A DNA stretch of 64,000 nucleotides. It comes from Propioniciclava flava. GTDB taxonomy: Bacteria > Actinomycetota > Actinomycetes > Propionibacteriales > Propionibacteriaceae. The stretch is from positions 62,001 through 126,000 of the forward strand of contig NZ_PPCV01000002.1 in assembly GCF_004126535.1 (NCBI RefSeq). The letters are read 5' to 3'. Below, in pieces: positions 1 through 64,000 of the stretch; the stretch's first letter is position 1; every line of letters starts with the position of its first letter. The notes beneath the pieces were generated by a model. It saw only the letters and a program-made list of their open reading frames with translations, did no database searches and had not been told where the DNA came from. The position numbers and the translations under genes are program-made.

Positions 1-1
1 C

Positions 2-232
2 GCCGTGGGGCTCAGCGTCCCGATCGTGGTCGTGGCCAGCACGGGTGATCCTGCGACTCCGTACACCGGTGCGGTGGGGTTGGTGTCCGATCTGCGTGGG
101 GCGGTGCTGGTCACCCGCGACGGCGACGGACATGGCGCGTTTCGCCGGGGCGCGGCCTGCGTTGACGCCGCCGTAGTCGGCGCTTTGACCGCAGAAGGCC
201 CCGGGTTCGCAGTAGAGCCGCAGCGTTGCTAG
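2..232 (+). CDS. C-terminal end of a secreted TAP-like alpha/beta hydrolase (partial)
   Basis: Only the last 76 codons are present; the gene begins before the window and the frame is open to its left edge. The visible part resembles the C-terminal TAP-like domain (Abhydrolase_4) of actinobacterial exported tripeptidyl-aminopeptidase-type hydrolases. A GDPATP segment would carry the catalytic Asp and a GHGAF segment the catalytic His. Two cysteines near the end could form the disulfide common in this family. Substrate specificity cannot be judged from this fragment. It ends about 30 bases before tRNA-Thr, whose promoter probably overlaps its stop codon. Confidence 0.7.
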   Translation, partial: AVGLSVPIVVVASTGDPATPYTGAVGLVSDLRGAVLVTRDGDGHGAFRRGAACVDAAVVGALTAEGPGFAVEPQRC

Positions 233-235
233 AGT
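206..235 (+). promoter_or_regulatory. Possible promoter of tRNA-Thr
   Basis: A TTCGCA hexamer (206-211) and a TAGAGT hexamer (230-235) are 18 bases apart and sit about 30 bases before the tRNA. The -10 element overlaps the stop codon of the preceding gene. The match to a housekeeping promoter is only moderate. Confidence 0.3.
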
Positions 236-264
236 ATGGCCTCGGTCCTGATCGTTCAGGGCGC

Positions 265-340
265 GCCACCTTAGCTCAGTTGGTAGAGCGACGCTCTCGT
301 AAAGCGTAGGTCAGCGGTTCGAATCCGCTAGGTGGCTCCA
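265..340 (+). tRNA. tRNA-Thr (anticodon CGT)
   Basis: A complete 76-base cloverleaf can be folded by eye. The seven-pair acceptor stem is GCCACCT with AGGTGGC. The anticodon stem ACGCT/AGCGT encloses a loop with CGT at 298-300, and the T arm contains GGTTCGAATCC. The terminal CCA (338-340) is encoded. CGT reads the threonine codon ACG, which is frequent in GC-rich genomes. No copy of the 3' end occurs in the following 1.2 kb, so there is no sign of an integrated element using it as an attachment site. Confidence 0.97.
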
Positions 341-455
341 TGTGGCAATCCGTCCGCCGTGATGCGAGCGCAGAGCGATTCTGTTCACCCGGCGAGGTTC
401 GGCAAGCGTTCCATTTCACGCCCAGGGTCGTCGGTCATCTGACAGGATCGTCGTT

Positions 456-908
456 TTGATCACAGCCAGGGGGCACAACGGTACGGTCACATTCGATGGC
501 ACGGTCATCGTCATCGCCCGCGAGGGGTTCATGGCGCGCAGCGCGTTTGGCCGCGGAGAGAAGCGCATCCCGATCCGCTCGGTTTCGGCGGTTCAGTTGA
601 AGCCTCCGGGTGGCTTCACGAATGGGTTTATCCAGTTCACGATCAGCGGCGGCCGCGAGTCTCTGGCCTGTAAAGGCAATCGGACTATGGCTGCGGCAAA
701 CGATGAGAACTCCGTGTTATTCACCAAGGCACAACAGGATGTCTTCGTGGAACTGCACGATGCGATCAGTGAGGCACTAGTGGCGCCGACGGGAAGTGCG
801 ATCGACCCCGCGGACCAACTCCAGAAGCTGGCCTTGCTCCGCGACCAAGGCATCCTCAGCGAGGAAGAGTTCGCAGCCAAGAAGGCCGACATCCTCGGCC
901 GCATCTGA
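456..908 (+). CDS. DUF4429/SHOCT domain protein
   Basis: A 150-residue cytoplasmic protein. The N-terminal half (GHNGTVTFDG, then a stretch ending near residue 95) resembles the DUF4429 PH-like domain. Residues about 117-150 form a SHOCT module (LLRDQGILSEEEFAAKK), a short C-terminal helix-turn motif found on many otherwise unrelated bacterial proteins. The function of this family is not established. The only start that keeps the DUF4429 core is a TTG at 456, preceded by an AGGA-like site. The stop is 14 bases before a lipoprotein gene, so the two are probably cotranscribed. Base composition is visibly lower in GC than that of most of the window. Confidence 0.75.
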   Translation: MITARGHNGTVTFDGTVIVIAREGFMARSAFGRGEKRIPIRSVSAVQLKPPGGFTNGFIQFTISGGRESLACKGNRTMAAANDENSVLFTKAQQDVFVELHDAISEALVAPTGSAIDPADQLQKLALLRDQGILSEEEFAAKKADILGRI

Positions 909-922
909 CAAGGACAGTAGAC

Positions 923-1324
923 ATGAGAAAGCTCGTCCTCCCGCTCATCGGACTCTTGCTAGCAGGGTGCGTAGCCGCGCAGGCGCCTTCACCGACCTCG
1001 ACTCCCTCTCAGCGCCCAGGCGACATGAGTTTTGATTCCGTCGTAGCGCTTAAGGATGCCGCTGTAAGGACCGGCTTCTATTGCGAGCGTTGGAGGCAGA
1101 CAGATCAAGTCCAGTTGGCGGTCCAGTCCGGCACCTGCAGCGAGCGCGATGTGTTCTCTATCTATTTGTCCTCCGCGGATGTCTCTGCAGCGGTCCAAGC
1201 CCTCAAGCGACTTCCCGTCGAGGTGCACCTCCTGGTCGGCCCCAACTGGATTATCAACTCGCGGTACGTCCTGTCACTCAAGGAGAACATGGGCGGCATG
1301 ATCGTGACGGCATCGAACGGTTAG
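923..1324 (+). CDS. Small hypothetical lipoprotein
   Basis: A 133-residue protein with a short basic N terminus, a hydrophobic stretch and a lipobox (LLAGC, Cys16), followed by a Ser/Thr/Pro/Gln-rich linker. This is the standard layout of an exported, lipid-anchored protein. The mature part of about 100 residues has two further cysteines and no family that I recognise. It follows the SHOCT gene by 14 bases, so the pair may be an operon. Codon use includes many A/T-ending codons, unlike the surrounding genes, which hints at acquisition. No function is proposed. Confidence 0.7.
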   Translation: MRKLVLPLIGLLLAGCVAAQAPSPTSTPSQRPGDMSFDSVVALKDAAVRTGFYCERWRQTDQVQLAVQSGTCSERDVFSIYLSSADVSAAVQALKRLPVEVHLLVGPNWIINSRYVLSLKENMGGMIVTASNG

Positions 1325-1435
1325 TGCCTACTCAGTCGGGTGTGGAAGTCAAACGTCGCTCGTTCGGCTGCTCCCGTTGCCTCTGAGTTGCACATCTCGG
1401 GGAGGGGAGCGCGCGACGCCGCGTCGCCGTGGCCG

Positions 1436-1456
1436 CACCTGGGCGCGGCCCAGGTG
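1436..1456 (+). terminator. Terminator-like hairpin
   Basis: A perfect 9-base inverted repeat (CACCTGGGC / GCCCAGGTG) with a 3-base loop lies between the lipoprotein gene and the helicase gene. There is no T tract, so it is a terminator candidate only. Confidence 0.4.
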
Positions 1457-1500
1457 AGACTCGGATCGGATGGGTGTCGTCTCGATTTGCCTCTCACCCG

Positions 1501-1506
1501 TAGGCT
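1501..1506 (+). promoter_or_regulatory. -10 element (TAGGCT) of the helicase gene
   Basis: TAGGCT ends 11 bases before the ATG at 1518. No ribosome-binding site lies between them, so the mRNA would have only a few leader bases. Confidence 0.4.
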
Positions 1507-1517
1507 GGCCGTTAGCC

Positions 1518-4500
1518 ATGAGCACCCTTCCTGACTGGCCCACGGGGCTTTCCGAGGACGAGTTGGCGCGCCATTTCGGTACGGCGACGCTCGCCCGGGG
1601 TCGCGCATACCAGCAGGAGGGCCGCGTGGGGCGGCTGCAGGTGTCCGGCGACCTGATCATGGCGCGCGTGCGGGGGAGCGCCGGTGAGGTCTATCAGGCG
1701 TCCTGTGTCCGGCGGGGCGGGACCGGGCCGTTGGTGGCCACCTGCACGTGTCCCCAGCGTCGCGACTGCAAGCACACCGTCGCCGTCCTCGAGCAGGCTC
1801 GTAGCGAGCAAGGGGGGAGCGGCTGGCAATCCGCGTTGCGTCCCTTGCTGGCGACCGCTCACCCGCAGGCCCTCGGCGTGGACACGTCGACGCATCCGGG
1901 TGGCTCCGGTGGCGACGAGGTAGCCCTCCAGGTCAACGAGACCGGCTTCGGCCTCACGCTGCGTCCGCTGAAGCGAGGCAAACGGCATGCCTGGGTGAAA
2001 GCGGACGCCTCCTGGGACGACGTGCGTGAACACCCCGCCAGTTTCGCCCCAGGGCAACGCGAAGTGCTGCTCGGGTTCATCCAGGCGCGCGCCCGCTCGG
2101 GGTACGCCTACGGCTATCGCCCCGACGCGCTACCCCTCGACGAACTCCCACCCGACCTGTGGGAACTGCTGACCCTCGCCCAAGAGCGCGGCATCCCCCT
2201 GCTCTCAGGCACCGATGCGCGGCGGCAAACCCTGCCCCCGATCATGACCCCCGGCGCGTTCGAACCGACCGTGATCGTGCGTCACTCCGCGGATGGCTTG
2301 GATGTGACGCCGACCGTCGTCGGTCCCGACGGCGTGGCGTTGGCCCCGCCCCGTTCGGCTTTCCTCGGGCATCCCGCGCACGGGCTGGCCCTGCGCCTCG
2401 ACGACCGGCTCCTGCTCGGGCCGTTGACGACCCCGCTGGGAGACACCGAACACGACCTGTTCGTTCGCTCCGGGCCCATCGCCGTTCCCCAAGCCGAAGC
2501 GGGCCTGTTCACCCAGGCCTACCTGCCCGAACTGCGCCGCAGGTTCAACGTCAGCGTCGCCGACGACCTGAACATGCCCGAGGCGTCCCCGCCGACCCTG
2601 ATCTGCCGCGTCGATGTGGGGCGTCGGCACGCGACGGTCGGGTGGGGCTGGCGCTACCAGGTCGGGGAGCGCAGCTACGACCTGGGCCTGGCTAAAGCCG
2701 TCACCGATCCTCCTGTCCGCGACGAGGTGGCCGAGGAGCGCCTCATCGCGTCCGTGCCGCCTGGGCCCTGGTCGTTCGAGGCCACCGACGGACGCGCCGA
2801 CCTCCGCCCCGCCTTCCTCACCGGACGGGCACTGTTCGCCTTCGTGACGGACGTGCTGCCACGCCTGGCCGCGCTCGACGGCGTCGAGGTCGCCCGCACC
2901 GGCGAGATCCCGCACTACCGGGAAGCCGAAGAGGCGCCCCGTATCGAACTCGCCGTCACCGACGAGGCGTCTGGGGACTGGTTCAACCTCGACATCACCG
3001 TCACCATCGACGGCGAAACCGTCCCGTTCACGGACCTGTTCACCGCGTTGGCCGTCGGTGACGATCACCTGCTGCTCGATTCGGGCACCTGGTTCGCCCT
3101 CGATCACCCCGAACTCGACCAACTCCGCGTCCTCATCGAGGAGGCGCGCCAACTCGTCGACCGGGACGGCGACACGCTGCGGCTACGCCCCGAACAGGCG
3201 GGGCTGTGGGAAGAACTCGTCTCCTTGGGTGTCGTGGCCGAACAGTCCGCGGCCTGGAACGAGGCCGTCTCCGCCCTGCTGGACGCCGACGCGCTGCCGG
3301 AGTTCCCCCCGCCACGTCGGCTACGCGCCAGCCTGCGCCCCTACCAGGAAGTCGGCTACCGCTGGCTGCGGTTCTTGTACGCGTCCCGCTTGGGGGGTGT
3401 CCTTGCCGACGAGATGGGCCTGGGGAAGACCGTGCAGGCCCTCGGGTTGGCGCAAGCCCTCCACGAGCAAGGAGAACTCACCGCTCCCATGCTGGTGGTG
3501 GCCCCCACCTCAGTACTGGGGACGTGGGAACACGAAGCGGCCACATTCGCTCCCGACCTGCGCGTGGTCGCCGTCACCGAAACCCAGAAGCGCCGCGGCG
3601 CCTCGGTGACCGAACTGGCGCAGGACGCCGACGTGGTGCTGACCTCCTACACGCTCCTGAGGCTGGAGGCCGAACAGTACGCCGACCTGACCTGGTCGGT
3701 GGTTTTGCTCGATGAGGCCCAGTTCGTGAAGAACCGCGGAGCCCAAGCACACAAGGCTGTCCGCAAGCTCCACGCCCGCAGCAAGATCGCGCTCACCGGC
3801 ACCCCGCTGGAGAACAACCTGATGGACCTGTGGTCGCTGCTGTCGATCACCGCGCCGGGACTGTTCCCCGATCCGAAGGCGTTCACCGCCGTGTTCCGCA
3901 AACCCATCGAGGCGGGGGACGCCGACGCCTTGGCCCGGCTCCATCGGCGCATCAAGCCCCTGATCCTGCGCCGGACGAAGGCAGCCGTCGCCGCCGAACT
4001 CCCCGAAAAGCAGGAGCAGATCATCGCGGTCGAACTCGCCCCGGCACACCGGCGCCTGTATGACCGCTACCTGGCCCGCGAACGCCAAAAGGTGCTCGGC
4101 CTCGTCGATGACCTGGCCCGCAACCGCATCACGATCCTGCGGTCGCTGACCTTGCTGCGCCAGTTGTGCCTCGCACCGAAGCTGATCGATGAGGAACTGC
4201 CCGCCAGTTCCGCCAAGATCGACGCGCTCCTGGACTCCCTCACCGAGGTGATCGCCGGGCAGCATCGCGCCCTGGTGTTCAGCCAGTTCACCGGGTTCTT
4301 GGGGCTGGTCCGGAAACGGCTGGAGGACGAGGGCATCGAGTACGAGTACCTCGATGGGCGCACCCGCGACCGGGCAGCCCGTATCGCGTCCTTCCGTGAA
4401 GGTGACGCCCCCGTGTTCCTCATCAGCCTCAAGGCGGGCGGCTTTGGCCTGACCCTCACCGAAGCGGACTACGTGTTCATCCTCGATCCGTGGTGGAACC

Positions 4501-4727
4501 CGGCGGCCGAGAACCAGGCCATCGACCGGACTCACCGCATCGGCCAGGACAAGCCGGTGAATGTGTATCGGCTGGTGTCCACCGACACGATCGAGGAGAA
4601 GGTCATCGCCCTTCAGGCGCGGAAGCGGCACCTGTTCGACCAGGTGGTCGGTGCCGCATCCGATGCCCCAGCCCCGCTGTCGGGGGAGGACATCCGCGGC
4701 CTGCTCGGCGTCGACTCGGCAACCTGA
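1518..4727 (+). CDS. SNF2/RapA-family DEAD-box helicase with SWIM zinc finger
   Basis: A 1069-residue SWI2/SNF2-type ATPase, expected to translocate on double-stranded DNA or remodel protein-DNA or RNA polymerase complexes. An N-terminal SWIM zinc finger (C-x-C-x5-C-x-H, about residues 75-87) is followed by a long middle region. The C-terminal motor has Walker A DEMGLGKT (631-638), Walker B DEAQ (732-735), an ALTGTPLENN segment, and motif VI with the typical HRIGQ (1006-1010). A start at 1470 is also possible, but the ATG at 1518 follows a -10-like TAGGCT and gives a normal N terminus (MSTLPDW). The gene stands alone, and its target is unknown. Similar proteins are common in actinobacteria, and no methyltransferase or nuclease partner is adjacent. 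Confidence 0.9.
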   Translation: MSTLPDWPTGLSEDELARHFGTATLARGRAYQQEGRVGRLQVSGDLIMARVRGSAGEVYQASCVRRGGTGPLVATCTCPQRRDCKHTVAVLEQARSEQGGSGWQSALRPLLATAHPQALGVDTSTHPGGSGGDEVALQVNETGFGLTLRPLKRGKRHAWVKADASWDDVREHPASFAPGQREVLLGFIQARARSGYAYGYRPDALPLDELPPDLWELLTLAQERGIPLLSGTDARRQTLPPIMTPGAFEPTVIVRHSADGLDVTPTVVGPDGVALAPPRSAFLGHPAHGLALRLDDRLLLGPLTTPLGDTEHDLFVRSGPIAVPQAEAGLFTQAYLPELRRRFNVSVADDLNMPEASPPTLICRVDVGRRHATVGWGWRYQVGERSYDLGLAKAVTDPPVRDEVAEERLIASVPPGPWSFEATDGRADLRPAFLTGRALFAFVTDVLPRLAALDGVEVARTGEIPHYREAEEAPRIELAVTDEASGDWFNLDITVTIDGETVPFTDLFTALAVGDDHLLLDSGTWFALDHPELDQLRVLIEEARQLVDRDGDTLRLRPEQAGLWEELVSLGVVAEQSAAWNEAVSALLDADALPEFPPPRRLRASLRPYQEVGYRWLRFLYASRLGGVLADEMGLGKTVQALGLAQALHEQGELTAPMLVVAPTSVLGTWEHEAATFAPDLRVVAVTETQKRRGASVTELAQDADVVLTSYTLLRLEAEQYADLTWSVVLLDEAQFVKNRGAQAHKAVRKLHARSKIALTGTPLENNLMDLWSLLSITAPGLFPDPKAFTAVFRKPIEAGDADALARLHRRIKPLILRRTKAAVAAELPEKQEQIIAVELAPAHRRLYDRYLARERQKVLGLVDDLARNRITILRSLTLLRQLCLAPKLIDEELPASSAKIDALLDSLTEVIAGQHRALVFSQFTGFLGLVRKRLEDEGIEYEYLDGRTRDRAARIASFREGDAPVFLISLKAGGFGLTLTEADYVFILDPWWNPAAENQAIDRTHRIGQDKPVNVYRLVSTDTIEEKVIALQARKRHLFDQVVGAASDAPAPLSGEDIRGLLGVDSAT

Positions 4728-4760
4728 GCGGCCAACGAGGAGCCTCAACGTCTGCCTGCC

Positions 4761-4766
4761 TACAGT
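4761..4766 (+). promoter_or_regulatory. -10 element (TACAGT) of the NUDIX gene, leaderless
   Basis: TACAGT ends 7 bases before the ATG at 4774. No ribosome-binding site is present, so translation probably starts at the mRNA 5' end. Confidence 0.5.
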
Positions 4767-4773
4767 GGACGCC

Positions 4774-5265
4774 ATGGCAACACCCGACTTCATCCTCGAC
4801 CTGCGTTCCCGCATCGGCACCCGGATGCTGTGGCTCTCCGGGGTCACCGTCGGCGTTCACCGCGAGGGCGCCCAGGGGACCGAATGGCTACTGGTCCGCA
4901 ACGCCGAGTCGGGGCGCTGGTCCCCGGTCACCGGCATCATCGACCCTGGTGAACACCCGTTCGAGGCGGGCGCGCGAGAGGTGGCGGAGGAGGCCGGCGT
5001 CCAAGCGGAGATCGAGCGCCTGGTGTGGCAGGACATCACTGACGTCGTCACCTACTCCAACGGCGACCAAACCCAATACATCAACAACACCTTCCGCGCC
5101 CGGTGGATCGCGGGGGAGCCCCGCCCGGCGGACGGGGAGAACACCGAGGCCGCGTTCTTCGGCGAAGACGAGTTCCCGCCCATGAGCGAGCAGCACGACG
5201 CGGCCATGCGCGTCCTGCTGGCAGATGCCCCCGAGTGCGGGATGGGTCCCATCCCGGCCCCGTGA
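4774..5265 (+). CDS. NUDIX hydrolase
   Basis: A 163-residue protein with a complete Nudix box (G-x5-E-x7-REVAEEAGV, around residues 49-71) that would bind Mg2+ and hydrolyse a nucleoside diphosphate linked to another moiety. The length and the single-domain layout are those of a generic NUDIX enzyme. The substrate cannot be deduced. The ATG at 4774 was chosen because the Nudix fold begins just after it and a -10-like TACAGT lies 7 bases upstream. It converges on the PIG-L gene, with only 8 bases between the stop codons. Confidence 0.88.
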   Translation: MATPDFILDLRSRIGTRMLWLSGVTVGVHREGAQGTEWLLVRNAESGRWSPVTGIIDPGEHPFEAGAREVAEEAGVQAEIERLVWQDITDVVTYSNGDQTQYINNTFRARWIAGEPRPADGENTEAAFFGEDEFPPMSEQHDAAMRVLLADAPECGMGPIPAP

Positions 5266-5273
5266 GGGGCGCG

Positions 5274-6005
5274 TCAGCGCAGCCGGTACGCCGTGAACGC
5301 GTAGGCGTCCGGGACGCCGAGTCCCTCGCCGTGAGCTCGAAACGTCGGGCGCAGAAGGTCATCGGGGGAGGGATAGTGATCGCCCAGGTCGGCGAGATAG
5401 GCCTGGTGTGCGGACAGAGACGCCACCGCGGCGTCCACATCGCCCTCACTCAAGGCGACGCCGTGGATCGGAGCGTCGGTCCCGCCCACCAAAAGCCACT
5501 GCGCGCCCCACGGTGAGAGCCCCGCTTCGGCGAGATCGGGGAACACCCAGGCGTTGTCGGCGTCACGACATGCGTCCAAGGCGGAGAGCCCCGCCGCCCG
5601 GTGATCGGCCTGGTTCAGACCCCACGGAACGACGGCATCCCACGTCATCGTCACGACGGCGTCGGGGCGAAACGCGCGGATCTCGCGGGCGATGTCGCGG
5701 CGCAGGTCCAGCGTCGGCATGAGGCGTCCGTCGGGATGGTTCAACAAGGTGAGACGATCCACCCCCACGGCGTCGCAGGCAGCCCGCTGCTCGGCGGCGC
5801 GCAGCGGGCCGACGAGGGCCGGATCGCGCTGCATCCCTGCCTCGCCATGCGTCAGGAGCAGGTAGGCGACCTCGATGCCACGCGACGTCCAGTGGTGCAC
5901 CACACCGGAGAGGCCGTACTCCATGTCGTCGGGGTGCGCGACGACGGCCAGCACTCGGGCGATGCCGTCCTCAGGAAACGTTTCAAGTGTCGTTGACGGG
6001 GGCAT
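5274..6005 (-). CDS. PIG-L family N-acetyl-sugar deacetylase
   Basis: A 243-residue zinc-dependent deacetylase of the LmbE/PIG-L family. The signature AHPDD (residues 23-27) supplies metal ligands and the catalytic Asp, and a later ADHRAAG segment supplies another His. Actinobacterial members include MshB (mycothiol synthesis) and Mca (mycothiol conjugate amidase). This protein is shorter than MshB or Mca and lacks clear features of either, so the substrate is open. The ATG at 6005 is preceded by TAGGAT and has no ribosome-binding site. Confidence 0.88.
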   Translation of the reverse strand: MPPSTTLETFPEDGIARVLAVVAHPDDMEYGLSGVVHHWTSRGIEVAYLLLTHGEAGMQRDPALVGPLRAAEQRAACDAVGVDRLTLLNHPDGRLMPTLDLRRDIAREIRAFRPDAVVTMTWDAVVPWGLNQADHRAAGLSALDACRDADNAWVFPDLAEAGLSPWGAQWLLVGGTDAPIHGVALSEGDVDAAVASLSAHQAYLADLGDHYPSPDDLLRPTFRAHGEGLGVPDAYAFTAYRLR

Positions 6006-6011
6006 ATGCCC

Positions 6012-6017
6012 ATCCTA
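6012..6017 (-). promoter_or_regulatory. -10 element (TAGGAT) of the PIG-L gene, leaderless
   Basis: On the minus strand TAGGAT is followed by six bases and then the ATG. This is the leaderless pattern seen repeatedly in the window. Confidence 0.5.
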
Positions 6018-6057
6018 GATCGGGGTGGGATGGCTCCGGAATGGGTGAGGCTGACCC

Positions 6058-6086
6058 TTTGCAGCTATGTAACAGCCGGATAAAAA
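6058..6086 (+). promoter_or_regulatory. Possible promoter of the liv operon
   Basis: TTTGCA (6058-6063) and TAAAAA (6081-6086) are 17 bases apart in an AT-richer patch about 110 bases before livK. The placement fits the long leader of a gene with a strong Shine-Dalgarno site, but the prediction rests on hexamers only. Confidence 0.35.
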
Positions 6087-6184
6087 CGCTGAATCAGTCC
6101 TGTTCCAGGTGTTCCCAAAGTGGTCAGGCGCCTCCTACTGTTTCGCCATCCCGATGCGGGTCTGTCCCCGCTCGGTCTCATTTC

Positions 6185-6190
6185 AGGAGG
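6185..6190 (+). promoter_or_regulatory. Ribosome-binding site of livK
   Basis: A full AGGAGG lies 4 bases before the GTG at 6195. It decides that start over an ATG-like alternative 25 codons upstream that has no such site. Confidence 0.8.
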
Positions 6191-6194
6191 ACTT

Positions 6195-7412
6195 GTGAAT
6201 CGACGTCTCGCCGCGGCCGGCCTGTCTGGGCTGCTCATCGCATCCCTCGCCCTGACAGGGTGTGGCCAGCGCAATGCCGAACCGACGGCGTCCGGTGGCG
6301 GCGGGGGCAAGAAGGTCGCCAAGATCGGGCTGATCGCACCGCTGTCAGGAGGGCTGTCCGCGATGGGTGCGGGCATGCGGAACTCGGTGGATCTGGCCGT
6401 CAAGCAGGCCAACGCCAGCAACGCCATCCCGGGCTGGGAACTCCAGTTCGCCGCCGAGGACGATCAGGCCAGCCCTGACGCAGGCAAGAACGCGGCGACG
6501 AAGCTCACCGGCGACAAGGACGTCATCGGCGTCGTTGGTCCCCTCAACTCGTCGGTCGGCCAGGCGATCCAGCCGATCTTCCAGTCCGCAGGGATCCCGT
6601 TGGTTTCCCCGGCCAACACGAACCCGACCCTGACCAAGGGTGCCGACCTCAGCAAGCCCGCCCGGGCCTACAGCACCTACTTCCGTACGTGCACCACCGA
6701 CGACGTCCAGGGCCCCTTCGCCGCGAAGTACCTCCTCAGCGAGGGCATCAAGAAGGTGGCGACCATCAACGACAAGAAGGCTTACGGCCAGGGCCTCGCC
6801 ACGGCGTTCGCCAAGGCGTTCGCCGAAGGCGGCGGCACCGTGGTGAGTGAGGAGACCATCAACCCCGACGACAAGGACTTCTCGGCGGTCGTCTCCAAGG
6901 TGAAGGCAGCCGGCCCCGCAGCGGTCTACTACGGCGGTGAGTACCCGCAGGCAGGTCCGCTCTCGCAGCAGATGAAGGCCGCTGGGCTCGCGATCCCGCT
7001 GATGGGTGGTGACGGCATCTTCGATCCGGCCTTCATCGAGTTGGCGGGTTCGACCTCCAACGGCGACCTGGCCACCTCCGTGGGTGCCCCCGCCGAGTCG
7101 CTCGATTCGGCCAAGGCGTTCGTTTCGGCCTACGCAGCTGCGGGCTACAAGGAGGGTTACAGCGCCTACGGCACCTACTCCTACGACGCGGCCAACGCGA
7201 TCATCGAGGCCCTCAAGGTCAGCCTGCCGTCGGCCTCCTCGGCCAGCGCCGCACGCTCGGCCACGGTTGAAGCGCTCAACAAGGTGAAGTTCGCCGGGGC
7301 GTCCGGCCAGGTCGCGTTCAACGAGTTCGGGGACAACACGTCCCGCATCCTGACGGTCTACAAGGTGGAAGGCGGCGCCTGGAAGGCAGCCAAGACCGAA
7401 GACTTCCAGTAG
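6195..7412 (+). CDS. livK: Branched-chain amino acid ABC transporter substrate-binding lipoprotein
   Basis: A 405-residue lipoprotein with a basic N terminus, a hydrophobic core and a lipobox (LALTGC, Cys23), then a Gly-rich linker. The mature part is a type I periplasmic-binding fold of the LivK/LivJ class (KIGLIAPLSGGLSAMG, and a VGPLNSSVGQAI pocket segment). It should capture Leu, Ile, Val or a related amino acid outside the membrane and deliver it to LivHM. It heads a complete liv operon. A strong hairpin between it and livH may let this gene be expressed above the rest. The exact ligand is inferred from family and context only. Confidence 0.92.
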   Translation: MNRRLAAAGLSGLLIASLALTGCGQRNAEPTASGGGGGKKVAKIGLIAPLSGGLSAMGAGMRNSVDLAVKQANASNAIPGWELQFAAEDDQASPDAGKNAATKLTGDKDVIGVVGPLNSSVGQAIQPIFQSAGIPLVSPANTNPTLTKGADLSKPARAYSTYFRTCTTDDVQGPFAAKYLLSEGIKKVATINDKKAYGQGLATAFAKAFAEGGGTVVSEETINPDDKDFSAVVSKVKAAGPAAVYYGGEYPQAGPLSQQMKAAGLAIPLMGGDGIFDPAFIELAGSTSNGDLATSVGAPAESLDSAKAFVSAYAAAGYKEGYSAYGTYSYDAANAIIEALKVSLPSASSASAARSATVEALNKVKFAGASGQVAFNEFGDNTSRILTVYKVEGGAWKAAKTEDFQ

Positions 7413-7424
7413 GCACGAGGAACA

Positions 7425-7457
7425 GGTGAGGGGCTGGCCGGGGGTCAGCCCCTCACC
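7425..7457 (+). promoter_or_regulatory. Hairpin between livK and livH (likely partial terminator or mRNA stabiliser)
   Basis: A perfect 12-base inverted repeat (GGTGAGGGGCTG / CAGCCCCTCACC) with a 9-base loop fills the livK-livH gap. Without a T tract it is unlikely to stop all transcription. Hairpins here in transporter operons often protect or limit the message so that the binding protein is made in excess. Confidence 0.6.
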
Positions 7458-7475
7458 CGTGAACGGGGACACTTC

Positions 7476-8435
7476 ATGGATCTACTCATCCAGCAACTGA
7501 TCAACGGCCTCAGCCTGGGGGCCCTGTACGCACTGATCGCCGTCGGCTACACCGTGGTGTACGGCATCGTGCAACTCATCAACTTCGCCCACGGCGAGGT
7601 CTTCATGATGGGCGCCTTCGGCTCCTACACCACGTGGATGCTCATGGGCTCACCCACCAACCTGTCGATCGGGGTGGCGCTCGGTTTGGTGCTGCCCGCC
7701 ATGATCCTGGGCGGCGTCCTGGTGTCGGTGGGGACGGCACTGCTCATGGAGCGCTTCGCCTACCGCCCGCTGCGTAACGCGCCCCGGCTGGCGCCGCTGA
7801 TCTCGGCGATCGGCCTCTCGATCGGCCTGCAGGAGGCGGTGCGTCTCTTCTACGGCCAGATCCCGGGCTTCCCCGACAGCCGACGGGCCATCCCCTTCCC
7901 GGTCATCGAGGGACTGACCGGGCGCTCGATCCAGGTCGGCGGGGTGACCATCCAGCACTCGGCGATCTTCACCCTCGGTGCGCTGTTGATCTGCGCGGCC
8001 CTGCTGTGGTGGTTCGTCAACAAGACCCGCATGGGGCGCGCGATGCAGGCCACCAGCCAGGACGCCGACACGGCACGGCTGATGGGCATCAACGTGGACA
8101 AGGCCATCGCGACCGCGTTCGCCGTGGGCGCCGCCTTGGCGGCCGTCGCGGGCGTGGCTCACGGCCTGCGCTACAACAACATCGACTTCCAGATGGGGTT
8201 CATGGCAGGCATGAAGGCGTTCACTGCGGCCGTCCTGGGTGGCATCGGGAACATCAACGGTGCCGTCGTCGGCGGCCTGGTGCTCGGGATCGTGGAGGCC
8301 ATGGCCACCACTTATATCCCCGGCCAGTTCGGTAGTTCGGCATGGAAGGACGTGTGGGCCTTCGCCATCTTGATCCTGGTGTTGGTGTTCCGTCCCCAAG
8401 GCCTGCTGGGTGCAAAGGTGGTGGACCGCGCATGA
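7476..8435 (+). CDS. livH: Branched-chain amino acid ABC transporter permease LivH
   Basis: A 319-residue integral membrane protein of the LivH family, with about eight hydrophobic segments. It begins with the characteristic LINGLSLGALYALIAVGYTVVYGI and INFAHGEVFMMGAF segments. It forms the transmembrane channel with LivM and is driven by LivG and LivF. Its stop codon overlaps the start of livM (ATGA), so the two subunits are translationally coupled. Length is normal for the family. Confidence 0.95.
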   Translation: MDLLIQQLINGLSLGALYALIAVGYTVVYGIVQLINFAHGEVFMMGAFGSYTTWMLMGSPTNLSIGVALGLVLPAMILGGVLVSVGTALLMERFAYRPLRNAPRLAPLISAIGLSIGLQEAVRLFYGQIPGFPDSRRAIPFPVIEGLTGRSIQVGGVTIQHSAIFTLGALLICAALLWWFVNKTRMGRAMQATSQDADTARLMGINVDKAIATAFAVGAALAAVAGVAHGLRYNNIDFQMGFMAGMKAFTAAVLGGIGNINGAVVGGLVLGIVEAMATTYIPGQFGSSAWKDVWAFAILILVLVFRPQGLLGAKVVDRA

Positions 8436-10168
8436 GCACGCTTCATGAGTTCTTGTCCCGTTGGGCCGGTCCGGCTCGCTGGGTCGGCCTGGGCGGAGCC
8501 GTCCTCGTCATGGTGGCCGCTTTCCTCCCGTGGGCCTACCTGCCCGCGGCCCTGGACAACGTCACCTACTACGGGGAGCCGTCGATCCTGCAGTGGTTGG
8601 GCTTCGCGCTGGGGTTCGTCACCGCCGCGTGCCTGGTGGCCTCCCCGATCCTCGCAGCGAAGGCCAGCCCGCGGACCCGGCGCCTGCTCAACCTCAACCG
8701 GGGAGCCACGGCAGCAGCCACCGCGTCCCTGGTCTACCAGGCCATCGCTGCGATCGCGGTGGCGCTGGAACTGGGGGGTCTGATCACCCTGGAACCCGGC
8801 GCCTGGCTCGGGGTGGTGGGTGCGGCGGTAGCGGCGCTGGCCACGCGGGCCCTGCACGCCGGGTCGGACGCCCGGCTGCGCTACCTCCCCACGCCGGCCT
8901 GGGCACAGATCCTCGGGATCGTGGTGGTCCTCGCCTTGGTGCTGGTGGCCGCGGCCTACGGCCTGGGCCTGGAAGATCCGGGGGCCTTCGTGGCGTTCGG
9001 CACCTTCTGCGGCTTGGCGGCTTGGGTGCTGGCACGTGTGGGCATCATGGGCTGGATCAGTGCCGCAGCCGCCGCGAACCGCTCCGCCTTGGTGCTGGCG
9101 TCCTTCGTTGTCGCGTTCGTGTTCCCGTTCACCCAAAACGGCTCCGACGCCAACATGTCGATCGCTGCGGGGGTGCTGATCTTCGCCGCAACAGCGATGG
9201 GGCTCAACATCGTCGTCGGGTTGGCGGGCCTGCTGGATCTGGGCTACATCGCCTTCCTGGGGGCCGGCGCCTTCACGGCAGCAACGCTGAGTGAGTCCGC
9301 GTTCGCGACGCTGGGCTGGCATCCACCGTTCCCCATCGTGATGCTAATCGCAGGCTGCGTTTCGGCGCTGCTGGGCCTGCTCATCGGTTCGCCGACCCTG
9401 CGCGTGTCGGGTGACTACCTGGCCATCGTGACGCTGGCGTTCGGTGAGATCTTCCGGATCACGATGAACAACCTCGACGGCAGTGACGGCCCCAACATCA
9501 CGCGCGGATCCAACGGCATCCCGGCCATCCCGAACCTGGACGTGTTCGGGTTCAACTTTGGGGAATCCCACGTCATCGCGGGCTTCGACATTGGGCGGTT
9601 CGCCAACTATTACTGGCTGTTGTTGCTGGTGTTGGCGCTGATCATCGTGGTTTTCGTCAACCTCAACAAATCCCGCATCGGGCGAGGGTGGGTCGCGATC
9701 CGCGAAGACGAGCGCGCCGCCGAAGCCATGGGCGTCAACGTGTTCGGCCTCAAGTTGTTGGCCTTCGCCGGTGGCGCATTCCTGGCCGGTGTCGCCGGAT
9801 CGGTGAAGGCCCACGTGGACGTCTCGGTCACCCCCGACCAATACGTCTTCATGGAGTCGGCGTTCCTGGTGGCGGGCATCGTGCTGGGCGGCATGGGCAC
9901 CGTCGGCGGCGTCCTGGTTGGTGCGGCGATCCTGAAGCTCCTGCCCGAAAAGCTGCGCTTCTTCGAGGACTACCGCCTTCTGCTGTTCGGTCTGCTGCTC
10001 ATCGTCATGATGCGGTTCCGGCCCGAGGGGCTCTTGCCCGACCAACGGCGGCAGTTGGAATTCCACGCTGAGGACGACGAACTCGCCGAGGAAGCCGACG
10101 CCCAGGCGCTACCAGACCTGGCCACCGCCGGTGCAGCGCTCTCGGCAACGAAGGAGGACCGAGCATGA
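8432..10168 (+). CDS. livM: Branched-chain amino acid ABC transporter permease LivM, N-terminally extended
   Basis: A 578-residue permease. The conserved LivM core begins near residue 220 and contains MGLNIVVGLAGLLDLGYIAF, LRVSGDYLAIVTLAFGEIFR and a C-terminal RPEGLL. The first 215 or so residues form an extra hydrophobic domain with roughly five or six membrane segments that most LivM proteins lack. Its role is unknown. The start is the ATG overlapping the livH stop; an upstream in-frame start would lie inside livH and give an implausible N terminus. It ends with a short acidic tail and overlaps livG by 4 bases. Confidence 0.92.
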   Translation: MSTLHEFLSRWAGPARWVGLGGAVLVMVAAFLPWAYLPAALDNVTYYGEPSILQWLGFALGFVTAACLVASPILAAKASPRTRRLLNLNRGATAAATASLVYQAIAAIAVALELGGLITLEPGAWLGVVGAAVAALATRALHAGSDARLRYLPTPAWAQILGIVVVLALVLVAAAYGLGLEDPGAFVAFGTFCGLAAWVLARVGIMGWISAAAAANRSALVLASFVVAFVFPFTQNGSDANMSIAAGVLIFAATAMGLNIVVGLAGLLDLGYIAFLGAGAFTAATLSESAFATLGWHPPFPIVMLIAGCVSALLGLLIGSPTLRVSGDYLAIVTLAFGEIFRITMNNLDGSDGPNITRGSNGIPAIPNLDVFGFNFGESHVIAGFDIGRFANYYWLLLLVLALIIVVFVNLNKSRIGRGWVAIREDERAAEAMGVNVFGLKLLAFAGGAFLAGVAGSVKAHVDVSVTPDQYVFMESAFLVAGIVLGGMGTVGGVLVGAAILKLLPEKLRFFEDYRLLLFGLLLIVMMRFRPEGLLPDQRRQLEFHAEDDELAEEADAQALPDLATAGAALSATKEDRA

Positions 10169-11106
10169 CGACGCAGGTGCAGATCACCGACGAGATCCTC
10201 GTCGAGGAGCCATTGCTGTCGGCCCGTCAGGTGACGATGCAGTTTGGCGGCCTGACCGCCGTCAACAAGGTCGACCTCGATATCCATCCGGGGGAGATCG
10301 TCGGACTCATCGGCCCCAATGGCGCCGGGAAGACGACGTTCTTCAACTGCCTCACCGGCATGTACCAGCCCACTGCGGGTCAGGTGCTGTTCGCCGGGGC
10401 GGTCCTGCCTCCGCAACCGCGCAAGGTTGCGGTCGCCGGGGTGGCGCGAACCTTCCAGAACATCCGGCTCTTCCACAACATGACGGCCCTGGAGAACGTC
10501 ATGGTGGGCCGGTATGCCAGGACGAAGACCAACGCCATCGAGGCGATCCTGCGGCTGCCGCGTCACCGACGAGAAGAAGCCGAGACGCGCGAGGTCGCCC
10601 AGCAATGGCTCGATTTCGTGGGCTTGGGGGACGCTGCCGAATCACTCAGCCGCAACATGCCCTATGGGGATCAGCGGCGGCTGGAAATCGCTCGTGCGCT
10701 CGCGCTCGAACCGAAGCTGCTGCTGTTGGACGAGCCGACCGCGGGCATGAATCCGCAAGAGACCCGGGAGGCCGAAGAGCTCATCACCCGGATCCGGGGG
10801 CTCGGGATGGCGGTCCTCGTCATCGAGCACGACATGCGCTTCATCTTCAGCCTGTGTGATCGAGTGGCCTGTCTGGTGCGCGGTGAAGTTCTGATCGATG
10901 ACGTTCCCGAGGTCGTCCAAAACGATCCACGGGTCATCGAGGCCTACATCGGGTCGCCAGTCGACATGCCGGGCGAACAGGAGGAGGCGCCGCGCCCCGA
11001 CGTCAGCACGCTCGCCCCGTCGAAGCCCGTGCTGGAGTTCCCCCCGAACGCGATCAACCCGATCATCGGGCATCGCACCAAGCCAGGAGGACGCAAGGAT
11101 GCTTGA
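10165..11106 (+). CDS. livG: Branched-chain amino acid ABC transporter ATP-binding protein LivG
   Basis: A 313-residue ABC ATPase. Walker A is GPNGAGKTT (50-58), followed by VARTFQNIRLF (the Q loop), a signature-like region around MPYGDQRRLEIARAL, and Walker B LLLLDEPTAGMNP. It pairs with LivF to power uptake. A C-terminal extension of about 50 residues beyond the usual end is Pro- and acid-rich and does not resemble a known domain. It overlaps livM by 4 bases and livF by 8. Confidence 0.95.
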   Translation: MTTQVQITDEILVEEPLLSARQVTMQFGGLTAVNKVDLDIHPGEIVGLIGPNGAGKTTFFNCLTGMYQPTAGQVLFAGAVLPPQPRKVAVAGVARTFQNIRLFHNMTALENVMVGRYARTKTNAIEAILRLPRHRREEAETREVAQQWLDFVGLGDAAESLSRNMPYGDQRRLEIARALALEPKLLLLDEPTAGMNPQETREAEELITRIRGLGMAVLVIEHDMRFIFSLCDRVACLVRGEVLIDDVPEVVQNDPRVIEAYIGSPVDMPGEQEEAPRPDVSTLAPSKPVLEFPPNAINPIIGHRTKPGGRKDA

Positions 11107-11806
11107 GGTGAAGGATCTCGCGGTCTCCTACGGCCGCGTGCAAGCAGTGAAGGGCATCAGCTTCACCGTCGAGCAAGGGCAGATCGTCTCGCTGTTGGGC
11201 ACTAACGGTGCAGGTAAGACGACGACGCTGCGCACCATCTCTGGGCTGCTGCGTCCCACCTCGGGGGAGGTGCTGTTCGAAGGGAAACGGATCGACACGG
11301 TGCCCGCGCACCAGATCGTCACCCTCGGCATCGCCCACTCCCCGGAGGGGCGCCGCCTGTTCCCGCGCATGAGCGTGGAGGACAACCTGCTGCTGGGCGC
11401 GTACACCCGCAGGGACGCGGCCGGGATTCGTGAGGACTTGGATCGCGCCTACGCCCTGTTCCCCGTCCTGGGGGAGCGTCGTGGTCAGGCGGCGGGCCTG
11501 TTCTCGGGTGGCGAGCAACAGATGCTGGCCATCGCCCGGGCCATGATGAGCCGACCTCGATTGTTGATGCTCGATGAGCCGTCGATGGGCCTGTCCCCGA
11601 TCATGACGACGACCATCATGAACACGATTGCGGAGTTGAAGGCGTCCGGCACCACCATCTTGTTGGTGGAGCAGAACGCCCAGGCTGCCCTCGCCCTCTC
11701 GGATCGCGGCTACGTGCTGGAGGTCGGTGCCATCACCTTGTCCGACACCGGGGCCGCCCTACTGGAGGACGACCGCGTCCGACGCACCTATCTCGGCGTC
11801 GACTAG
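11099..11806 (+). CDS. livF: Branched-chain amino acid ABC transporter ATP-binding protein LivF
   Basis: A 235-residue ABC ATPase, the second nucleotide-binding subunit of the Liv system. Walker A is GTNGAGKT (34-41), the signature is FSGGEQQMLAIARA, and Walker B is LLMLDEPSMGL. The start is the ATG at 11099, inside the last codons of livG and preceded by AGGAGG; the frame is open further upstream but only as an overlap with livG. It is the last gene of the operon and converges on an oxidoreductase gene. Confidence 0.95.
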   Translation: MLEVKDLAVSYGRVQAVKGISFTVEQGQIVSLLGTNGAGKTTTLRTISGLLRPTSGEVLFEGKRIDTVPAHQIVTLGIAHSPEGRRLFPRMSVEDNLLLGAYTRRDAAGIREDLDRAYALFPVLGERRGQAAGLFSGGEQQMLAIARAMMSRPRLLMLDEPSMGLSPIMTTTIMNTIAELKASGTTILLVEQNAQAALALSDRGYVLEVGAITLSDTGAALLEDDRVRRTYLGVD

Positions 11807-11820
11807 CCACACCTCAGGGA

Positions 11821-11852
11821 AGTGGGGGGACGGGGCGGGCCCGCCCTCCACT
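11821..11852. terminator. GC-rich palindrome between convergent genes
   Basis: A 14-base palindrome, GGGCGGG/CCCGCCC (11833-11846), flanked by AGTGG and CCACT, lies between the stops of livF and the convergent oxidoreductase gene. It could terminate transcription in both directions, but there is no T tract on either side. Confidence 0.35.
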
Positions 11853-11854
11853 GC

Positions 11855-12502
11855 TCAGGGCTCGGATGGGCGGTCGGCGCAGGCGGCGATGGCCGAACGC
11901 AGCCCCGGGGCGTCGACCCACCGGCCAAAGATCGGGCTGTCGCCTTGGAGGTGCACCCCGGCCGACGCCGGAAGCTCTACCGGGTCGAAGCCCAGATCAT
12001 TCAAAAGCCCTGCGACGAGGGCGTTCGCGCCCGCGTCGTCGGAGGCGACTGCAACGCCGCGCCGCTCGGGGTGCCCTTCGGGGCGCGCATCCGTTTCCAT
12101 GTCGTGGTAACCGAGGTGGTTCAGCGACTTCACCAGGCGCATCTGCGGATTGAGGCCTGCCACCCACGCAGTGCTGGCGTCGCCGGGCTTGAGCCCGTCC
12201 AGCGCACCGTCGACGGGGTACCAGTGGTTCATGGCGTCGACGACGACCTTGCCCGACAAGGCGCCCAGGTCGAGTTGATGCACTTTGGAGAGCGGGACCG
12301 CGAGCACGATGATGTCCGAGTCGGCGACGACCTCGGCTTCGGGCAGCAGCGTGGCGCCCGGCAGCATCGTCTCCACGATGAGGCCCTGGAGCGGTTGGCG
12401 TCCCGACGCCGCGATGCGGACCTGCCACCCGGCAGCCAGCGCGAGGCGGCCCACGGTGGTGCCGACCTTGCCAGCGCCGATGATCCCCAGCCGTTTTGTC
12501 AT
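11855..12502 (-). CDS. NAD(P)-binding oxidoreductase of the F420-dependent NADP reductase type
   Basis: A 215-residue protein with an N-terminal Rossmann dinucleotide site (RLGIIGAGKVG) and the fold of the NADPH:F420 oxidoreductase / NADP-oxidoreductase coenzyme F420-dependent family. The catalytic partner and substrate are not evident. I see no F420 biosynthesis gene in the window, so F420 use is not assured. The ATG at 12502 was chosen over one 9 codons upstream because the GIIGAGKVG motif should lie close to the N terminus and AAGG precedes it. It is transcribed alone on the minus strand. Confidence 0.75.
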   Translation of the reverse strand: MTKRLGIIGAGKVGTTVGRLALAAGWQVRIAASGRQPLQGLIVETMLPGATLLPEAEVVADSDIIVLAVPLSKVHQLDLGALSGKVVVDAMNHWYPVDGALDGLKPGDASTAWVAGLNPQMRLVKSLNHLGYHDMETDARPEGHPERRGVAVASDDAGANALVAGLLNDLGFDPVELPASAGVHLQGDSPIFGRWVDAPGLRSAIAACADRPSEP

Positions 12503-12645
12503 AACGCCTTCACCGTACCTGGCGTCCAACCGTCTCCTGGCCGTTGTCCGGCCTGGCTATGGGGGATGGTTCGGGGGCGCCCCGGGAGGCAGAGCTGGTT
12601 GGGGTGAGTAGCGTGTGGGGTGCATCCGACACTTGAGGAGACCCG

Positions 12646-14448
12646 ATGATCCGCCGCTGGAGCGTGCTCACCGCACTGCTCACCTTGGTTGCTCTGGTGC
12701 TGGGTGCGCTCCCGGCGCGAGCGGCCAACGACTGGAAAATCACTCGCTACGACACCGCCGTGACGGTGGACACATCGGGAACGGCGCAGGTCCGCGTCGA
12801 TTTCGATTTCGACTTCGGTAACGACCCCGGGCATGGGCCCCAGTTGGCCCTCGTGCAGCGCCAGGTGGACGCCGACCCGAACCGGTGGCGGAACCTGGAC
12901 ATCACCCTGGGTCAGGTCACCAGCCCGAGCGGGGCCCCGGCCACGGTGCACACCGAAAGCAACGGGGACGTGCTCGCGATCAGGATCGGGGATGAGGGCC
13001 GCAAGGTCAGGGGTGTGCAGCGCTACGTGGTGAACTACACCATCCGTGGGCTCATCGCTCCCGATCACGCCAGCAGCGGGCTCGACGAGTTCAACTTCAA
13101 CCCCGTCGGAACGGCGTGGGAAGTGCCGATCGCGGGCGTGACCGCCTCGCTGACAGGCCCTATTCCCACGACCCAGGTGGCCTGCTTCTCGGGGCGCTCC
13201 TACTCCACGCCGTGCACGGCTACGGCTGAGGGGAACACCATCACGTACGCGGCCCCCGACCTGGCGCCTGGTGAGGGCATGCAGATCATGGCCGGCTACC
13301 CGGCGGGCACCTTCGTCGGTGCCGAACCGACGTATTCCCGCCGCTTCACCCCGGCCAACACCTTCACAGCTAACCCGGCAACCCTCGGGACGACGGGCGT
13401 CGTCACGCTTGCCGGCCTCGTCTTCGTGGTCGGATCCTGGCTGCGCCGTCGTCGCAATGAGGTCTATGTCGGGCTGACGCCTGGCCTCACCCCGCCCCCC
13501 GGGTCGGCTGCGCCCACCAAGCTGATCGATGGCTCACTGCCCGTCGCGGTGGCGTTCACGCCGCCGAAGGGTGTCACTCCCGGTGAGGTCGGGGTACTGC
13601 AGGACGGCCGCGCCGACAGCACCGACGTGACGGCGACGATCCTCGATCTCGCGGCCCGCGGGCACATGCAGATCATCCAAGAAGGGGACGGTGACTGGCG
13701 TTTCGCCCAACGCCACAGCAACAACGCCGACCTCAACAGCGCCGAGCAGTTCGTGATGGCCACGCTCTTCCAGCGCGGCAACAGCGTGACGACCGACGAG
13801 TTGAAGCAACCTAGCTATGCCGAACTCCTCACCCAAGGACGCCACGAACTCGACCTGGTCGTGACCCGGCGCGGCTGGTTCCGCGGGAACCTGACCGCCA
13901 TGCGCGTGCGGCAGGGCGTGATCGGGCTGGTTCTGCTGCTGGGTGGTGCCGCGTTGACCTTCGTGCTGGCCGTGACGATCGGGTGGGGGCTGCCCGCGTT
14001 GGCGCTCGCGCTGGTGGGCCTGCTGGCCCTGGTCTTCCTCTTCGGTGGGCGGGGGCGCTCGGCGGACGGGTCGGCGGTGCTGGTTCAGGCCGAAGGGTTC
14101 AAGCAGTACCTCACCACCGCCGAAGCCGATCAGATCCGCTTCGAGGAAGGCATCGACGTCTTCTCCCGCTACCTGCCCTACGCCGTTGTGTTTGGGGTTG
14201 CCGACCGCTGGGCCAAGCTGTTTGAACAGTTGGCTGCGCAAGGCCGCTACACGCCGACCGACTGGTATGTGGGCTACGGCACCTTCAACACGTGGCAGTT
14301 CTCCTCGGCCATGCACTCCCTGAACGCCTCGCTGAGTTCCTCGTTGATGACTTCGGTCGCAGCCAGCGCGTCCACGAGCGGCAGTTCGGGCGGGTCTGGG
14401 TTCAGCGGCGGTGGCGGCTTCGGTGGCGGCGGTGGCGGCGGCTGGTGA
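12646..14448 (+). CDS. DUF2207 membrane protein with glycine-rich tail
   Basis: A 600-residue predicted membrane protein. There is a signal peptide (residues 1 to about 26, ending ALPARAA) and an extracytoplasmic beta-rich DUF2207 domain. A transmembrane helix near residues 240-260 is followed by a cytoplasmic segment, two more helices around residues 425-465, and a C-terminal domain. The last 25 residues are almost only Ser and Gly and end in Trp. DUF2207 proteins are widespread in actinobacteria, and their function is unknown. GAGGAG precedes the ATG. The stop overlaps the GTG start of the next gene, so the two are coupled. Confidence 0.85.
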   Translation: MIRRWSVLTALLTLVALVLGALPARAANDWKITRYDTAVTVDTSGTAQVRVDFDFDFGNDPGHGPQLALVQRQVDADPNRWRNLDITLGQVTSPSGAPATVHTESNGDVLAIRIGDEGRKVRGVQRYVVNYTIRGLIAPDHASSGLDEFNFNPVGTAWEVPIAGVTASLTGPIPTTQVACFSGRSYSTPCTATAEGNTITYAAPDLAPGEGMQIMAGYPAGTFVGAEPTYSRRFTPANTFTANPATLGTTGVVTLAGLVFVVGSWLRRRRNEVYVGLTPGLTPPPGSAAPTKLIDGSLPVAVAFTPPKGVTPGEVGVLQDGRADSTDVTATILDLAARGHMQIIQEGDGDWRFAQRHSNNADLNSAEQFVMATLFQRGNSVTTDELKQPSYAELLTQGRHELDLVVTRRGWFRGNLTAMRVRQGVIGLVLLLGGAALTFVLAVTIGWGLPALALALVGLLALVFLFGGRGRSADGSAVLVQAEGFKQYLTTAEADQIRFEEGIDVFSRYLPYAVVFGVADRWAKLFEQLAAQGRYTPTDWYVGYGTFNTWQFSSAMHSLNASLSSSLMTSVAASASTSGSSGGSGFSGGGGFGGGGGGGW

Positions 14449-15026
14449 CCGTTCCCGTACCCGATCTGCTTCGCCCGGCCCATCTGGTTGGCCCCGCACT
14501 CATCGGATGCGTCCTTCAGGTGGGAGATGTCGCCCTCCGTATTGTCGAGGTGGAAGCCTACGAAGGCCCTGACGATCCCGCCTCGCACGCCTGGCGAGGG
14601 CCCTCGGCCCGTAACGCCACCATGTTCGGCCCCGCAGGGCACCTGTACGTGTACCACATGCACGGCCACTACTGCTGCAACGTCGTCTGCGGTCCCGCCG
14701 GGACGCCCCACGGGGTGCTGATCCGCGGTGGCGAGGTCCTCACAGGTTTCGAAGAGGCGCGGACTCGGCGCCCAGGCGTCCCGGATGCCCGCCTTGCCCG
14801 CGGCCCCGGGAACCTCACTCGCACGCTGGGGATCACGCGCGCCGACGACGGCTCACCCCTCCTCACCCAGGGACGCATCCGGTTGCTGCCCGGCCACGTG
14901 CCCGCGCAGGTGGAAGCGGGGCCTCGCGTCAACGTGTCGCGAGCCTACGAGCGGCCGTGGCGTTTCACGGCGGCGGGATCGCGGGGGGTTTCAGCGTTCA
15001 AAGCACACCCCAACGCCCGATCGTGA
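14445..15026 (+). CDS. mpg: DNA-3-methyladenine glycosylase
   Basis: A 193-residue base-excision repair enzyme of the AAG/MPG family, which removes 3-methyladenine and other alkylated purines. Family segments seen are IVEVEAYEGPDDPASHAWRG, RNATMFGPAGHLYVYHMHG and GPGNLTRTLGI. The VEAY segment carries the catalytic Glu and the YVYHMHGHYCCNVV segment lines the base pocket. The GTG at 14445 overlaps the upstream stop codon and gives the normal family length. A longer reading starting at 14292 would lie within the previous gene and is rejected. Confidence 0.93.
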   Translation: MTVPVPDLLRPAHLVGPALIGCVLQVGDVALRIVEVEAYEGPDDPASHAWRGPSARNATMFGPAGHLYVYHMHGHYCCNVVCGPAGTPHGVLIRGGEVLTGFEEARTRRPGVPDARLARGPGNLTRTLGITRADDGSPLLTQGRIRLLPGHVPAQVEAGPRVNVSRAYERPWRFTAAGSRGVSAFKAHPNARS

Positions 15027-15032
15027 GGGACG

Positions 15033-15052
15033 CGCTCACCGCAAGGTGAGCG
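15033..15052. terminator. Hairpin between convergent genes
   Basis: CGCTCACC, a GCAA loop and GGTGAGCG form a perfect 8-base stem at the 3' ends of the convergent glycosylase and DinB genes, overlapping the DinB stop. It could act for both strands, but no T tract is present. Confidence 0.4.
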
Positions 15053-15617
15053 GCCATGCCTGCCAGGCAGGCGGCCCGGGCCAGTCCTGAGGAGGGTCCT
15101 CCCCTGCGCGTCCGTCGATCGCTTCGCGCAACACGTCAGCGTGCCCGGTGTGCCGGCCATACTCCTCGACAAGATCCATCATCAGGCGTCGCATGCTGAC
15201 CCGGGCGCCCCACCGGGACCCCATCGCTGTCTCGCGGCCCAGACCCGCCGCGCCATACGCCGCTGCGCATCGCTCGCGTGCGCGCACGACGCACCCGTCA
15301 TACAGCGCATACAGCGCTGCGGGGGAGTCGTCTGCTGCGCTGTCCAGGGCCCACTGGTGAGCGTGGCCCGGCTGATCGAAAGGAGCGTCAGGCGGCATAC
15401 CGTCGAGATCCCACGCGGACTTGAACGCCTCGCAGGCGGCGAGGTGTTTGAGCAATCCGCCCAGGCTCAACGCGGAACTGGGGAGCCGGAACGCGAGAGC
15501 GTCGGCGTCCAGCCCGTCGGCTTTCCAGCGAAACGTGTACCGCAGCCGATCCAGGGCACCAAACACGTGCTGGGCCTCGTCACCGTCCAGGGGTGGCTCC
15601 CACACCGGCTGTTCCAT
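15036..15617 (-). CDS. DinB/DUF664 family protein
   Basis: A 193-residue protein of the DinB-like four-helix bundle superfamily (DUF664 branch), with conserved histidines in LLKHLAACE and LVEEYGRHTGHADVLRE that would bind a metal. In actinobacteria this fold includes mycothiol-dependent transferases, and mycothiol genes are present elsewhere in the window. A thiol-transfer or detoxification role is therefore possible but unproven. It overlaps the end of the adenosine deaminase gene by 38 bases on the same strand, so it is probably cotranscribed and coupled. Confidence 0.8.
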   Translation of the reverse strand: MEQPVWEPPLDGDEAQHVFGALDRLRYTFRWKADGLDADALAFRLPSSALSLGGLLKHLAACEAFKSAWDLDGMPPDAPFDQPGHAHQWALDSAADDSPAALYALYDGCVVRARERCAAAYGAAGLGRETAMGSRWGARVSMRRLMMDLVEEYGRHTGHADVLREAIDGRAGEDPPQDWPGPPAWQAWPLTLR

Positions 15618-16698
15618 GCGCCGACCCTAAGAGCCAGGCATCCACCTCGTCCAGCCATCGAGCCTTGTCGGCGTCCGCAGCGAAACTTGCCGTGATCGAG
15701 GAGCGGGCCAAGGCGGCCAGTTCGGCGTCGCTGAGGCCGTGCGCGGTCCGGGCCGTCTCGTACTGGGCGGTGAGCCGCGACAGGAACAACAACGGATCAT
15801 CGGCACCCAAAGCCACCTGGGCGCCCGCAGCGAGCAGACGACGCAAGGGGACGTCGCTGGGGGAGTGGTAGACGCCCAACTGCACGTTGGAGGCGGGGCA
15901 CAACTCGAAGGCGATGCCCGCGGCGACCACCTGATCCAGGAGCCGAGGATCCTCCACGGTCCGCACCCCATGCCCCAGCCGCGTCGGCTGCAGGGCCTCC
16001 ACAACCTGCGCGACATGCTCGGGCCCGCGCAGTTCACCCGCGTGGGGAACCCCGGGCAGCCCGGCCCGCCGCGCGATGCGGAAGGCACCGTCCCACTCGC
16101 TTGTGTCGCCCTCCCACTCGTTGTTGCTCAAGCCGAATCCGCACACCTGCCCCGGACCCTGTCCGACATAGCGGGCGGCGAGCCGGGCCAGCGTCCGGGC
16201 GTCGAACGGATGCCGGATCCGTGAGGACGCGACGATGACGCCGACCTGGACCCCAGACGCCACCGACGTGCGCTTCGCCTCGTCGAGGATGATCTCCAGG
16301 GCGGGCTGCAAACCCCCGACCGAGGAGGCATAGGACGTCGGATCGACCTGAATCTCCAGCCGCCGTGACCCCTCGGCGGCGTCGTCGGCGGCCGCGCGGG
16401 CCACGACGGTCCGCAGGGCGTCCTCCCCTTTGACGGCTGCTCGGGCGACGTCGTAGAAGCGCTGAAAGCGGAACCAGCCCCGCTTGTCGGCGGGAACCTC
16501 CAGGGCGACCGCGTCGATTAACTGGTCGGGGAGTTCGATTTCGCGTGCGGCTGCCAGTTCCACCAGATTCGGGACGCTCAGCGAGCCGGTGAAATGCAGG
16601 TGCAGGTGAGCCTTGGGCAACGTGGCGAGGTCGCGGGGGGTCTCGTGGGTGGGACGCGCGCTCGTTACAGGGGTATGCTTCGCGCCCGCGTCGTCCAT
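15580..16698 (-). CDS. add: Adenosine deaminase family protein
   Basis: A 372-residue metal-dependent TIM-barrel deaminase of the adenosine/AMP deaminase family. Visible ligands and catalytic segments are HLHFTGSLS (near residue 32), VPHAGE, TRLGHGVR and LGADDPLL. It would convert adenosine or a related purine to the inosine form. The HLHFTG signature differs slightly from the common HxHLDG, so the substrate could be another adenine nucleoside. The ATG at 16698 has TAGCAT six bases upstream and no ribosome-binding site. Its 3' end overlaps the DinB gene. Confidence 0.82.
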   Translation of the reverse strand: MDDAGAKHTPVTSARPTHETPRDLATLPKAHLHLHFTGSLSVPNLVELAAAREIELPDQLIDAVALEVPADKRGWFRFQRFYDVARAAVKGEDALRTVVARAAADDAAEGSRRLEIQVDPTSYASSVGGLQPALEIILDEAKRTSVASGVQVGVIVASSRIRHPFDARTLARLAARYVGQGPGQVCGFGLSNNEWEGDTSEWDGAFRIARRAGLPGVPHAGELRGPEHVAQVVEALQPTRLGHGVRTVEDPRLLDQVVAAGIAFELCPASNVQLGVYHSPSDVPLRRLLAAGAQVALGADDPLLFLSRLTAQYETARTAHGLSDAELAALARSSITASFAADADKARWLDEVDAWLLGSAHGTAGVGATPGR

Positions 16699-16704
16699 GC
16701 AGCG

Positions 16705-16710
16705 ATGCTA
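16705..16710 (-). promoter_or_regulatory. -10 element (TAGCAT) of the adenosine deaminase gene, leaderless
   Basis: On the minus strand TAGCAT is followed by six bases and then the ATG at 16698. Confidence 0.5.
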
Positions 16711-16731
16711 GGGGGCCACACAACCCATGGC

Positions 16732-17565
16732 TCAGTCGCGTCCGGGCAGGGGCGCTGCCGGAAGGAGCGCGGCAACCGTGTCTCCGGTGGTGAGTGGGAC
16801 GACCGTGTGGGTCACCACGTCGGGATAGACCTCCACCACACTGAAGCCTGGGTTGCTCGACTGCCCGCGCAAGTCGCGCCCCGCCGTCAGGTCTTGGGTG
16901 TAGACCAGCGAGGGCGCGACGGAGGTGCCGATGCCCGCAAACACCCCGAACTCGCTGTGATGGAAGTGGCCGCTCAGCAGGGCGCGCACGTCGGTGCCGC
17001 GCACCACGTCCGCCAGTTCTTCTGGGTGGGCCAGCACCCAGCCCCATGCGGCATCTTGGAGCGGTGGCAACGGCGGATGGTGGATCACGATGATCGTGCC
17101 CGCCTCTGCGGGCGTCGCGAGCCGCTCCCGGAGCCAGGCGAGCGTCTCGGGGGCTACCCGGCCCTGGGGATGGTGAGGCACCGTCGAATCGACCAGCAGG
17201 ATGCGCAGCCCCCGGACGGTGTGCTCGGCCACGATCGGCTCCTCGCCCTCGGCGCCCAGCAGCACGCGACGGAAAGCCCCCCGCTCATCATGGTTGCCGT
17301 TGGCCCAGATCACCGGGACGCCCACCGACGCGGCCGCCGTCTCGACGGTCTGCTTGAGCCAGGCATAGGACGCCGCGGTTCCATCGTCGGACAGGTCACC
17401 CGACAGCACCCAGGCGTCACAGGCCACATTCCAGGACGTCAAGACGTCGAGAGCCTGACGCAGACGGGCCCGGGCGTCCACGACACCACCCACGGGCGTG
17501 CCGTCGCCGGTGATATGGGTGTCGCTGAGATGGGCCACAGTGTGGGTGGGACGCGGTCGCGACAT
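16732..17565 (-). CDS. Metallophosphoesterase (CpdA-like phosphodiesterase)
   Basis: A 277-residue calcineurin-like phosphoesterase. All metal-binding motifs are visible in order: LSDTHI, SGDLSDDG, GNHDERG, a HHPP segment and GHFHHS. The arrangement matches 3',5'-cyclic nucleotide phosphodiesterases of the CpdA/Rv0805 type, so turnover of cAMP or another small phosphodiester is likely, though many relatives are promiscuous. The ATG at 17565 follows GGAGG by 4 bases and was preferred over an ATG 6 codons upstream. There is no signal peptide. Confidence 0.87.
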   Translation of the reverse strand: MSRPRPTHTVAHLSDTHITGDGTPVGGVVDARARLRQALDVLTSWNVACDAWVLSGDLSDDGTAASYAWLKQTVETAAASVGVPVIWANGNHDERGAFRRVLLGAEGEEPIVAEHTVRGLRILLVDSTVPHHPQGRVAPETLAWLRERLATPAEAGTIIVIHHPPLPPLQDAAWGWVLAHPEELADVVRGTDVRALLSGHFHHSEFGVFAGIGTSVAPSLVYTQDLTAGRDLRGQSSNPGFSVVEVYPDVVTHTVVPLTTGDTVAALLPAAPLPGRD

Positions 17566-17667
17566 GAATCCTCCAGCAGGCAACGAGGGGAGGGGGAAGA
17601 CCCGCCGATCCTCAGGCTAGCGGGCCCCTCCGCCAGCGGGCGTGGGCCACCTCGCCTCGACGCACGA

Positions 17668-17699
17668 ACGCCCCGATCCGCACGAGCGAACCGGGGCGT
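17668..17699 (-). terminator. Terminator-like hairpin after ppa
   Basis: ACGCCCCG and CGGGGCGT form a perfect 8-base stem with a 16-base spacer, just after the ppa stop on the minus strand. There is no T tract. Confidence 0.4.
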
Positions 17700-17710
17700 C
17701 CAGGAAGCGA

Positions 17711-18301
17711 TCAGTCGTGCAGACCGCCGATGGTGTCCTTGGCGTCACCACCGGGGGGCGGGGTGAACTCGTTCTCGAAGGAGGTACCGCGAGCGCGATC
17801 CCAAGATTCGAGAATCTCGGCCTCGGCCTCGGCGCGGCCCGTCCAGATCGCGCCCTCAACCGACTTGCCGGGCTCCAGATCCTTGTAGACCGTGAAGAAG
17901 TGTTCGATCTCCAGCAAGGAGAGATCGGGAATGTCAGTGAGGTTCCGGGTCGATTCCTGGCGCTTGTCGGCGATCGGCACGCACAGCACCTTGTCGTCAC
18001 CGCCCATCTCGTCGTGCATGCGGAACATGCCGATGGCGCGGCACTCGATGAGCGCTCCGGGGAACGTGGCCTCGGGAAGCAGAACCATGGCGTCCAGCGG
18101 GTCACCGTCTTGACCCAACGTGCCCTCGATGAAGCCGTAATCGTTCGGGTAAGCCGTCGCGGTGAACAGCGTGCGGTCGAGACGGATCCGCCCGTTGTGA
18201 TGGTCCATCTCGTACTTGTTCTTGGTGCCCTTGGGGATTTCCACGGTCACGTCGAAGTGGAGCGGGGGCTTCACCTTGGGCCGTTCGAAGGATGCTCGCA
18301 T
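17711..18301 (-). CDS. ppa: Inorganic pyrophosphatase
   Basis: A 196-residue family I soluble pyrophosphatase, which hydrolyses pyrophosphate to two phosphates and so pulls biosynthetic reactions forward. The active-site segments are [23 protein letters not shown] and DGDPLD (65-70). The C terminus is about 25 residues longer than in short bacterial enzymes and is acidic and Pro/Gly-rich. The start at 18301 follows AAGGACGG. It is divergent from dacB, the same pairing as in mycobacteria. Confidence 0.96.
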
Positions 18302-18410
18302 TACCGTCCTTGGTTGCAGTGGTTGGCGTCCGTGCAAATACAGGCTACCGGTTGCGCGATGATGGGGGGAATGCGGGAGCCCGAATCGAACGGGGGAACG
18401 GAGGGTGTCG

Positions 18411-19793
18411 GTGAGCCGTGCGCGAGGCACACGCGGAGCCGGATGGGCGTGGCCAGCCCTGGTGTGGATCGTGGCCGCGACGCTCATAGCGGCGACGGTC
18501 GTGCTGCAGGGAGTCATCCGTCCGCAACTGGCCGCCGACCCCCTGGTCGGCGGTGGCCGCCTGGACGCGCCGAGGACGGCTCCCACACCCGCCCCGGTCC
18601 TGCCAGGCCTCGGAACCCCGACACGGACGGTCGATCCCGCGACGCTCGCACAGACCCTGGAAGGGCTGCCTCGCGAAGGCTTGGGGGACGTCGCGGGGCT
18701 CGTGGTGGACGCCACGACCGGTGCCCAGGTGTACCGGGTCGGCGCGGGCGTCAAGACGCCTGCCTCCAGCATGAAGGTGCTCAGCAGCGTCGTCGCCTTG
18801 GACGTGCTCGGCCCCGACGCACGCCTAGCCACGCGCACCTACCTCACCCCCACGGGCCAGGTGATCCTGCGTGGCGGCGGCGATCCGCTGCTGGCGTCGG
18901 CGCATCAGGACGCCTACCCGCACGCCGCCTCCTTGGACGACCTCGCCGCCGTGACCGTCGACGCGCTGCGGGCCCGCGGGGTGACCTCGGTCGCGCTGGG
19001 CTATGACGCCACATTGTTCGGCACACCGGCGTGGAACCCGCACTGGCCCGAGACGTTCGCCACCTCTGTCGCCCCGATCACCGCGCTCACCGTCGACCAT
19101 GCGCGGCCCACCCCGGGTTCGTGGGTGCGCAGCCCTGATCCCAGCCGACTGGCTGCCGATGCGTTCGCCTCACGATTGAGCGCCGCGGGGATCGCCGTCA
19201 CCGGAGTCGCGGCGCAAGCCACGCCGAGCGATGCCGAGCAGGTCGGCGAAGTGCTCTCGCCCCCGGTCGGTGTCGTGGTCGAGCACACGCTGGCCGAGTC
19301 GGACAACGACGCCGCCGAGACGCTGCTGTGGCAGGTGACGGTGGCTCGCGGCCAGTCGGCGACGCCGACGACGGCCGCCGCTCAACTCGTCACGGAACTC
19401 ACGCGCCTGGGGCTGTGGTCGGACGGGATGGCGGTGTACGACGCAAACGGCATCAGTGCAGAGAACGAGGTCAGCCCCGATGCGCTCGTGGGTGCGGTGC
19501 GGCTGGCCGTGCAACGCCCCGACCTGCGCCGCCTCCTCACGGGTCTGCCTGTGGCCGGGGTCAGCGGGACGCTCGGTGAGCGCTTCGGTGCCGCCGATTC
19601 CCTGGCCGGACGCGGAGTGGTGCGCGCCAAGACCGGCACGATCCGGGGCGTGAACACCCTCACCGGATACGTCGTCACTGCGGACGGGCAGCCGTTGGCG
19701 TTCGCGTTCATGACATCGGGCGGGGCCGGGCAGACGTCTGCGCGGGCCTGGCTCGACCGGGCCTCCTCAGCCTTGGCGTCGTGCGGGTGCTGA
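18411..19793 (+). CDS. dacB: D-alanyl-D-alanine carboxypeptidase/endopeptidase (PBP4 type)
   Basis: A 460-residue class C penicillin-binding protein (peptidase family S13) acting on peptidoglycan outside the membrane. It has an N-terminal signal anchor (residues about 12-35). The catalytic motifs are SxxK at 119-122 (SSMK), SDN at 297-299 and KTG at 407-409. It trims or cleaves stem peptides during wall turnover. GGAGGG lies 5 bases before the GTG at 18411; a GTG two codons earlier (18405) is also possible. It is divergent from ppa and followed by a DUF2342 gene. Confidence 0.92.
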
Positions 19794-19807
19794 GGCGGCG
19801 GCCCGCC

Positions 19808-19813
19808 TAGGCT
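19808..19813 (+). promoter_or_regulatory. -10 element (TAGGCT) of the DUF2342 gene, leaderless
   Basis: TAGGCT ends 6 bases before the ATG at 19820, with no ribosome-binding site. Confidence 0.55.
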
Positions 19814-19819
19814 GGCCCC

Positions 19820-20800
19820 ATGCCCGCGCTTCCCTTCCTCGACACCCGCGTGCCGGGTGCCGTCGGTGCTTCGCTTGTTCCGCCGGGCCCCACGATGGCG
19901 CCCGCAGACATCGCGGCGCTGGTGGCGTCCCTGCGTGCCTCGCTGACGGCGTCGGTCGCCCCCGTCGCGGACGTGACCGGCCTGGGTGAGGTGGCAACGG
20001 GGCCCATGCTGGTCATCGACCGGGCGACGTGGGTCTCCGCGAACGCCGACATGGCCGCGACGATGCTCGCCGAGGGGGCGGGGGAGCCGTGGCCGGTGGC
20101 GCAGCGGATGCGCGACACGATCGAGGGACGCCTCAACGGCGCCCAACTGGGTGGCCTGCTCGCCGTCTTGTCCTCGCGCATCCTGGGGCAATACTTACCG
20201 TTCCTACGGACGCCGACCTTGGTGGTGGTGGCGCCCAACGTCATCAAGGTCGAACGCGAACTCAACGTGTGCCCAGCCGACTTCCGGCTGTGGGTGTGCC
20301 TGCACGAACAGACCCATCGGTTGCAGTTCGCGCGGGCACCCTGGTTACGCGGCTACCTCATTGAACGCGTCGGCCGATTGCTGCGGGCGGGCGATGACTC
20401 CACGCCACGCGCACAGCGTCCCTCGTCGCTGTTGGAGGTCGTGACCACCCCCGAGCAGCACGTCGTCCTCGAAGAGGTGACGGCGGCGATGAGCCTGCTG
20501 GAGGGCTACGCCGACGACATGATGGACCGGGTCGGTCCGGCGGTGGTGCCGAGCGTGGCGACCATCCGACGCCAGTTCAATCAGCGTCGCGCCCGGGGTG
20601 GATGGACGCGGGTCGTGAACAAGCTGTTGTCAATGGACCTGAAGCTTGCCCAGTATCGCGACGGTGCCGCGTTCTGCCGCGCGGTGATCGCTGAGGTGGG
20701 CGTCGAGGGACTCAACCGGGTGTACGACGCGGCACCGAACCTGCCGACCCCCGCCGAGATCGCCGACCCGCACCGCTGGGTCGCCCGCGTCCACGGCTGA
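19820..20800 (+). CDS. DUF2342 zinc-dependent metalloprotease-like protein
   Basis: A 326-residue protein of the actinobacterial DUF2342 family, sometimes called F420-biosynthesis-associated by genomic context. It has an HExxH zinc motif (HEQTH, 162-166) in a helix and a downstream Glu-rich helix (EGYADDMMD) that could give the third ligand, so a gluzincin-like hydrolase is likely. The substrate is unknown. Its position between dacB and tilS is the same as that of Rv3626c in M. tuberculosis, as I recall it. The tilS start overlaps its stop by one base. Confidence 0.85.
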   Translation: MPALPFLDTRVPGAVGASLVPPGPTMAPADIAALVASLRASLTASVAPVADVTGLGEVATGPMLVIDRATWVSANADMAATMLAEGAGEPWPVAQRMRDTIEGRLNGAQLGGLLAVLSSRILGQYLPFLRTPTLVVVAPNVIKVERELNVCPADFRLWVCLHEQTHRLQFARAPWLRGYLIERVGRLLRAGDDSTPRAQRPSSLLEVVTTPEQHVVLEEVTAAMSLLEGYADDMMDRVGPAVVPSVATIRRQFNQRRARGGWTRVVNKLLSMDLKLAQYRDGAAFCRAVIAEVGVEGLNRVYDAAPNLPTPAEIADPHRWVARVHG

Positions 20801-21729
20801 TGGCGCGCAAGGCGCTCGGCCCGGCGACGCTCGCCGTCGTCCAGGCGGTGGAGGCGCTGCCCGCTGAGCCGTGGGTGGTCGCCTGCTCCGGCGGTGCGGA
20901 TTCGCTCTCCCTCGCCTGGGCTGCTCACCTGGTCGCCGGGCGTCGAGGCACGTCGGTGCGCGCCGTCGTGGTGGACCACGGTCTTCAGGCGGGGTCCGGT
21001 GAGATCGCGGCGGACGTCGTGCGCATCCTCGCGTCGTTCAACCTGGATGCCCAGGTTGTGCCCGTCACCGTGGAGTCGCAGGGCAACGTCGAGGCCCAGG
21101 CGCGGGAGGCGCGCTACGCCGCTTTGGAGCGCGAAGCGGGCGGCGATGCCGCCCTCTTGCTTGGCCATACCCTCGATGACCAGGCCGAGACCGTCTTGCT
21201 GGGGCTCGCCCGCGGGTCCGGGCCCCGGTCGTTGGCGGGCATGGCCGCCCGCCGCGGACGCCTGACCCGCCCGCTGCTGGAGCTGCACCGGCACACGACG
21301 GCACGCGCCTGCGCGGAGGTGGGGCTGGAACCGTGGCACGACCCCATGAACGCCGATCCGCACTTTGCCCGCGTCCGGACGCGAACCCGTGTGCTGCCGA
21401 TGCTGGAGCGCGAACTGGGCCCCGGTATCGCCGAGGCGTTGGCCCGCACCGCGGACCTGTGCCGGGATGCCGCCGAGGCGCTGGACGCCGCAGCGGCACC
21501 GCTCATCAGCACCACCCTCGATGTCGACGTCCTGGCCTCGGCGCAGCCGGGGGTCCGGCGGGCGGCGATCGCCGCCTGGCTGACGGAGCGGGGCGCCCCC
21601 TCGGCGTCCTGGGTGCATGTCACCGCAGTGGAGGCGCTGGTCACCGACTGGCACGGACAACGCGGGATCGATGTGGCGGGGGGAGCCGTGCTCCGGAAAG
21701 AGGGCGACCTGGTTTACGTGCCGCGATAG
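20800..21729 (+). CDS. tilS: tRNA(Ile)-lysidine synthase
   Basis: A 309-residue N-type ATP pyrophosphatase that converts cytidine-34 of tRNA-Ile2 to lysidine, allowing AUA decoding. The P-loop SGGADS is at 30-35, and a VVDHGLQ segment and an LLLGHTLDDQAET segment follow. The protein is short compared with E. coli TilS (about 430) but normal for actinobacteria, with a reduced C-terminal tRNA-binding part. The start overlaps the DUF2342 stop (TGATG). The hpt gene follows. Confidence 0.94.
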   Translation: MARKALGPATLAVVQAVEALPAEPWVVACSGGADSLSLAWAAHLVAGRRGTSVRAVVVDHGLQAGSGEIAADVVRILASFNLDAQVVPVTVESQGNVEAQAREARYAALEREAGGDAALLLGHTLDDQAETVLLGLARGSGPRSLAGMAARRGRLTRPLLELHRHTTARACAEVGLEPWHDPMNADPHFARVRTRTRVLPMLERELGPGIAEALARTADLCRDAAEALDAAAAPLISTTLDVDVLASAQPGVRRAAIAAWLTERGAPSASWVHVTAVEALVTDWHGQRGIDVAGGAVLRKEGDLVYVPR

Positions 21730-21732
21730 GCT
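21727..21732 (+). promoter_or_regulatory. -10 element (TAGGCT) of hpt overlapping the tilS stop codon
   Basis: The TAG stop of tilS forms the first half of TAGGCT, which ends 8 bases before the GTG start of hpt. So hpt may have its own leaderless promoter inside the operon. Confidence 0.45.
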
Positions 21733-21740
21733 GTCGCCCC

Positions 21741-22292
21741 GTGGATGCTACGCAGATCAGCTCGGAACTCACCCGGGTCCTCTACACCAACGACCAGATC
21801 CAGGCACGGCTCGCCGACATCGCCGCTGAGATCGACGAGGAGTATCGCGACAAGGACCTACTGCTGGTCGGCGTCCTCAACGGCGCGGTCATGGTGATGG
21901 CTGACCTTTCCCGGCACCTCACCGTTCACCTGCAAATGGACTGGATGGCCATCTCGTCTTACGGGTCGGGGACGCAGAGTTCGGGAGTCGTGCGGATCCT
22001 CAAGGATCTGACCACTGACATTGAGGGCCGCCACGTCCTCGTCGTGGAGGACATCATCGACACCGGCCTGACGCTGGCCTACCTCATCCAGAACTTGCAC
22101 TCACGCAAGCCCGCCAGCCTCAAGATCATGACCATGTTCCGCAAGCCGGAGGCGCTCAGCAGCCCGGTCGAGGTCTCCCACGTCGGGTTCGATCTGCCCA
22201 ACGAGTTCGTGGTCGGCTACGGCCTCGACTACGCGGGCCGGTACCGCAATCTGGTCGACGTCGCGACGCTGGCCCCGCACGTCTACAGCTGA
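21741..22292 (+). CDS. hpt: Hypoxanthine phosphoribosyltransferase
   Basis: A 183-residue purine salvage enzyme that joins PRPP with hypoxanthine or guanine. The PRPP-binding motif VVEDIIDTG (101-109) and a conserved LLVGVLNGAVMVMADL segment near the N terminus are present. The GTG at 21741 gives the usual family length; an upstream in-frame extension would lie entirely within tilS. In bacteria hpt often sits between tilS and ftsH. Here the three-gene minus-strand operon is inserted between hpt and ftsH. Confidence 0.95.
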   Translation: MDATQISSELTRVLYTNDQIQARLADIAAEIDEEYRDKDLLLVGVLNGAVMVMADLSRHLTVHLQMDWMAISSYGSGTQSSGVVRILKDLTTDIEGRHVLVVEDIIDTGLTLAYLIQNLHSRKPASLKIMTMFRKPEALSSPVEVSHVGFDLPNEFVVGYGLDYAGRYRNLVDVATLAPHVYS

Positions 22293-22302
22293 CCCGCTGA
22301 CG

Positions 22303-22608
22303 TTAGGGGGCGTCCCCGGCGATGGCCCGCAAGGCTGCCACGTGTCCGCGCCACTGGTCGCGGCCGTCGGCGCTGAGGGAGAGCCACGTGCGGGGGCGCT
22401 TGCCCACGTAGCCCTTCTTGATCGTCACGATGCCGAGGTCTTCCAGCGCTGAGGCCTGGCGTGACAGCACCGAGTCGCTGACCTGCAGTTGGTCGCGCAG
22501 AGTGGCGAAGTCCATCGATTCGGTCGCATTCAGCGCCGCCACGAGGGAGAACCGGACCGGGTGGGTGAGGGCGTCCACCAATTGGTGACGGGGATGCTCG
22601 TCGCTCAC
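22303..22608 (-). CDS. Winged-helix transcriptional regulator (ArsR/MarR-like)
   Basis: A 101-residue single-domain DNA-binding protein of the winged-helix class, with the sequence ALTHPVRFSLVAAL, a recognition-helix region (VSDSVLSRQASALEDLGIV) and a basic wing with KKGYVGKRPRTWLSL. It resembles the HTH_27-type regulators that control small membrane-protein operons. It is the last gene of a three-gene operon; its GTG overlaps the stop of the gene before it. The perfect inverted repeat upstream of the operon (23315-23341) is the obvious candidate for its own operator. No ligand-binding domain is visible. Confidence 0.85.
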   Translation of the reverse strand: MSDEHPRHQLVDALTHPVRFSLVAALNATESMDFATLRDQLQVSDSVLSRQASALEDLGIVTIKKGYVGKRPRTWLSLSADGRDQWRGHVAALRAIAGDAP

Positions 22609-23030
22609 CGGGACGCCTCCGCCCAGGCCCCCACCCAGGCCGTGACGGTCAGCGCGACGGCGGACGCGATGAGGAACCAGGTCTGTCCGGCGAACCACCA
22701 CGAGGTGCCGAAGATCGCGACCACCCACAGGGCGCCCCACGTGATGAGGGTGAGGGTCCAGCGGCGGCCGAAGCCCCGCTTGACGGCGCGCCCGAAACGC
22801 CAGGCGAACACGAAGAGTGCTCCGGTCCAGGCGAACAGCAGGGTGAGGGGCAGCCACATGAGCGCAGGGGGGATGTAGGAGAGGGCAACCAGGGCGAGCG
22901 AGGAGGCCGCACCCAGCCCCATCAGCCCGGCAATGTGGGGCCAACTGGCTCCGGCGCGGGCCGTGGCGGCCACGCCATCGGCCTGTTGCAGGAGGGCCCG
23001 GGCCTCGTCCGGGTTGAGGGAACCGGTCAT
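22605..23030 (-). CDS. Hypothetical membrane protein with four helices
   Basis: A 141-residue protein. A short cytoplasmic N terminus (LNPDEARALLQQADGVAATAR) is followed by about four transmembrane helices covering most of the rest. I do not recognise a characterised family beyond general resemblance to small membrane proteins found beside winged-helix regulators. The ATG at 23030 overlaps the stop of the preceding gene, and its own stop overlaps the regulator start. It is therefore part of a tightly coupled operon, and the context suggests a role in sensing or protecting the membrane. Confidence 0.75.
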   Translation of the reverse strand: MTGSLNPDEARALLQQADGVAATARAGASWPHIAGLMGLGAASSLALVALSYIPPALMWLPLTLLFAWTGALFVFAWRFGRAVKRGFGRRWTLTLITWGALWVVAIFGTSWWFAGQTWFLIASAVALTVTAWVGAWAEASR

Positions 23031-23254
23031 CGGACGGCTTCCAGGGCGGCGATGCGTCGCGACAACGAGACCCAGACGGACGTACCGGTGACGCCAGCCG
23101 CGATGGCGGCTGAGGAGGCGACGACGACGAGGCCGGGCTGCTGGGACGCCAGACCCCACGCCACGAGGGCGACCATGCAGGTGATGGCCAGGCCGGGCCC
23201 GACCCAGGCGTAGCGGCGGGAGGTGCGCAGACGCTGGAGCGTGTGATCGTTCAT
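23027..23254 (-). CDS. Small membrane protein, first gene of the regulator operon
   Basis: A 75-residue protein with a basic N terminus (LQRLRTSRRYAW) and two hydrophobic segments (about residues 15-33 and 38-56), then a short amphipathic tail. No family is recognised. The start was set at the ATG preceded by AAAGGAA at 6 bases, rather than at an upstream reading into the promoter. It heads the operon controlled by the palindrome at 23315-23341. Confidence 0.7.
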   Translation of the reverse strand: MNDHTLQRLRTSRRYAWVGPGLAITCMVALVAWGLASQQPGLVVVASSAAIAAGVTGTSVWVSLSRRIAALEAVR

Positions 23255-23314
23255 GGCGGTTCCTTTCGTCGGGCCGCGTGGCGGGGAGCCGAAGCGGCGT
23301 GGCCACACGCTAAC

Positions 23315-23341
23315 AACTACTTTCTAAACCTGCAAGTAGTT
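23315..23341. promoter_or_regulatory. Perfect palindromic operator before the regulator operon
   Basis: AACTACTT (23315-23322) and AAGTAGTT (23334-23341) are exact inverted copies, separated by 11 bases. The centre lies about 75 bases before the first gene of the minus-strand operon and about 120 before ftsH on the plus strand. The site is AT-rich in a GC-rich setting and has the size expected for a winged-helix dimer. Confidence 0.7.
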
Positions 23342-23451
23342 TCGTCTGGGTGAGGCTCGCTCCTGACGCCCGACAAGGTGGCGTTGGTGCGGTGCAGTAC
23401 GGTTAACGCGCTACATCACCTTGAAGACGACACCTATGAAACGGGAGTGGC

Positions 23452-25806
23452 ATGAAGGCTCCTCGATTCCTGCGCAGTCCCCTCCTGTGGATCTTCGCGG
23501 CTTTCCTCATCATCATGCTCGGGATGAACCTGTTCTCGGCATCCAGCAGGTACCAACCGGTACCCACCTCCCAGGTGATCTCGGTGCTGCAGGGCAACGA
23601 TCGCATTAAGGAAGTGGTGCTGGTCGACGGGGATCAAGAGATCCGTGTCGAGATGGCCGACCAGGCCGACACCCGCATCCGGGCGACCTGGGTCGGGCAG
23701 CAAAGCGCAGACATCGTCAACCGCCTCAACGAGCGGGTTGCCGCCGGGACGCTGGAGTCCTGGCGGGCTGAAAACCCCAGCAACGGGCTGATGTCCATGT
23801 TCCTCATGGGCGTCCTGCCCTTCCTGATCATCGGGGTCTTCTTCTTCTTCATGCTGAACAGCGCCCAAGGCGGCAATCGTGTCTTGGGGTTCGGCAAGAG
23901 CAAGGCCAAGGTGGCGAGCAAGGACACCCCGCAGACGACGTTCAACGACGTCGCTGGCGCCGAAGAGGCCATCGAAGAACTGCAAGAGATCCGCGAGTTT
24001 CTCTCCGAACCCGCCAAGTTCCAGGCCGTCGGCGCGAAGATCCCCAAGGGCGTCCTCCTGTACGGCCCGCCTGGCACGGGCAAGACGCTGCTGGCGCGCG
24101 CGGTCGCGGGCGAGGCGGGCGTCCCCTTCTTCTCCATCTCCGGGTCGGACTTCGTCGAAATGTTCGTCGGCGTGGGCGCGAGCCGCGTCCGCGACCTGTT
24201 CGAGCAGGCCAAAGAGGCGGCACCCGCGATCATCTTCATTGACGAGATCGACGCGGTCGGCCGTCATCGCGGCGCGGGCATGGGCGGCGGACACGACGAG
24301 CGCGAGCAGACCTTGAACCAGTTGCTGGTTGAGATGGACGGCTTCGACGATCGCGGCGGCGTCGTGTTGATCGCGGCCACCAACCGTCCCGACGTGCTGG
24401 ATCCCGCCTTGCTGCGCCCGGGCCGCTTCGACCGCCAGATTCCCGTCGAGGCGCCCGACATGAAGGGCCGCCTGCAGATCCTGCAGGTGCACGCGGCCAA
24501 CAAGCCGATGGGTCCCGACGTCGACCTGGAAACCGTCGCCAAACGGACCCCCGGCTTTACCGGTGCCGACCTGGCCAACGTCTTGAACGAGGCGGCCTTG
24601 CTGACGGCCCGTCAAAACCAGCAATGGATCACCAAGGCGAACCTCGACGAGGCCATCGACCGGGTGATCGCCGGGCCGCAGAAGCGAACCCGGGTGATGA
24701 ACGAACGCGAACTCCTCATCACGGCCTACCACGAGGGCGGCCACGCTCTGGTGGCCGCCGCAATGCCCGGCAACGACCCGGTGCAAAAGGTCACGATCCT
24801 GCCGCGCGGCCGGGCGCTGGGCTACACGATGGTGATGCCGGACGCCGACAAATACAGCCAGACCCGTGGCGAACTGCTCGACCAACTCGCCTACATGCTG
24901 GGTGGCCGCGCCGCCGAAGAACTCGTCTTCCACGACCCGACGACCGGGGCAGCCAACGACATTGAGAAGGCCTCCAAGGTCGCCCGCGCGATGGTCACCG
25001 ACTACGGCATGAGCGAGGCCATCGGCGCCGTCAAGTACGGCTCGGCCGACAGCGAGCCGTTCCTGGGTCGTGACATGGGCGGCGGGGGCCGCGACTACTC
25101 CGAGGACGTGGCGGGCACCATCGACCGCGAAGTGGAGCAACTCATCGCCACCGCGCATCAGGAGGCCTTCGACGTCTTGGTGGAGAACCGCGAGGTTCTC
25201 GACGAACTCGTCCGCCAACTCTTCGAGCACGAGACCCTGGATAAAGAGCAGGTGGCACGCGTCTTCGAGCCACTCAAGCGTCGCCCGCGGCGTCCCGCCT
25301 GGACCGGGTCCGACAGCCGCCGCCCCAGCGATGTCCCGCCCATCGATCCCCCCGAGCGGAAGGTTCCCGAACCGACTCCGGTGGCTGCGCAGGGCGCTCC
25401 CGTTCCGTGGCGCCCGGGCCAGCCCGGGCCTCAGGGCGGGCAGCCTTACCCCGGACAGGTTCCGGGGGGTCAGCCGGGCCAGCCGGGCTGGGGACAGTGG
25501 CCACAGCCGCCCTACCCCGGTCAGTATCCGGGCGCGCAGTACCCGCCGAACTACCCGCAGGGGCAGCAGCCCTACCCGGGCCAGCAGGCCTATCCCGGGC
25601 GTCCCCCCTATCAGGGGCAGCCGCACCCCGGGCAGCAGGGACAGTCCTACCCCGGTCAGCAGCCTCCGGCCGGACACGCACCGAGCCCGGCTCCGCACGC
25701 GACCCCGTCCGAGCCCAGCACGCCGGAGGGCGCCAGGCCGGGCGCCGGGGAGCCTCCGGCCTCACCCGGTGCCGCAGGGGCGGACACCCTCGACGAGAAG
25801 CGCTGA
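23452..25806 (+). CDS. ftsH: ATP-dependent zinc metalloprotease FtsH
   Basis: A 784-residue membrane-anchored AAA+ protease that degrades misassembled membrane proteins and regulators. Two transmembrane helices (about 11-27 and 112-132) flank the extracytoplasmic domain. The AAA module has Walker A GPPGTGKT (205-212) and the second region of homology near [10 protein letters not shown]. The protease site is HEGGH (427-431), with an Asp near 503 as third ligand. The last 170 or so residues are a disordered tail rich in Pro, Gly, Gln and Tyr with repeated PYPGQ-like units, which shorter homologues lack. folE follows after 1 base. Confidence 0.96.
25420..25680 (+). repeat. Degenerate PYPGQ-coding repeats in the ftsH tail
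   Basis: The coding sequence here consists of variants of a unit encoding P-Y-P-G-Q or close forms ([24 protein letters not shown]). The units are irregular in spacing and keep the reading frame, so this is a low-complexity protein segment rather than a DNA-level repeat array. Confidence 0.75.
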
Positions 25807-25807
25807 C

Positions 25808-26371
25808 ATGGCTATCGATCACGCTCGCTTGGCGGCGGCAGTGCGCGAGGCACTGTTCGCCATCGGTGAGGATCCCGACCGTGAGGGCCTGCGCGACACG
25901 CCTGATCGTGTCGCCCGCGCAGCGGTGGAGATGTTCGCCGGGCTCGACCAAGATCCCGGTGACTACCTCGGCACGACGTTCGACATCGAGCACGAGGAGT
26001 TGGTGCTGGTGAAGGACATCGAAGTGTGGTCGACCTGCGAGCATCACCTCCTGCCGTTCTCCGGGGTCGCGCACGTGGCCTACATCCCCAGCAAGGAGGG
26101 CAAGATCACAGGGCTGAGCAAGCTCGCTCGTCTGGTGGACGTGTACGCCAAGCGTCCCCAGGTGCAAGAGCGGCTCACCACCCAGATCGCCGATGCGCTC
26201 GTGGAGCACCTTCAGCCACAAGGGGTCATGGTGGTCATCGAGGCCGAACACCAGTGCATGACCATGCGCGGGGTACGCAAGCCCGGCAGTCGCACGGTCA
26301 CGTCGGCGGTGCGGGGTGTCCTGCGCAACGCCGCCACCCGCGCCGAGGCCATGAGCCTCATTCTGAGGTGA
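25808..26371 (+). CDS. folE: GTP cyclohydrolase I
   Basis: A 187-residue enzyme for the first step of folate synthesis, GTP to 7,8-dihydroneopterin triphosphate. The zinc ligands Cys77 and His80 (CEHH) and Cys150 (HQCM) are present, as are the SKLARLVD and [10 protein letters not shown] segments. It lies 1 base after ftsH and overlaps the folP-folB gene, so it belongs to the folate operon folE-folPB-folK. ftsH next to folE is the order recalled from mycobacteria. Confidence 0.97.
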
Positions 26372-27603
26372 GCGCAGTGAGCGGCACGGGGGTACGCATT
26401 CCGGGTGCTCGCCCGGAGGACGCTCATCCGGGGCGCCCCCTCATCATGGGGATCCTCAACGTCACCCCCGACTCCTTCTCCGATGGTGGCCTGTGGGACG
26501 ATCCCGCCCGCGCTCTCGCGCACGCCCATGACCTGGTGGCGCAGGGGGCCGACCTGATCGATGTCGGAGGCGAGTCCACCCGACCCGGGGCGCGCCGCGT
26601 GGGCCCGGAGGAGGAACTCGCGCGCGTCCTGCCGGTGGTTTCTGAGCTGGTGGCCGCAGGGATTCCCGTCTCGGTCGACACGTCGCGTGCCAGCGTGGCG
26701 GCAGCCTGCCTCGCCGCGGGCGCGTCCTGGATCAATGACGTTACCGGGGGCGCTGACCCCGCCATGCTGGCCACGGTGGCGTCCGCCGGAGCCGGATACA
26801 TGGCGATGCACACGCGCGGGGACTCGGAGACCATGGGATCGCTTGCACACTACGACGACGTCGTGGCGGACGTGTGCGCCGAGCTGGCTGATCGGCGAGA
26901 CGCCGCCCTGGCCGCCGGAATCTCGCCCGAGCGGCTCGTCTTGGATCCCGGCATCGGTTTCGCCAAGACCGCCGCGCACAACTGGGCGATCCTCAAGAAC
27001 TGGTCCGCGTTCACGACGCTAGGGCTTCCCCTCCTGCTGGCGGTCAGCCGCAAGGCCTTCCTGGGACGCCTCCTGGGGGACGATGAGCATCCCGTCCCGC
27101 CAGCGGATCGCGACACAGCCTCAGCGGCGCTGGCCGCGCTGCTCGTCACCCACGGGGTGTGGGGGGTGCGCGTCCACGATGTGGCGGCGCACGCGGACGC
27201 CCTCCGCACTGCCGCTCGGCTGGCTGCCGAGCCTGCCGCGGCGTCGCCGTTGGTCACCATCGGCTTGTCGGGGGTCCGGGCCCGCGGTTTCCATGGCGTC
27301 TTCCCCGAGGAGCGTCGCGAGGGGCAGGACTTCATCGTCGACGTTGAGGTGCAGATCGAGCGCCAAAGCGCCGAGGACGATCTCGAGACCACCGTCGATT
27401 ACGGCGGTCTCGCGGAGGCGCTGGTCGCCGATATTGAAGGGGAGCCGGTCGACTTGATCGAGACCCTCGCGTCCCGCTTGCTCTGCACGTGCCTGGCCGC
27501 GCCCCTGGTCCGCGCCGCGACCGTGACAGTGCACAAACCCTCGGCACCCATTCGGGTCCCGTTTACGGATGTGACGGTGACGGTGACCGGGAGCCGGTCA
27601 TGA
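26368..27603 (+). CDS. folP: Fused dihydropteroate synthase - dihydroneopterin aldolase
   Basis: A 411-residue bifunctional protein. Residues about 24-285 are dihydropteroate synthase: [42 protein letters not shown] and [12 protein letters not shown] (pABA/pterin sites). Residues about 293-411 are dihydroneopterin aldolase (FolB): [19 protein letters not shown] and a [10 protein letters not shown] segment. In most bacteria these are separate genes; here there is no stop or frame change between them. The GTG at 26368 overlaps the folE stop; a GTG at 26377 is also possible. folK follows with an ATGA overlap. Confidence 0.94.
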
Positions 27604-28097
27604 CCCGGGTGGTGATCTCCTTGGGCGCCAATCTCGGTGATCCAGCACAGCAGATTGCCGCAGCGTTGACCCTGCTGAACCGGGATCCGCAGATCGCGGT
27701 CACGTCGGTCTCGCAGGCCTACGCCACCGATCCGGTCGGCCGCACTGACCAGCCTCCCTTCGTCAACGTTTCGGCACTGTTGGAGACGGACCTCGCCGCC
27801 GCCGACGTCCTCCAGCGCACCCAGGCCGCGGAGAACGCGCTGGGCCGCGTCCGCGTGGAACGGTGGGGACCACGCACTCTCGATATCGACCTCATCGCTG
27901 TGGAAGGGCTGCGCAGCGACGATCCGGTGCTGACGCTGCCGCACCCTCGAGCCCACGAGCGTGCTTTCGTCCTGGTGCCCTGGCTGGATCTGGACGCGGA
28001 CGCCGAGGTTCCCGGGCACGGGCGGGTTGCGGACCTTCTCTCGGCGTTGCCCGAACAAGGCGTGCGACGCCTCGGCGCGTTGGCAGGCTGGTCGTGA
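27600..28097 (+). CDS. folK: 6-hydroxymethyl-7,8-dihydropterin pyrophosphokinase
   Basis: A 165-residue HPPK that transfers pyrophosphate from ATP to hydroxymethyl-dihydropterin, the step between FolB and FolP. The signature RWGPRTLDIDLI and an N-terminal SLGANLGDP segment are clear. It overlaps the folP-folB stop (ATGA) and the next gene (GTGA). All enzymes from GTP to dihydropteroate, except the dephosphorylation step, are encoded in this operon. Confidence 0.96.
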   Translation: MTRVVISLGANLGDPAQQIAAALTLLNRDPQIAVTSVSQAYATDPVGRTDQPPFVNVSALLETDLAAADVLQRTQAAENALGRVRVERWGPRTLDIDLIAVEGLRSDDPVLTLPHPRAHERAFVLVPWLDLDADAEVPGHGRVADLLSALPEQGVRRLGALAGWS

Positions 28098-28579
28098 GCG
28101 AACCGACCATCGAACCGACGCGGGCCGTCGCCGTGGTGCTTTCGGCGGCCTTGGGTCTGGTAGGCGTCGGCCTCCTCCTAGCGTGGTGGCAGGGGCTCGG
28201 GCATGCCTTGCCCATCCCCGGGATTGTGGCGTGGGCGTCCCCGCTCCTGATCGCCGTGGGGATCGTCGTCTTGGCGATCCGCACGCGCCGGACCCTCGCC
28301 CGCGATGCGGGCGGTGTGGCCCCGCGGCAGGCCGTTATTCGTCTTCTCCTCGGGAAGACGTCCCTGCTCGCCGGTGCGTTCCTGGCGGGAGGATATGCGG
28401 CGCTGGTGCTGCTCGCGTTGCCGGCGCTTCCCGCGCCGTTGGCGATCACGCGAGTGATCCATGGGGGAATCGCCGTTATTGCTTCAGTCGCCTGCTCGGT
28501 GGCGGGGCGTCTCTTGGAGAATGCGTGCCGGGTTCCTCCCTCTTCGGGCGACACAGACGCAAACACGCCCGCGCGTTGA
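28094..28579 (+). CDS. DUF3180 membrane protein
   Basis: A 161-residue membrane protein with four predicted helices, of the actinobacterial DUF3180 family that regularly follows folK (Rv3605c in M. tuberculosis, as I recall). Function unknown. The GTG at 28094 overlaps the folK stop. The C-terminal residues are polar and probably cytoplasmic. Confidence 0.85.
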   Translation: MSEPTIEPTRAVAVVLSAALGLVGVGLLLAWWQGLGHALPIPGIVAWASPLLIAVGIVVLAIRTRRTLARDAGGVAPRQAVIRLLLGKTSLLAGAFLAGGYAALVLLALPALPAPLAITRVIHGGIAVIASVACSVAGRLLENACRVPPSSGDTDANTPAR

Positions 28580-28601
28580 CGCTGTGTGGTTGGCGCGCAC
28601 G

Positions 28602-28607
28602 GATACT
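28602..28607 (+). promoter_or_regulatory. -10 element (GATACT) of the coiled-coil gene
   Basis: GATACT ends 8 bases before the GTG at 28616. A TTGACG at 28576-28581 lies 20 bases further upstream, which is slightly wide. There is no ribosome-binding site, so the mRNA is probably leaderless. Confidence 0.4.
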
Positions 28608-28615
28608 CTTATCGC

Positions 28616-29245
28616 GTGACAACCACCACGATTAGATCCCGTTCCCGTCGCCGGGCACTGCTCGGCGCTTCCCTGACGGTGGGCACGATCGTTTCGGTGG
28701 CCCTGCTGGTGGCCAGCTCGTGGGTTCCCCCTCTTGCCATCGCCGCTGTTGCCGTCGCCCTGCTGGGCGGCTTCCTGGCAACCTGGGCCGCGACGATCGA
28801 GTTCCGTGAGTGGAAGAACCGTGCCGCTCACGAGGGCGAGTCCGCACGCGCCGCCGAGCGTGACCGTACCCGCGTCTTCCATGCTCGTCAGCGCGAAGTG
28901 CTCGCCACCGTCGACGCCCGTACCCGCGCCGTTCAGGATTCCCTGAATCAGGCCATGACCTCGCTGGGGGAGTCCGAGGCCCAGGCTTCGCGACTGCGCG
29001 GCGACAACGAAGCACTCACCATCGAGAATGGTGAGTTGCGCGCCGAGAATGGCGTTCTGCGTACACGTCTGGAGCAGGCGTCCTCCACGGTGGAGGATGC
29101 CGACGTCGTGTCGCTGCCGGTCCGGCTGACCACCGAAGAGAGCCAGCGTTGGGACGACCTCGAGGCCCCGACGGTCGTCAATCTGGACTTGGTGCGACTG
29201 GCCAACCCCCTGTTGGACGAGGTGAAGCAGGCTCACGCCAACTGA
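28616..29245 (+). CDS. Hypothetical membrane protein with coiled coil
   Basis: A 209-residue protein. A basic N terminus (RSRSRRR) is followed by two adjacent hydrophobic segments (about 18-60). A long charged helix with heptad character then runs to about residue 155 (LRGDNEALTIENGELRAENGVL), ending in a polar tail. This is the layout of a membrane-anchored coiled-coil protein. I do not recognise the family. The GTG at 28616 was chosen because the hydrophobic region follows it and a -10-like element precedes it. A strong terminator lies 30 bases after the stop. Confidence 0.75.
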   Translation: MTTTTIRSRSRRRALLGASLTVGTIVSVALLVASSWVPPLAIAAVAVALLGGFLATWAATIEFREWKNRAAHEGESARAAERDRTRVFHARQREVLATVDARTRAVQDSLNQAMTSLGESEAQASRLRGDNEALTIENGELRAENGVLRTRLEQASSTVEDADVVSLPVRLTTEESQRWDDLEAPTVVNLDLVRLANPLLDEVKQAHAN

Positions 29246-29275
29246 AAGTGGCGCGTGTCGCCACCGACCGCGTCC

Positions 29276-29311
29276 GGACCGCCCGCAGCGATGCTGCGGG
29301 CGGTCCTTTTT
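29276..29311 (+). terminator. Rho-independent terminator
   Basis: A perfect 14-base stem (GGACCGCCCGCAGC and its complement) with a 3-base loop is followed by five T's. This is the best intrinsic terminator in the window. It ends the transcription unit of the coiled-coil gene and probably of the folate operon. Confidence 0.9.
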
Positions 29312-29562
29312 GTTGGCGTATAGCGTACGGCGCAGGAGCCCGCAGGGAGTTTCCTTTGGTCTGACCATGCATTTCTTGCGGATAGTGTCACTCACCGTTT
29401 GTTTGGAGTCGTCAGATCCTTGTTCGTTGACCGACGCTAGGCGTCACTGCTAGCCGTGTCCCGTCTGGGGCTATTCGGCATGGCAGAGTTATGCGAACTC
29501 ACACACGCCTCTTGATGTCGCCGCTAAAGCGTCCGCGGGTGTTAGGCAACACAATTCCGGTA

Positions 29563-29591
29563 TTGCCGATCGAGAAGTTCGGGTATAGATT
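29563..29591 (+). promoter_or_regulatory. Likely promoter of lsr2
   Basis: TTGCCG at 29563-29568 pairs with TAGATT (29586-29591, spacing 17) or the overlapping TATAGA (spacing 15). The start would fall near 29598, just before the leader inverted repeat. Confidence 0.5.
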
Positions 29592-29602
29592 CGACCGCAG
29601 TA

Positions 29603-29627
29603 AATGGTGGGACACCGCACCACCATT
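29603..29627 (+). promoter_or_regulatory. Inverted repeat in the lsr2 leader
   Basis: AATGGTGG (29603-29610) and CCACCATT (29620-29627) are exact inverted copies around a 9-base spacer. The site lies between the predicted lsr2 promoter and its ribosome-binding site. It could form an mRNA hairpin or be a repressor site. Confidence 0.5.
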
Positions 29628-29647
29628 GCCACGCTGGAAGGAAACCC

Positions 29648-29974
29648 ATGGCGCAGCGCGTCCGTATTGAACTCACCGACGACCTCGACGGTACCCCCGC
29701 CGACGAGACCCTCACCTTTGCGATCGATGGCGTCACCTACGACGTCGATCTCACGTCCGACAACGCCGAGAAACTCCGTGCGTCGCTGGCCCCCTACATT
29801 TCAGCCGGTCGCCGGGTCGCAGGCCGTCAATCCACCCGTAAGGCGAAGGGCGCCGCGGCGTCCGGCCCCTCGGCGAATGAGATTCGCCAGTGGGCCCGCG
29901 AGCGGGGGATGGAGGTCTCTGAGCGTGGCCGCGTGAGCGATCAGGTCAAGGCCGCTTATCAGGCAGCGCACTGA
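29648..29974 (+). CDS. lsr2: Lsr2 nucleoid-associated protein
   Basis: A 108-residue DNA-bridging protein that silences AT-rich, often foreign, genes in actinobacteria (functional equivalent of H-NS). The N-terminal dimerisation part (VRIELTDDLDG, FAIDGVTYDVDL) is followed by a basic linker and a C-terminal DNA-binding domain. That domain has IRQWARERGMEVSERGR, with the AT-hook-like RGR at 93-95. GAAGGAAA precedes the ATG. It is transcribed alone, upstream of clpC, as in mycobacteria. Confidence 0.97.
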   Translation: MAQRVRIELTDDLDGTPADETLTFAIDGVTYDVDLTSDNAEKLRASLAPYISAGRRVAGRQSTRKAKGAAASGPSANEIRQWARERGMEVSERGRVSDQVKAAYQAAH

Positions 29975-29990
29975 GTAGAGCGCGCACTTC

Positions 29991-30021
29991 TCGGGCCCGG
30001 GGCACTTCGCCCCGGGCCCGA
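29991..30021 (+). terminator. Terminator-like hairpin after lsr2
   Basis: A perfect 13-base stem (TCGGGCCCGGGGC and its complement) with an ACTTC loop lies 17 bases after the lsr2 stop. It lacks a T tract, which is common in GC-rich actinobacteria. Confidence 0.65.
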
Positions 30022-30022
30022 A

Positions 30023-30039
30023 TTGCGCCTCAGGCGAAC
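30023..30039 (+). promoter_or_regulatory. ClgR-like operator before clpC
   Basis: TTGCGCCTCAGGCGAAC is a near-palindrome with the CGC-N5-GCG core and the flanking AAC of the ClgR consensus that I recall (WNNWCGCYNANRGCGWWS), with two mismatches. Its centre lies about 64 bases before the predicted clpC transcription start, suited to an activator. Confidence 0.55.
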
Positions 30040-30082
30040 AAGCGCCCTCGCCGGAACAAACGGCCCGCGCGGGTGCGTTGAC

Positions 30083-30088
30083 TAGACT
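30083..30088 (+). promoter_or_regulatory. Possible -10 element (TAGACT) of clpC
   Basis: TAGACT lies 59 bases before the clpC ATG, with no good -35 hexamer at 17 bases. A weak -35 fits an activator-dependent promoter such as one used with ClgR. Confidence 0.4.
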
Positions 30089-30147
30089 GACGAAGAAGCC
30101 CGTGCCCTATGCGGGCGATCCGGCACCGCCGGAGTGAAGGAGAGCTC

Positions 30148-32667
30148 ATGTTCGATCGGTTCACCGACCGCGCGCGGCGCGTGATCGTCCTGGCCCAGGA
30201 CGAGGCGCGCATGCTCAACCACAACTACATCGGGACCGAGCACCTGCTGCTGGGTCTCATCCACGAAGGCGAAGGCGTTGCAGCCAAGGCACTCGAGTCG
30301 CTGGGGATCTCCCTGGAGTCCGTGCGCGCCCAGGTGGAAGACATCATCGGCCCCGGGGAACAGGCGCCGACGGGGCACATCCCGTTCACCCCGCGTGCCA
30401 AGAAGGTGCTGGAGCTGTCCATGCGCGAAGCGCTCCAGCTCAACCACCCCTACATCGGGACCGAGCACATTCTCTTGGGCCTCATCCGTGAGGGCGAAGG
30501 GGTGGCGGCCCAGGTTCTGATCAAGCTGGGTGCCGATCTCAACCGCGTTCGCAACCAGGTCCTGCAGTTGCTGTCGGGCTACCAGGGTGGCGAGAAGCCG
30601 GCGACCACTGGCGCCCCCGAGCCGTCGGGGCAGCAGGGTAACCAGACGATCCTGGATCAGTTTGGGCGTAACCTCACCCAGGCCGCGCGGGAGAACAAGC
30701 TGGATCCGGTCATTGGCCGTGAGAAGGAGATCGAGCGGGTGATGACGGTGCTGAGCCGTCGCACCAAGAACAATCCCGTCCTCATCGGCGAGCCCGGCGT
30801 GGGTAAGTCCGCCTGCGTCGAGGGCCTGGCGCAGCAGATCGTGCGAGGGGATGTCCCCGAGACGCTGCGAGACAAGCAGATCTACACGCTTGATCTCGGC
30901 GCACTGGTGGCCGGGTCGCGCTACCGAGGCGACTTCGAGGAGCGCCTGAAGAAGGTGCTCAAGGAGATCAAGAACCGCGGCGACGTCGTGTTGTTCATCG
31001 ACGAGATCCACACCTTGGTGGGTGCCGGTGCGGCCGAGGGCGCCATTGATGCCGCGTCGATCCTGAAGCCGATGCTCGCGCGAGGCGAACTGCAAACCAT
31101 CGGTGCGACCACGCTGGACGAGTACCGCAAGCACATCGAGAAGGACGCGGCGCTGGAGCGCCGATTCCAGCCGATCCAGGTGGCCGAACCGTCCATCGCT
31201 TTGACGATCGAGATTCTCAAGGGCCTGCGGGATCGTTATGAGGCGCACCACCGCATCACCATCACCGACAGCGCCCTGACGGCTGCTGCGCAGTTGGCCG
31301 ATCGCTACATTCAGGATCGCTTCCTGCCCGATAAGGCAATCGATCTGATCGATGAGGCGGGCGCCCGCTTGCGTATCAAGCGGATGACCGCACCGCCGGA
31401 TCTGCGCGAGATTGATGAGCGGATCGCCGTCGTGCGCGGAGAGAAGGAGGCCGCCATTGACGGCCAGGACTTCGAGCGCGCCGCGCGTTTGCGTGATGAC
31501 GAGAAGAAGCTGATCTCCGAGCGTGCCGAGAAGGAAGAGCGCTGGAAGACCGGCGATCAGGGAACCCCTGCCGAGGTCGGCGAGGAGGAGATCGCGGAGG
31601 TGCTCTCGAGCGCTACCGGCATCCCCGTCTTCAAGCTGACCGAGGAGGAGTCGGGCCGCCTGTTGAACATGGAGGCCGAGATCGGAAAGCGCTACATCGG
31701 TCAAAACGATGCGGTGAAGGCTCTGGCTCGTTCCATCCGGCGCACCCGCGCCGGGCTGAAGGATCCCAAGCGGCCCTCGGGCTCGTTCATCTTCGCGGGC
31801 CCCTCGGGCGTCGGGAAGACGGAGCTGACCAAGGCGCTGACTGAGTTCCTGTTCGGGGACGAGGACGCTCTCATCACCCTCGACATGAGCGAGTACTCCG
31901 AGAAGCACACGGCCTCGCGGATGTTCGGTTCGCCTCCTGGCTATGTGGGCTACGAGGAGGGCGGGCAGCTCACCGAGAAGGTGCGCCGCAAGCCGTTCTC
32001 GGTGGTGCTGTTCGATGAGATCGAGAAGGCGCACCCGGACATCTTCAACTCGCTGTTGCAGATCCTTGATGAGGGTCGCCTCACCGATGCGCAGGGTCGG
32101 GTCGTCGACTTCAAGAACACGGTCATCGTCATGACGACGAACCTGGGCACGCGGGACATCTCCCGGTCGGTGAACCTGGGCTTCAGCCGTAGCGACGACC
32201 CGGTCGGCGGGTACGACGCCATGAAGGCCAAGGTGTCGGATGAGCTCAAGCAGCACTTCCGCCCCGAGTTCCTCAACCGTGTCGACGAGATCATCGTGTT
32301 CCACCAGCTCACGACCAACGACATCGAGCACATTGTTGATCTGATGGTGGCTCAGGTTGAGTCGCGGCTGAAGGATCGTGACATGGGCATCGTCTTGACC
32401 GACGCGGCCAAGGCGCTGGTCGCCAAGCGTGGCTTCGATCCGGTGCTGGGGGCACGGCCGTTGCGTCGTGCGATCCAGCGCGACATCGAGGACTCGCTCG
32501 CCGAGCGCATCCTGTTCGGTGATCTGCACCCCGGTGAGATCGTGGTCGTCGACGTGGCCCCCGAGGGGTCCGAGTTGCCGTTCACGTTCACTGGTCAGCC
32601 GCAGGCGGCCCTGCCGGATCACGCCCCGGTGGAGCTCAGCGGCCCCGACGAGCAGGCCACGGCCTGA
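30148..32667 (+). CDS. clpC: ATP-dependent Clp protease ATPase subunit ClpC
   Basis: An 839-residue Hsp100 unfoldase that feeds proteins to ClpP. Two N-terminal Clp repeats (about 1-75 and 80-145) are followed by AAA domain 1 with Walker A GEPGVGKS (214-221). A middle domain has a UVR-like [15 protein letters not shown] segment, and AAA domain 2 has GPSGVGKT (551-558) and [13 protein letters not shown]. The start at 30148 follows GAAGGAGAG and begins with the standard [11 protein letters not shown]; a longer upstream reading is rejected. A ClgR-like site and a hairpin after the stop frame a single-gene unit. Confidence 0.97.
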
Positions 32668-32677
32668 TCTGATCGAC

Positions 32678-32713
32678 GAAGCCCCCGGCACGTTGCGACG
32701 TGCTGGGGGCTTC
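32678..32713 (+). terminator. Terminator-like hairpin after clpC
   Basis: A 16-base stem (GAAGCCCCCGGCACGT with its complement, one wobble pair) and a TGCG loop start 10 bases after the clpC stop. The T tract is weak. Confidence 0.7.
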
Positions 32714-32841
32714 GCGCGTTTCGGTGGCCTCTCCGAGACCGTTGTCACCAACTCGCGTTGCTTCGTTGCGTCAACGCTGTGGAGCGAAGGCGTGGGGAAA
32801 ACCCGCCGAAGGGGGCAGGGGCGAACCGGGGTGTGTAACGG

Positions 32842-33720
32842 CTACAAGGTCACCGTGGCCTGGGCTCCCTTGCGTAGAAGTCCGTCGGCGAGCAAACCCT
32901 CCAGCGCCCGAGTGGCCTGCGCCGGATCGGACGTCCAGGCGGCCAGGACGGCCTCCTCCGGGACGGGTCCTGCGGCGTCTCGTACAACGCCCAGCAGAAC
33001 ACCGCGGCACTGCCGATCCGTGCCCGCGTAGGTTTGCCCCCGCCTTGGAGGGCCCTCGTGTGCGGGGCGTCCTGCGGCGAACCACGCGCACGACTCCCGT
33101 ACCGGGCATGACGGGCATGCGGGGGTCCGTGCGGTGCACACCAACGCTCCCAGTTCCATGGACGCCACCGCCCAGGCCGCCGCCTGAGCGGGATCATCGG
33201 GGACCCAGACCTGGCGGCGGTCTCGTTCCCCCTGCGTGAGATGGGTGGGCGGAAACTCGCAGCCGTCCTCGATGCGTGCCAGTACCCGGCGCACGTTCGT
33301 GTCCAGCACCAAGTGGCGCTGACCGTAGCCAAAGGAGGCGATGGCAGCGGCGGTGTACTCCCCGACACCAGGAAGGGCCCGCAGGGCGTCAAGGGAGGCG
33401 GGGACCTGGCCGCCGTGCTCCGCGACGATCACGGTCGCGGCGGCGTGGAGCCGTTGCGCGCGGCGGGGGTAGCCCAGCCGACCCCAGGCGCGGACGGCTT
33501 CGCCGGGTTCGTCGGCGGCGAGCGCTGAGGGTGTCGGCCAGCGCTCCATCCAGACCGACCACACGGGAAGGACGCGCGCGACCGGGGTCTGCTGGAGCAT
33601 GAACTCGCTCACCATGACACCCCAAGGGGTGGCTTCGGGCTCGCGCCACGGCAGGATGCGGGCGTGCCCGGCATACCAAGCGAGGGTGGCGTCGATGACG
33701 CTGTGCCGGGAGGCGTTCAC
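32842..33720 (-). CDS. mutY: A/G-specific adenine glycosylase
   Basis: A 292-residue HhH-GPD glycosylase that removes adenine mispaired with 8-oxoguanine. The catalytic Glu39 (SEFMLQQT), the helix-hairpin-helix LPGVGEYTAAAI (116-127) and Asp140 (VLDTNV) are present. So is the [4Fe-4S] ligand set C195-x6-C202-x2-C205-x5-C211. The C terminus is short, and the NUDIX-like 8-oxoG recognition domain of E. coli MutY is reduced, as in other actinobacterial forms. The GTG overlaps the disA stop, so the two DNA-integrity genes are coupled. Confidence 0.95.
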   Translation of the reverse strand: MNASRHSVIDATLAWYAGHARILPWREPEATPWGVMVSEFMLQQTPVARVLPVWSVWMERWPTPSALAADEPGEAVRAWGRLGYPRRAQRLHAAATVIVAEHGGQVPASLDALRALPGVGEYTAAAIASFGYGQRHLVLDTNVRRVLARIEDGCEFPPTHLTQGERDRRQVWVPDDPAQAAAWAVASMELGALVCTARTPACPSCPVRESCAWFAAGRPAHEGPPRRGQTYAGTDRQCRGVLLGVVRDAAGPVPEEAVLAAWTSDPAQATRALEGLLADGLLRKGAQATVTL

Positions 33721-34760
33721 GGGGTGGGGGGAGTGCCCGCCACGTGCGCTAGCGAGTCGCGCACCGCGTGTGCGAGGGGTTCGGTGACGCCCTCGACAGC
33801 CATGAGGTCGGCATCCGAGGCGGCGGCCAGGCCGGGGAGCCCGTCGAAGGCTGCGACGAGGCGGGCACTGACCCCGGCTGGCAGACGCGGCACGCTTGCG
33901 AGCAGGCGAAGCCCCCGCGGACGGATGGGCGAATCCAGGTGAAGGTCGGCGGGGAACCCGAGCCTGCGCCCCACGAGAACGATGTCGAACAGATCCTGGT
34001 CGTCGAGTTGGGTCAACCCCGCGAAGGGCATCGTCTCGGCGCCCTCGCAGACGTAGTCGCGCTGGATGAGCGAGGACAGCGGGGTCAGATCGTCGACCAG
34101 GTCGCGCAACTGGAGGGCAGGCAGGCGGCCGTCCACGCCCAGCGCGGACACGTACGTGGACGCCTCACCGGCGAGCCGGTTGGTCATCTCGAACCGCTGA
34201 CCGACATGGGCCACATCCCGCAGTGTCACTGCGTCATGAAGCTCCAAGCCGTTGAGGCGCGTCAGGGACGCGGTGAGCCGCTCTCGGTGAACGCCGATGG
34301 CGGCCAGGGCCTGGTTGGCGCGGGCGACGAGTTCGTCGGGGCGCGGAACAACGATGCGGGATCCCCCGGTGAACAACGAGATGGTCGACATCGAGGCGGA
34401 CACGGTCACCACGGGAAGGCCAACCTGCCGTGCGACTCGTTCGGCTGAGCGATGCCGAGTGCCGGTCTCTCCTGTGGGGAGTGAGGCGTCGGGCGACAGG
34501 TGGACGCCCGCCGCCACGATGCGGTCCGCGTTGTCGCTGAGGACGATGGCGCCGTCCATCTTGGCCAACTCGCGCAGTTGCGGGGCGGTGAACGGTACGT
34601 CAATCACGAACCCGCCGGTGGAGATGGCCTGCAAGGCGTCGCTGGTACCCAAGACGATCAGCGCGCCGGTATGGCCGCTCACGATGCGGTCCAGCCCGTC
34701 GCGCAGGGGCGTGCCGGGGGCGAGGCGGATGATCTCCTCGGGCAGCCTGCCAATGCTCAA
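33717..34760 (-). CDS. disA: DNA integrity scanning diadenylate cyclase DisA
   Basis: A 347-residue protein that makes c-di-AMP from two ATP and stops when it meets branched DNA. The DAC domain shows DGA (69-71) and RHR (102-104, within GTRHRSAER). A helical spine and a C-terminal helix-hairpin-helix domain follow (LPAGVSARLVAAFDGLPGL). The start is a TTG with GGAAGG seven bases upstream; no ATG or GTG is available that keeps the family N terminus. It lies between radA and mutY on the same strand. Confidence 0.95.
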   Translation of the reverse strand: MSIGRLPEEIIRLAPGTPLRDGLDRIVSGHTGALIVLGTSDALQAISTGGFVIDVPFTAPQLRELAKMDGAIVLSDNADRIVAAGVHLSPDASLPTGETGTRHRSAERVARQVGLPVVTVSASMSTISLFTGGSRIVVPRPDELVARANQALAAIGVHRERLTASLTRLNGLELHDAVTLRDVAHVGQRFEMTNRLAGEASTYVSALGVDGRLPALQLRDLVDDLTPLSSLIQRDYVCEGAETMPFAGLTQLDDQDLFDIVLVGRRLGFPADLHLDSPIRPRGLRLLASVPRLPAGVSARLVAAFDGLPGLAAASDADLMAVEGVTEPLAHAVRDSLAHVAGTPPTP

Positions 34761-34814
34761 CGCATCGCCTTCCAGGTCGTCGGCGCCCGCGGGTCGGGGC
34801 GATCTGCTTCGAGT

Positions 34815-36209
34815 CTAGGCGAGCTCGCGGCCGTCGATCGGGACGACGTTACTGCGCGTCGGCGTAAAGGCGGCCGCGAGGGCCTCTTCGACGCTGTAGA
34901 CCGGCACCACGGTCAAGCCTGCGGGGGCGGCTTCGTCGGCGGCACCAGCAGGGATGATGGCGCGCTCGAACCCGAGGCGTGCCGCCTCAGCAAGACGTCG
35001 CCCCACGGCCGGGACGCGACGCACCTCGCCTGAGAGCCCGACCTCACCCATCGCGACGGTACGGCCAGCAGGCTCCTCGTCGCGCATGGCGGACGCCACC
35101 GCGATGGCGAGGGCGAGGTCGGCCGAGGGGTCGGACAGCCGGACTCCGCCGACCGTGGACGCGTAGACGTCGCGGGTGTGCAACTTGTGCCGGGCTCGGC
35201 GCTGCAGGACGGCCAGCGTCATCGTGACGCGGCTCACATCCAGGCCGTGGGTCACCCGGCGCGGCTGGGTCAGGCTGGTGGGGACTACGAGGGCCTGCAC
35301 CTCGGCGACGAGGGGACGCCGCCCCTCCAGGCTCACGGTCACACAGGTGCCCGGGGTGGGCCCTCTGCCTGAGGTGAACAGCCCCGAAGGATCGGGGACC
35401 TCGCGGATGCCGGACTCGGTCATCTCGAAACACCCCACCTCATCGGCCGGGCCGTAGCGGTTCTTGGAGGCGCGGACCATGCGGAAGGCGCCGTGCCGCT
35501 CCCCCTCGAACGCGAGGACGACGTCGACGAGATGCTCGAGCGTTCGGGGGCCCGCCAGCGCCCCATCTTTGGTGACGTGCCCGATGATGAGCACCGCCAT
35601 ACCTCGCCGCTTGGCCGTGCGGACGAGGGCATTGGTGACCTCGCGGACCTGAGTGACGCCGCCCGCGACGCCGTCGGTGCCCTGGGCCTGAACGGTTTGG
35701 ACGGAGTCGAGCACCAGCAGGCTGGGGGAGAGCTCCTCCACATGCCCGAGGATCACGCCCAGGTCGGATTCTGCGGCCAGGAAGAGCTCGTCGTGCAGCG
35801 CCCCCGTGCGGTCGGCGCGCAGCCGGACCTGTGCTGTGGACTCCTCGGCGGTGACGTACAGGGTGCGGCGACCCTGGGAGGCCCATCGGGCGGCGGCCTC
35901 CAGCAGCAGCGTCGACTTGCCCACGCCGGGCTCACCGCCCAGCAGGACCACCGCACCGGGGACGAGGCCATCGCCGAGAACGCGATCCAACTCGCCGATC
36001 CCGGTGGAGATCCCCCGGGCATGACGGGCCTCGATCTGGGTGATGCGTTGTGCGGACTGGGTCGGTTTAGACAGGCTCGTGGTGCGCGTGGGGGCACTGG
36101 ACACCTCGGCGAGGCTGCCCCACGCCTGACATTGACCGCAGCGCCCAACCCAGCGGTTGGTCGTCCAGCCGCATTCGCTGCAGCGGTACGTCGTCGTCGT
36201 TCGCGCCAT
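34815..36209 (-). CDS. radA: DNA repair protein RadA (branch-migration helicase)
   Basis: A 464-residue RecA-like protein that aids processing of recombination intermediates. It has an N-terminal C4 zinc finger (Cys10, 13, 24, 27), Walker [10 protein letters not shown] (92-100), the RadA-specific KNRYG (249-253), and a C-terminal Lon-like S16 domain. The ATG at 36209 is preceded by TAATGT at 6 bases and has no ribosome-binding site. It heads the radA-disA-mutY set. The DisA-RadA pairing is known in other bacteria, where RadA can limit DisA activity. Confidence 0.96.
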   Translation of the reverse strand: MARTTTTYRCSECGWTTNRWVGRCGQCQAWGSLAEVSSAPTRTTSLSKPTQSAQRITQIEARHARGISTGIGELDRVLGDGLVPGAVVLLGGEPGVGKSTLLLEAAARWASQGRRTLYVTAEESTAQVRLRADRTGALHDELFLAAESDLGVILGHVEELSPSLLVLDSVQTVQAQGTDGVAGGVTQVREVTNALVRTAKRRGMAVLIIGHVTKDGALAGPRTLEHLVDVVLAFEGERHGAFRMVRASKNRYGPADEVGCFEMTESGIREVPDPSGLFTSGRGPTPGTCVTVSLEGRRPLVAEVQALVVPTSLTQPRRVTHGLDVSRVTMTLAVLQRRARHKLHTRDVYASTVGGVRLSDPSADLALAIAVASAMRDEEPAGRTVAMGEVGLSGEVRRVPAVGRRLAEAARLGFERAIIPAGAADEAAPAGLTVVPVYSVEEALAAAFTPTRSNVVPIDGRELA

Positions 36210-36215
36210 GCCCCC

Positions 36216-36221
36216 ACATTA
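36216..36221 (-). promoter_or_regulatory. -10 element (TAATGT) of radA, leaderless
   Basis: On the minus strand TAATGT is followed by six bases (GGGGGC) and then the ATG of radA. Confidence 0.5.
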
Positions 36222-36235
36222 GGAGGCGGCTCCGA

Positions 36236-36260
36236 CATTCCCTGGTCAACCCAGGGAATG
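36236..36260 (-). terminator. Hairpin after the VOC gene
   Basis: CATTCCCTGG and CCAGGGAATG are exact inverted copies with a 5-base loop, 9 bases after the VOC stop and just before the radA promoter. It may terminate the VOC transcript. It could also be a protein-binding palindrome. Confidence 0.5.
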
Positions 36261-36268
36261 CGGCGAGG

Positions 36269-36907
36269 CTAGATGGTGACCAGGCCGTTCGGGCAGCGGA
36301 ACGTGACCGACTCAATACCCGGGTTGCCGTTGGGGGCGTCGAAGGTGAGCGCCACACCGTCGAAGACCGGCCCCAAGTCGGTGCCGATCCATTCCGAGAC
36401 GCGCTCGGGAGAACCGGACAGCCGGATCTCCAGGATGTCGACATCGACGGGGGCGAGGGCTGCGGGGCGGACCTCTTCGGGGCTCGTCCAACGAACGAAG
36501 AACGGCAACTGCGGATCAGCCAGCAGGCCCTTGATGCCGATCTGATCCCACTCGAGACGGCGACCGTCAGGGAACAGACGCGAGCCGTGGACGGCGGTGC
36601 GCTCCAGGCGTTCCTCCAAGGGAGCCATGTCGTCGACCTCAAGCACCCAGGCCAGCCAGCCGCCGCCGAGTTCGGAGCGCGCGCGAACGGCCTGCCCGAA
36701 GACGGCCTTCTCTGCGGCGGGGTGCTCCAGGACTTCCACGACTTCGAGGTAGCGGCCGCCACCCACGGTGAGGATGTTGTTGCGCGTGCCAAAGCGCGGG
36801 TGGAAACCTCCGTCGCGGAAACTCACACCGAGCGCTGCCTCCAAGCGGGCCACTGCGGGGGCAAGGCCGTCAGGTCCGGCAGCAAAGGTGAGGTTGGACA
36901 AACGCAT
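36269..36907 (-). CDS. VOC/glyoxalase-like domain protein
   Basis: A 212-residue protein resembling the Glyoxalase_3 branch of the vicinal oxygen chelate superfamily, with two paired beta-alpha-beta modules (the first starting LSNLTFAAGPDG, the second with DVDILEIRLSGSPERV). Metal ligands cannot be assigned with confidence. Function unknown; members bind or transform small molecules. The gene is alone on the minus strand, its ATG has neither a clear ribosome-binding site nor a clear -10 element, and it is divergent from the isomerase-like gene. Confidence 0.75.
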   Translation of the reverse strand: MRLSNLTFAAGPDGLAPAVARLEAALGVSFRDGGFHPRFGTRNNILTVGGGRYLEVVEVLEHPAAEKAVFGQAVRARSELGGGWLAWVLEVDDMAPLEERLERTAVHGSRLFPDGRRLEWDQIGIKGLLADPQLPFFVRWTSPEEVRPAALAPVDVDILEIRLSGSPERVSEWIGTDLGPVFDGVALTFDAPNGNPGIESVTFRCPNGLVTI

Positions 36908-37025
36908 GGTTCATTGAAACCCATCGCCTCTATCGTTCGCCAATCGGAGGCATCGCACCTTGTCGGAAGCAGTATCACGAGGTGGAGATATGTGCCGGAC
37001 GTGGGGCGCGGCGCCAGGGGCGCTC

Positions 37026-37031
37026 TATGCT
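37026..37031 (+). promoter_or_regulatory. -10 element (TATGCT) of the isomerase-like gene, leaderless
   Basis: TATGCT ends 7 bases before the GTG at 37039. An ATG that could serve as an alternative start (37027) lies inside this hexamer, which argues against it. Confidence 0.5.
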
Positions 37032-37038
37032 TGCCGAT

Positions 37039-37872
37039 GTGAGTGCGCACCACGCCTGGCCAGGACCCGGCCCCGGGTCACGCCCCCGAGTGGGGCTCTC
37101 GACCTCCTCGGTGTACCCCGAATCCACGGCGAGTTGTTTCGAACTCGCCGGACGCCTCGGCTACGACGGCGTCGAGGTCATGGTGGGCATCGATCCGGTC
37201 AGCCGCGACGTCGACGCGCTCGTCGAATTGCGGGACTACCACGATCTGCCCGTTTTGTCGGTGCATGCACCGACGCTGCTGGTCACGCAAGGGACGTGGG
37301 GGCGTGACCCCTGGGAGAAGCTCGAACGCTCCGCAGTGGCGGCTCACCGCCTGGGTGCCGACTGCGTCGTGGTCCACCCGCCGTTTCGGTGGCAACGCTC
37401 CTACGCGCAAGGGTTCGTCGAGGGTATTCGGCGGCTCGAACGCACCACCGGCATCGTGTTCGCGGTGGAAAACATGTTCCCCTGGCGCGGGCCTCGCAAC
37501 GCGGAGATCCGCGCCTATGCCCCTGGCTGGGATCCGACCGAGGGCGACTACGACCACCTCACGCTCGACCTCTCCCACGCAGCCACCGCTCGGCAGCGCT
37601 CGCTCGACTTGATCGATGCGTGGGGAGAGCGCCTCACCCACGTCCACCTCACCGACGGCGACGCCTCCATCAGCGATAGTCACCTCTTTCCCGGCGAGGG
37701 GGACCAAGACGCAGGAGCGGTCATGGCGGAGTTGGTCGCTCGGGGCTTCGCCGGCCACGTGGTCCTCGAGGTCAACACCCGCAGCATCGGCTCACGCTCG
37801 GCCCGGGAAGAAGCGCTGGCCCGGGCGCTGGCCTGGACTCGGGCCCACCTCGGCGTCCCCGCGATGCCATGA
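37039..37872 (+). CDS. Sugar phosphate isomerase/epimerase-like TIM-barrel protein
   Basis: A 277-residue protein of the xylose isomerase-like TIM-barrel superfamily. Seen are RVGLSTSSVYPESTAS at the N terminus, VVHPPFRWQ, a metal-type Glu in VFAVENMFPW, and LTHVHLTDGD. The substrate is unknown. It corresponds in order and family to Rv0498 of M. tuberculosis, which sits near proC. The GTG at 37039 was chosen over the ATG at 37027 because of the -10 element. It overlaps the CPBP gene by 4 bases. Confidence 0.82.
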   Translation: MSAHHAWPGPGPGSRPRVGLSTSSVYPESTASCFELAGRLGYDGVEVMVGIDPVSRDVDALVELRDYHDLPVLSVHAPTLLVTQGTWGRDPWEKLERSAVAAHRLGADCVVVHPPFRWQRSYAQGFVEGIRRLERTTGIVFAVENMFPWRGPRNAEIRAYAPGWDPTEGDYDHLTLDLSHAATARQRSLDLIDAWGERLTHVHLTDGDASISDSHLFPGEGDQDAGAVMAELVARGFAGHVVLEVNTRSIGSRSAREEALARALAWTRAHLGVPAMP

Positions 37873-38633
37873 CGCTCGACGCTGCGCCCGTCGCGTTGGA
37901 GCGGTTCCGCCCGCGCACCGAAGTGTTACTCGTCTTGGGGCTCTCCCTGGGGCAGTCCGCCGTCTACTCGATCCTGTCGATCATCAAGGCGCTGACGCAG
38001 GGCCCGCTGAACCAGCAGACCACCACGATCAACAACTCGGTCACCCCCGAGCGCCCCTGGCTGGACCTGGCCTACCAGGTGGCGGGGATCGCCTTTCCCC
38101 TCATCCCGGTCGGCCTCGCGCTCTACCTGCTGTGGCAGACCGGCGATCGGGACCGCATCGGGTTCGACCTGCGGCGTCCGGGATTCGATGTGGCGCGCGG
38201 CTTCTTCGCGGCGGCGATCATCGGGATCCCCGGCTTGGCCTTCTACTTCGCGGCCCGAGAGTTCGGCTTCAACACCAACGTCTCCCCGGCCAACCTGGCA
38301 CAGAACTGGTGGACGATCCCGGTGCTGGCCGGGTATGCGGTCATGAACGGCGTCTTGGAGGAAGTCGTCATGCTCGGCTTCTTGTTCGTGCGCTTCGAGC
38401 AACTGAAGCTGCGGCCGTGGACCGGCATCCTCATCAGCGCCGTCATCCGGGGCAGCTATCACCTGTATCAGGGGTTCGGGGGCTTTGTCGGCAACGTGGT
38501 GATGGGAGTGGTGTTCGGCTACCTTTACCGGCGCTGGGGACGCGTCATGCCGTTGGTGGTCGCGCACACGATCTTGGACCTGTTCAGCTTCATCGGTTAC
38601 GCCCTCATCGCCCCCTACGTCGACTGGTTCTGA
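37869..38633 (+). CDS. CPBP family intramembrane metalloprotease-like protein
   Basis: A 254-residue membrane protein with about seven helices and the Abi/CPBP fold. Motif 1 is LEEVVMLGF, where the EE pair is kept but the Arg usual in EExxxR is replaced by Leu. Motif 2 (GSYHLYQGF) and motif 3 (VVAHTILDLF) keep their histidines. Bacterial members process membrane-bound substrates or confer bacteriocin immunity. The missing Arg makes full activity uncertain. It is coupled to the isomerase-like gene by an ATGA overlap. Confidence 0.85.
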   Translation: MTLDAAPVALERFRPRTEVLLVLGLSLGQSAVYSILSIIKALTQGPLNQQTTTINNSVTPERPWLDLAYQVAGIAFPLIPVGLALYLLWQTGDRDRIGFDLRRPGFDVARGFFAAAIIGIPGLAFYFAAREFGFNTNVSPANLAQNWWTIPVLAGYAVMNGVLEEVVMLGFLFVRFEQLKLRPWTGILISAVIRGSYHLYQGFGGFVGNVVMGVVFGYLYRRWGRVMPLVVAHTILDLFSFIGYALIAPYVDWF

Positions 38634-38703
38634 GCGGGCCGCCTCCGGCCTCAAGGGGCGTCCCGCAGTGCGGGGTGGCTCCCGCCGTCGAGCGGGCCGC
38701 CGG

Positions 38704-40538
<1,835 letters not shown>

Positions 40539-40566
40539 ACTGCGCGCGTCCATCGATGGCCCCGGC

Positions 40567-40596
40567 TTGGTGCTGTCGGGTCGGAGCGCGTAAGAT
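40567..40596 (+). promoter_or_regulatory. Promoter of the bS22 gene
   Basis: TTGGTG (40567-40572) and TAAGAT (40591-40596) are 18 bases apart. A leader of about 75 bases follows, with a GAGGAG ribosome-binding site before the GTG. Confidence 0.55.
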
Positions 40597-40678
40597 TTTG
40601 TTCTTGGCTGGCCGTTTCGACGGCGAGCCGCGTCCTAAGTCGTTACAAGCCGGGTTCCCGGCGCCTGAGGAGTCTCAC

Positions 40679-40780
40679 GTGGGTTCGGTCATCAAGAAGC
40701 GTCGCAAGCGGATGGCGAAGAAGAAGCACCGCAAGCTGCTGAAGAAGACGCGTATCCAGCGCCGCCGCGCCGGTAAGTGA
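40679..40780 (+). CDS. Small ribosomal protein bS22 (AURKAIP1/COX24 domain)
   Basis: A 33-residue, extremely basic protein, almost entirely Lys and Arg after [10 protein letters not shown] and ending in RRRAGK. It matches the actinobacterial AURKAIP1/COX24-domain peptide seen as bS22 in mycobacterial ribosomes near the decoding centre. A GAGGAG site before the GTG supports this start; a longer reading from 40556 would run through the promoter and leader. It is followed at once by the glutaredoxin-like gene (GTGA overlap). Confidence 0.92.
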
Positions 40781-41040
40781 GCGTCGGCGCCCCGATGACG
40801 CTCCCGGACGCCCGCGTGGTGGTCCTGGTGCGTCAGGGGTGCCATCTTTGCGACGACGCCCTGGCGATCGTGTCGACGGTGTGCGCCCGCGTCGGTGCCA
40901 CCTGGACGTCCGTTGACGTGGATTCGGACGCGCAGTTGCGTGACCAGTACACCGATCACGTGCCCGTGACGTTCGTCGACGGCGAGCAACTCTCGCTGTG
41001 GTTTGTCGACGAGGCACGTCTGTCCGCCGCTCTCGCGTGA
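40777..41040 (+). CDS. Glutaredoxin-like protein
   Basis: An 87-residue thioredoxin-fold protein of the DUF836/glutaredoxin-like family with a CHLC redox pair (Cys22, Cys25) and a VPVTFVDGE cis-Pro segment. It probably performs thiol-disulfide exchange; in this organism mycothiol would be the natural electron source. The GTG at 40777 overlaps the bS22 stop; an ATG at 40795 is an alternative. It lies just upstream of the cytochrome c maturation set. Confidence 0.85.
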
Positions 41041-41045
41041 ACGCC

Positions 41046-41051
41046 TATCCT
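41046..41051 (+). promoter_or_regulatory. -10 element (TATCCT) of the phosphatase-like gene, leaderless
   Basis: TATCCT ends 7 bases before the ATG at 41059, without a ribosome-binding site. It would drive the cytochrome c maturation operon. Confidence 0.5.
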
Positions 41052-41058
41052 TAGCCCC

Positions 41059-41709
41059 ATGCAGCCGACCATCGTCTATGTCTGCCGTCACGGGCAGGTC
41101 GATAATCCCGACCACGTCCTCTACGGCAGGCTGCCCGGCTACGGGCTGAGTGCGCTGGGGCATGCCATGGCCGAGCGCCTCGGCGAGCATTTCGCCGACG
41201 TGCCGCTCCAGCACCTGCGCGTCTCCCCGCTGCAGCGCGCCAAGGAGACGCTGGCCCCCATCGCCGCCGGGCATCCCGATTTGGAGATCGTGGAGGATCC
41301 CCGGCTCATCGAGACGGCCAACATCCTCGAAGGCCAATCGTTTGGCCGGTTCAACCAGCGCCTGTTGTTCCCGCAGAACCTGTGGCACCTGCGTAACCCG
41401 CTGCGCCCCTCCTGGGGTGAGCCGTACCCGCAGATCGCCCAGCGCATGCGCGCCGCGATCGCTGACGCTGCCGACAGCGTGCCTGAGGGCGGGAAGGCGC
41501 TCATCGTGTCGCACCAACTCCCGATCTACATCGCCCGGCTGGACGCTGAGGGCCGCAGCTTCGTGCACAACCCCGCTACCCGTGATTGCCGCCTCGCATC
41601 GGTGACCGCCTTTCACTTCCTGGACGGTCGGATCGTCGGCGTCGACTATTCCGAACCTGCCGCCGACCTTTACCCGGCGAAGAAGAAGATTTTCCGGCCG
41701 GGGATGTGA
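41059..41709 (+). CDS. Histidine phosphatase (phosphoglycerate mutase-like)
   Basis: A 216-residue member of the histidine phosphatase superfamily with the phospho-acceptor RHG (10-12) and a second His in VSHQLPIYIARL. The substrate is unknown. Genes of this kind head the cytochrome c maturation cluster in actinobacteria (Rv0525 in M. tuberculosis, as I recall), which suggests a linked but undefined role. The next gene overlaps by 4 bases. Confidence 0.88.
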   Translation: MQPTIVYVCRHGQVDNPDHVLYGRLPGYGLSALGHAMAERLGEHFADVPLQHLRVSPLQRAKETLAPIAAGHPDLEIVEDPRLIETANILEGQSFGRFNQRLLFPQNLWHLRNPLRPSWGEPYPQIAQRMRAAIADAADSVPEGGKALIVSHQLPIYIARLDAEGRSFVHNPATRDCRLASVTAFHFLDGRIVGVDYSEPAADLYPAKKKIFRPGM

Positions 41710-42275
41710 GCGGTGTGAAGGCGCACGCTGTGGCCCTCGCCCTGGTGACGGGCGCTCTGCTCCTGACCGGGTGCGGTGCTGCCCCCTCCGCGCAGGGTGG
41801 TTTTGTCGGCGGCGACGGTTCCTTGACCGTCGTGGCACCTGAACAGCGCAAGCCTGCCCCGCAGGTCACCGGCGTGTTGTTAGGCGGTGGGAGTTTCGAC
41901 TCGGCCACGCTGGGGGGTCGCGTCGTCGTCTACAACGTGTGGGGAAGCTGGTGTGCCCCCTGCCGCAAGGAAGCCCCCGCGCTGGAGGCGGCCGCGCGCA
42001 GGACCTCAGACAAAGCGACCTTTGTCGGGCTGAACACGCGCGATCTGGATTCCGCGCCGGCCGAGGCGTTCGTGCGGGCGTTCGGCATCACCTATCCGAG
42101 CGTCTTCGACCCCGACGGGCGCGAGTTGTTGAAGTTCGGCACCGATCTGCCCCCCAGCGCCATCCCCTCCACCGTGGTGGTGGACGCGCAGGGGCGTGTG
42201 GCTGCCCGAGTGCTGGGCGAAGTGACCGAGTCAACACTGGTCGGGCTCGTCGAGGATGTGGCGGCGGGCAAGTGA
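41706..42275 (+). CDS. TlpA/ResA-like thiol-disulfide oxidoreductase, lipoprotein
   Basis: A 189-residue exported thioredoxin-fold protein. The lipobox LLTGC places the lipidated Cys at residue 23, and the active site is C83-AP-C86 in NVWGSWCAPC. It would keep apocytochrome c haem-binding cysteines reduced outside the membrane, receiving electrons from CcdA. The GTG at 41706 overlaps the previous stop; a GTG at 41715 would also work. It is coupled to ccdA. Confidence 0.92.
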   Translation: MSGVKAHAVALALVTGALLLTGCGAAPSAQGGFVGGDGSLTVVAPEQRKPAPQVTGVLLGGGSFDSATLGGRVVVYNVWGSWCAPCRKEAPALEAAARRTSDKATFVGLNTRDLDSAPAEAFVRAFGITYPSVFDPDGRELLKFGTDLPPSAIPSTVVVDAQGRVAARVLGEVTESTLVGLVEDVAAGK

Positions 42276-43036
42276 CGCCGCTGGATGTGGGGCAGTGGTT
42301 CGCGCAGGCCGCCGGGGGGTCCATGCCGTTGGCGCTGCCGGTGGCCGTCCTGGCCGGGGTGGTGTCGTTCTTCTCTCCCTGCGTCCTGCCGCTGCTGCCT
42401 GGCTACCTCAGCTACGCGACCGGTCTGGCGGCCAGTGAGGTCACCGAAGGTCGCGGCGGACGCGGACGCATGCTCGCTGGCACCAGCCTGTTCGTGCTGG
42501 GATTTGCGCTCGTCTTCGTCTCCACGGGTGCGTTGTTCGGCGGCCTGGGTGGGTTCTTGCTCACCTGGAGCCGCCCGATCACCATCGTCGTCGGCATCCT
42601 GGCCATCGTCTTGGGCCTGGTCTTCGCTGGCGTCCTTCGTCTGGGCCAGCGCACTGTGCGGATTAACCGCGCCCCGGCGGTCGGCCTGGCCGCCGCCCCG
42701 CTGCTCGGGGTGGTGTTCGGGCTGGGCTGGACGCCCTGCATCGGGCCGACGCTCTCGGTGGTGCTGACCTTGGCCATCAACGAAGGCACAGCCCTGCGGG
42801 GGGCGGTCCTCGCCCTGGCCTACGCGCTCGGGCTGGGGATTCCTTTCCTGCTGGCAGGGCTCGCTTTTGAGCGGTTCAGCAGCACCGCCGACTGGTTCAA
42901 GCAGCATCACGGTGTCGTGCAGCGCCTCGGCGGGGGCATGATGGTGCTCGTCGGTCTCCTGCTCGTCAGCGGGTTGTGGGACCGTCTCATGGGCGTGTTT
43001 CGCCAATGGGCGTCCGCGTTCGGGGTGGTGATCTGA
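42272..43036 (+). CDS. ccdA: Cytochrome c biogenesis protein CcdA
   Basis: A 254-residue membrane protein with six predicted helices. It transfers electrons from cytoplasmic thioredoxin to extracytoplasmic thiol proteins. The two redox cysteines are in FFSPCVLPLLPGYLSY and GLGWTPCIGPTL. The GTG at 42272 overlaps the TlpA-like gene; the frame is open further upstream but would be buried in that gene. The stop overlaps the resB ATG. Confidence 0.95.
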   Translation: MTPLDVGQWFAQAAGGSMPLALPVAVLAGVVSFFSPCVLPLLPGYLSYATGLAASEVTEGRGGRGRMLAGTSLFVLGFALVFVSTGALFGGLGGFLLTWSRPITIVVGILAIVLGLVFAGVLRLGQRTVRINRAPAVGLAAAPLLGVVFGLGWTPCIGPTLSVVLTLAINEGTALRGAVLALAYALGLGIPFLLAGLAFERFSSTADWFKQHHGVVQRLGGGMMVLVGLLLVSGLWDRLMGVFRQWASAFGVVI

Positions 43037-44571
43037 TGCGTTACCTGCGTCTGTTCTGGGTGCAGCTGACCTCCATGCGCACCGCGCTGCTGTTGCTGTT
43101 CACCCTCGCCGTGGTGGCGATCCCCGGCTCGCTGCTTCCGCAGCGTCCCGTCGCCCCGATCCGGGTCTCGGACTGGAAGGCAGCCAACCCTGCCGTCGCT
43201 GACCTGTACGAGAAGCTTGGCCTGTTCGACATCTACCACTCACCCTGGTTCGCGGCCGTCTACCTGCTGCTGATGATCTCGCTGGTGGGGTGCATCATCC
43301 CGCGGATCGGCGTCTATGCCCGAGCGTTGCGTACCCCGCCCCCGCGCACCCCCCGGCACCTGAACCGGTTGCCCGCGTCGGTCCAGGGCACCTCCACGCT
43401 GTCGGCCGATGAGGCGCTGGCTGCGGGGCAGAAACTCCTCGCCTCACGGCGTTTTCGGACCAGGCGCGACGGCGACTCGGTGGCTGCCGAGCGGGGCTAC
43501 CTGCGGGAGTTCGGGAACATCTTGTTCCACCTCAGCTTCGTGGTGATGCTGGTGGGGCTGGGCTGGAACTCGTTGTGGGGCTACAAAGGCGAAGTCATCA
43601 CCGTGGAGGGGCAAGCCTTCTCCAACAACCTCACCCAATACGACGACTTCACCGCTGGGGCCGCGTTCACCCCCGCCGACCTGGCCCCCTTCACCGTGTG
43701 GATCGACCGCTTCACCGCCAAGTTCGAGACCGGGGAGGTGCAGCGTGGAGCAGCGCGCGTCTTCCAAGCCGACGTCCGCGTTGCCCACGCCGACGGCACC
43801 CCTGAGAAAGCCCGCATCGAAGTCAACCAGCCGCTCGTCGTCGACGGGACGAAGATCCACCTGATCGGGCATGGATACGCCCCGGTCGTGACCGTGACCG
43901 ACCCACAGGGTCACGTGGCGTTCTCCGGCCCTGTGATCTTCCTGCCCCAAGATGGGAACTTCACCTCCCTGGGCGTCATCAAAGCGCCGGACGCCCGACC
44001 CGACTACCTCGCCTTCGAGGGGTTCTTCCTCCCCACGGCGGTCGTCGATGAGCGCGGTCCCCATTCGGTGTTCCCCGATGCGCTGTCGCCCGAACTGTTC
44101 CTCACCGCCTGGACGGGTGCCCCGCGCACCGAGACGGGCGTGCCCGAGTCGGTCTACTCCCTCAACAAGACCGGCCTGACGCAGATGCGCACCGCTGACG
44201 GGACGCTGGTCACCTTCAAGATCGCCCCCGGTCAGATCGTCGATCTGCCCGATGGCTCCACGCTGTCCTTCGACGACTGGCGCCGCTGGACGAAGCTGCA
44301 GGTGAGCTACGAGCCCGGTCTGTGGCTAGTCATCGCCTCGGTGCTGATCGCCGTGGCCGGGGTATCGGCGAGCTTGTACGTGCGGCCCCGCCGTCTATGG
44401 CTGCGCGTCAGCGAGCAGGAGGATGGGACGCTGCGCGTCGACGCCGGCGGATTGGACCGAGCCGAGTCCGCCACAGGGTTGAACGATGACGTCGCAGCCC
44501 TGGCCGCCGCCGCCGGGGCGGAGGCGTCCGGCACCACCGTGTCACCCACCAGCCAGGAGGATGCCCCGTGA
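43036..44571 (+). CDS. resB: Cytochrome c biogenesis protein ResB
   Basis: A 511-residue System II component (ResB/Ccs1), with three N-terminal helices, a large extracytoplasmic domain (about residues 190-440) and a C-terminal helix. Together with CcsA it moves haem across the membrane and attaches it to apocytochrome c. Family segments seen are RTALLLLFTLAVVAIPGSLLPQR and FRTRRDGDSVAAERGYLREFGNILFHLS. The C terminus is acidic. Neighbours ccdA and ccsA confirm the pathway. Confidence 0.93.
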   Translation: MRYLRLFWVQLTSMRTALLLLFTLAVVAIPGSLLPQRPVAPIRVSDWKAANPAVADLYEKLGLFDIYHSPWFAAVYLLLMISLVGCIIPRIGVYARALRTPPPRTPRHLNRLPASVQGTSTLSADEALAAGQKLLASRRFRTRRDGDSVAAERGYLREFGNILFHLSFVVMLVGLGWNSLWGYKGEVITVEGQAFSNNLTQYDDFTAGAAFTPADLAPFTVWIDRFTAKFETGEVQRGAARVFQADVRVAHADGTPEKARIEVNQPLVVDGTKIHLIGHGYAPVVTVTDPQGHVAFSGPVIFLPQDGNFTSLGVIKAPDARPDYLAFEGFFLPTAVVDERGPHSVFPDALSPELFLTAWTGAPRTETGVPESVYSLNKTGLTQMRTADGTLVTFKIAPGQIVDLPDGSTLSFDDWRRWTKLQVSYEPGLWLVIASVLIAVAGVSASLYVRPRRLWLRVSEQEDGTLRVDAGGLDRAESATGLNDDVAALAAAAGAEASGTTVSPTSQEDAP

Positions 44572-45452
44572 TCGCCACCTATTCGAGCCTGGCGATGGTC
44601 AGCTCCGCGGTGATCTATCTACTCGCGATGTGCGCCTACGCCCTGGAATGGGCGGCGACACGACGCCCCGGTGACGAAACCCCCGGCGCCACGACGGGTG
44701 CGGTGCGCGCCTCACGGTTTGGTCGGATCGGGCTGGGCCTCATGCTCGTGGCGGTGCTGAGCCACATAGCAGGCATCGTCTTGCGCGGTGTAGCCGCCCA
44801 GCGGGCCCCCTGGGGCAATATGTACGAGTTCGTCACCAGTTCGCTCGGGTTCGCCGCACTCTTCGCCCTGTACCTCATCTGGCGGCGTGGTTGGGCGTGG
44901 CTGGGCCTTCCCCTCACGCTGCTGCTGGCCGTTGGCCAGGGGCTGGCCGTCACCGTGTTCTACGTGGCTGTTGCGCCGCTGGTCCCGGCGCTGCACTCAG
45001 TGTGGTTCATCATTCACATCGTGGCCGCGGCCATCGCTGGGGCGACGTTCAACCTCGGGGGCATCGCCGCGATCCTCTATCTCGTCCGGCTCCGGGCTGA
45101 GCGGAAGGGGGAGGTGCGCGGATGGCTGGCGCAACTCCCCAGCGCCGCAACGCTGGACGACTTCTCCTTCCGGGTCTTGCGCTTCGCCTTCCCGCTGTGG
45201 ACGTTCACGATCCTCGCGGGCGCCGTGTGGGCCGACTACGCCTGGGGCCGGTTCTGGGGTTGGGACCCGAAGGAAACCTGGTCCCTGGTGACGTGGGTCG
45301 TCTACGCCGCCTACCTGCACGCCCGGGTCACCGCAGGCTGGAGGGGTGTGGGTGCCGCCTGGCTGGCGATCATCGGCGTCATTGTGTTCTGGTTCAACTT
45401 CGTCGGCATCAACCTGCTCGTCAGCGGCCTCCACTCCTATGCGGGCATCTGA
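44568..45452 (+). CDS. ccsA: Cytochrome c biogenesis protein CcsA (ResC)
   Basis: A 294-residue membrane protein with about eight helices. It carries the tryptophan-rich haem-handling WWD motif (WGRFWGWDPKETWSLVTW, near residues 225-242) and an upstream WGNMYEF segment. Conserved histidines flank the motif (VWFIIHIVAA, YLHARVTAGW, SGLHSYAG). It is the partner of ResB and completes the System II set. The GTG overlaps the resB stop. It is often named ccsB in actinobacterial annotations. Confidence 0.95.
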   Translation: MIATYSSLAMVSSAVIYLLAMCAYALEWAATRRPGDETPGATTGAVRASRFGRIGLGLMLVAVLSHIAGIVLRGVAAQRAPWGNMYEFVTSSLGFAALFALYLIWRRGWAWLGLPLTLLLAVGQGLAVTVFYVAVAPLVPALHSVWFIIHIVAAAIAGATFNLGGIAAILYLVRLRAERKGEVRGWLAQLPSAATLDDFSFRVLRFAFPLWTFTILAGAVWADYAWGRFWGWDPKETWSLVTWVVYAAYLHARVTAGWRGVGAAWLAIIGVIVFWFNFVGINLLVSGLHSYAGI

Positions 45453-45458
45453 CACACT
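45453..45458 (+). promoter_or_regulatory. -10-like element (CACACT) of mtr, leaderless
   Basis: CACACT ends 6 bases before the GTG at 45465. The first base departs from TANNNT, but spacing and the absence of a ribosome-binding site match the other leaderless genes. Confidence 0.35.
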
Positions 45459-45464
45459 GGCGAA

Positions 45465-46859
45465 GTGCGTGCATTCGATCTCATCGTCATCGGCGCCGGT
45501 TCGGGCAACTCGATCATCGACGAGCGGTTTGCTCACCAGCGGGTTGCCTTGCTCGACAACGGGCGCCGCTTCGGGGGCACCTGCCTGAACTACGGCTGCA
45601 TCCCGACGAAGATGTTCGTCCTGCCCGCCGACTACCTCACCAGCCCCGCGGACGCCGCCCGCGTCGGTGTGCACCTGGACGCCGCCAGCGCCGACTGGGC
45701 CCAGGTACGCGATCGTATCTTCGGGCGCATCGACCCCATTTCCGACGCCGGACGCGACTGGCGCGCTGAGAGCCCCAACGTGACCTTGTTCCGGGAGACG
45801 GGACGCTTCATCGGGCCAAAAACCCTTCGCGTCGGCGATGAGGAGATCACGGCCGACAAGATCGTCATCGCGGCCGGATCCCGCGCTGTGATCCCGCCCC
45901 TTCCTGGCTTGTCCGCCGCGTTCGAGGCAGGGTTGGCGCACACGTCGGACACGATCATGCGCATCGGCTCACTGCCGCCACGCATCACCATCCTGGGCAC
46001 CGGCTACATCGGCTCAGAGTTCGCTCACGTGTTCTCTGCGTTCGGCTCCTCGGTCACGATGATCGGGCGATCGGCCCGCGTGTTGGGCCGCGAGGACGAG
46101 GCCATCGCGGAGCGGTACACCTCCGTGCTGGCCGAGGCGATCGACCTGCGTCTGGAGCGCGACATCACCGACATTTCGGTGGCCGACGGTGTGGTCACCG
46201 TGACGATGCGCCGACGCGATGGCAGCGTCGACGCGGTCGAGTCGGACCTGCTTCTGGTGGCGACCGGGCGGACACCCAACGGCGACACCCTGGACGTGCA
46301 GGCGTCCGGTGTCGCGATGGACGCCGCGGGCTTCATTCTGGTCGACGACCAGCAGCGCACCAGCGTGCCGGGGATCTGGGCACTCGGGGACGTCAGCTCG
46401 CCGTGGATGCTCAAACACGTGGCCAACCATGAGGCGCGCATCGTGGCCCACAACCTGCTCGACCCGCAGCATCCGGCACGGCGCGATGACCGCCCCGTAC
46501 CGCATGCGGTGTTCGGGCATCCGCAGGTGGCCTCGGTTGGTCTCACGGAACGCGAGGCCCGCGAGGGCGGCTTGGATGTGGTCGTCGCGGTCCAGGATTA
46601 CGCCGGAACCGCCTACGGGTGGGCCATGGAGGACCGCGACAGCTTCGTGAAGGTCGTCGCGGATCGGCGCACCGGACGCCTCGTGGGCGCCCACGTGATC
46701 GGGCCCCAGGCGTCCGTGCTGATCCAGCCGCTCATTCAGGCGATGAGTTTCTCTTTGAGCGTGAGCGAGATGGCTCGGGGCCAGTTCTGGATTCATCCGG
46801 CGCTGACCGAGGTGGTCGAGAACGCGCTGCTGGGTCTGGGCTTGGGCGAGGGGCAATGA
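45465..46859 (+). CDS. mtr: Mycothione reductase
   Basis: A 464-residue flavoprotein disulfide reductase that uses NADPH to reduce oxidised mycothiol (mycothione). It has FAD-binding IGAGSGNSIID at the N terminus, the redox pair Cys40/Cys45 in GGTCLNYGCIPTK, a second dinucleotide site in ILGTGYIGSEFAHV, and the C-terminal catalytic His in WIHPALTEVVENALLG. GSGNSIID and GCIPTKMFV are typical of Mtr rather than of dihydrolipoamide dehydrogenase. mshD elsewhere in the window supports mycothiol use. It is coupled to the next gene. Confidence 0.94.
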   Translation: MRAFDLIVIGAGSGNSIIDERFAHQRVALLDNGRRFGGTCLNYGCIPTKMFVLPADYLTSPADAARVGVHLDAASADWAQVRDRIFGRIDPISDAGRDWRAESPNVTLFRETGRFIGPKTLRVGDEEITADKIVIAAGSRAVIPPLPGLSAAFEAGLAHTSDTIMRIGSLPPRITILGTGYIGSEFAHVFSAFGSSVTMIGRSARVLGREDEAIAERYTSVLAEAIDLRLERDITDISVADGVVTVTMRRRDGSVDAVESDLLLVATGRTPNGDTLDVQASGVAMDAAGFILVDDQQRTSVPGIWALGDVSSPWMLKHVANHEARIVAHNLLDPQHPARRDDRPVPHAVFGHPQVASVGLTEREAREGGLDVVVAVQDYAGTAYGWAMEDRDSFVKVVADRRTGRLVGAHVIGPQASVLIQPLIQAMSFSLSVSEMARGQFWIHPALTEVVENALLGLGLGEGQ

Positions 46860-48061
46860 TCCGCCGCGGGCTGATCCTCCTCGGCCTCGTCAGTCTGGCC
46901 TTCACCGGCTGCCAGACGCCGGTGGGGCCCACTCCCGCGCCGACGGCCACGGGGTCAGCCTCCGCGAGTTCTGCGTCGGCGACCGCGACCCCCAGCGCGT
47001 CCACCCCCGCCACGGCGACCCCCGCCCCGCTGAGCACCTGTCAGCGCGTCGCCAGCGAGATGTCCGTGGAGGACGCTGCCGGTCAACTCGTCATGATGGG
47101 GGTCACGGGCTCCCTGGACGCCACGGGGGCCTCGGTGTTGTCCTCCTCGCGCATCGGGTCGGTGATCTTGATGGGTACCTCCAGCGGTGGTGTGAAAGGC
47201 ACGGCCTCCCGGGTGGCGGCCATCCGCAAGGCGGGTGGGGATCACGGAATCCTGGTCGGGGTCGATCAGGAAGGTGGCACGGTCCGCAGGCTTCAGGGGG
47301 CCGGGTTCAGCACGATGCCCTCAGCGGTCGAGCAGGCAGCGATGTCGGACGCCGACCTGCGCACGGCAGCCCACACCTGGGGGAGCGAACTCGCTCGTGC
47401 GGGGATCAACCTGGACTTCGCCCCGGTGGTGGATGTGGTCCCACCGGGCAAGGCGTCCACCAACGAACCCATCGGCAAGCTGAAGCGCGGCTACGGCTCC
47501 ACCCCGGAGAAGGTCGCTGACAAGGCCACGGCCTTCATCGAGGGGCTTCAACAGGCGAATGTCGGGGCAACGGCGAAGCACTTTCCCAACCTGGGCCAGG
47601 TGACCGGCAACACCGACTTCGCCGCCAAAGTCGTCGACAGCGTCACCACCGCCGACGACCCTGCCTTGCTGCCGTACCGGCGCGCCATTGCGGCGGATGT
47701 GGCGTCGATCATGGTGTCGACGGCCTACTTCACCCGGATCGACGGGTCCAGCCCGGCCGCCTTCAGCCCCACCGTGGTGGGCCTGGTGCGGGGGCTGGGC
47801 TTCACCGGGGTGATCACCAGCGACGACCTCGGTGCGGCGAAGGCGGTTGCGTCCGTTCCGGTCAAGCAGCGGGCCGTCCGGTTCGTGAGGGCGGGGGGTG
47901 ATCTGGCGATCAGTGTCGACCCGTCGGCGGCGTCTGCGATGGTCGCGGGTCTGGTGGAGCAAGCGCATGCCGATCCGGCGTTCGCGGCCCAGGTACGCGC
48001 GAGCGCGGCGCGCGTTTTGGAGCTCAAACAACGGCTCGGCGTCGCGTCGTGTGATTCTTAG
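46856..48061 (+). CDS. GH3 beta-N-acetylhexosaminidase-like lipoprotein (NagZ/LpqI type)
   Basis: A 401-residue exported lipoprotein. The lipobox LAFTGC puts the lipidated Cys at residue 19, and a Ser/Thr/Ala/Pro linker follows. The rest is a glycoside hydrolase family 3 barrel, with VGVDQEGG and the nucleophile Asp in TSDDLGAAKAV. The usual NagZ segment KHFPGHGDT is replaced by KHFPNLGQVTGNTD, so the His of the acid/base dyad is absent, as may also be true of actinobacterial LpqI. It probably acts on N-acetylglucosamine residues of muropeptides. It converges on the PAP2 pseudogene with a 4-base overlap. Confidence 0.87.
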   Translation: MIRRGLILLGLVSLAFTGCQTPVGPTPAPTATGSASASSASATATPSASTPATATPAPLSTCQRVASEMSVEDAAGQLVMMGVTGSLDATGASVLSSSRIGSVILMGTSSGGVKGTASRVAAIRKAGGDHGILVGVDQEGGTVRRLQGAGFSTMPSAVEQAAMSDADLRTAAHTWGSELARAGINLDFAPVVDVVPPGKASTNEPIGKLKRGYGSTPEKVADKATAFIEGLQQANVGATAKHFPNLGQVTGNTDFAAKVVDSVTTADDPALLPYRRAIAADVASIMVSTAYFTRIDGSSPAAFSPTVVGLVRGLGFTGVITSDDLGAAKAVASVPVKQRAVRFVRAGGDLAISVDPSAASAMVAGLVEQAHADPAFAAQVRASAARVLELKQRLGVASCDS

Positions 48062-48752
48062 CCTCGTCGGGGCGTAGCCCAGCGTCGACCCCGACGACCT
48101 GACCCGGAAGGCCGCCCTCCCAGCAGGGTGAGACCGTGGACGCCCCATCCCCAGGCGGCAGCCAGCAGGGCAGCCCCCAGGACATCGCTGGGGCGATGCC
48201 ACCCCGCTGCCACCACGCCGATGCTGATCAGCAGGGAACCGACGGCAGCGACCGGCAGGGCGAGACCGCGCAACCACGTCCGGGGGGCCAGGACGAGCGC
48301 GCACGTAGCACCCCAGGCGAGTGCCGCGTGACCGGAGGGGAACGAGTTGGACAGATGCGGCCCCACGGTCAGTTCGGGCCGCTCGAGGAGCGACTTGACC
48401 ACCTGCGAGGTGAGGTTGACCCGGCGAACGCTACGAGGGGGCCTGCAATGCCCCCGCGCCGAGGCCGCATGCACGCGCAGATCAGAGCAACGCCCACGCA
48501 GGCGAGGGCGAACCACACGATCCGGCCCGACATCATCTGGGCGGCGAGGCTCCTGGTGGCCCCGGACTGTTCGCTGAGCGTCATCATCAGGGCTTGGTCC
48601 AGGGTCTGGCCGGGACGGGTCAAGACGGCGACGACGGCGAGCACGCCCGCGGCTCCCCCGAATCCGAGCCCTGCGGCGAGGGAGCCCCAGCCGGGACGCC
48701 GACCGGTGGGCGGCGCTGAGATGGATCGGGGGACGGAGGGTGCGGTGGTCAT
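48058..48752 (-). pseudogene. PAP2-family phosphatase, frameshifted
   Basis: The two halves lie in different frames. The N-terminal half (start 48752, preceded by GAGGAGAG) encodes two membrane helices to about 48424. The C-terminal half, to 48058, encodes all the PAP2 catalytic motifs: VKSLLERP (KxxxxxxRP), SFPSGHAA, and GWHRPSDVLG with the His and Asp. The switch occurs near a GGG run on the minus strand (48420-48422). Adding one G would join VAFAG to VNLTSQ and restore a protein of about 231 residues. It is either a real loss of function or a homopolymer sequencing error. The intact protein would dephosphorylate a lipid pyrophosphate such as undecaprenyl-PP. Confidence 0.85.
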
Positions 48753-48781
48753 GAGAACTCTCCTCGGGGACGGCGGGACGC

Positions 48782-49936
48782 TCAGGCAGGGACCACGCAG
48801 GTGGCCCGATCGGCGTTTTGGCCATCGACGTTCTTCGGCAGAGACGAGGCCGTGGGGCTCGTGGGGGCTGGACCGCCGCTGGTGGTGGCGCCGCGTCCGG
48901 TGTGCGATGCGTCGAGGTGGAGCGGCTGGTCCGCCGCGATCAGCCCGAACAGTGTCGTGGCGGCGGCCTTGTCGGGAACCACCCGGTTGCCATGGGGCAG
49001 ATAGGGGTAGGTGACCAGCGCCATCGTCTCGACCGGGATGCCCGCGACCGTGGTGGCCAACGACGCCAAGGTGCCAGGGTCGGCCAGATCGGTGGAGAGC
49101 ACCATCGTGCGGCTTGCGGTGTCGGCGATCGCATACAGGCGGACGGGGTCGGCCAAGGTCGCCCGTGCGCGCAGCGTACGGGCCAGGGAGGACAGGAAGA
49201 CCTGCTGGGTGGAGATCCGTGCCAGGTCGCTGCCGTCGCCCACGCCATGCTGGGAGCGCAGCAGCGCCAGGGCTTGTTCGCCGGAAAGGTCGAAGGTGCC
49301 TGCCGAGGGGATGCTCAGGCCCGAACGCGGGTCGTCGATCGGGCCGGTGAAGCAGACGGGGACGCCGCCCACGGCGGTCGAGAGTTCGATCACGCCCTGG
49401 AAGCTGATCTGGGCGGCGAAGCGGATCCGGGACCCGGTCAGGCTTTCCACCGCCGTCGCGACACAGCCCAGGCCGCCTCGGCTCAGCCCGGCCCCGAACG
49501 CGACACCGGTTTCAGCAGGCACGCGGGTGCCCTTCGGGCTTGTGCACGCGGGAAAGTCGATCAGCAGGTCGCGGGGAAAGGAGACGATGGTGGCCTGGTT
49601 GTGTGCCGCGTTGACGTGGAGCAACAACGTGACGTCATTGCGGGCGCCGGCGATGTCGCTGCCCTCCCCGTACTGGGCGCCCTGCCCGGCGCGGCCGTCC
49701 GACCCGACGAGGAGGACGTCGAACGCTCCCGAGTAGTCGGCGATCGGGTCGGGGCCCGGGTCACTGAGATCCACGGTGGTGAGCTGGGAACTGAGCCGCG
49801 CGGCGCCCAGCGCGATGGCGGTGGCGGCGATGAGCAGCACGGTCAGGAGCACCACGAGGATGATGCGTCCCCACCGGGGTTGAGGCGGCTGCGCGCGGGG
49901 CGGGACGCGTGGGGTACGAGGGAGGGGCTGAGGCAT
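48782..49936 (-). CDS. LCP (LytR-CpsA-Psr) family cell wall glycopolymer transferase
   Basis: A 384-residue membrane-anchored protein with a short cytoplasmic Pro-rich N terminus and one helix (about 25-47). The LCP domain contains FDVLLVGSDGRAGQGAQYG, GARNDVTLLLHVN and VSFPRDLLIDFP, with the conserved Arg and Asp that bind the polyprenyl pyrophosphate substrate. LCP proteins attach teichoic-acid-like polymers or arabinogalactan to peptidoglycan. AAAGGA precedes the ATG. A direct-repeat site at 49982-49998 lies 46 bases upstream, inside the end of the histidine kinase gene. Confidence 0.88.
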   Translation of the reverse strand: MPQPLPRTPRVPPRAQPPQPRWGRIILVVLLTVLLIAATAIALGAARLSSQLTTVDLSDPGPDPIADYSGAFDVLLVGSDGRAGQGAQYGEGSDIAGARNDVTLLLHVNAAHNQATIVSFPRDLLIDFPACTSPKGTRVPAETGVAFGAGLSRGGLGCVATAVESLTGSRIRFAAQISFQGVIELSTAVGGVPVCFTGPIDDPRSGLSIPSAGTFDLSGEQALALLRSQHGVGDGSDLARISTQQVFLSSLARTLRARATLADPVRLYAIADTASRTMVLSTDLADPGTLASLATTVAGIPVETMALVTYPYLPHGNRVVPDKAAATTLFGLIAADQPLHLDASHTGRGATTSGGPAPTSPTASSLPKNVDGQNADRATCVVPA

Positions 49937-49981
49937 GCGAGTGAGTCCTTTCGTCGTCGCTCGTCATCGTGGGGCGGCGAC

Positions 49982-49998
49982 GTCACAGGACGGTCACA
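49982..49998. promoter_or_regulatory. Direct-repeat regulator site before the LCP gene
   Basis: GTCACAGGACGGTCACA: two GTCACA half-sites 11 bases apart, one helical turn, as for OmpR/PhoB-type response regulators. It overlaps the stop codon of the histidine kinase gene and lies 46-62 bases before the LCP ATG. Fifteen of 17 bases match the site at 52109-52125. Confidence 0.65.
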
Positions 49999-52048
49999 CG
50001 AGCGGAAGGGTGAGGCGGAAGCACGCCCCCGTGGTCGTCTCCTGAAGCGTGAGTTCCCCGCCGAGCAGGCGGGCGTTGTCGCGGGCGATCGCGAGCCCCA
50101 GACCGTTGCTGGCGGGATTGTGCCGCGCGGTGTCCAACGTGACGAACCGCTCGAAAACGTCGGCCGCGTGCTCGGCGGGAATGCCTGGCCCCTCATCGCG
50201 GACGCTGACGACGAGGTGGCCCGCGGCAGTCTCGGCGGACACCGTCACGGGCGGCGCCCCGTGATGCAGCGCGTTGCTCAGGAGGTTGGCCACGATCGTG
50301 TGGAGGCGGTCGGCGTCCGTGGTGACGCTGAGCCCGGTGGGGGCCTGGACGTCGACGACGCGGTCGGGATCCAGAAGCTGCACCGTGGCGGTGAGGAGTT
50401 CGCGCACGCCGAGGGGCGAGGGGGTCACGGTGGCTGCCCCCGCGTCGATGCGCGACAGTTCGAGGAGTTGCTCCATCAGCACGGTGAGGCGTCGGACGCC
50501 GCGGCTGGTCACGGTCATCGCGATGGCACGCTCCTCGTGGGTGGCCTGGTCGAACTCCTCGATGATCTCGGCCACGGCGGTCATCGACGTCAGCGGGGTG
50601 CGCAGTTCGTGAGCTACGTCGCTGACCAGGCGTCGGGCGTCGTGCTCGCGGCGGGCGAGTTCGGTCATCGTGGTGGCTAGGCGGGTGCCGGATTCGTGGA
50701 GTGCGGTGGCGATCTGGTTGACGTCGGTAAAGGTGGAGGTGGTCGCTGGTGGGGTCTCGCCCTCGCCCAGGGCGCGGGCCATGGCGGTCAGGCGGCGCAA
50801 CGGCTGGGTGAGCGTGCGGGCGATCAAGAACCCGGCCGTGCCGGTCACGAGGAGCGCCGCCCCGCCGATGACGACGGCAGCCGTGACGAGTTGCATCACC
50901 TGCTGGCGTTGCGGCTCCAACGAGTAGGAACTCACGATCAGCACCGTGGGCGCTGCAGATGCCGGATCGAAGGACGCCAAGCCCACGAGGAAGACTTCGT
51001 CCCCGCCGAGGGTGGTGCGCAGGTAGCGCAGAGCTCCGGCGGGTGGCTGGCTGGCTGGGTCGAGCCAGGAGGCGGGGATCTCCTGCGCGGTGAGATTTCC
51101 GGCGATGCGCCCCGTTGCAGGCACGACGATGGCGCTGCGGCGAGGCAGCATGCGGGCCAGGCTGTCCCAGCCGACGCCGGAGGGGTCCGCGGAGATCTCC
51201 TGGCGCACCGCGTCCGTGGCGTCGCGATACTCGGCGAGGATCGCGTTTTGGCGCGCCTGGTAGATGATCTGCCGGGCCGAGGAGACGAGGACGCCGGTGG
51301 TGGCCACGATCGCGGCCCCTGCCACGGTGGTTCCGGGCCGAGGATCCGTCGGCGCGTGGCGGGCGGAGAGCAGCACGGCCAACCAGACGCCGATGACCAG
51401 GCCGAACAGGTGCCCGAACGTGGAGAGGTAGGCCGCCGCCCCCATCCCTGAGGCGCTCATCACGAACGGAGCGGCGACCGCGAGGACTGCCGCGAAGCCC
51501 AGCCCCCCAGCCCTGGGTGCGCGCCCGGACGTGAAGCACAGGGCCAGCAGGGAGGGCCACACCAGGTAGAACTGCTCCTCGATCGCCAGCGACCAGAAGT
51601 TGTCGAACAGCCCGGTGCGGGTCTGGGCGAAGTAGTCGTTTCCGGCTGCGAGCATCACCCAGTTCTGGGAAAAGGTCGCGATCCCCAGGAAGGAGGCGGG
51701 TAGGCCCACGAGCACGTCGCCGCCCACGACGAGCGCCGCCAGTCCCGTCACCGTGACGGTCGCGATGGCGGCAGGCAGCAGGCGGCGCGCACGGCGGACG
51801 TAGAACGCGGGTAGGTTGATCCGCCCTGCCCGGTCATGCTCGCGTACCAGCAGCGTGGTGATGAGGTATCCGCTGACCACGAAGAAGACGTCGACCCCAG
51901 CGAACCCGCCCGGAGCCCAGACCGCCGACACGTGGTAGAGCAGAACGGCGGCGACCGACAGTGCGCGTACCCCGTCCAAGCCACCGATGCGGGCTGAACC
52001 AGCACCCACCGGGACCGCCACCGCGGGCTGATCGTAGGCAACCTTCAT
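49994..52048 (-). CDS. Fusion of truncated acyltransferase and sensor histidine kinase
   Basis: One open frame of 684 residues. Residues about 20-230 are the first part of an Acyltransferase_3 (OafA-type) membrane enzyme: GLDGVRALSVAAVLLYH with catalytic His39, GFAGVDVFFVVSGYL, and an FWSLAIEEQFYLVWP segment. The last membrane helices of that family are missing. From about residue 238 a full histidine kinase follows: one helix (about 240-257), an extracytoplasmic sensor region (258-382) and a second helix (383-410). HAMP, HisKA with VAHELRTPL (His480), the N box near 588-592, G1 DEGPGI (618-623) and G2 GLGLAIA (649-655) complete it. No response regulator gene is adjacent. The joint lies near 51330-51360. 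Confidence 0.85.
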   Translation of the reverse strand: MKVAYDQPAVAVPVGAGSARIGGLDGVRALSVAAVLLYHVSAVWAPGGFAGVDVFFVVSGYLITTLLVREHDRAGRINLPAFYVRRARRLLPAAIATVTVTGLAALVVGGDVLVGLPASFLGIATFSQNWVMLAAGNDYFAQTRTGLFDNFWSLAIEEQFYLVWPSLLALCFTSGRAPRAGGLGFAAVLAVAAPFVMSASGMGAAAYLSTFGHLFGLVIGVWLAVLLSARHAPTDPRPGTTVAGAAIVATTGVLVSSARQIIYQARQNAILAEYRDATDAVRQEISADPSGVGWDSLARMLPRRSAIVVPATGRIAGNLTAQEIPASWLDPASQPPAGALRYLRTTLGGDEVFLVGLASFDPASAAPTVLIVSSYSLEPQRQQVMQLVTAAVVIGGAALLVTGTAGFLIARTLTQPLRRLTAMARALGEGETPPATTSTFTDVNQIATALHESGTRLATTMTELARREHDARRLVSDVAHELRTPLTSMTAVAEIIEEFDQATHEERAIAMTVTSRGVRRLTVLMEQLLELSRIDAGAATVTPSPLGVRELLTATVQLLDPDRVVDVQAPTGLSVTTDADRLHTIVANLLSNALHHGAPPVTVSAETAAGHLVVSVRDEGPGIPAEHAADVFERFVTLDTARHNPASNGLGLAIARDNARLLGGELTLQETTTGACFRLTLPLV

Positions 52049-52108
52049 GAGCCCTCACCACCGTTCGACTAGTCATCTCTGTCGTCCGGTGGAGTGTTGC
52101 TGGCCGAT

Positions 52109-52125
52109 GTCACATCACGGTCACA
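52109..52125. promoter_or_regulatory. Direct-repeat regulator site before the acyltransferase-kinase gene
   Basis: GTCACATCACGGTCACA: two GTCACA half-sites 11 bases apart, 61-77 bases before the start of the fusion gene. It is nearly identical to the site before the LCP gene. The TCACA-N6-TCACA pattern resembles the direct repeat bound by mycobacterial PhoP. Confidence 0.65.
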
Positions 52126-52173
52126 GGCCACGAAGGAGCCGAGGGTGACCCCGCAGGGGCCGGAGGTGTGCGC

Positions 52174-53100
52174 TTAGGGTTCGACGCGCAGTTGTGCCTG
52201 CACCTGCCGTGCGGTGGCCAGCAGTTCAGGCCTGCTGTCGGGGATGGAGGCGTAGTAGAGGCTGGAGGACTCGTCGCTGGTGGCGACGATGACGATGATC
52301 GCGGTCTCGCCGGTCTCGTTCAGCCCCTTGATGGAGAAGCCGAGGTGCATCTCGGTGACCCAGGCGTCCTTGCCGTCGACCGTGGTGGCCTGGCTGACGA
52401 CGTCTTGGCGGGAGACGGCAGCGTCGCCGTAGAAGACACCCAGCACGCACCGGGTGACGATCTCGGAGCCCTGCTGGGGAGAGAAGAAGCCGTCCCCCGC
52501 GACGAGTTCCCCCACCAGCAGCGAGGCAACCCAGCTGCTCCCCTTACCGTCGTAGTCCTCTTGCACCATGACGCTTTGCCCGTAAGCGTCGCGGCCGAAG
52601 GGAACGCGGTTGTCGGGGCGCACAGGGCCCCACGGGGAGCCTAGCAAGGGGTAGGAGAGTTTGCCCCCCTGGACGCGACCGCTGGGATTGGCATGCGAGC
52701 TCGGGGTGGCACTGGGGTCGAACGTGATCTTGGGGCATACGTTCGAGGTGGGGTTGGAGGCAGCCTCGTCGGTGTTCCCGCCGAACGCGCCGCTCAACAG
52801 ATACCACCCGCCGACGATCATGCCGATGATCAGCAGGCCGATGAGCCCCAGCGCCAGCGCGGGGCCCAGCTTGGAGGAGCGCTGATCGATCTCGGCGTAG
52901 GTGTAGGGGCCCGCCGGGCGGCCCTGCTGCGCCTCCCGGATCGGGAGGGAACCCGCCGGGGGGGCGGGCTGGGAGGGTGCCAGCCCCGGGGCGGGGGAGG
53001 ACGGGTTCGGGGAGACGTGTGTCGTCCACGTCGAACCGTCCCACCACCGGAACATTCCTGGCTGCCCGCTCGGGTCCGTGTACCAACCTGGCTGAGTCAT
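52174..53100 (-). CDS. DUF2510 membrane protein
   Basis: A 308-residue protein with an N-terminal DUF2510 module (PGWYTDPSGQPGMFRWWDGSTWTTH), a Pro-rich linker, and one helix near residues 86-108. An extracytoplasmic C-terminal domain of about 190 residues follows, for which I know no function. DUF2510 occurs on many actinobacterial membrane proteins and may mediate protein contacts. The ATG has TAGAAT 6 bases upstream and no ribosome-binding site, so the mRNA is probably leaderless. It stands alone between the pst operon and the envelope genes. Confidence 0.83.
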   Translation of the reverse strand: MTQPGWYTDPSGQPGMFRWWDGSTWTTHVSPNPSSPAPGLAPSQPAPPAGSLPIREAQQGRPAGPYTYAEIDQRSSKLGPALALGLIGLLIIGMIVGGWYLLSGAFGGNTDEAASNPTSNVCPKITFDPSATPSSHANPSGRVQGGKLSYPLLGSPWGPVRPDNRVPFGRDAYGQSVMVQEDYDGKGSSWVASLLVGELVAGDGFFSPQQGSEIVTRCVLGVFYGDAAVSRQDVVSQATTVDGKDAWVTEMHLGFSIKGLNETGETAIIVIVATSDESSSLYYASIPDSRPELLATARQVQAQLRVEP

Positions 53101-53106
53101 GAGGTG

Positions 53107-53112
53107 ATTCTA
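53107..53112 (-). promoter_or_regulatory. -10 element (TAGAAT) of the DUF2510 gene, leaderless
   Basis: On the minus strand TAGAAT is followed by six bases and the ATG at 53100. This is the closest match to consensus among the leaderless promoters here. Confidence 0.6.
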
Positions 53113-53155
53113 GGTTGCGGACCCGAGGGGACAGCCACAAGGGATGCCGCTGGAC

Positions 53156-53935
53156 TCACCCGAATCGGCCGGTGATGTAATCCTCAGTCGCCTTCTCGTT
53201 GGGCGTGGTGAAGATCGTCTTGGTGTCATCCATCTCGATCAGGTGGCCCGGCTGGCCGGTCCCGGCGATGTTGAAGAACGCCGTGGTGTCGGACACCCGG
53301 GCGGCCTGCTGCATGTTGTGGGTCACGATGACGATCGTGTAGTCGTTCTTCAGCGTGCCGATGAGGTCCTCGATCGCCAGCGTCGAGATCGGGTCCAGGG
53401 CCGAGCACGGCTCGTCCATGAGGAGCACCGACGGACGCATAGCGATGGCGCGGGCGATGCACAGGCGCTGCTGCTGACCGCCCGACAGCCCTGATCCGGG
53501 GAGGTCGAGACGGTTCTTGACCTCTTCCCACAGGTTCGCCCCCCGCAGGGCCTCTTCGGCGACCTCGTCGGCCTCGGCGGCGGAGATTCGCTTGTTGTTG
53601 AGCTTGAGCCCGGCCAGCACGTTCTCCTTGATGGACATCGTGGGGAACGGGTTGGGTCGCTGGAACACCATGCCGATCTGGCGGCGGACGTTGACCGGGT
53701 CGACGGCCGGAGCGTAAAGATCCTCGCCGTCGAGCAGCAGTTCACCCTTGACGCTCGCGCCGGGGATGACCTCATGCATGCGGTTCAGCGACCGCAGGAA
53801 CGTGGACTTGCCGCAGCCGGACGGCCCGATGAACGCGGTGACAGCACGCGGCTCGATGATCATCGAGACGCCTTCCACGGCTTTGAAGTCGCCGTAGAAG
53901 ATGTCGAGGTTCTTGGCTTCGATGCGCTTGGACAT
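53156..53935 (-). CDS. pstB: Phosphate ABC transporter ATP-binding protein PstB
   Basis: A 259-residue ABC ATPase of the high-affinity phosphate importer. Walker A is GPSGCGKS (37-44), the Q loop is VFQRPNPFP, the signature is [14 protein letters not shown], and Walker B is [12 protein letters not shown]. It ends the pstSCAB operon. No phoU gene follows within the window, although phoU often does elsewhere. Confidence 0.97.
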
Positions 53936-53956
53936 GAGTGCGTTGGTCTCCTTGGA

Positions 53957-55015
53957 TTACCGGCCGGACTTCGGGGCGAACCGCTTCGCGACGAGGCGGC
54001 CGATCAGGTTGAGGGCCATGACGATGAGGATCAGGATGAGTGCGCCCGTCCAGGCGCGGTCGACGAACGCCTCCGGCGGCAAGCCACGGTAGGCGTACTG
54101 GTCGTAGACGAACGTGGGCAACGTCATCATCGGACCCGAGAAGAAGCTCATGTTGATGCTTTGGGTGAAGCCTGCGGCAACCATGAGGGGTGCGGTCTCG
54201 CCGATGATGCGGGCGATCGCCAAGATGACCCCGGCGACGATGCCCGATACGGCGGTCGGCAAGACGATGCGCAAGATGGTGCGCCACTTCGGGACGCCCA
54301 GGGCATAGGACGCTTCCCGCAACTCGTTGGGTACGATGCGCAGCAGTTCCTCCGTCGAGCGGACCACCACGGGGATCATGAGGACCGACAAGGCGAGGGA
54401 GCCCGAGAAGCCACTCACAGTGCCTGGACCCAGCAGCAGCGTCATCAGCGCGTAAGCGAACAGGCCCGCGACGATGGAGGGGATGCCGGTCATCACGTCC
54501 ACGAAGAAGGTGATGCCGCGGGCCAGGTGTCCGCGTCCGTACTCCGACAGGTAGATGGCGGTCAGCAGCCCCACCGGGACGGAGATGAGCGTCGCCACAC
54601 CGGTGATCATGAGCGTGCCGTAGATGGCGTGCACGGCGCCGCCGCCCACACCGTCGACGTTGCGCATCGAGTTGTTGAAGAACGCCAGGTCGAAGCGTCC
54701 CAGGCCGTTGGCCAGGGTGGTCGCCGCGACCCAGATCAGCGGCACGAGGGCCAGCAGGAAGGCGCCGATGATGAAGCCCGTCATGAGGCGGTCAGTCGCC
54801 CGTCGGGGCCCCTCGACGAGTCCGGAGCTGCAGTAGGTGACGACCTGGTAGATGACGAACGCCAAGACGGCAGCCAGGCCGACGTTGAACGGCCCCAGCA
54901 GGAGGGTGACCAGGACGGCCAGGGCGATCGACCCGACCACAGTGGCTGGGGTGGACCAGCGGGGGAGTTGCCCTGCGGTGAGGGAATCGCTTTTGCTGAG
55001 TGCGGTGGCGGTCAT
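53957..55015 (-). CDS. pstA: Phosphate ABC transporter permease PstA
   Basis: A 352-residue inner-membrane permease with an N-terminal extension of about 70 residues carrying two or three hydrophobic segments before the usual six-helix core. The family segments are LPTAVSGIVAGVILAIARIIGETAPLM and GIPSIVAGLFAY. The start is the ATG overlapping the pstC stop (TGATG); a longer reading would lie inside pstC. It forms the phosphate channel with PstC. Confidence 0.95.
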   Translation of the reverse strand: MTATALSKSDSLTAGQLPRWSTPATVVGSIALAVLVTLLLGPFNVGLAAVLAFVIYQVVTYCSSGLVEGPRRATDRLMTGFIIGAFLLALVPLIWVAATTLANGLGRFDLAFFNNSMRNVDGVGGGAVHAIYGTLMITGVATLISVPVGLLTAIYLSEYGRGHLARGITFFVDVMTGIPSIVAGLFAYALMTLLLGPGTVSGFSGSLALSVLMIPVVVRSTEELLRIVPNELREASYALGVPKWRTILRIVLPTAVSGIVAGVILAIARIIGETAPLMVAAGFTQSINMSFFSGPMMTLPTFVYDQYAYRGLPPEAFVDRAWTGALILILIVMALNLIGRLVAKRFAPKSGR

Positions 55016-55986
55016 CAGTTGGCTCCTGAGAAGGCGGCGCGTCGCCGGACGATCCACCGGGCGAGCATGTTGACCGCCAGGGTGATCACGAACAGGATGA
55101 GGCCGCCGGCGATGAGCTGGTTGATCCGCAGCCCTGAGGCGTCGGGGAAGTTCAGCGCAATCGTCGCGGCGATGGTGTTGGGGTTCTGCTGTCCGATGAT
55201 GTCGAACTTGATGACGCCTGCACCTGACAGCACCATGGCCACAGCCATGGTCTCGCCGAGGGCGCGTCCCAGGCCGAGCATGACCGCGGAGACGATGCCC
55301 GCGCGGGCGAAGGGGAACACGGCCATGCAGATCATCTCCCAGCGCGTGGCACCCAGCGCCAAGGCGGCCTCCTCGTGGAGCTTCGGAGTCTGCAAGAACA
55401 CTTCGCGGCACAGCGAGGTGATGATCGGCAAGATCATGACGGCGAGCACCAGCGACGTGGTCAGCATGGAGCGGCCCGTGCCGGACGCGGGGGGCGTGAA
55501 CAGCGGGAACCAGCCGAGATAGGTGGCCAGCCAGGCGTGGAGCGGCTGCAGCGCGGCGGCGAAGGTATTGGCGCCCCACAAGCCGTACACCACGGACGGG
55601 ACGGCCGCGAGCAGGTCGATGACGTAGCCCAGGCCGCTGGCGAGTCGCCGCGGCGCGTAATGCGAAATGAACAGCGCGATCCCGATGGCGACCGGGACGG
55701 CGAACACCAATGCCCAGAAGGCCGAGTAGACCGTGCCGAAGGCGAAGGGGGCCACCCAGGACCAGAAGGGGCCGTAGCCACGGCTTTGCAGCATCTCGGG
55801 GGTCGAGGTGAGTGCCGGGAAGGCCTGCGCGATGAGGAACAAGGCGACGGCGGCCAAGATGACGAAGATCGCAATGCCAGCGCCGGTGGACAGGCCGGTG
55901 AAGACCTTGTCGCCGATGCGCGGCTTGGCGGGGACGAGGGCGAGATCGTCCTCGGGAGCTTGCCTGGTGTGGGTTGCGGTACTCAC
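55015..55986 (-). CDS. pstC: Phosphate ABC transporter permease PstC
   Basis: A 323-residue permease with six predicted helices. Seen are VYSAFWALVFAVPVAIGIALFIS, AAVPSVVYGLWGANTF and the ALGATRWEMICMAVFPFARAGIVSAVMLGLGRALGETMA loop that contacts PstB. It overlaps pstA by one base. A hairpin separates it from pstS. Confidence 0.96.
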   Translation of the reverse strand: MSTATHTRQAPEDDLALVPAKPRIGDKVFTGLSTGAGIAIFVILAAVALFLIAQAFPALTSTPEMLQSRGYGPFWSWVAPFAFGTVYSAFWALVFAVPVAIGIALFISHYAPRRLASGLGYVIDLLAAVPSVVYGLWGANTFAAALQPLHAWLATYLGWFPLFTPPASGTGRSMLTTSLVLAVMILPIITSLCREVFLQTPKLHEEAALALGATRWEMICMAVFPFARAGIVSAVMLGLGRALGETMAVAMVLSGAGVIKFDIIGQQNPNTIAATIALNFPDASGLRINQLIAGGLILFVITLAVNMLARWIVRRRAAFSGAN

Positions 55987-56021
55987 GCTTCCTTCTTCAC
56001 TGGGCCGGGTGAGGGCAGGGG

Positions 56022-56058
56022 CTCGGCCTGACCAGGCGGGAGGCCCGGCCAGGCCGAG
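56022..56058 (-). promoter_or_regulatory. Hairpin between pstS and pstC
   Basis: CTCGGCCTG and CAGGCCGAG form a 9-base stem around a 19-base GC-rich spacer that can fold further. It probably reduces readthrough or protects the pstS message, giving more binding protein than permease. Confidence 0.5.
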
Positions 56059-56064
56059 AAGGGA

Positions 56065-57159
56065 TCACTTGATGGAGTCGATCGAGGTCTTCAGCTTGGC
56101 CTGCATGTCGGCCGACAGGGGGGCGTTGCCCGCCTTGGCCTGGGCGGCCTTCTGGCCCGCATCGGAGGCGATGTAGCCCACGTAGGACTTCACCAGGTTC
56201 GCCACGGAGCTGTCGGCGTAGTGCTCGCACACCAGCGCGTAGGAAACCAGGGCGATCGGGTACTGGCCCTGAGCCGTTCGGTCGAGCTTCAAGGCCCAGT
56301 CGTTGGCCGAGCGGCCCGACACCTTGGTGGCGTTGTCGACGAGCTTGGCGGCAGCCTCAGCGGTCGGGCCGAAGAACTCGTTGCCCACCTTGATCTGAGC
56401 CTTGCCCAGCGACCCGGCCTGCGACTCATCGGCGTAGCCAATGGTGTTGTTGCCGGACTGGACGGCGCCCACCACACCGGCGGTGCCCTTGGCGGCCTCA
56501 CCCGGGAAGGCGTCCGGCCAGATGCCAGCCGACTTCTGGTTCCACACCGACGGCGCGGCCTGGGCCAGGTAGTCGGTGAAGTTCTCGGTGGTGCCGGAGT
56601 CATCCGAGCGGTGCACGGCGGTGATGGTGGCCGACGGCAGGTTGGCGCCCGGGTTGAGCGCGGCGATGGCCGGATCGTTCCACGTGGTGATCTTGCCGGC
56701 GAAGATCTTGGCGGTCGTGTCCGCGTCGAGCTTCAGGTCGGTGACGCCGTCGACCTTGTAGATGATCGCGATCGGCGAGACGTACACCGGGAGGTTCAAG
56801 GCGTTGGAGTCAGGCGCGCAGACGGCGAACTTGCCCGCACCCATCTCTTCGTCCTTCAGTGCGCGGTCGGAGCCCGCGTACTGGACGGCGCCCGAAGCGA
56901 AGGCTTCACGCCCGGCGCCGGAGCCGTCGGGGGAGTAGTTGATGGTGACGCCAGGGTTGGCGGTCTGGAAGGCGGCGATCCAGGTGGTCTGCGCGACGGA
57001 CATGGAGGAGGCGCCCTTGCCGGTCAGGCGACCGTTGAGGCCGGAGGCGGCACCGCCGCTGGTCGCGGGAGCGGCGGCCTCGTTGGCGGCGCAGCCGCTG
57101 AAGGCGATCACCGAGGCGGCCACGAGGGCCAGCGGCGCAGCGAGCTTCTTCGAGAACAT
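56065..57159 (-). CDS. pstS: Phosphate-binding lipoprotein PstS
   Basis: A 364-residue lipoprotein with the lipobox IAFSGC (Cys23) followed by an Ala/Gly/Ser linker. The phosphate-binding fold has LTGKGASSMSVAQTTW near residue 45 and the HRSDDSGTTENF segment that contacts phosphate. The ATG at 57159 follows GAGGAA; the frame is open upstream but covers the promoter. A PHO-box-like direct repeat lies about 115 bases before the start. It heads pstSCAB. Confidence 0.96.
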   Translation of the reverse strand: MFSKKLAAPLALVAASVIAFSGCAANEAAAPATSGGAASGLNGRLTGKGASSMSVAQTTWIAAFQTANPGVTINYSPDGSGAGREAFASGAVQYAGSDRALKDEEMGAGKFAVCAPDSNALNLPVYVSPIAIIYKVDGVTDLKLDADTTAKIFAGKITTWNDPAIAALNPGANLPSATITAVHRSDDSGTTENFTDYLAQAAPSVWNQKSAGIWPDAFPGEAAKGTAGVVGAVQSGNNTIGYADESQAGSLGKAQIKVGNEFFGPTAEAAAKLVDNATKVSGRSANDWALKLDRTAQGQYPIALVSYALVCEHYADSSVANLVKSYVGYIASDAGQKAAQAKAGNAPLSADMQAKLKTSIDSIK

Positions 57160-57270
57160 GTGTGATTCCTCACGTGCGAGCGTTCGGACCGCTGTGGCGC
57201 GGCACGAGGACTGGTCGTTCTTCCAATCTCGCTCGTGACGGTAGGCAGCGTCCGTGACGAGATTCCTCCG

Positions 57271-57292
57271 CGGAGATGAACGCAACATGAAC
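57271..57292 (-). promoter_or_regulatory. PHO-box-like direct repeat before pstS
   Basis: On the minus strand two 11-base units, GTTCATGTTGC and GTTCATCTCCG, follow one another directly. This is the unit size and leading GTTCA of actinobacterial PHO boxes bound by PhoP- or RegX3-type regulators under phosphate limitation. Confidence 0.7.
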
Positions 57293-57423
57293 AGGATGTC
57301 TCGATCCGGCACGACTCCCGCCTCGGCCATCATCGGGCGTTGTCAACGCACGTTTCCTGCCGTTCCCCCGTAGGGGTGACGGGGCAACCCCACAGGAGGT
57401 TTGCCCTGCGGGATGGCCCCGGT

Positions 57424-58302
57424 TCAGGCTCGTGGGCGGTGGAACTCCACCGCGACGGCCTCGCCTTGAGGGTTGAGGTGGGCGATGACGGTCGCTGCTG
57501 TCTGCAACGGACGCGCGGCAATGCCGAGGGCTTCCAGCATGGTGGGCAGCAACGGGCGATGCCCGCACACGGCGGTCGGCGTGCCGGAGGCGGCCGCATC
57601 GCGGGCCAGGCGACGCATCAGCTTGGTGACCTCGGGCAGTTTCGTCTCGCCGATCTCCTCCGACAGCACCGACCAGCCCTGCACGTCGCGATCCTGCCTG
57701 CGGGCGAAGGGCTGCAGGGTTTGCATGCAGCGGATCGAGCTTGAGGAGTGCAACTCCGCTACCCCGAAGGCGCTAAGCAGAGGGATGAGGAGTTTGGCTT
57801 GCTTACGGCCACGCGAGGTCACCGGGCGGGCCTGATCGCGCCCCGACCAGTGCTTGCGGTCCATCGCCTTGCCGTGCCGCACGATCAAGAATGGAGTGGT
57901 GGGGCCCAACTCCAACGCTTCGGTGACGACGGAACGCTCGTCGGCGTAGGTGAGGCGCGCCAGCGCCGTCTTGGGAGTCAGCCAGGCGACCTTGTCGACC
58001 TCACGGTCGGCCTTGCGACGCTTGGAGCTGAGCGGCTGGGCCAGCCAGTAGTGCACGATCTTGGTGCCGCTCTTGACCGGGTAGCGGATTGTCTTGATCG
58101 GACGCCGCAGCGCGACGGTGGTGTTGGTCTCCTCCCACGTCTCGCGTGCGGCTGCGGTCGCCTCGTACTCGTCGGGTTCCAGGTGGCCCTTCGGCAGGCT
58201 CCAGTCGTCGTAGGCGGGCCGATGCACCACCAGGATCTGACGTTTCCCGTCGTTCTCTCTGACGGTGACGGTCCCGGCCGCCTCGATCAGCTTGCGGGTC
58301 AT
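57424..58302 (-). CDS. MutT1-like NUDIX hydrolase with histidine phosphatase domain
   Basis: A 292-residue two-domain protein. Residues about 1-140 form a NUDIX hydrolase with a complete box (GHLEPDE..., then RETWEETN). Residues about 150-292 form a histidine phosphatase domain with [12 protein letters not shown]. This is the architecture of mycobacterial MutT1, which cleans 8-oxo-dGTP and dinucleoside polyphosphates. Its place next to ppk also matches M. tuberculosis. The ATG at 58302 overlaps the ppk stop; a longer reading would lie in ppk. Confidence 0.92.
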
Positions 58303-60392
58303 CGCTGCTCCGTCCGTCGTCCGCCTTGCGTCGCGATCAGGTAGGCCTGGCTGTCGAGGAGGGGGGTGCCGTCGGCGGCGTGCGTCCGCTGCACCCAGTG
58401 GCGATCCTCCAGCCACCACGATGCCGTGCCGTCGTCGAAGGCCAGGTCGAACAGTGCGCTGATCCGGGCGATGTGGCGCGGGTTGGTGAGCGGGACGAGC
58501 ACCTCGACACGGCGGTCGAGGTTGCGGTGCATCAGGTCCGCGGACCCAAGACCCACGATCGGCTCGCCGCCCCCGGCGAACCAGAACAGGCGGCTGTGCT
58601 CCAGGAACCGACCCAGGATGCTGCGGACGCGGATGTTCTCGCTCAGACCCGGGACGCCGGGGCGTACCGCACAGATCCCGCGGACCCACAGGTCAACCGG
58701 GACGCCCGCCTGGGACGCGGTGTACAAAGCGTCGATCAGGGCCTCGTCGACGATGGAGTTCACCTTGATCCGGATGCCGCTGGGGCGTCCGGCGCGGGCG
58801 TGCTCGATCTCGCCCCCGATGAGCTTCAGCAGGCCGTTGCGGACGCTGTGGGGGGCCACCAGCAGGCGGCGGTAGTTCGTCTCGCGGGTCATCCCGGAGA
58901 GGTGATTGAACACGCGGCCCACGTCCTCGGTGACGATGGGGTTGGATGTCAGGAGCCCCATGTCCTCGTACACCCGGGCGGTCTTCGGGTTGTAGTTGCC
59001 GGTGCCGATGTGGGCGTAGCGGCGCAGGCCAGCGGGTTCGTCGCGCACCACCAGGCAGAGCTTGGCGTGGGTCTTCAGCCCGACGACGCCGTAGACGACG
59101 TGGCAGCCCGCGCGTTCCAGCTTGCGCGCCCAGGCGATGTTGGCCTGCTCGTCGAAGCGGGCCATGATCTCGACGACGACGAGGACCTGCTTGCCCGCTT
59201 CGGCGGCGTCGACGAGGGCGTCGACGATGGGCGAGTCGCCGGAGGTGCGATACAGGGTTTGCTTGATCGCCAGCACGGCCGGGTCGGCGGCCGCCTGTTC
59301 GACGAACCGCTGCACCGAGGTGGCGAAGCTGTCGTAGGGGTGCTGCAGGAGCACGTCCCGGTCGTGCAGGGCCTTGAACAGGTCGGCGGGCTTGGAGGTT
59401 TCCACCTCGGCGAGTTCGGGGTGCGTCTTGGGCAGGAAGCTCGGGTAGGTGAGCTTTTCGCGGTCCAGGTCGGCGACGGTCGACAGCCCGCGCAGATCCA
59501 GGGGTGCGGGCAGCCAGAACACTTCCGAGTCGGTGACGTCGATTTGGCTGCGCAGGATGTCCAGCAGGTCTTCGTGGATGTCCTCGTCCACTTCGAGACG
59601 GACTGGAGGGCGCCCCACCTTGCGGCGCAGGAGTTCCTTCTCGAGCGCGTGGAGGATGTTCTCGGCGTCGTCCTCTTCCACTTCGAGGTCTTCGTTGCGG
59701 GTCACCCGGAATGTGCTCCAGGTGATGAGGTCCATGCCGGTGAACACTTTGTGGAGTTGGTGGGAGATGACGTCTTCCAACGCCACGAACCGGCCGTTGC
59801 TCAAGGTGACGAACCGGTCGACGTTGGTGGGGACCTTGATCCGGGCGAACTGGCGGGCTCCGCTGACCGGGTCGCGCAGGAGGGCCGCGATGTTCACCGA
59901 CAGTCCCGAGATGTAGGGGAACGGGTGAGCGGGGTCGACGGCCAGCGGCGTGAGGATCGGGTAGATGCGCTCGTCGAACAGGGTGCTCATCCGCTCGCGC
60001 TCGGATTCGTCCAGGTCGTCCCAGGCCACGACGGCGATGCCCTCGGCGGCGAGTTGGGGCCGGACCTCCTCGCGGAAGACGCGTGACTGTTCCGCGGTCA
60101 GTTCGCGGATGCGCGCCAGCATCTGTTCGTGCAGGTCTCGCGGCAGGATCCCGGACGCTCCCGGGACGGCGACACCGGCGGCAATGCGGCGCTTCAGCCC
60201 GGCGATGCGGACCATGAAGAACTCGTCCAGATTGGAGGAGAAGATGGCCAGAAACCGAGCGCGTTCCAGTAGCGGGACGCGCTCGGCGTCGCGGGCGAGG
60301 TCGAGGACGCGCTGGTTGAACGACAACCACGACAGTTCCCGATCCAGGAACCGGTCGGCAGGCAGATACGGCTCCTCGGTCGGCTCACTCAC
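58299..60392 (-). CDS. ppk: Polyphosphate kinase
   Basis: A 697-residue PPK1 that makes inorganic polyphosphate from ATP reversibly. The N-terminal domain has [16 protein letters not shown] and [13 protein letters not shown]. The catalytic part has the phospho-acceptor His461 in [21 protein letters not shown], and a second conserved His in [20 protein letters not shown] start follows a GGGGAGGGGG site. It is upstream of and coupled to the MutT1-like gene, with pst nearby, so the segment groups phosphate uptake, storage and nucleotide cleansing. Confidence 0.97.
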
Positions 60393-60467
60393 AGCGTCCC
60401 CCTCCCCAGTGGTCGCGACACCTTGGCACGCGGCGGTGCCGCAAACAAAATGCGTGTTCTGGGCATC

Positions 60468-61319
60468 TCAGGAGGCGGTCGCCGGGGCGTAGAGGGTGTC
60501 GGTGTGCACGACGACGAATCCAGCCTTGCGGTAGAGCGCCACCGCGGCCTCGTTGCCGGCGTCGACGTAGAGCAGGACGCGCGTGGCTCCGCCGCGGTAC
60601 AGATGTGCCAGCCCCGCCTGCAACAGGACCTTGCCGAGCCCCCGCCCGGACGCCTCAGGTGCGACACCGAGCACGTACACCTCGCCGGTGTCCGCGTCGT
60701 GACGTTTGGTCCAGTGGAAGCCGAGCAGCGTGTCTTGTTGGGTGGCCAGGATCAGTCCATCGGGTTCCCACCAGTCCTCGTGCTGGCGGGCGACCAGATC
60801 GGCCGCGCTGAAGTGGCCCTGCTCGGGGTGATGGGCGAACGCGGCCGCGTTGAGCGTCAAGAACGCTTCGGCGTCCGCGTCGGTGTAACCGCGAAGCGTC
60901 ACACCCTCGGGGGTGCTGGGTGCGGGCTCCTCGCTCAGGACGCGTTCCATCATGCTGAGACCGCGCACCGCGACCAGGCCCCGGGCTGCGGCGAACCCCT
61001 GGGCGGCGTCGCTCGTCCCGAACGCCCACACGTGCGGGGACGCCGACTCGGCCGGCGCCGCCAGCAGCGCGGTCCCGTGCCCGGCGCGCCGGTGCTGCGG
61101 ATGCACCACGATCTGGGCGGTCTGGTTGGCGGGTTGCTCCTGGGCGTAGCCGACGAGGACGCCGCCCGCCTCCACCAGCCAGTGGCGGGCATCGTCCCTG
61201 GTCAACGCCAAGGTGGCCTCCTCGTTGAGCGGAGGAGTGCCATCAGCCCGTTCCGCCGCGGCGGCTAGGTCAATCACGGCGAGACGCTGGTGCGGAGTCA
61301 AGCTGCTTCGAGGATCCAC
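60468..61319 (-). CDS. mshD: Mycothiol synthase (mycothiol acetyltransferase)
   Basis: A 283-residue protein with two GNAT acetyltransferase domains. It acetylates Cys-GlcN-Ins with acetyl-CoA, the last step of mycothiol synthesis. The N-terminal domain has VHPQHRRAGHGTALL and the C-terminal one VAPEASGRGLGKVLLQAGL, both acetyl-CoA loops. The GTG at 61319 is preceded by TATGGT at 6 bases. The open frame upstream enters the divergent MFS gene and is rejected. Its closeness to glnR recalls Rv0818/Rv0819. Confidence 0.93.
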   Translation of the reverse strand: MDPRSSLTPHQRLAVIDLAAAAERADGTPPLNEEATLALTRDDARHWLVEAGGVLVGYAQEQPANQTAQIVVHPQHRRAGHGTALLAAPAESASPHVWAFGTSDAAQGFAAARGLVAVRGLSMMERVLSEEPAPSTPEGVTLRGYTDADAEAFLTLNAAAFAHHPEQGHFSAADLVARQHEDWWEPDGLILATQQDTLLGFHWTKRHDADTGEVYVLGVAPEASGRGLGKVLLQAGLAHLYRGGATRVLLYVDAGNEAAVALYRKAGFVVVHTDTLYAPATAS

Positions 61320-61325
61320 GAAATC

Positions 61326-61331
61326 ACCATA
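61326..61331 (-). promoter_or_regulatory. -10 element (TATGGT) of mshD, leaderless
   Basis: On the minus strand TATGGT is followed by six bases and then the GTG of mshD. It faces the MFS promoter about 46 bases away. Confidence 0.5.
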
Positions 61332-61376
61332 CGGCCTCCCCGGGCCGCGCCCCAGAGTGCTCGGGCAACCCGGTGG

Positions 61377-61382
61377 CACACT
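61377..61382 (+). promoter_or_regulatory. -10-like element (CACACT) of the MFS gene, leaderless
   Basis: CACACT ends 6 bases before the GTG at 61389, the same hexamer and spacing as before mtr. Confidence 0.4.
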
Positions 61383-61388
61383 GTGCCG

Positions 61389-62822
61389 GTGAGTGGGATC
61401 GAGTTGGCGTCGCGGCAGGGACGCATGATCGTGGTCGCGACGGTGCTGGGCTCGGGGATGGCGATGCTGGATAGTTCGGTCGTCAACGTTGCCTTGGTTC
61501 GGATCGGGGAGGATCTGGGCGCCGGGCTCGCCGACCTGCAGTGGGTGACCAACGGATACCTCCTGGCATTGGCGTCCCTCATTCTGCTGGGTGGGTCGTT
61601 GGGGGACCGGTTCGGACGCCGCCGCATCTTCAGCCTCGGCGTCGTGTGGTTCGCGGTCGCTTCTGCGGTGTGTGGGCTGGCACAGACGCCAGAACAGCTC
61701 ATCGTCGCGCGGCTGCTGCAAGGCGTCGGTGGGGCGCTCCTCACACCCGGCAGTCTCGCGCTGCTGGAGTCGTCGCTGCGGGTCACCGATCGCGCCAAGG
61801 CCATCGGTGCGTGGACGGGCGCCACGGGCATCGCCTCGATCGCGGGCCCGTTCCTGGGCGGCTGGCTTGTGCAGTACGCGTCCTGGCGTTGGGTGTTTGG
61901 CATCAACATTCCCCTCGCTGTGGCGACGCTGTGGGTGACCCGCGTGGCCGTCCCGGAGAGTCGCCGCGATCGCGTCGAGGGTCGCTTCGACGTGGGCGGG
62001 GCGGTCTTGGCGACGGCGACCTTGGCGGCCGCGACGGTCGCCTTGATCCAATCCGCCTCGCTCGGGGCTGCCATGACGGTTGCGCTGCTGGGGCTTGCCG
62101 TGGTGCTGGGCGTGGCTTTCGTGCTGGTGGAGCGGCGGACCGAGCACCCGATGGTGGAGCCGTCCCTGTTCGCTGATCGCGTGTTTAGCGGGGCGAACCT
62201 CATGACGCTGCTCACCTATGCCGCGTTGGGGGCGATGTCGTTCTTCGTGACGTTGCAGTTGCAGATCACCGTCGGCTACGAACCGCTGCTGGCCGGGGTG
62301 GCGTCCATGCCCATCACGGTGCTGATGATGGCGCTGGCGGCCAAAGGCGGCGAGTTGGGCACCAGGATCGGGCCTCGCATCCCGATGACGGTGGGCCCCC
62401 TGTCGTGTGCGATCGGCGTCGCCTGGCTGTCGTTCGTGGACGCCTCGGACGCTGGCCTGGCGGGCTACCTGACGGCCGTCCTGCCCGGGCTGCTCGTGTT
62501 CGGCCTGGGACTATGCCTGCTGGTCGCCCCACTGACGTCGACGGTGCTGGCCGCCGCTCCCGAGGGTTTTGCGGGGGTGGCGAGCGGGGTCAACAATGCG
62601 GTGGCCCGTACCGGCACCCTGCTTGCTATCGCGGCGCTGCCTGCCGCGGTTGGCTTGGGCAGCGACTATCGGGATGCGGCCGTGTTCAGCCCCGGATACC
62701 AACGGGCGATGCTGGTCTGTGCCGGGCTGCTGGTTCTGGGCGCGGTGGTGTCGTGGTGGGCGCTCCGAGCCGCGCCCGCTCCGAGTAGTGGAGCCGTCAG
62801 TCGTGGGACGCTTCGGGGCTGA
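61389..62822 (+). CDS. MFS transporter, DHA2 (EmrB/QacA-like) family
   Basis: A 477-residue membrane protein with about 14 helices. The DHA2 drug/H+ antiporter signatures are LDSSVVNVALVRIGEDLG in helix 1, GSLGDRFGRRR in the helix 2-3 loop, and GPFLGGWLVQYASWRWVFGINIP (motif C region). The exported substrate is not predictable. The GTG at 61389 was chosen by the -10-like CACACT and by the position of helix 1. It is divergent from mshD with 69 bases between the starts, so shared control is possible. Its 3' end overlaps glnR by 26 bases, convergently. Confidence 0.92.
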   Translation: MSGIELASRQGRMIVVATVLGSGMAMLDSSVVNVALVRIGEDLGAGLADLQWVTNGYLLALASLILLGGSLGDRFGRRRIFSLGVVWFAVASAVCGLAQTPEQLIVARLLQGVGGALLTPGSLALLESSLRVTDRAKAIGAWTGATGIASIAGPFLGGWLVQYASWRWVFGINIPLAVATLWVTRVAVPESRRDRVEGRFDVGGAVLATATLAAATVALIQSASLGAAMTVALLGLAVVLGVAFVLVERRTEHPMVEPSLFADRVFSGANLMTLLTYAALGAMSFFVTLQLQITVGYEPLLAGVASMPITVLMMALAAKGGELGTRIGPRIPMTVGPLSCAIGVAWLSFVDASDAGLAGYLTAVLPGLLVFGLGLCLLVAPLTSTVLAAAPEGFAGVASGVNNAVARTGTLLAIAALPAAVGLGSDYRDAAVFSPGYQRAMLVCAGLLVLGAVVSWWALRAAPAPSSGAVSRGTLRG

Positions 62823-63468
62823 AGCGGTAGCCCACGTTGCGCACCGTCCCGATCAGCGACTCGTGCTCGACGCCGAGCTTGGCGCGCAGGCGACGCACGT
62901 GGACGTCGACCGTCCGGGTGCCGCCGTAATAGTCGTAGCCCCACACGTCGGAGAGCAGCGTCTCGCGGGAGAACACGCGCCCGGGATGCTGCGCCAAGTA
63001 TTTGAGGAGTTCGAACTCGGTGTAGGTCAGATCGAGAGGTTGGCCATCGAGTGCCGCGTGGTAGGCGGCCTCGTCGATGGTCAGACCGCCCGCGTTCACG
63101 ATGCCCGGTTCGTCATCCTGGGAGATGGCGAGGCGGATGCGCGCATCGAACTCGGCTGGCCCGGCTGTTCCCACGACGATGTCGGCCACCCCCCACTCGG
63201 GGCTGATCGCGGCGAAGCCGCTCTCGCCAAGGACGAGGAGCACGGGAATCCTCGAGCCGGCCGCGCTGAGGAGCCGGCACATCTGGCGTGCCGTCGTCAG
63301 GTCGGCGCGGCCATCGACGACGACGAGGTCGACGCGCTGAGCTTCGGTGACGATGGAGGCATCCGGGAGCATCTCCACCACGGTGTGCGCCAACAGCGCC
63401 AATGCTGGAATGGCCGCCGCGCCGGGTGTGACGACGGCGTTGGGGCTGACCGCCAACACCCGCGCCAT
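62797..63468 (-). CDS. glnR: GlnR-like OmpR-family transcriptional regulator
   Basis: A 223-residue orphan response-regulator-like protein. The receiver-like N-terminal domain is atypical; Asp47 and Asp52 lie near the position of the usual phospho-acceptor, but the acidic pocket at the N terminus is missing. The C-terminal winged helix reads LTYTEFELLKYLAQHPGRVFSRE, WGYDYYGGTRTVDVHVRRLRAKLG and IGTVRNVGYRF, which closely fits actinobacterial GlnR, the regulator of nitrogen metabolism. No kinase gene is adjacent, as is usual for GlnR. GGAG precedes the ATG. Confidence 0.85.
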   Translation of the reverse strand: MARVLAVSPNAVVTPGAAAIPALALLAHTVVEMLPDASIVTEAQRVDLVVVDGRADLTTARQMCRLLSAAGSRIPVLLVLGESGFAAISPEWGVADIVVGTAGPAEFDARIRLAISQDDEPGIVNAGGLTIDEAAYHAALDGQPLDLTYTEFELLKYLAQHPGRVFSRETLLSDVWGYDYYGGTRTVDVHVRRLRAKLGVEHESLIGTVRNVGYRFSPEASHD

Positions 63469-63502
63469 GGTTATCTCCGCCCCTCGTCAGTTCGCCCTGA
63501 TT

Positions 63503-63952
63503 CTACGACGATGAGGGGGTCTCCCACATGACACTGTCCAGAGTGAGCGTCACGGGGCCATCGTTGACGAGTTCGACGGCCATATCCGCGCCGAAAATGC
63601 CCTCTTCTACGTGCGCCCCGCGACGCCGCAGCGCGGCGACGAAGGACGCCACGAGCGGCTCACTGACCGGACGCGGCGCTGCAGCGCTCCAGGAGGGACG
63701 CCGCCCTTTGCGCACGTCCGCGTACAGGGTGAACTGACTGATGACGAGCAGCGGCGCGCCGACGTCGGCGGCGGAGCGTTCCCCCTCGAGGATGCGCAGC
63801 CCCCACAGCTTGTCGGCCAGTCGGTCGGCGTCGGCATCGGTGTCGGTGTGGGTGACGCCGATGAGGACGCACAGCCCCGGACCGATTGCGCCGACCACCT
63901 CGCCGTCGACGCTGACACTCGCTCGCGTGACGCGCTGCACCACCAGCCGCAT
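63503..63952 (-). CDS. dtd: D-aminoacyl-tRNA deacylase
   Basis: A 149-residue protein that removes D-amino acids (and glycine from mischarged tRNA-Ala) from tRNA. Family motifs are [15 protein letters not shown], the SQFTLYAD catalytic segment, and NDGPVTL (a GP-motif variant) near the C terminus. A GGAGGGG site precedes the ATG. It is followed on the same strand by glnR after 34 bases. Confidence 0.96.
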
Positions 63953-64000
63953 GAGCCCCTCCGCAGGGTTCGGGGGCGGGGGCGTCCCGCCCGGGACTCC

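Follow-up and report, generated by a model that had tools for sequence, protein, structure and literature searches.

At one locus of Propioniciclava flava a single gene begins as a membrane acyltransferase and ends as a sensor histidine kinase, which raises the question of whether it encodes a new kind of sensor or is the remnant of separate genes. The gene lies in a 64,000-nucleotide stretch of DNA (the window, to which positions refer unless another locus is named), and an earlier note on this DNA had put forward both readings. We consider it probable that the chimera is the scar of a deletion that fused an Acyltransferase_3 (AT3) gene to a kinase gene and removed the regulator gene, with operator-like sites left in place.

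The chimeric gene and its joint

The frame listing gives one frame of 684 codons (49994..52048) that runs from an ATG at 52048 to a stop codon ending at 49994, without internal stops. The earlier note had these coordinates and this frame right and gave no strand; the gene, with all parts described here, is on the minus strand. Pfam divides the 684-aa product into AT3 helices TMH1-6 and a histidine kinase. The AT3 part comprises residues 1-235 (51344..52048), as delimited by Pfam, alignment and hydropathy. Acyl_transf_3 matches residues 22-256 over profile positions 2-230 of 326 (about 70%), in line with the previous description of the first two-thirds of the domain, and His39, named there as catalytic, is the histidine of the AT3 R-X10-H motif in TMH1 (R28...H39). 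Also present are GGFAGVD (47-53) before TMH2, in the AT3-SGNH form, RRARR (85-89) before TMH3, matching the AT3 RXXR motif, SQNW, and FWSLAIEEQFYLVWP at residues 151-165. The motifs agree with those in the available excerpts of PMC7448272 and PMC9833829. The set of ten AT3 helices is incomplete: homology stops after TMH6, TMH7-10 and the YLWHWP motif are lacking, and by Pfam the SGNH domain with its 11th helix is absent as well.

The remainder is an orthodox sensor histidine kinase in that it has HisKA (residues 472-537; 50438..50635) and HATPase_c (578-683; 50000..50317) with a phospho-acceptor histidine, the His480 identified earlier. The N, G1, F and G2 boxes of the ATPase are present, as judged by eye and by alignment. 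Hydropathy and alignment place the first kinase helix at residues 240-258 (51275..51331), and hydropathy the second at 389-408 (50825..50884). Between them is a predicted extracytoplasmic sensor region (259-388; 50885..51274) with no Pfam match over the cut-off. The description of a complete kinase holds for the helices, sensor region, HisKA and ATPase boxes and only in part for the HAMP domain. HAMP, which follows the second helix, appears degenerate, with a half match of 22-23 bits (the Pfam cut-off is 25), and it is clear in all three kinase relatives tested. The kinase was also said to lack only its start codon. Its own start is indeed absent, but about ten residues at its beginning are gone too, and an in-frame GTG is present at codon 242.

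The joint, at residues 234-240 (51329..51349), was located from the AT3 and kinase alignments and the codon table, close to residue 235 as the earlier note had it. In an alignment of ten relative rows (two of them, G043_L014 and G000_L003, were read on the wrong strand and disregarded), AT3 homology extends to about 226-233. Kinase homology runs from about 236 and the first kinase helix from about 240. In six of nine kinase relatives this helix is directly preceded by a short, basic N-terminus containing L-R-x-R (MRTPGLRTR, for example), which is missing in the chimera. GC content by codon position is unbroken across the joint.

Published AT3 topology, in the available excerpts of PMC9833829 and PMC7448272, comprises TMH1-10, with a long outer loop between TMH3 and TMH4 and RXXR at the cytosolic face. 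The six helices of the chimera were assigned from this topology and from hydropathy, in which TMH4 is weak, and they are followed by a short polar segment, RHAPTDPRPG. Thus, the joint is predicted to be cytosolic, and the first helix, sensor region and second helix of the kinase are predicted to keep their normal orientation. Translation from the AT3 start should yield a protein with six AT3 helices inserted ahead of a normally oriented kinase.

No counterpart was found. Among the matches listed from 56 other genomes none spans the joint, a search of genome contigs returned two loci that each match one half of the chimera with no spanning match, and none of at least 5000 plasmid records counted covers 80% of the query. 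Literature searches did not find an AT3-histidine kinase fusion, and "histidine kinase" does not occur in the available portion of the review PMC9558356.

The surrounding block and the missing regulator

The chimera is part of a block of about 4.1 kb (48058..52173) that also holds an LCP and a PAP2 gene. The synteny comparison covered 12 congeners, two of which are interrupted by contig ends at the junction. The block is missing at this junction in all ten readable congeners and is thus specific to this genome within the compared set. Read along the minus strand, pstS-pstC-pstA-pstB (named by eye) are followed by a DUF2510 gene, chimera, LCP and PAP2, the last of these head-on to a NagZ-like gene. 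The DUF2510 protein (52174..53100, minus strand; Pfam and synteny) is conserved next to pstB in the genus. The NagZ-like GH3 gene (46619..48061, plus strand) probably has its true start within the frame. In the ten readable congeners DUF2510 is 13-86 bp (measured from tblastn ends) from the NagZ gene or from the gene after it, which is reductase-like (named by eye).

The LCP (LytR-CpsA-Psr) glycopolymer transferase gene (48782..49936, minus strand) has a complete Pfam domain. The PAP2 phosphatase gene (48058..48752, minus strand; Pfam and coding phase) appears to be frameshifted. Its third-position GC signal changes frame mid-gene, and the N-terminal helices and the active-site half with PSGH...GWHRPSD are in different frames. 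It is apparently the second damaged gene of the block, by a real frameshift or a sequencing error. LCP relatives at 1e-28 occur in 15 of 198 genomes of the family, this one included, and the best of the others are 35-39% identical. In a search for an LCP donor, nine of 14 such loci were examined and none has an AT3 match beside the LCP gene. Only one of the nine (G222) has regulator, kinase and LCP in a row, with a different kinase; this row (L133:6602-10676) has three 11-bp CCGTGA repeats upstream. Among the 20 direct and 25 inverted repeat families shown in a search of the block ends, only the operator repeat described below seemed meaningful. A promoter scan found no promoter.

Such kinases normally have an OmpR-type regulator gene nearby, and the earlier observation that none is beside this one is correct. 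The nearest regulator-like match is partial (62821-63408, 38%), and no kinase match was found beside it. Regulators from seven other genomes (G343, G252, G001, G327, G031, G357 and G078) share a core, V[LI]DAR[IV][KR]AxLRR, that is in none of the seven regulators aligned from P. flava. Those seven, full-length or nearly so, are the matches of about 190 residues or more among 19; the other 12 are partial and weaker. MtrAB was considered as a partner and rejected, as the best regulator of this genome (C11, 47% identical) is itself next to a kinase gene of its own. That kinase groups with a clade that we take to be MtrB.

Relatives and direct repeats

Kinase relatives were collected at E<=1e-38 from 391 genomes of the order, which gave nine besides P. 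flava. An OmpR-type regulator gene lies within about 3 kb of the kinase in eight; in the ninth (G202), where a contig end is on one side, no regulator was seen. AT3 is near the kinase in two, G357 and G078, which belong to other families of the order. The earlier note had suggested a search for intact acyltransferase, regulator and kinase loci in near relatives; in these two genomes, of other families, such loci are present. In G357, SGNH (PF19040), AT3 (410 aa, profile 3-324), a small protein, regulator and kinase are encoded in a row, all separate and intact, so that AT3 precedes regulator and kinase. The small protein was briefly taken for a GerMN lipoprotein, a name dropped because Pfam gave no match. 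In G078, SGNH is divergent from regulator-kinase and AT3 is on the other strand past the kinase, again all separate and intact. The SGNH/AT3/OmpR-type regulator/kinase clusters (L109:5725-10487 and L300:6974-11584) have direct-repeat sites upstream of the AT3/SGNH units. Literature searches found no published SGNH-AT3-regulator-kinase cluster of this kind.

The kinase tree places the kinase part of the chimera with G001, G343, G252, G327 and G202 at moderate support (88/85, below the program's star threshold), and outside this clade G357 and G078 group with each other (98/95). The end branch of the chimera's kinase is long (1.74 from the common fork, against about 1.1-1.4 in sister kinases); it was considered as a sign of decay and dropped. 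In the AT3 tree the chimera's AT3 part joins neither the AT3 clade of the genus nor the G357/G078 pair, and by this placement it is not an ortholog of the G357 and G078 AT3. Beside ten AT3 relatives in another family no match to a kinase or regulator was seen, with one of the contexts ending at a contig edge. We also asked whether the AT3-regulator-kinase operon is common in the genus of G357; at E 1e-60 its kinase was found in one of 49 genomes, that of G357 alone.

Two direct repeats, TGTGAC-N5-TGTGAC, were found in the block by a repeat search, both on the minus strand. One (52109..52125) is at -77 from the chimera ATG; the other (49982..49998) is at -62 from the LCP ATG and overlaps the kinase stop codon. 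These are the only exact copies in the 3.0-Mb genome, which has six further repeats with one mismatch (three in all for the reversed control). At two or fewer mismatches the window holds three, against a mean of 5.3 in shuffles, which is not above chance. Eleven of the 12 congeners have no exact copy and one (G005) has two. As direct repeats with an 11-bp period upstream of genes, the sites have the layout of OmpR-family operators, for which a 6-N5-6 arrangement is given in the available part of PMC4832192 (TGTTTAN5TGTTTA, enterobacterial PhoP). From their sequence and position we regard them as candidate operators.

Similar repeats precede several of the related operons. G357 has one exact repeat, in the same orientation, at -57 of the chosen start of its SGNH-AT3-...-regulator-kinase operon. 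The kinase/regulator pairs of G343 and G327 are preceded by TGTGAC-N5-CGGGAC, at -83 and -39 respectively, and in G252 the form is weaker. In G078 the variants are TGCGAC-N5-TGCGAC upstream of AT3 and TGCGAC-N5-CGCGAC upstream of SGNH. No such repeat is upstream of the G001 operon. For eight transcription units selected on grounds other than the motif, the matches upstream exceed those in random windows (Fisher p 3e-9). The background consisted of 20,000 windows of 120 bases drawn at random from the same loci with the real sites included, some of the upstream regions are homologous, and the SGNH start was set after the site had been seen. Two of the eight units, G001 and the G078 regulator-kinase unit, have no signal. 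Of the three outgroup operons one, in G222, gives p 0.02 and scores equal to G252. In two other families of the order, the clusters of G357 and G078 probably represent an AT3/SGNH regulon that has a two-component system of its own.

Across the 391 genomes the exact repeat occurs 122 times (control 28), in 98 genomes and mostly away from such genes. Among 80 motif neighbourhoods examined (families f2, f4 and some others were left out), ten have a match to a regulator, kinase or LCP no more than 3.5 kb away, and in six of the ten the regulator is a different one (33-42% identical). Thus, the repeat alone is no specific sign of this module. The six are genomes of one genus, g23 (L220, L221, L222, L225, L226 and L227), and their regulator is presumably GlnR-like. 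In G031 (L277) the exact repeat is at -39 of a regulator that shares 63% identity with that of G343 and is followed by a kinase; this locus was found via the repeat, and it is the only one of the 80 with a regulator of the subfamily directly behind it. G301 has the same sequence, TGTGACATTGGTGTGAC, five times (contigs C20, C28, C76, C152 and C218), possibly as a repeated element.

Origin of the chimera and known systems

That two separate loci were joined in one contig by an assembly or sequencing artefact is very improbable. The species is represented by one genome, and a sequencing error could account for the PAP2 frameshift, but the locus is well inside a 424-kb contig of an assembly that is 100% complete and 0.15% contaminated, both flanks are syntenic with congeners, and codon-position GC has no break. 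A question of present expression, compatible with a deletion, is whether an internal start yields the kinase as a separate protein, the AT3 part being a leader remnant. We think this rather unlikely. In-frame candidates exist (the GTG at codon 242, position 51325, and ATG codons 197 and 202), but by eye none has a convincing ribosome site ahead of it, whereas the AT3 ATG is preceded by GGTGAGGG, and a start at codon 242 would strip the first helix of its cytosolic anchor.

A true new sensor, as the earlier note also suggested, would have AT3 helices 1-6 as the membrane input; the kinase would then signal via a non-cognate regulator. This reading is quite unlikely to be correct. The R-X10-H, RXXR and GG-F-XGVD motifs are still present in the AT3 helices, the kinase boxes are intact, and no stop or change in codon usage occurs over the joint. 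An even number of helices precedes the joint, whose loop is predicted to be cytosolic; this would leave the sensor loop outside and the kinase inside. AT3 also lies together with such a kinase and regulator in G357 and G078. Against this, no relative with the architecture is among the matches listed or counted from genomes, contigs and plasmids, no cognate regulator was found, HAMP is degenerate, and the neighbouring PAP2 gene is apparently broken. Since the joint preserves both the frame and the predicted topology, we leave a small chance that the AT3 helices, with intact motifs facing acyl-CoA, gate the kinase and that the two-component system reads acyl-CoA supply or envelope acylation.

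A deletion, also proposed in the earlier note, is the simplest account and has indirect support: AT3, regulator and kinase intact and in that order in G357, an intact cluster in G078, a regulator gene near eight of nine kinase relatives, a block lacking in the ten readable congeners, operator-like sites that were kept, a regulator subfamily without a member among the seven regulators aligned from this genome, and an apparently damaged PAP2. The deletion event itself is something that we infer. The ancestral locus probably served envelope modification and was arranged as operator-[AT3 ... OmpR-type regulator-histidine kinase] operator-[LCP-PAP2]. Its acylation and glycopolymer genes would have been controlled by the kinase and regulator via the TGTGAC-N5-TGTGAC sites. 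A deletion with one end in the cytosolic loop that follows AT3 helix 6 and the other shortly inside the kinase start would have taken the remainder of AT3 together with the regulator and the start codon of the kinase, with the frame kept, and loss of the regulator would have orphaned the two operator-like sites. Several findings speak against such a deletion. No genome examined has an intact ancestor of this locus, the frame has stayed open and gives a coherent topology, as a decaying gene need not, and AT3 is near only two of nine kinase relatives, whose AT3 and kinase are in branches separate from those of the chimera. The repeats are weaker evidence in view of the G001 operon without one, the score of G222 and the many copies away from such genes.

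If a deletion did form the chimera, it probably no longer works as intended. Acyl transfer has very probably been lost and no cognate regulator was found; thus, signalling is most likely broken or leaking to another regulator. As the operator-like sites would then have outlived the presumed regulator, the lost partner can be named. AT3/SGNH genes with a two-component system behind a recognisable direct repeat may provide a handle on envelope acyltransferase regulation, and this by-product may matter more than the chimera itself. Were the sensor reading true, cytosolic acyl-CoA or an acylated envelope lipid would be sensed directly by a two-component system.

Among known systems, the chimera shares R-X10-H in TMH1, GG-F-XGVD before TMH2 and RXXR before TMH3 with AT3-SGNH acyltransferases (OafA/OafB/OatA type, PF01757), but it has TMH1-6 only, without TMH7-10, YLWHWP or SGNH, and its C-terminus is a kinase. 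Fusions of AT3 to other domains are described in the available portion of PMC9558356 (AT3-SGNH, and VanT, an AT3-alanine racemase). In these AT3 also has a C-terminal partner, but that partner is not a kinase, and the AT3 of the chimera is cut short. Like the orthodox OmpR-partnered kinases of G001, G343, G252, G327 and G202, the kinase part has a two-helix sensor, HisKA and HATPase_c; unlike them it lacks its own start, has a degenerate HAMP and AT3 helices in front, and no cognate regulator gene was found for it. The G357 and G078 clusters resemble the locus in bringing AT3 and a two-component system together with a direct-repeat site upstream, but their genes are separate and intact, and by the trees neither their AT3 nor their kinase is an ortholog of the part found in the chimera.
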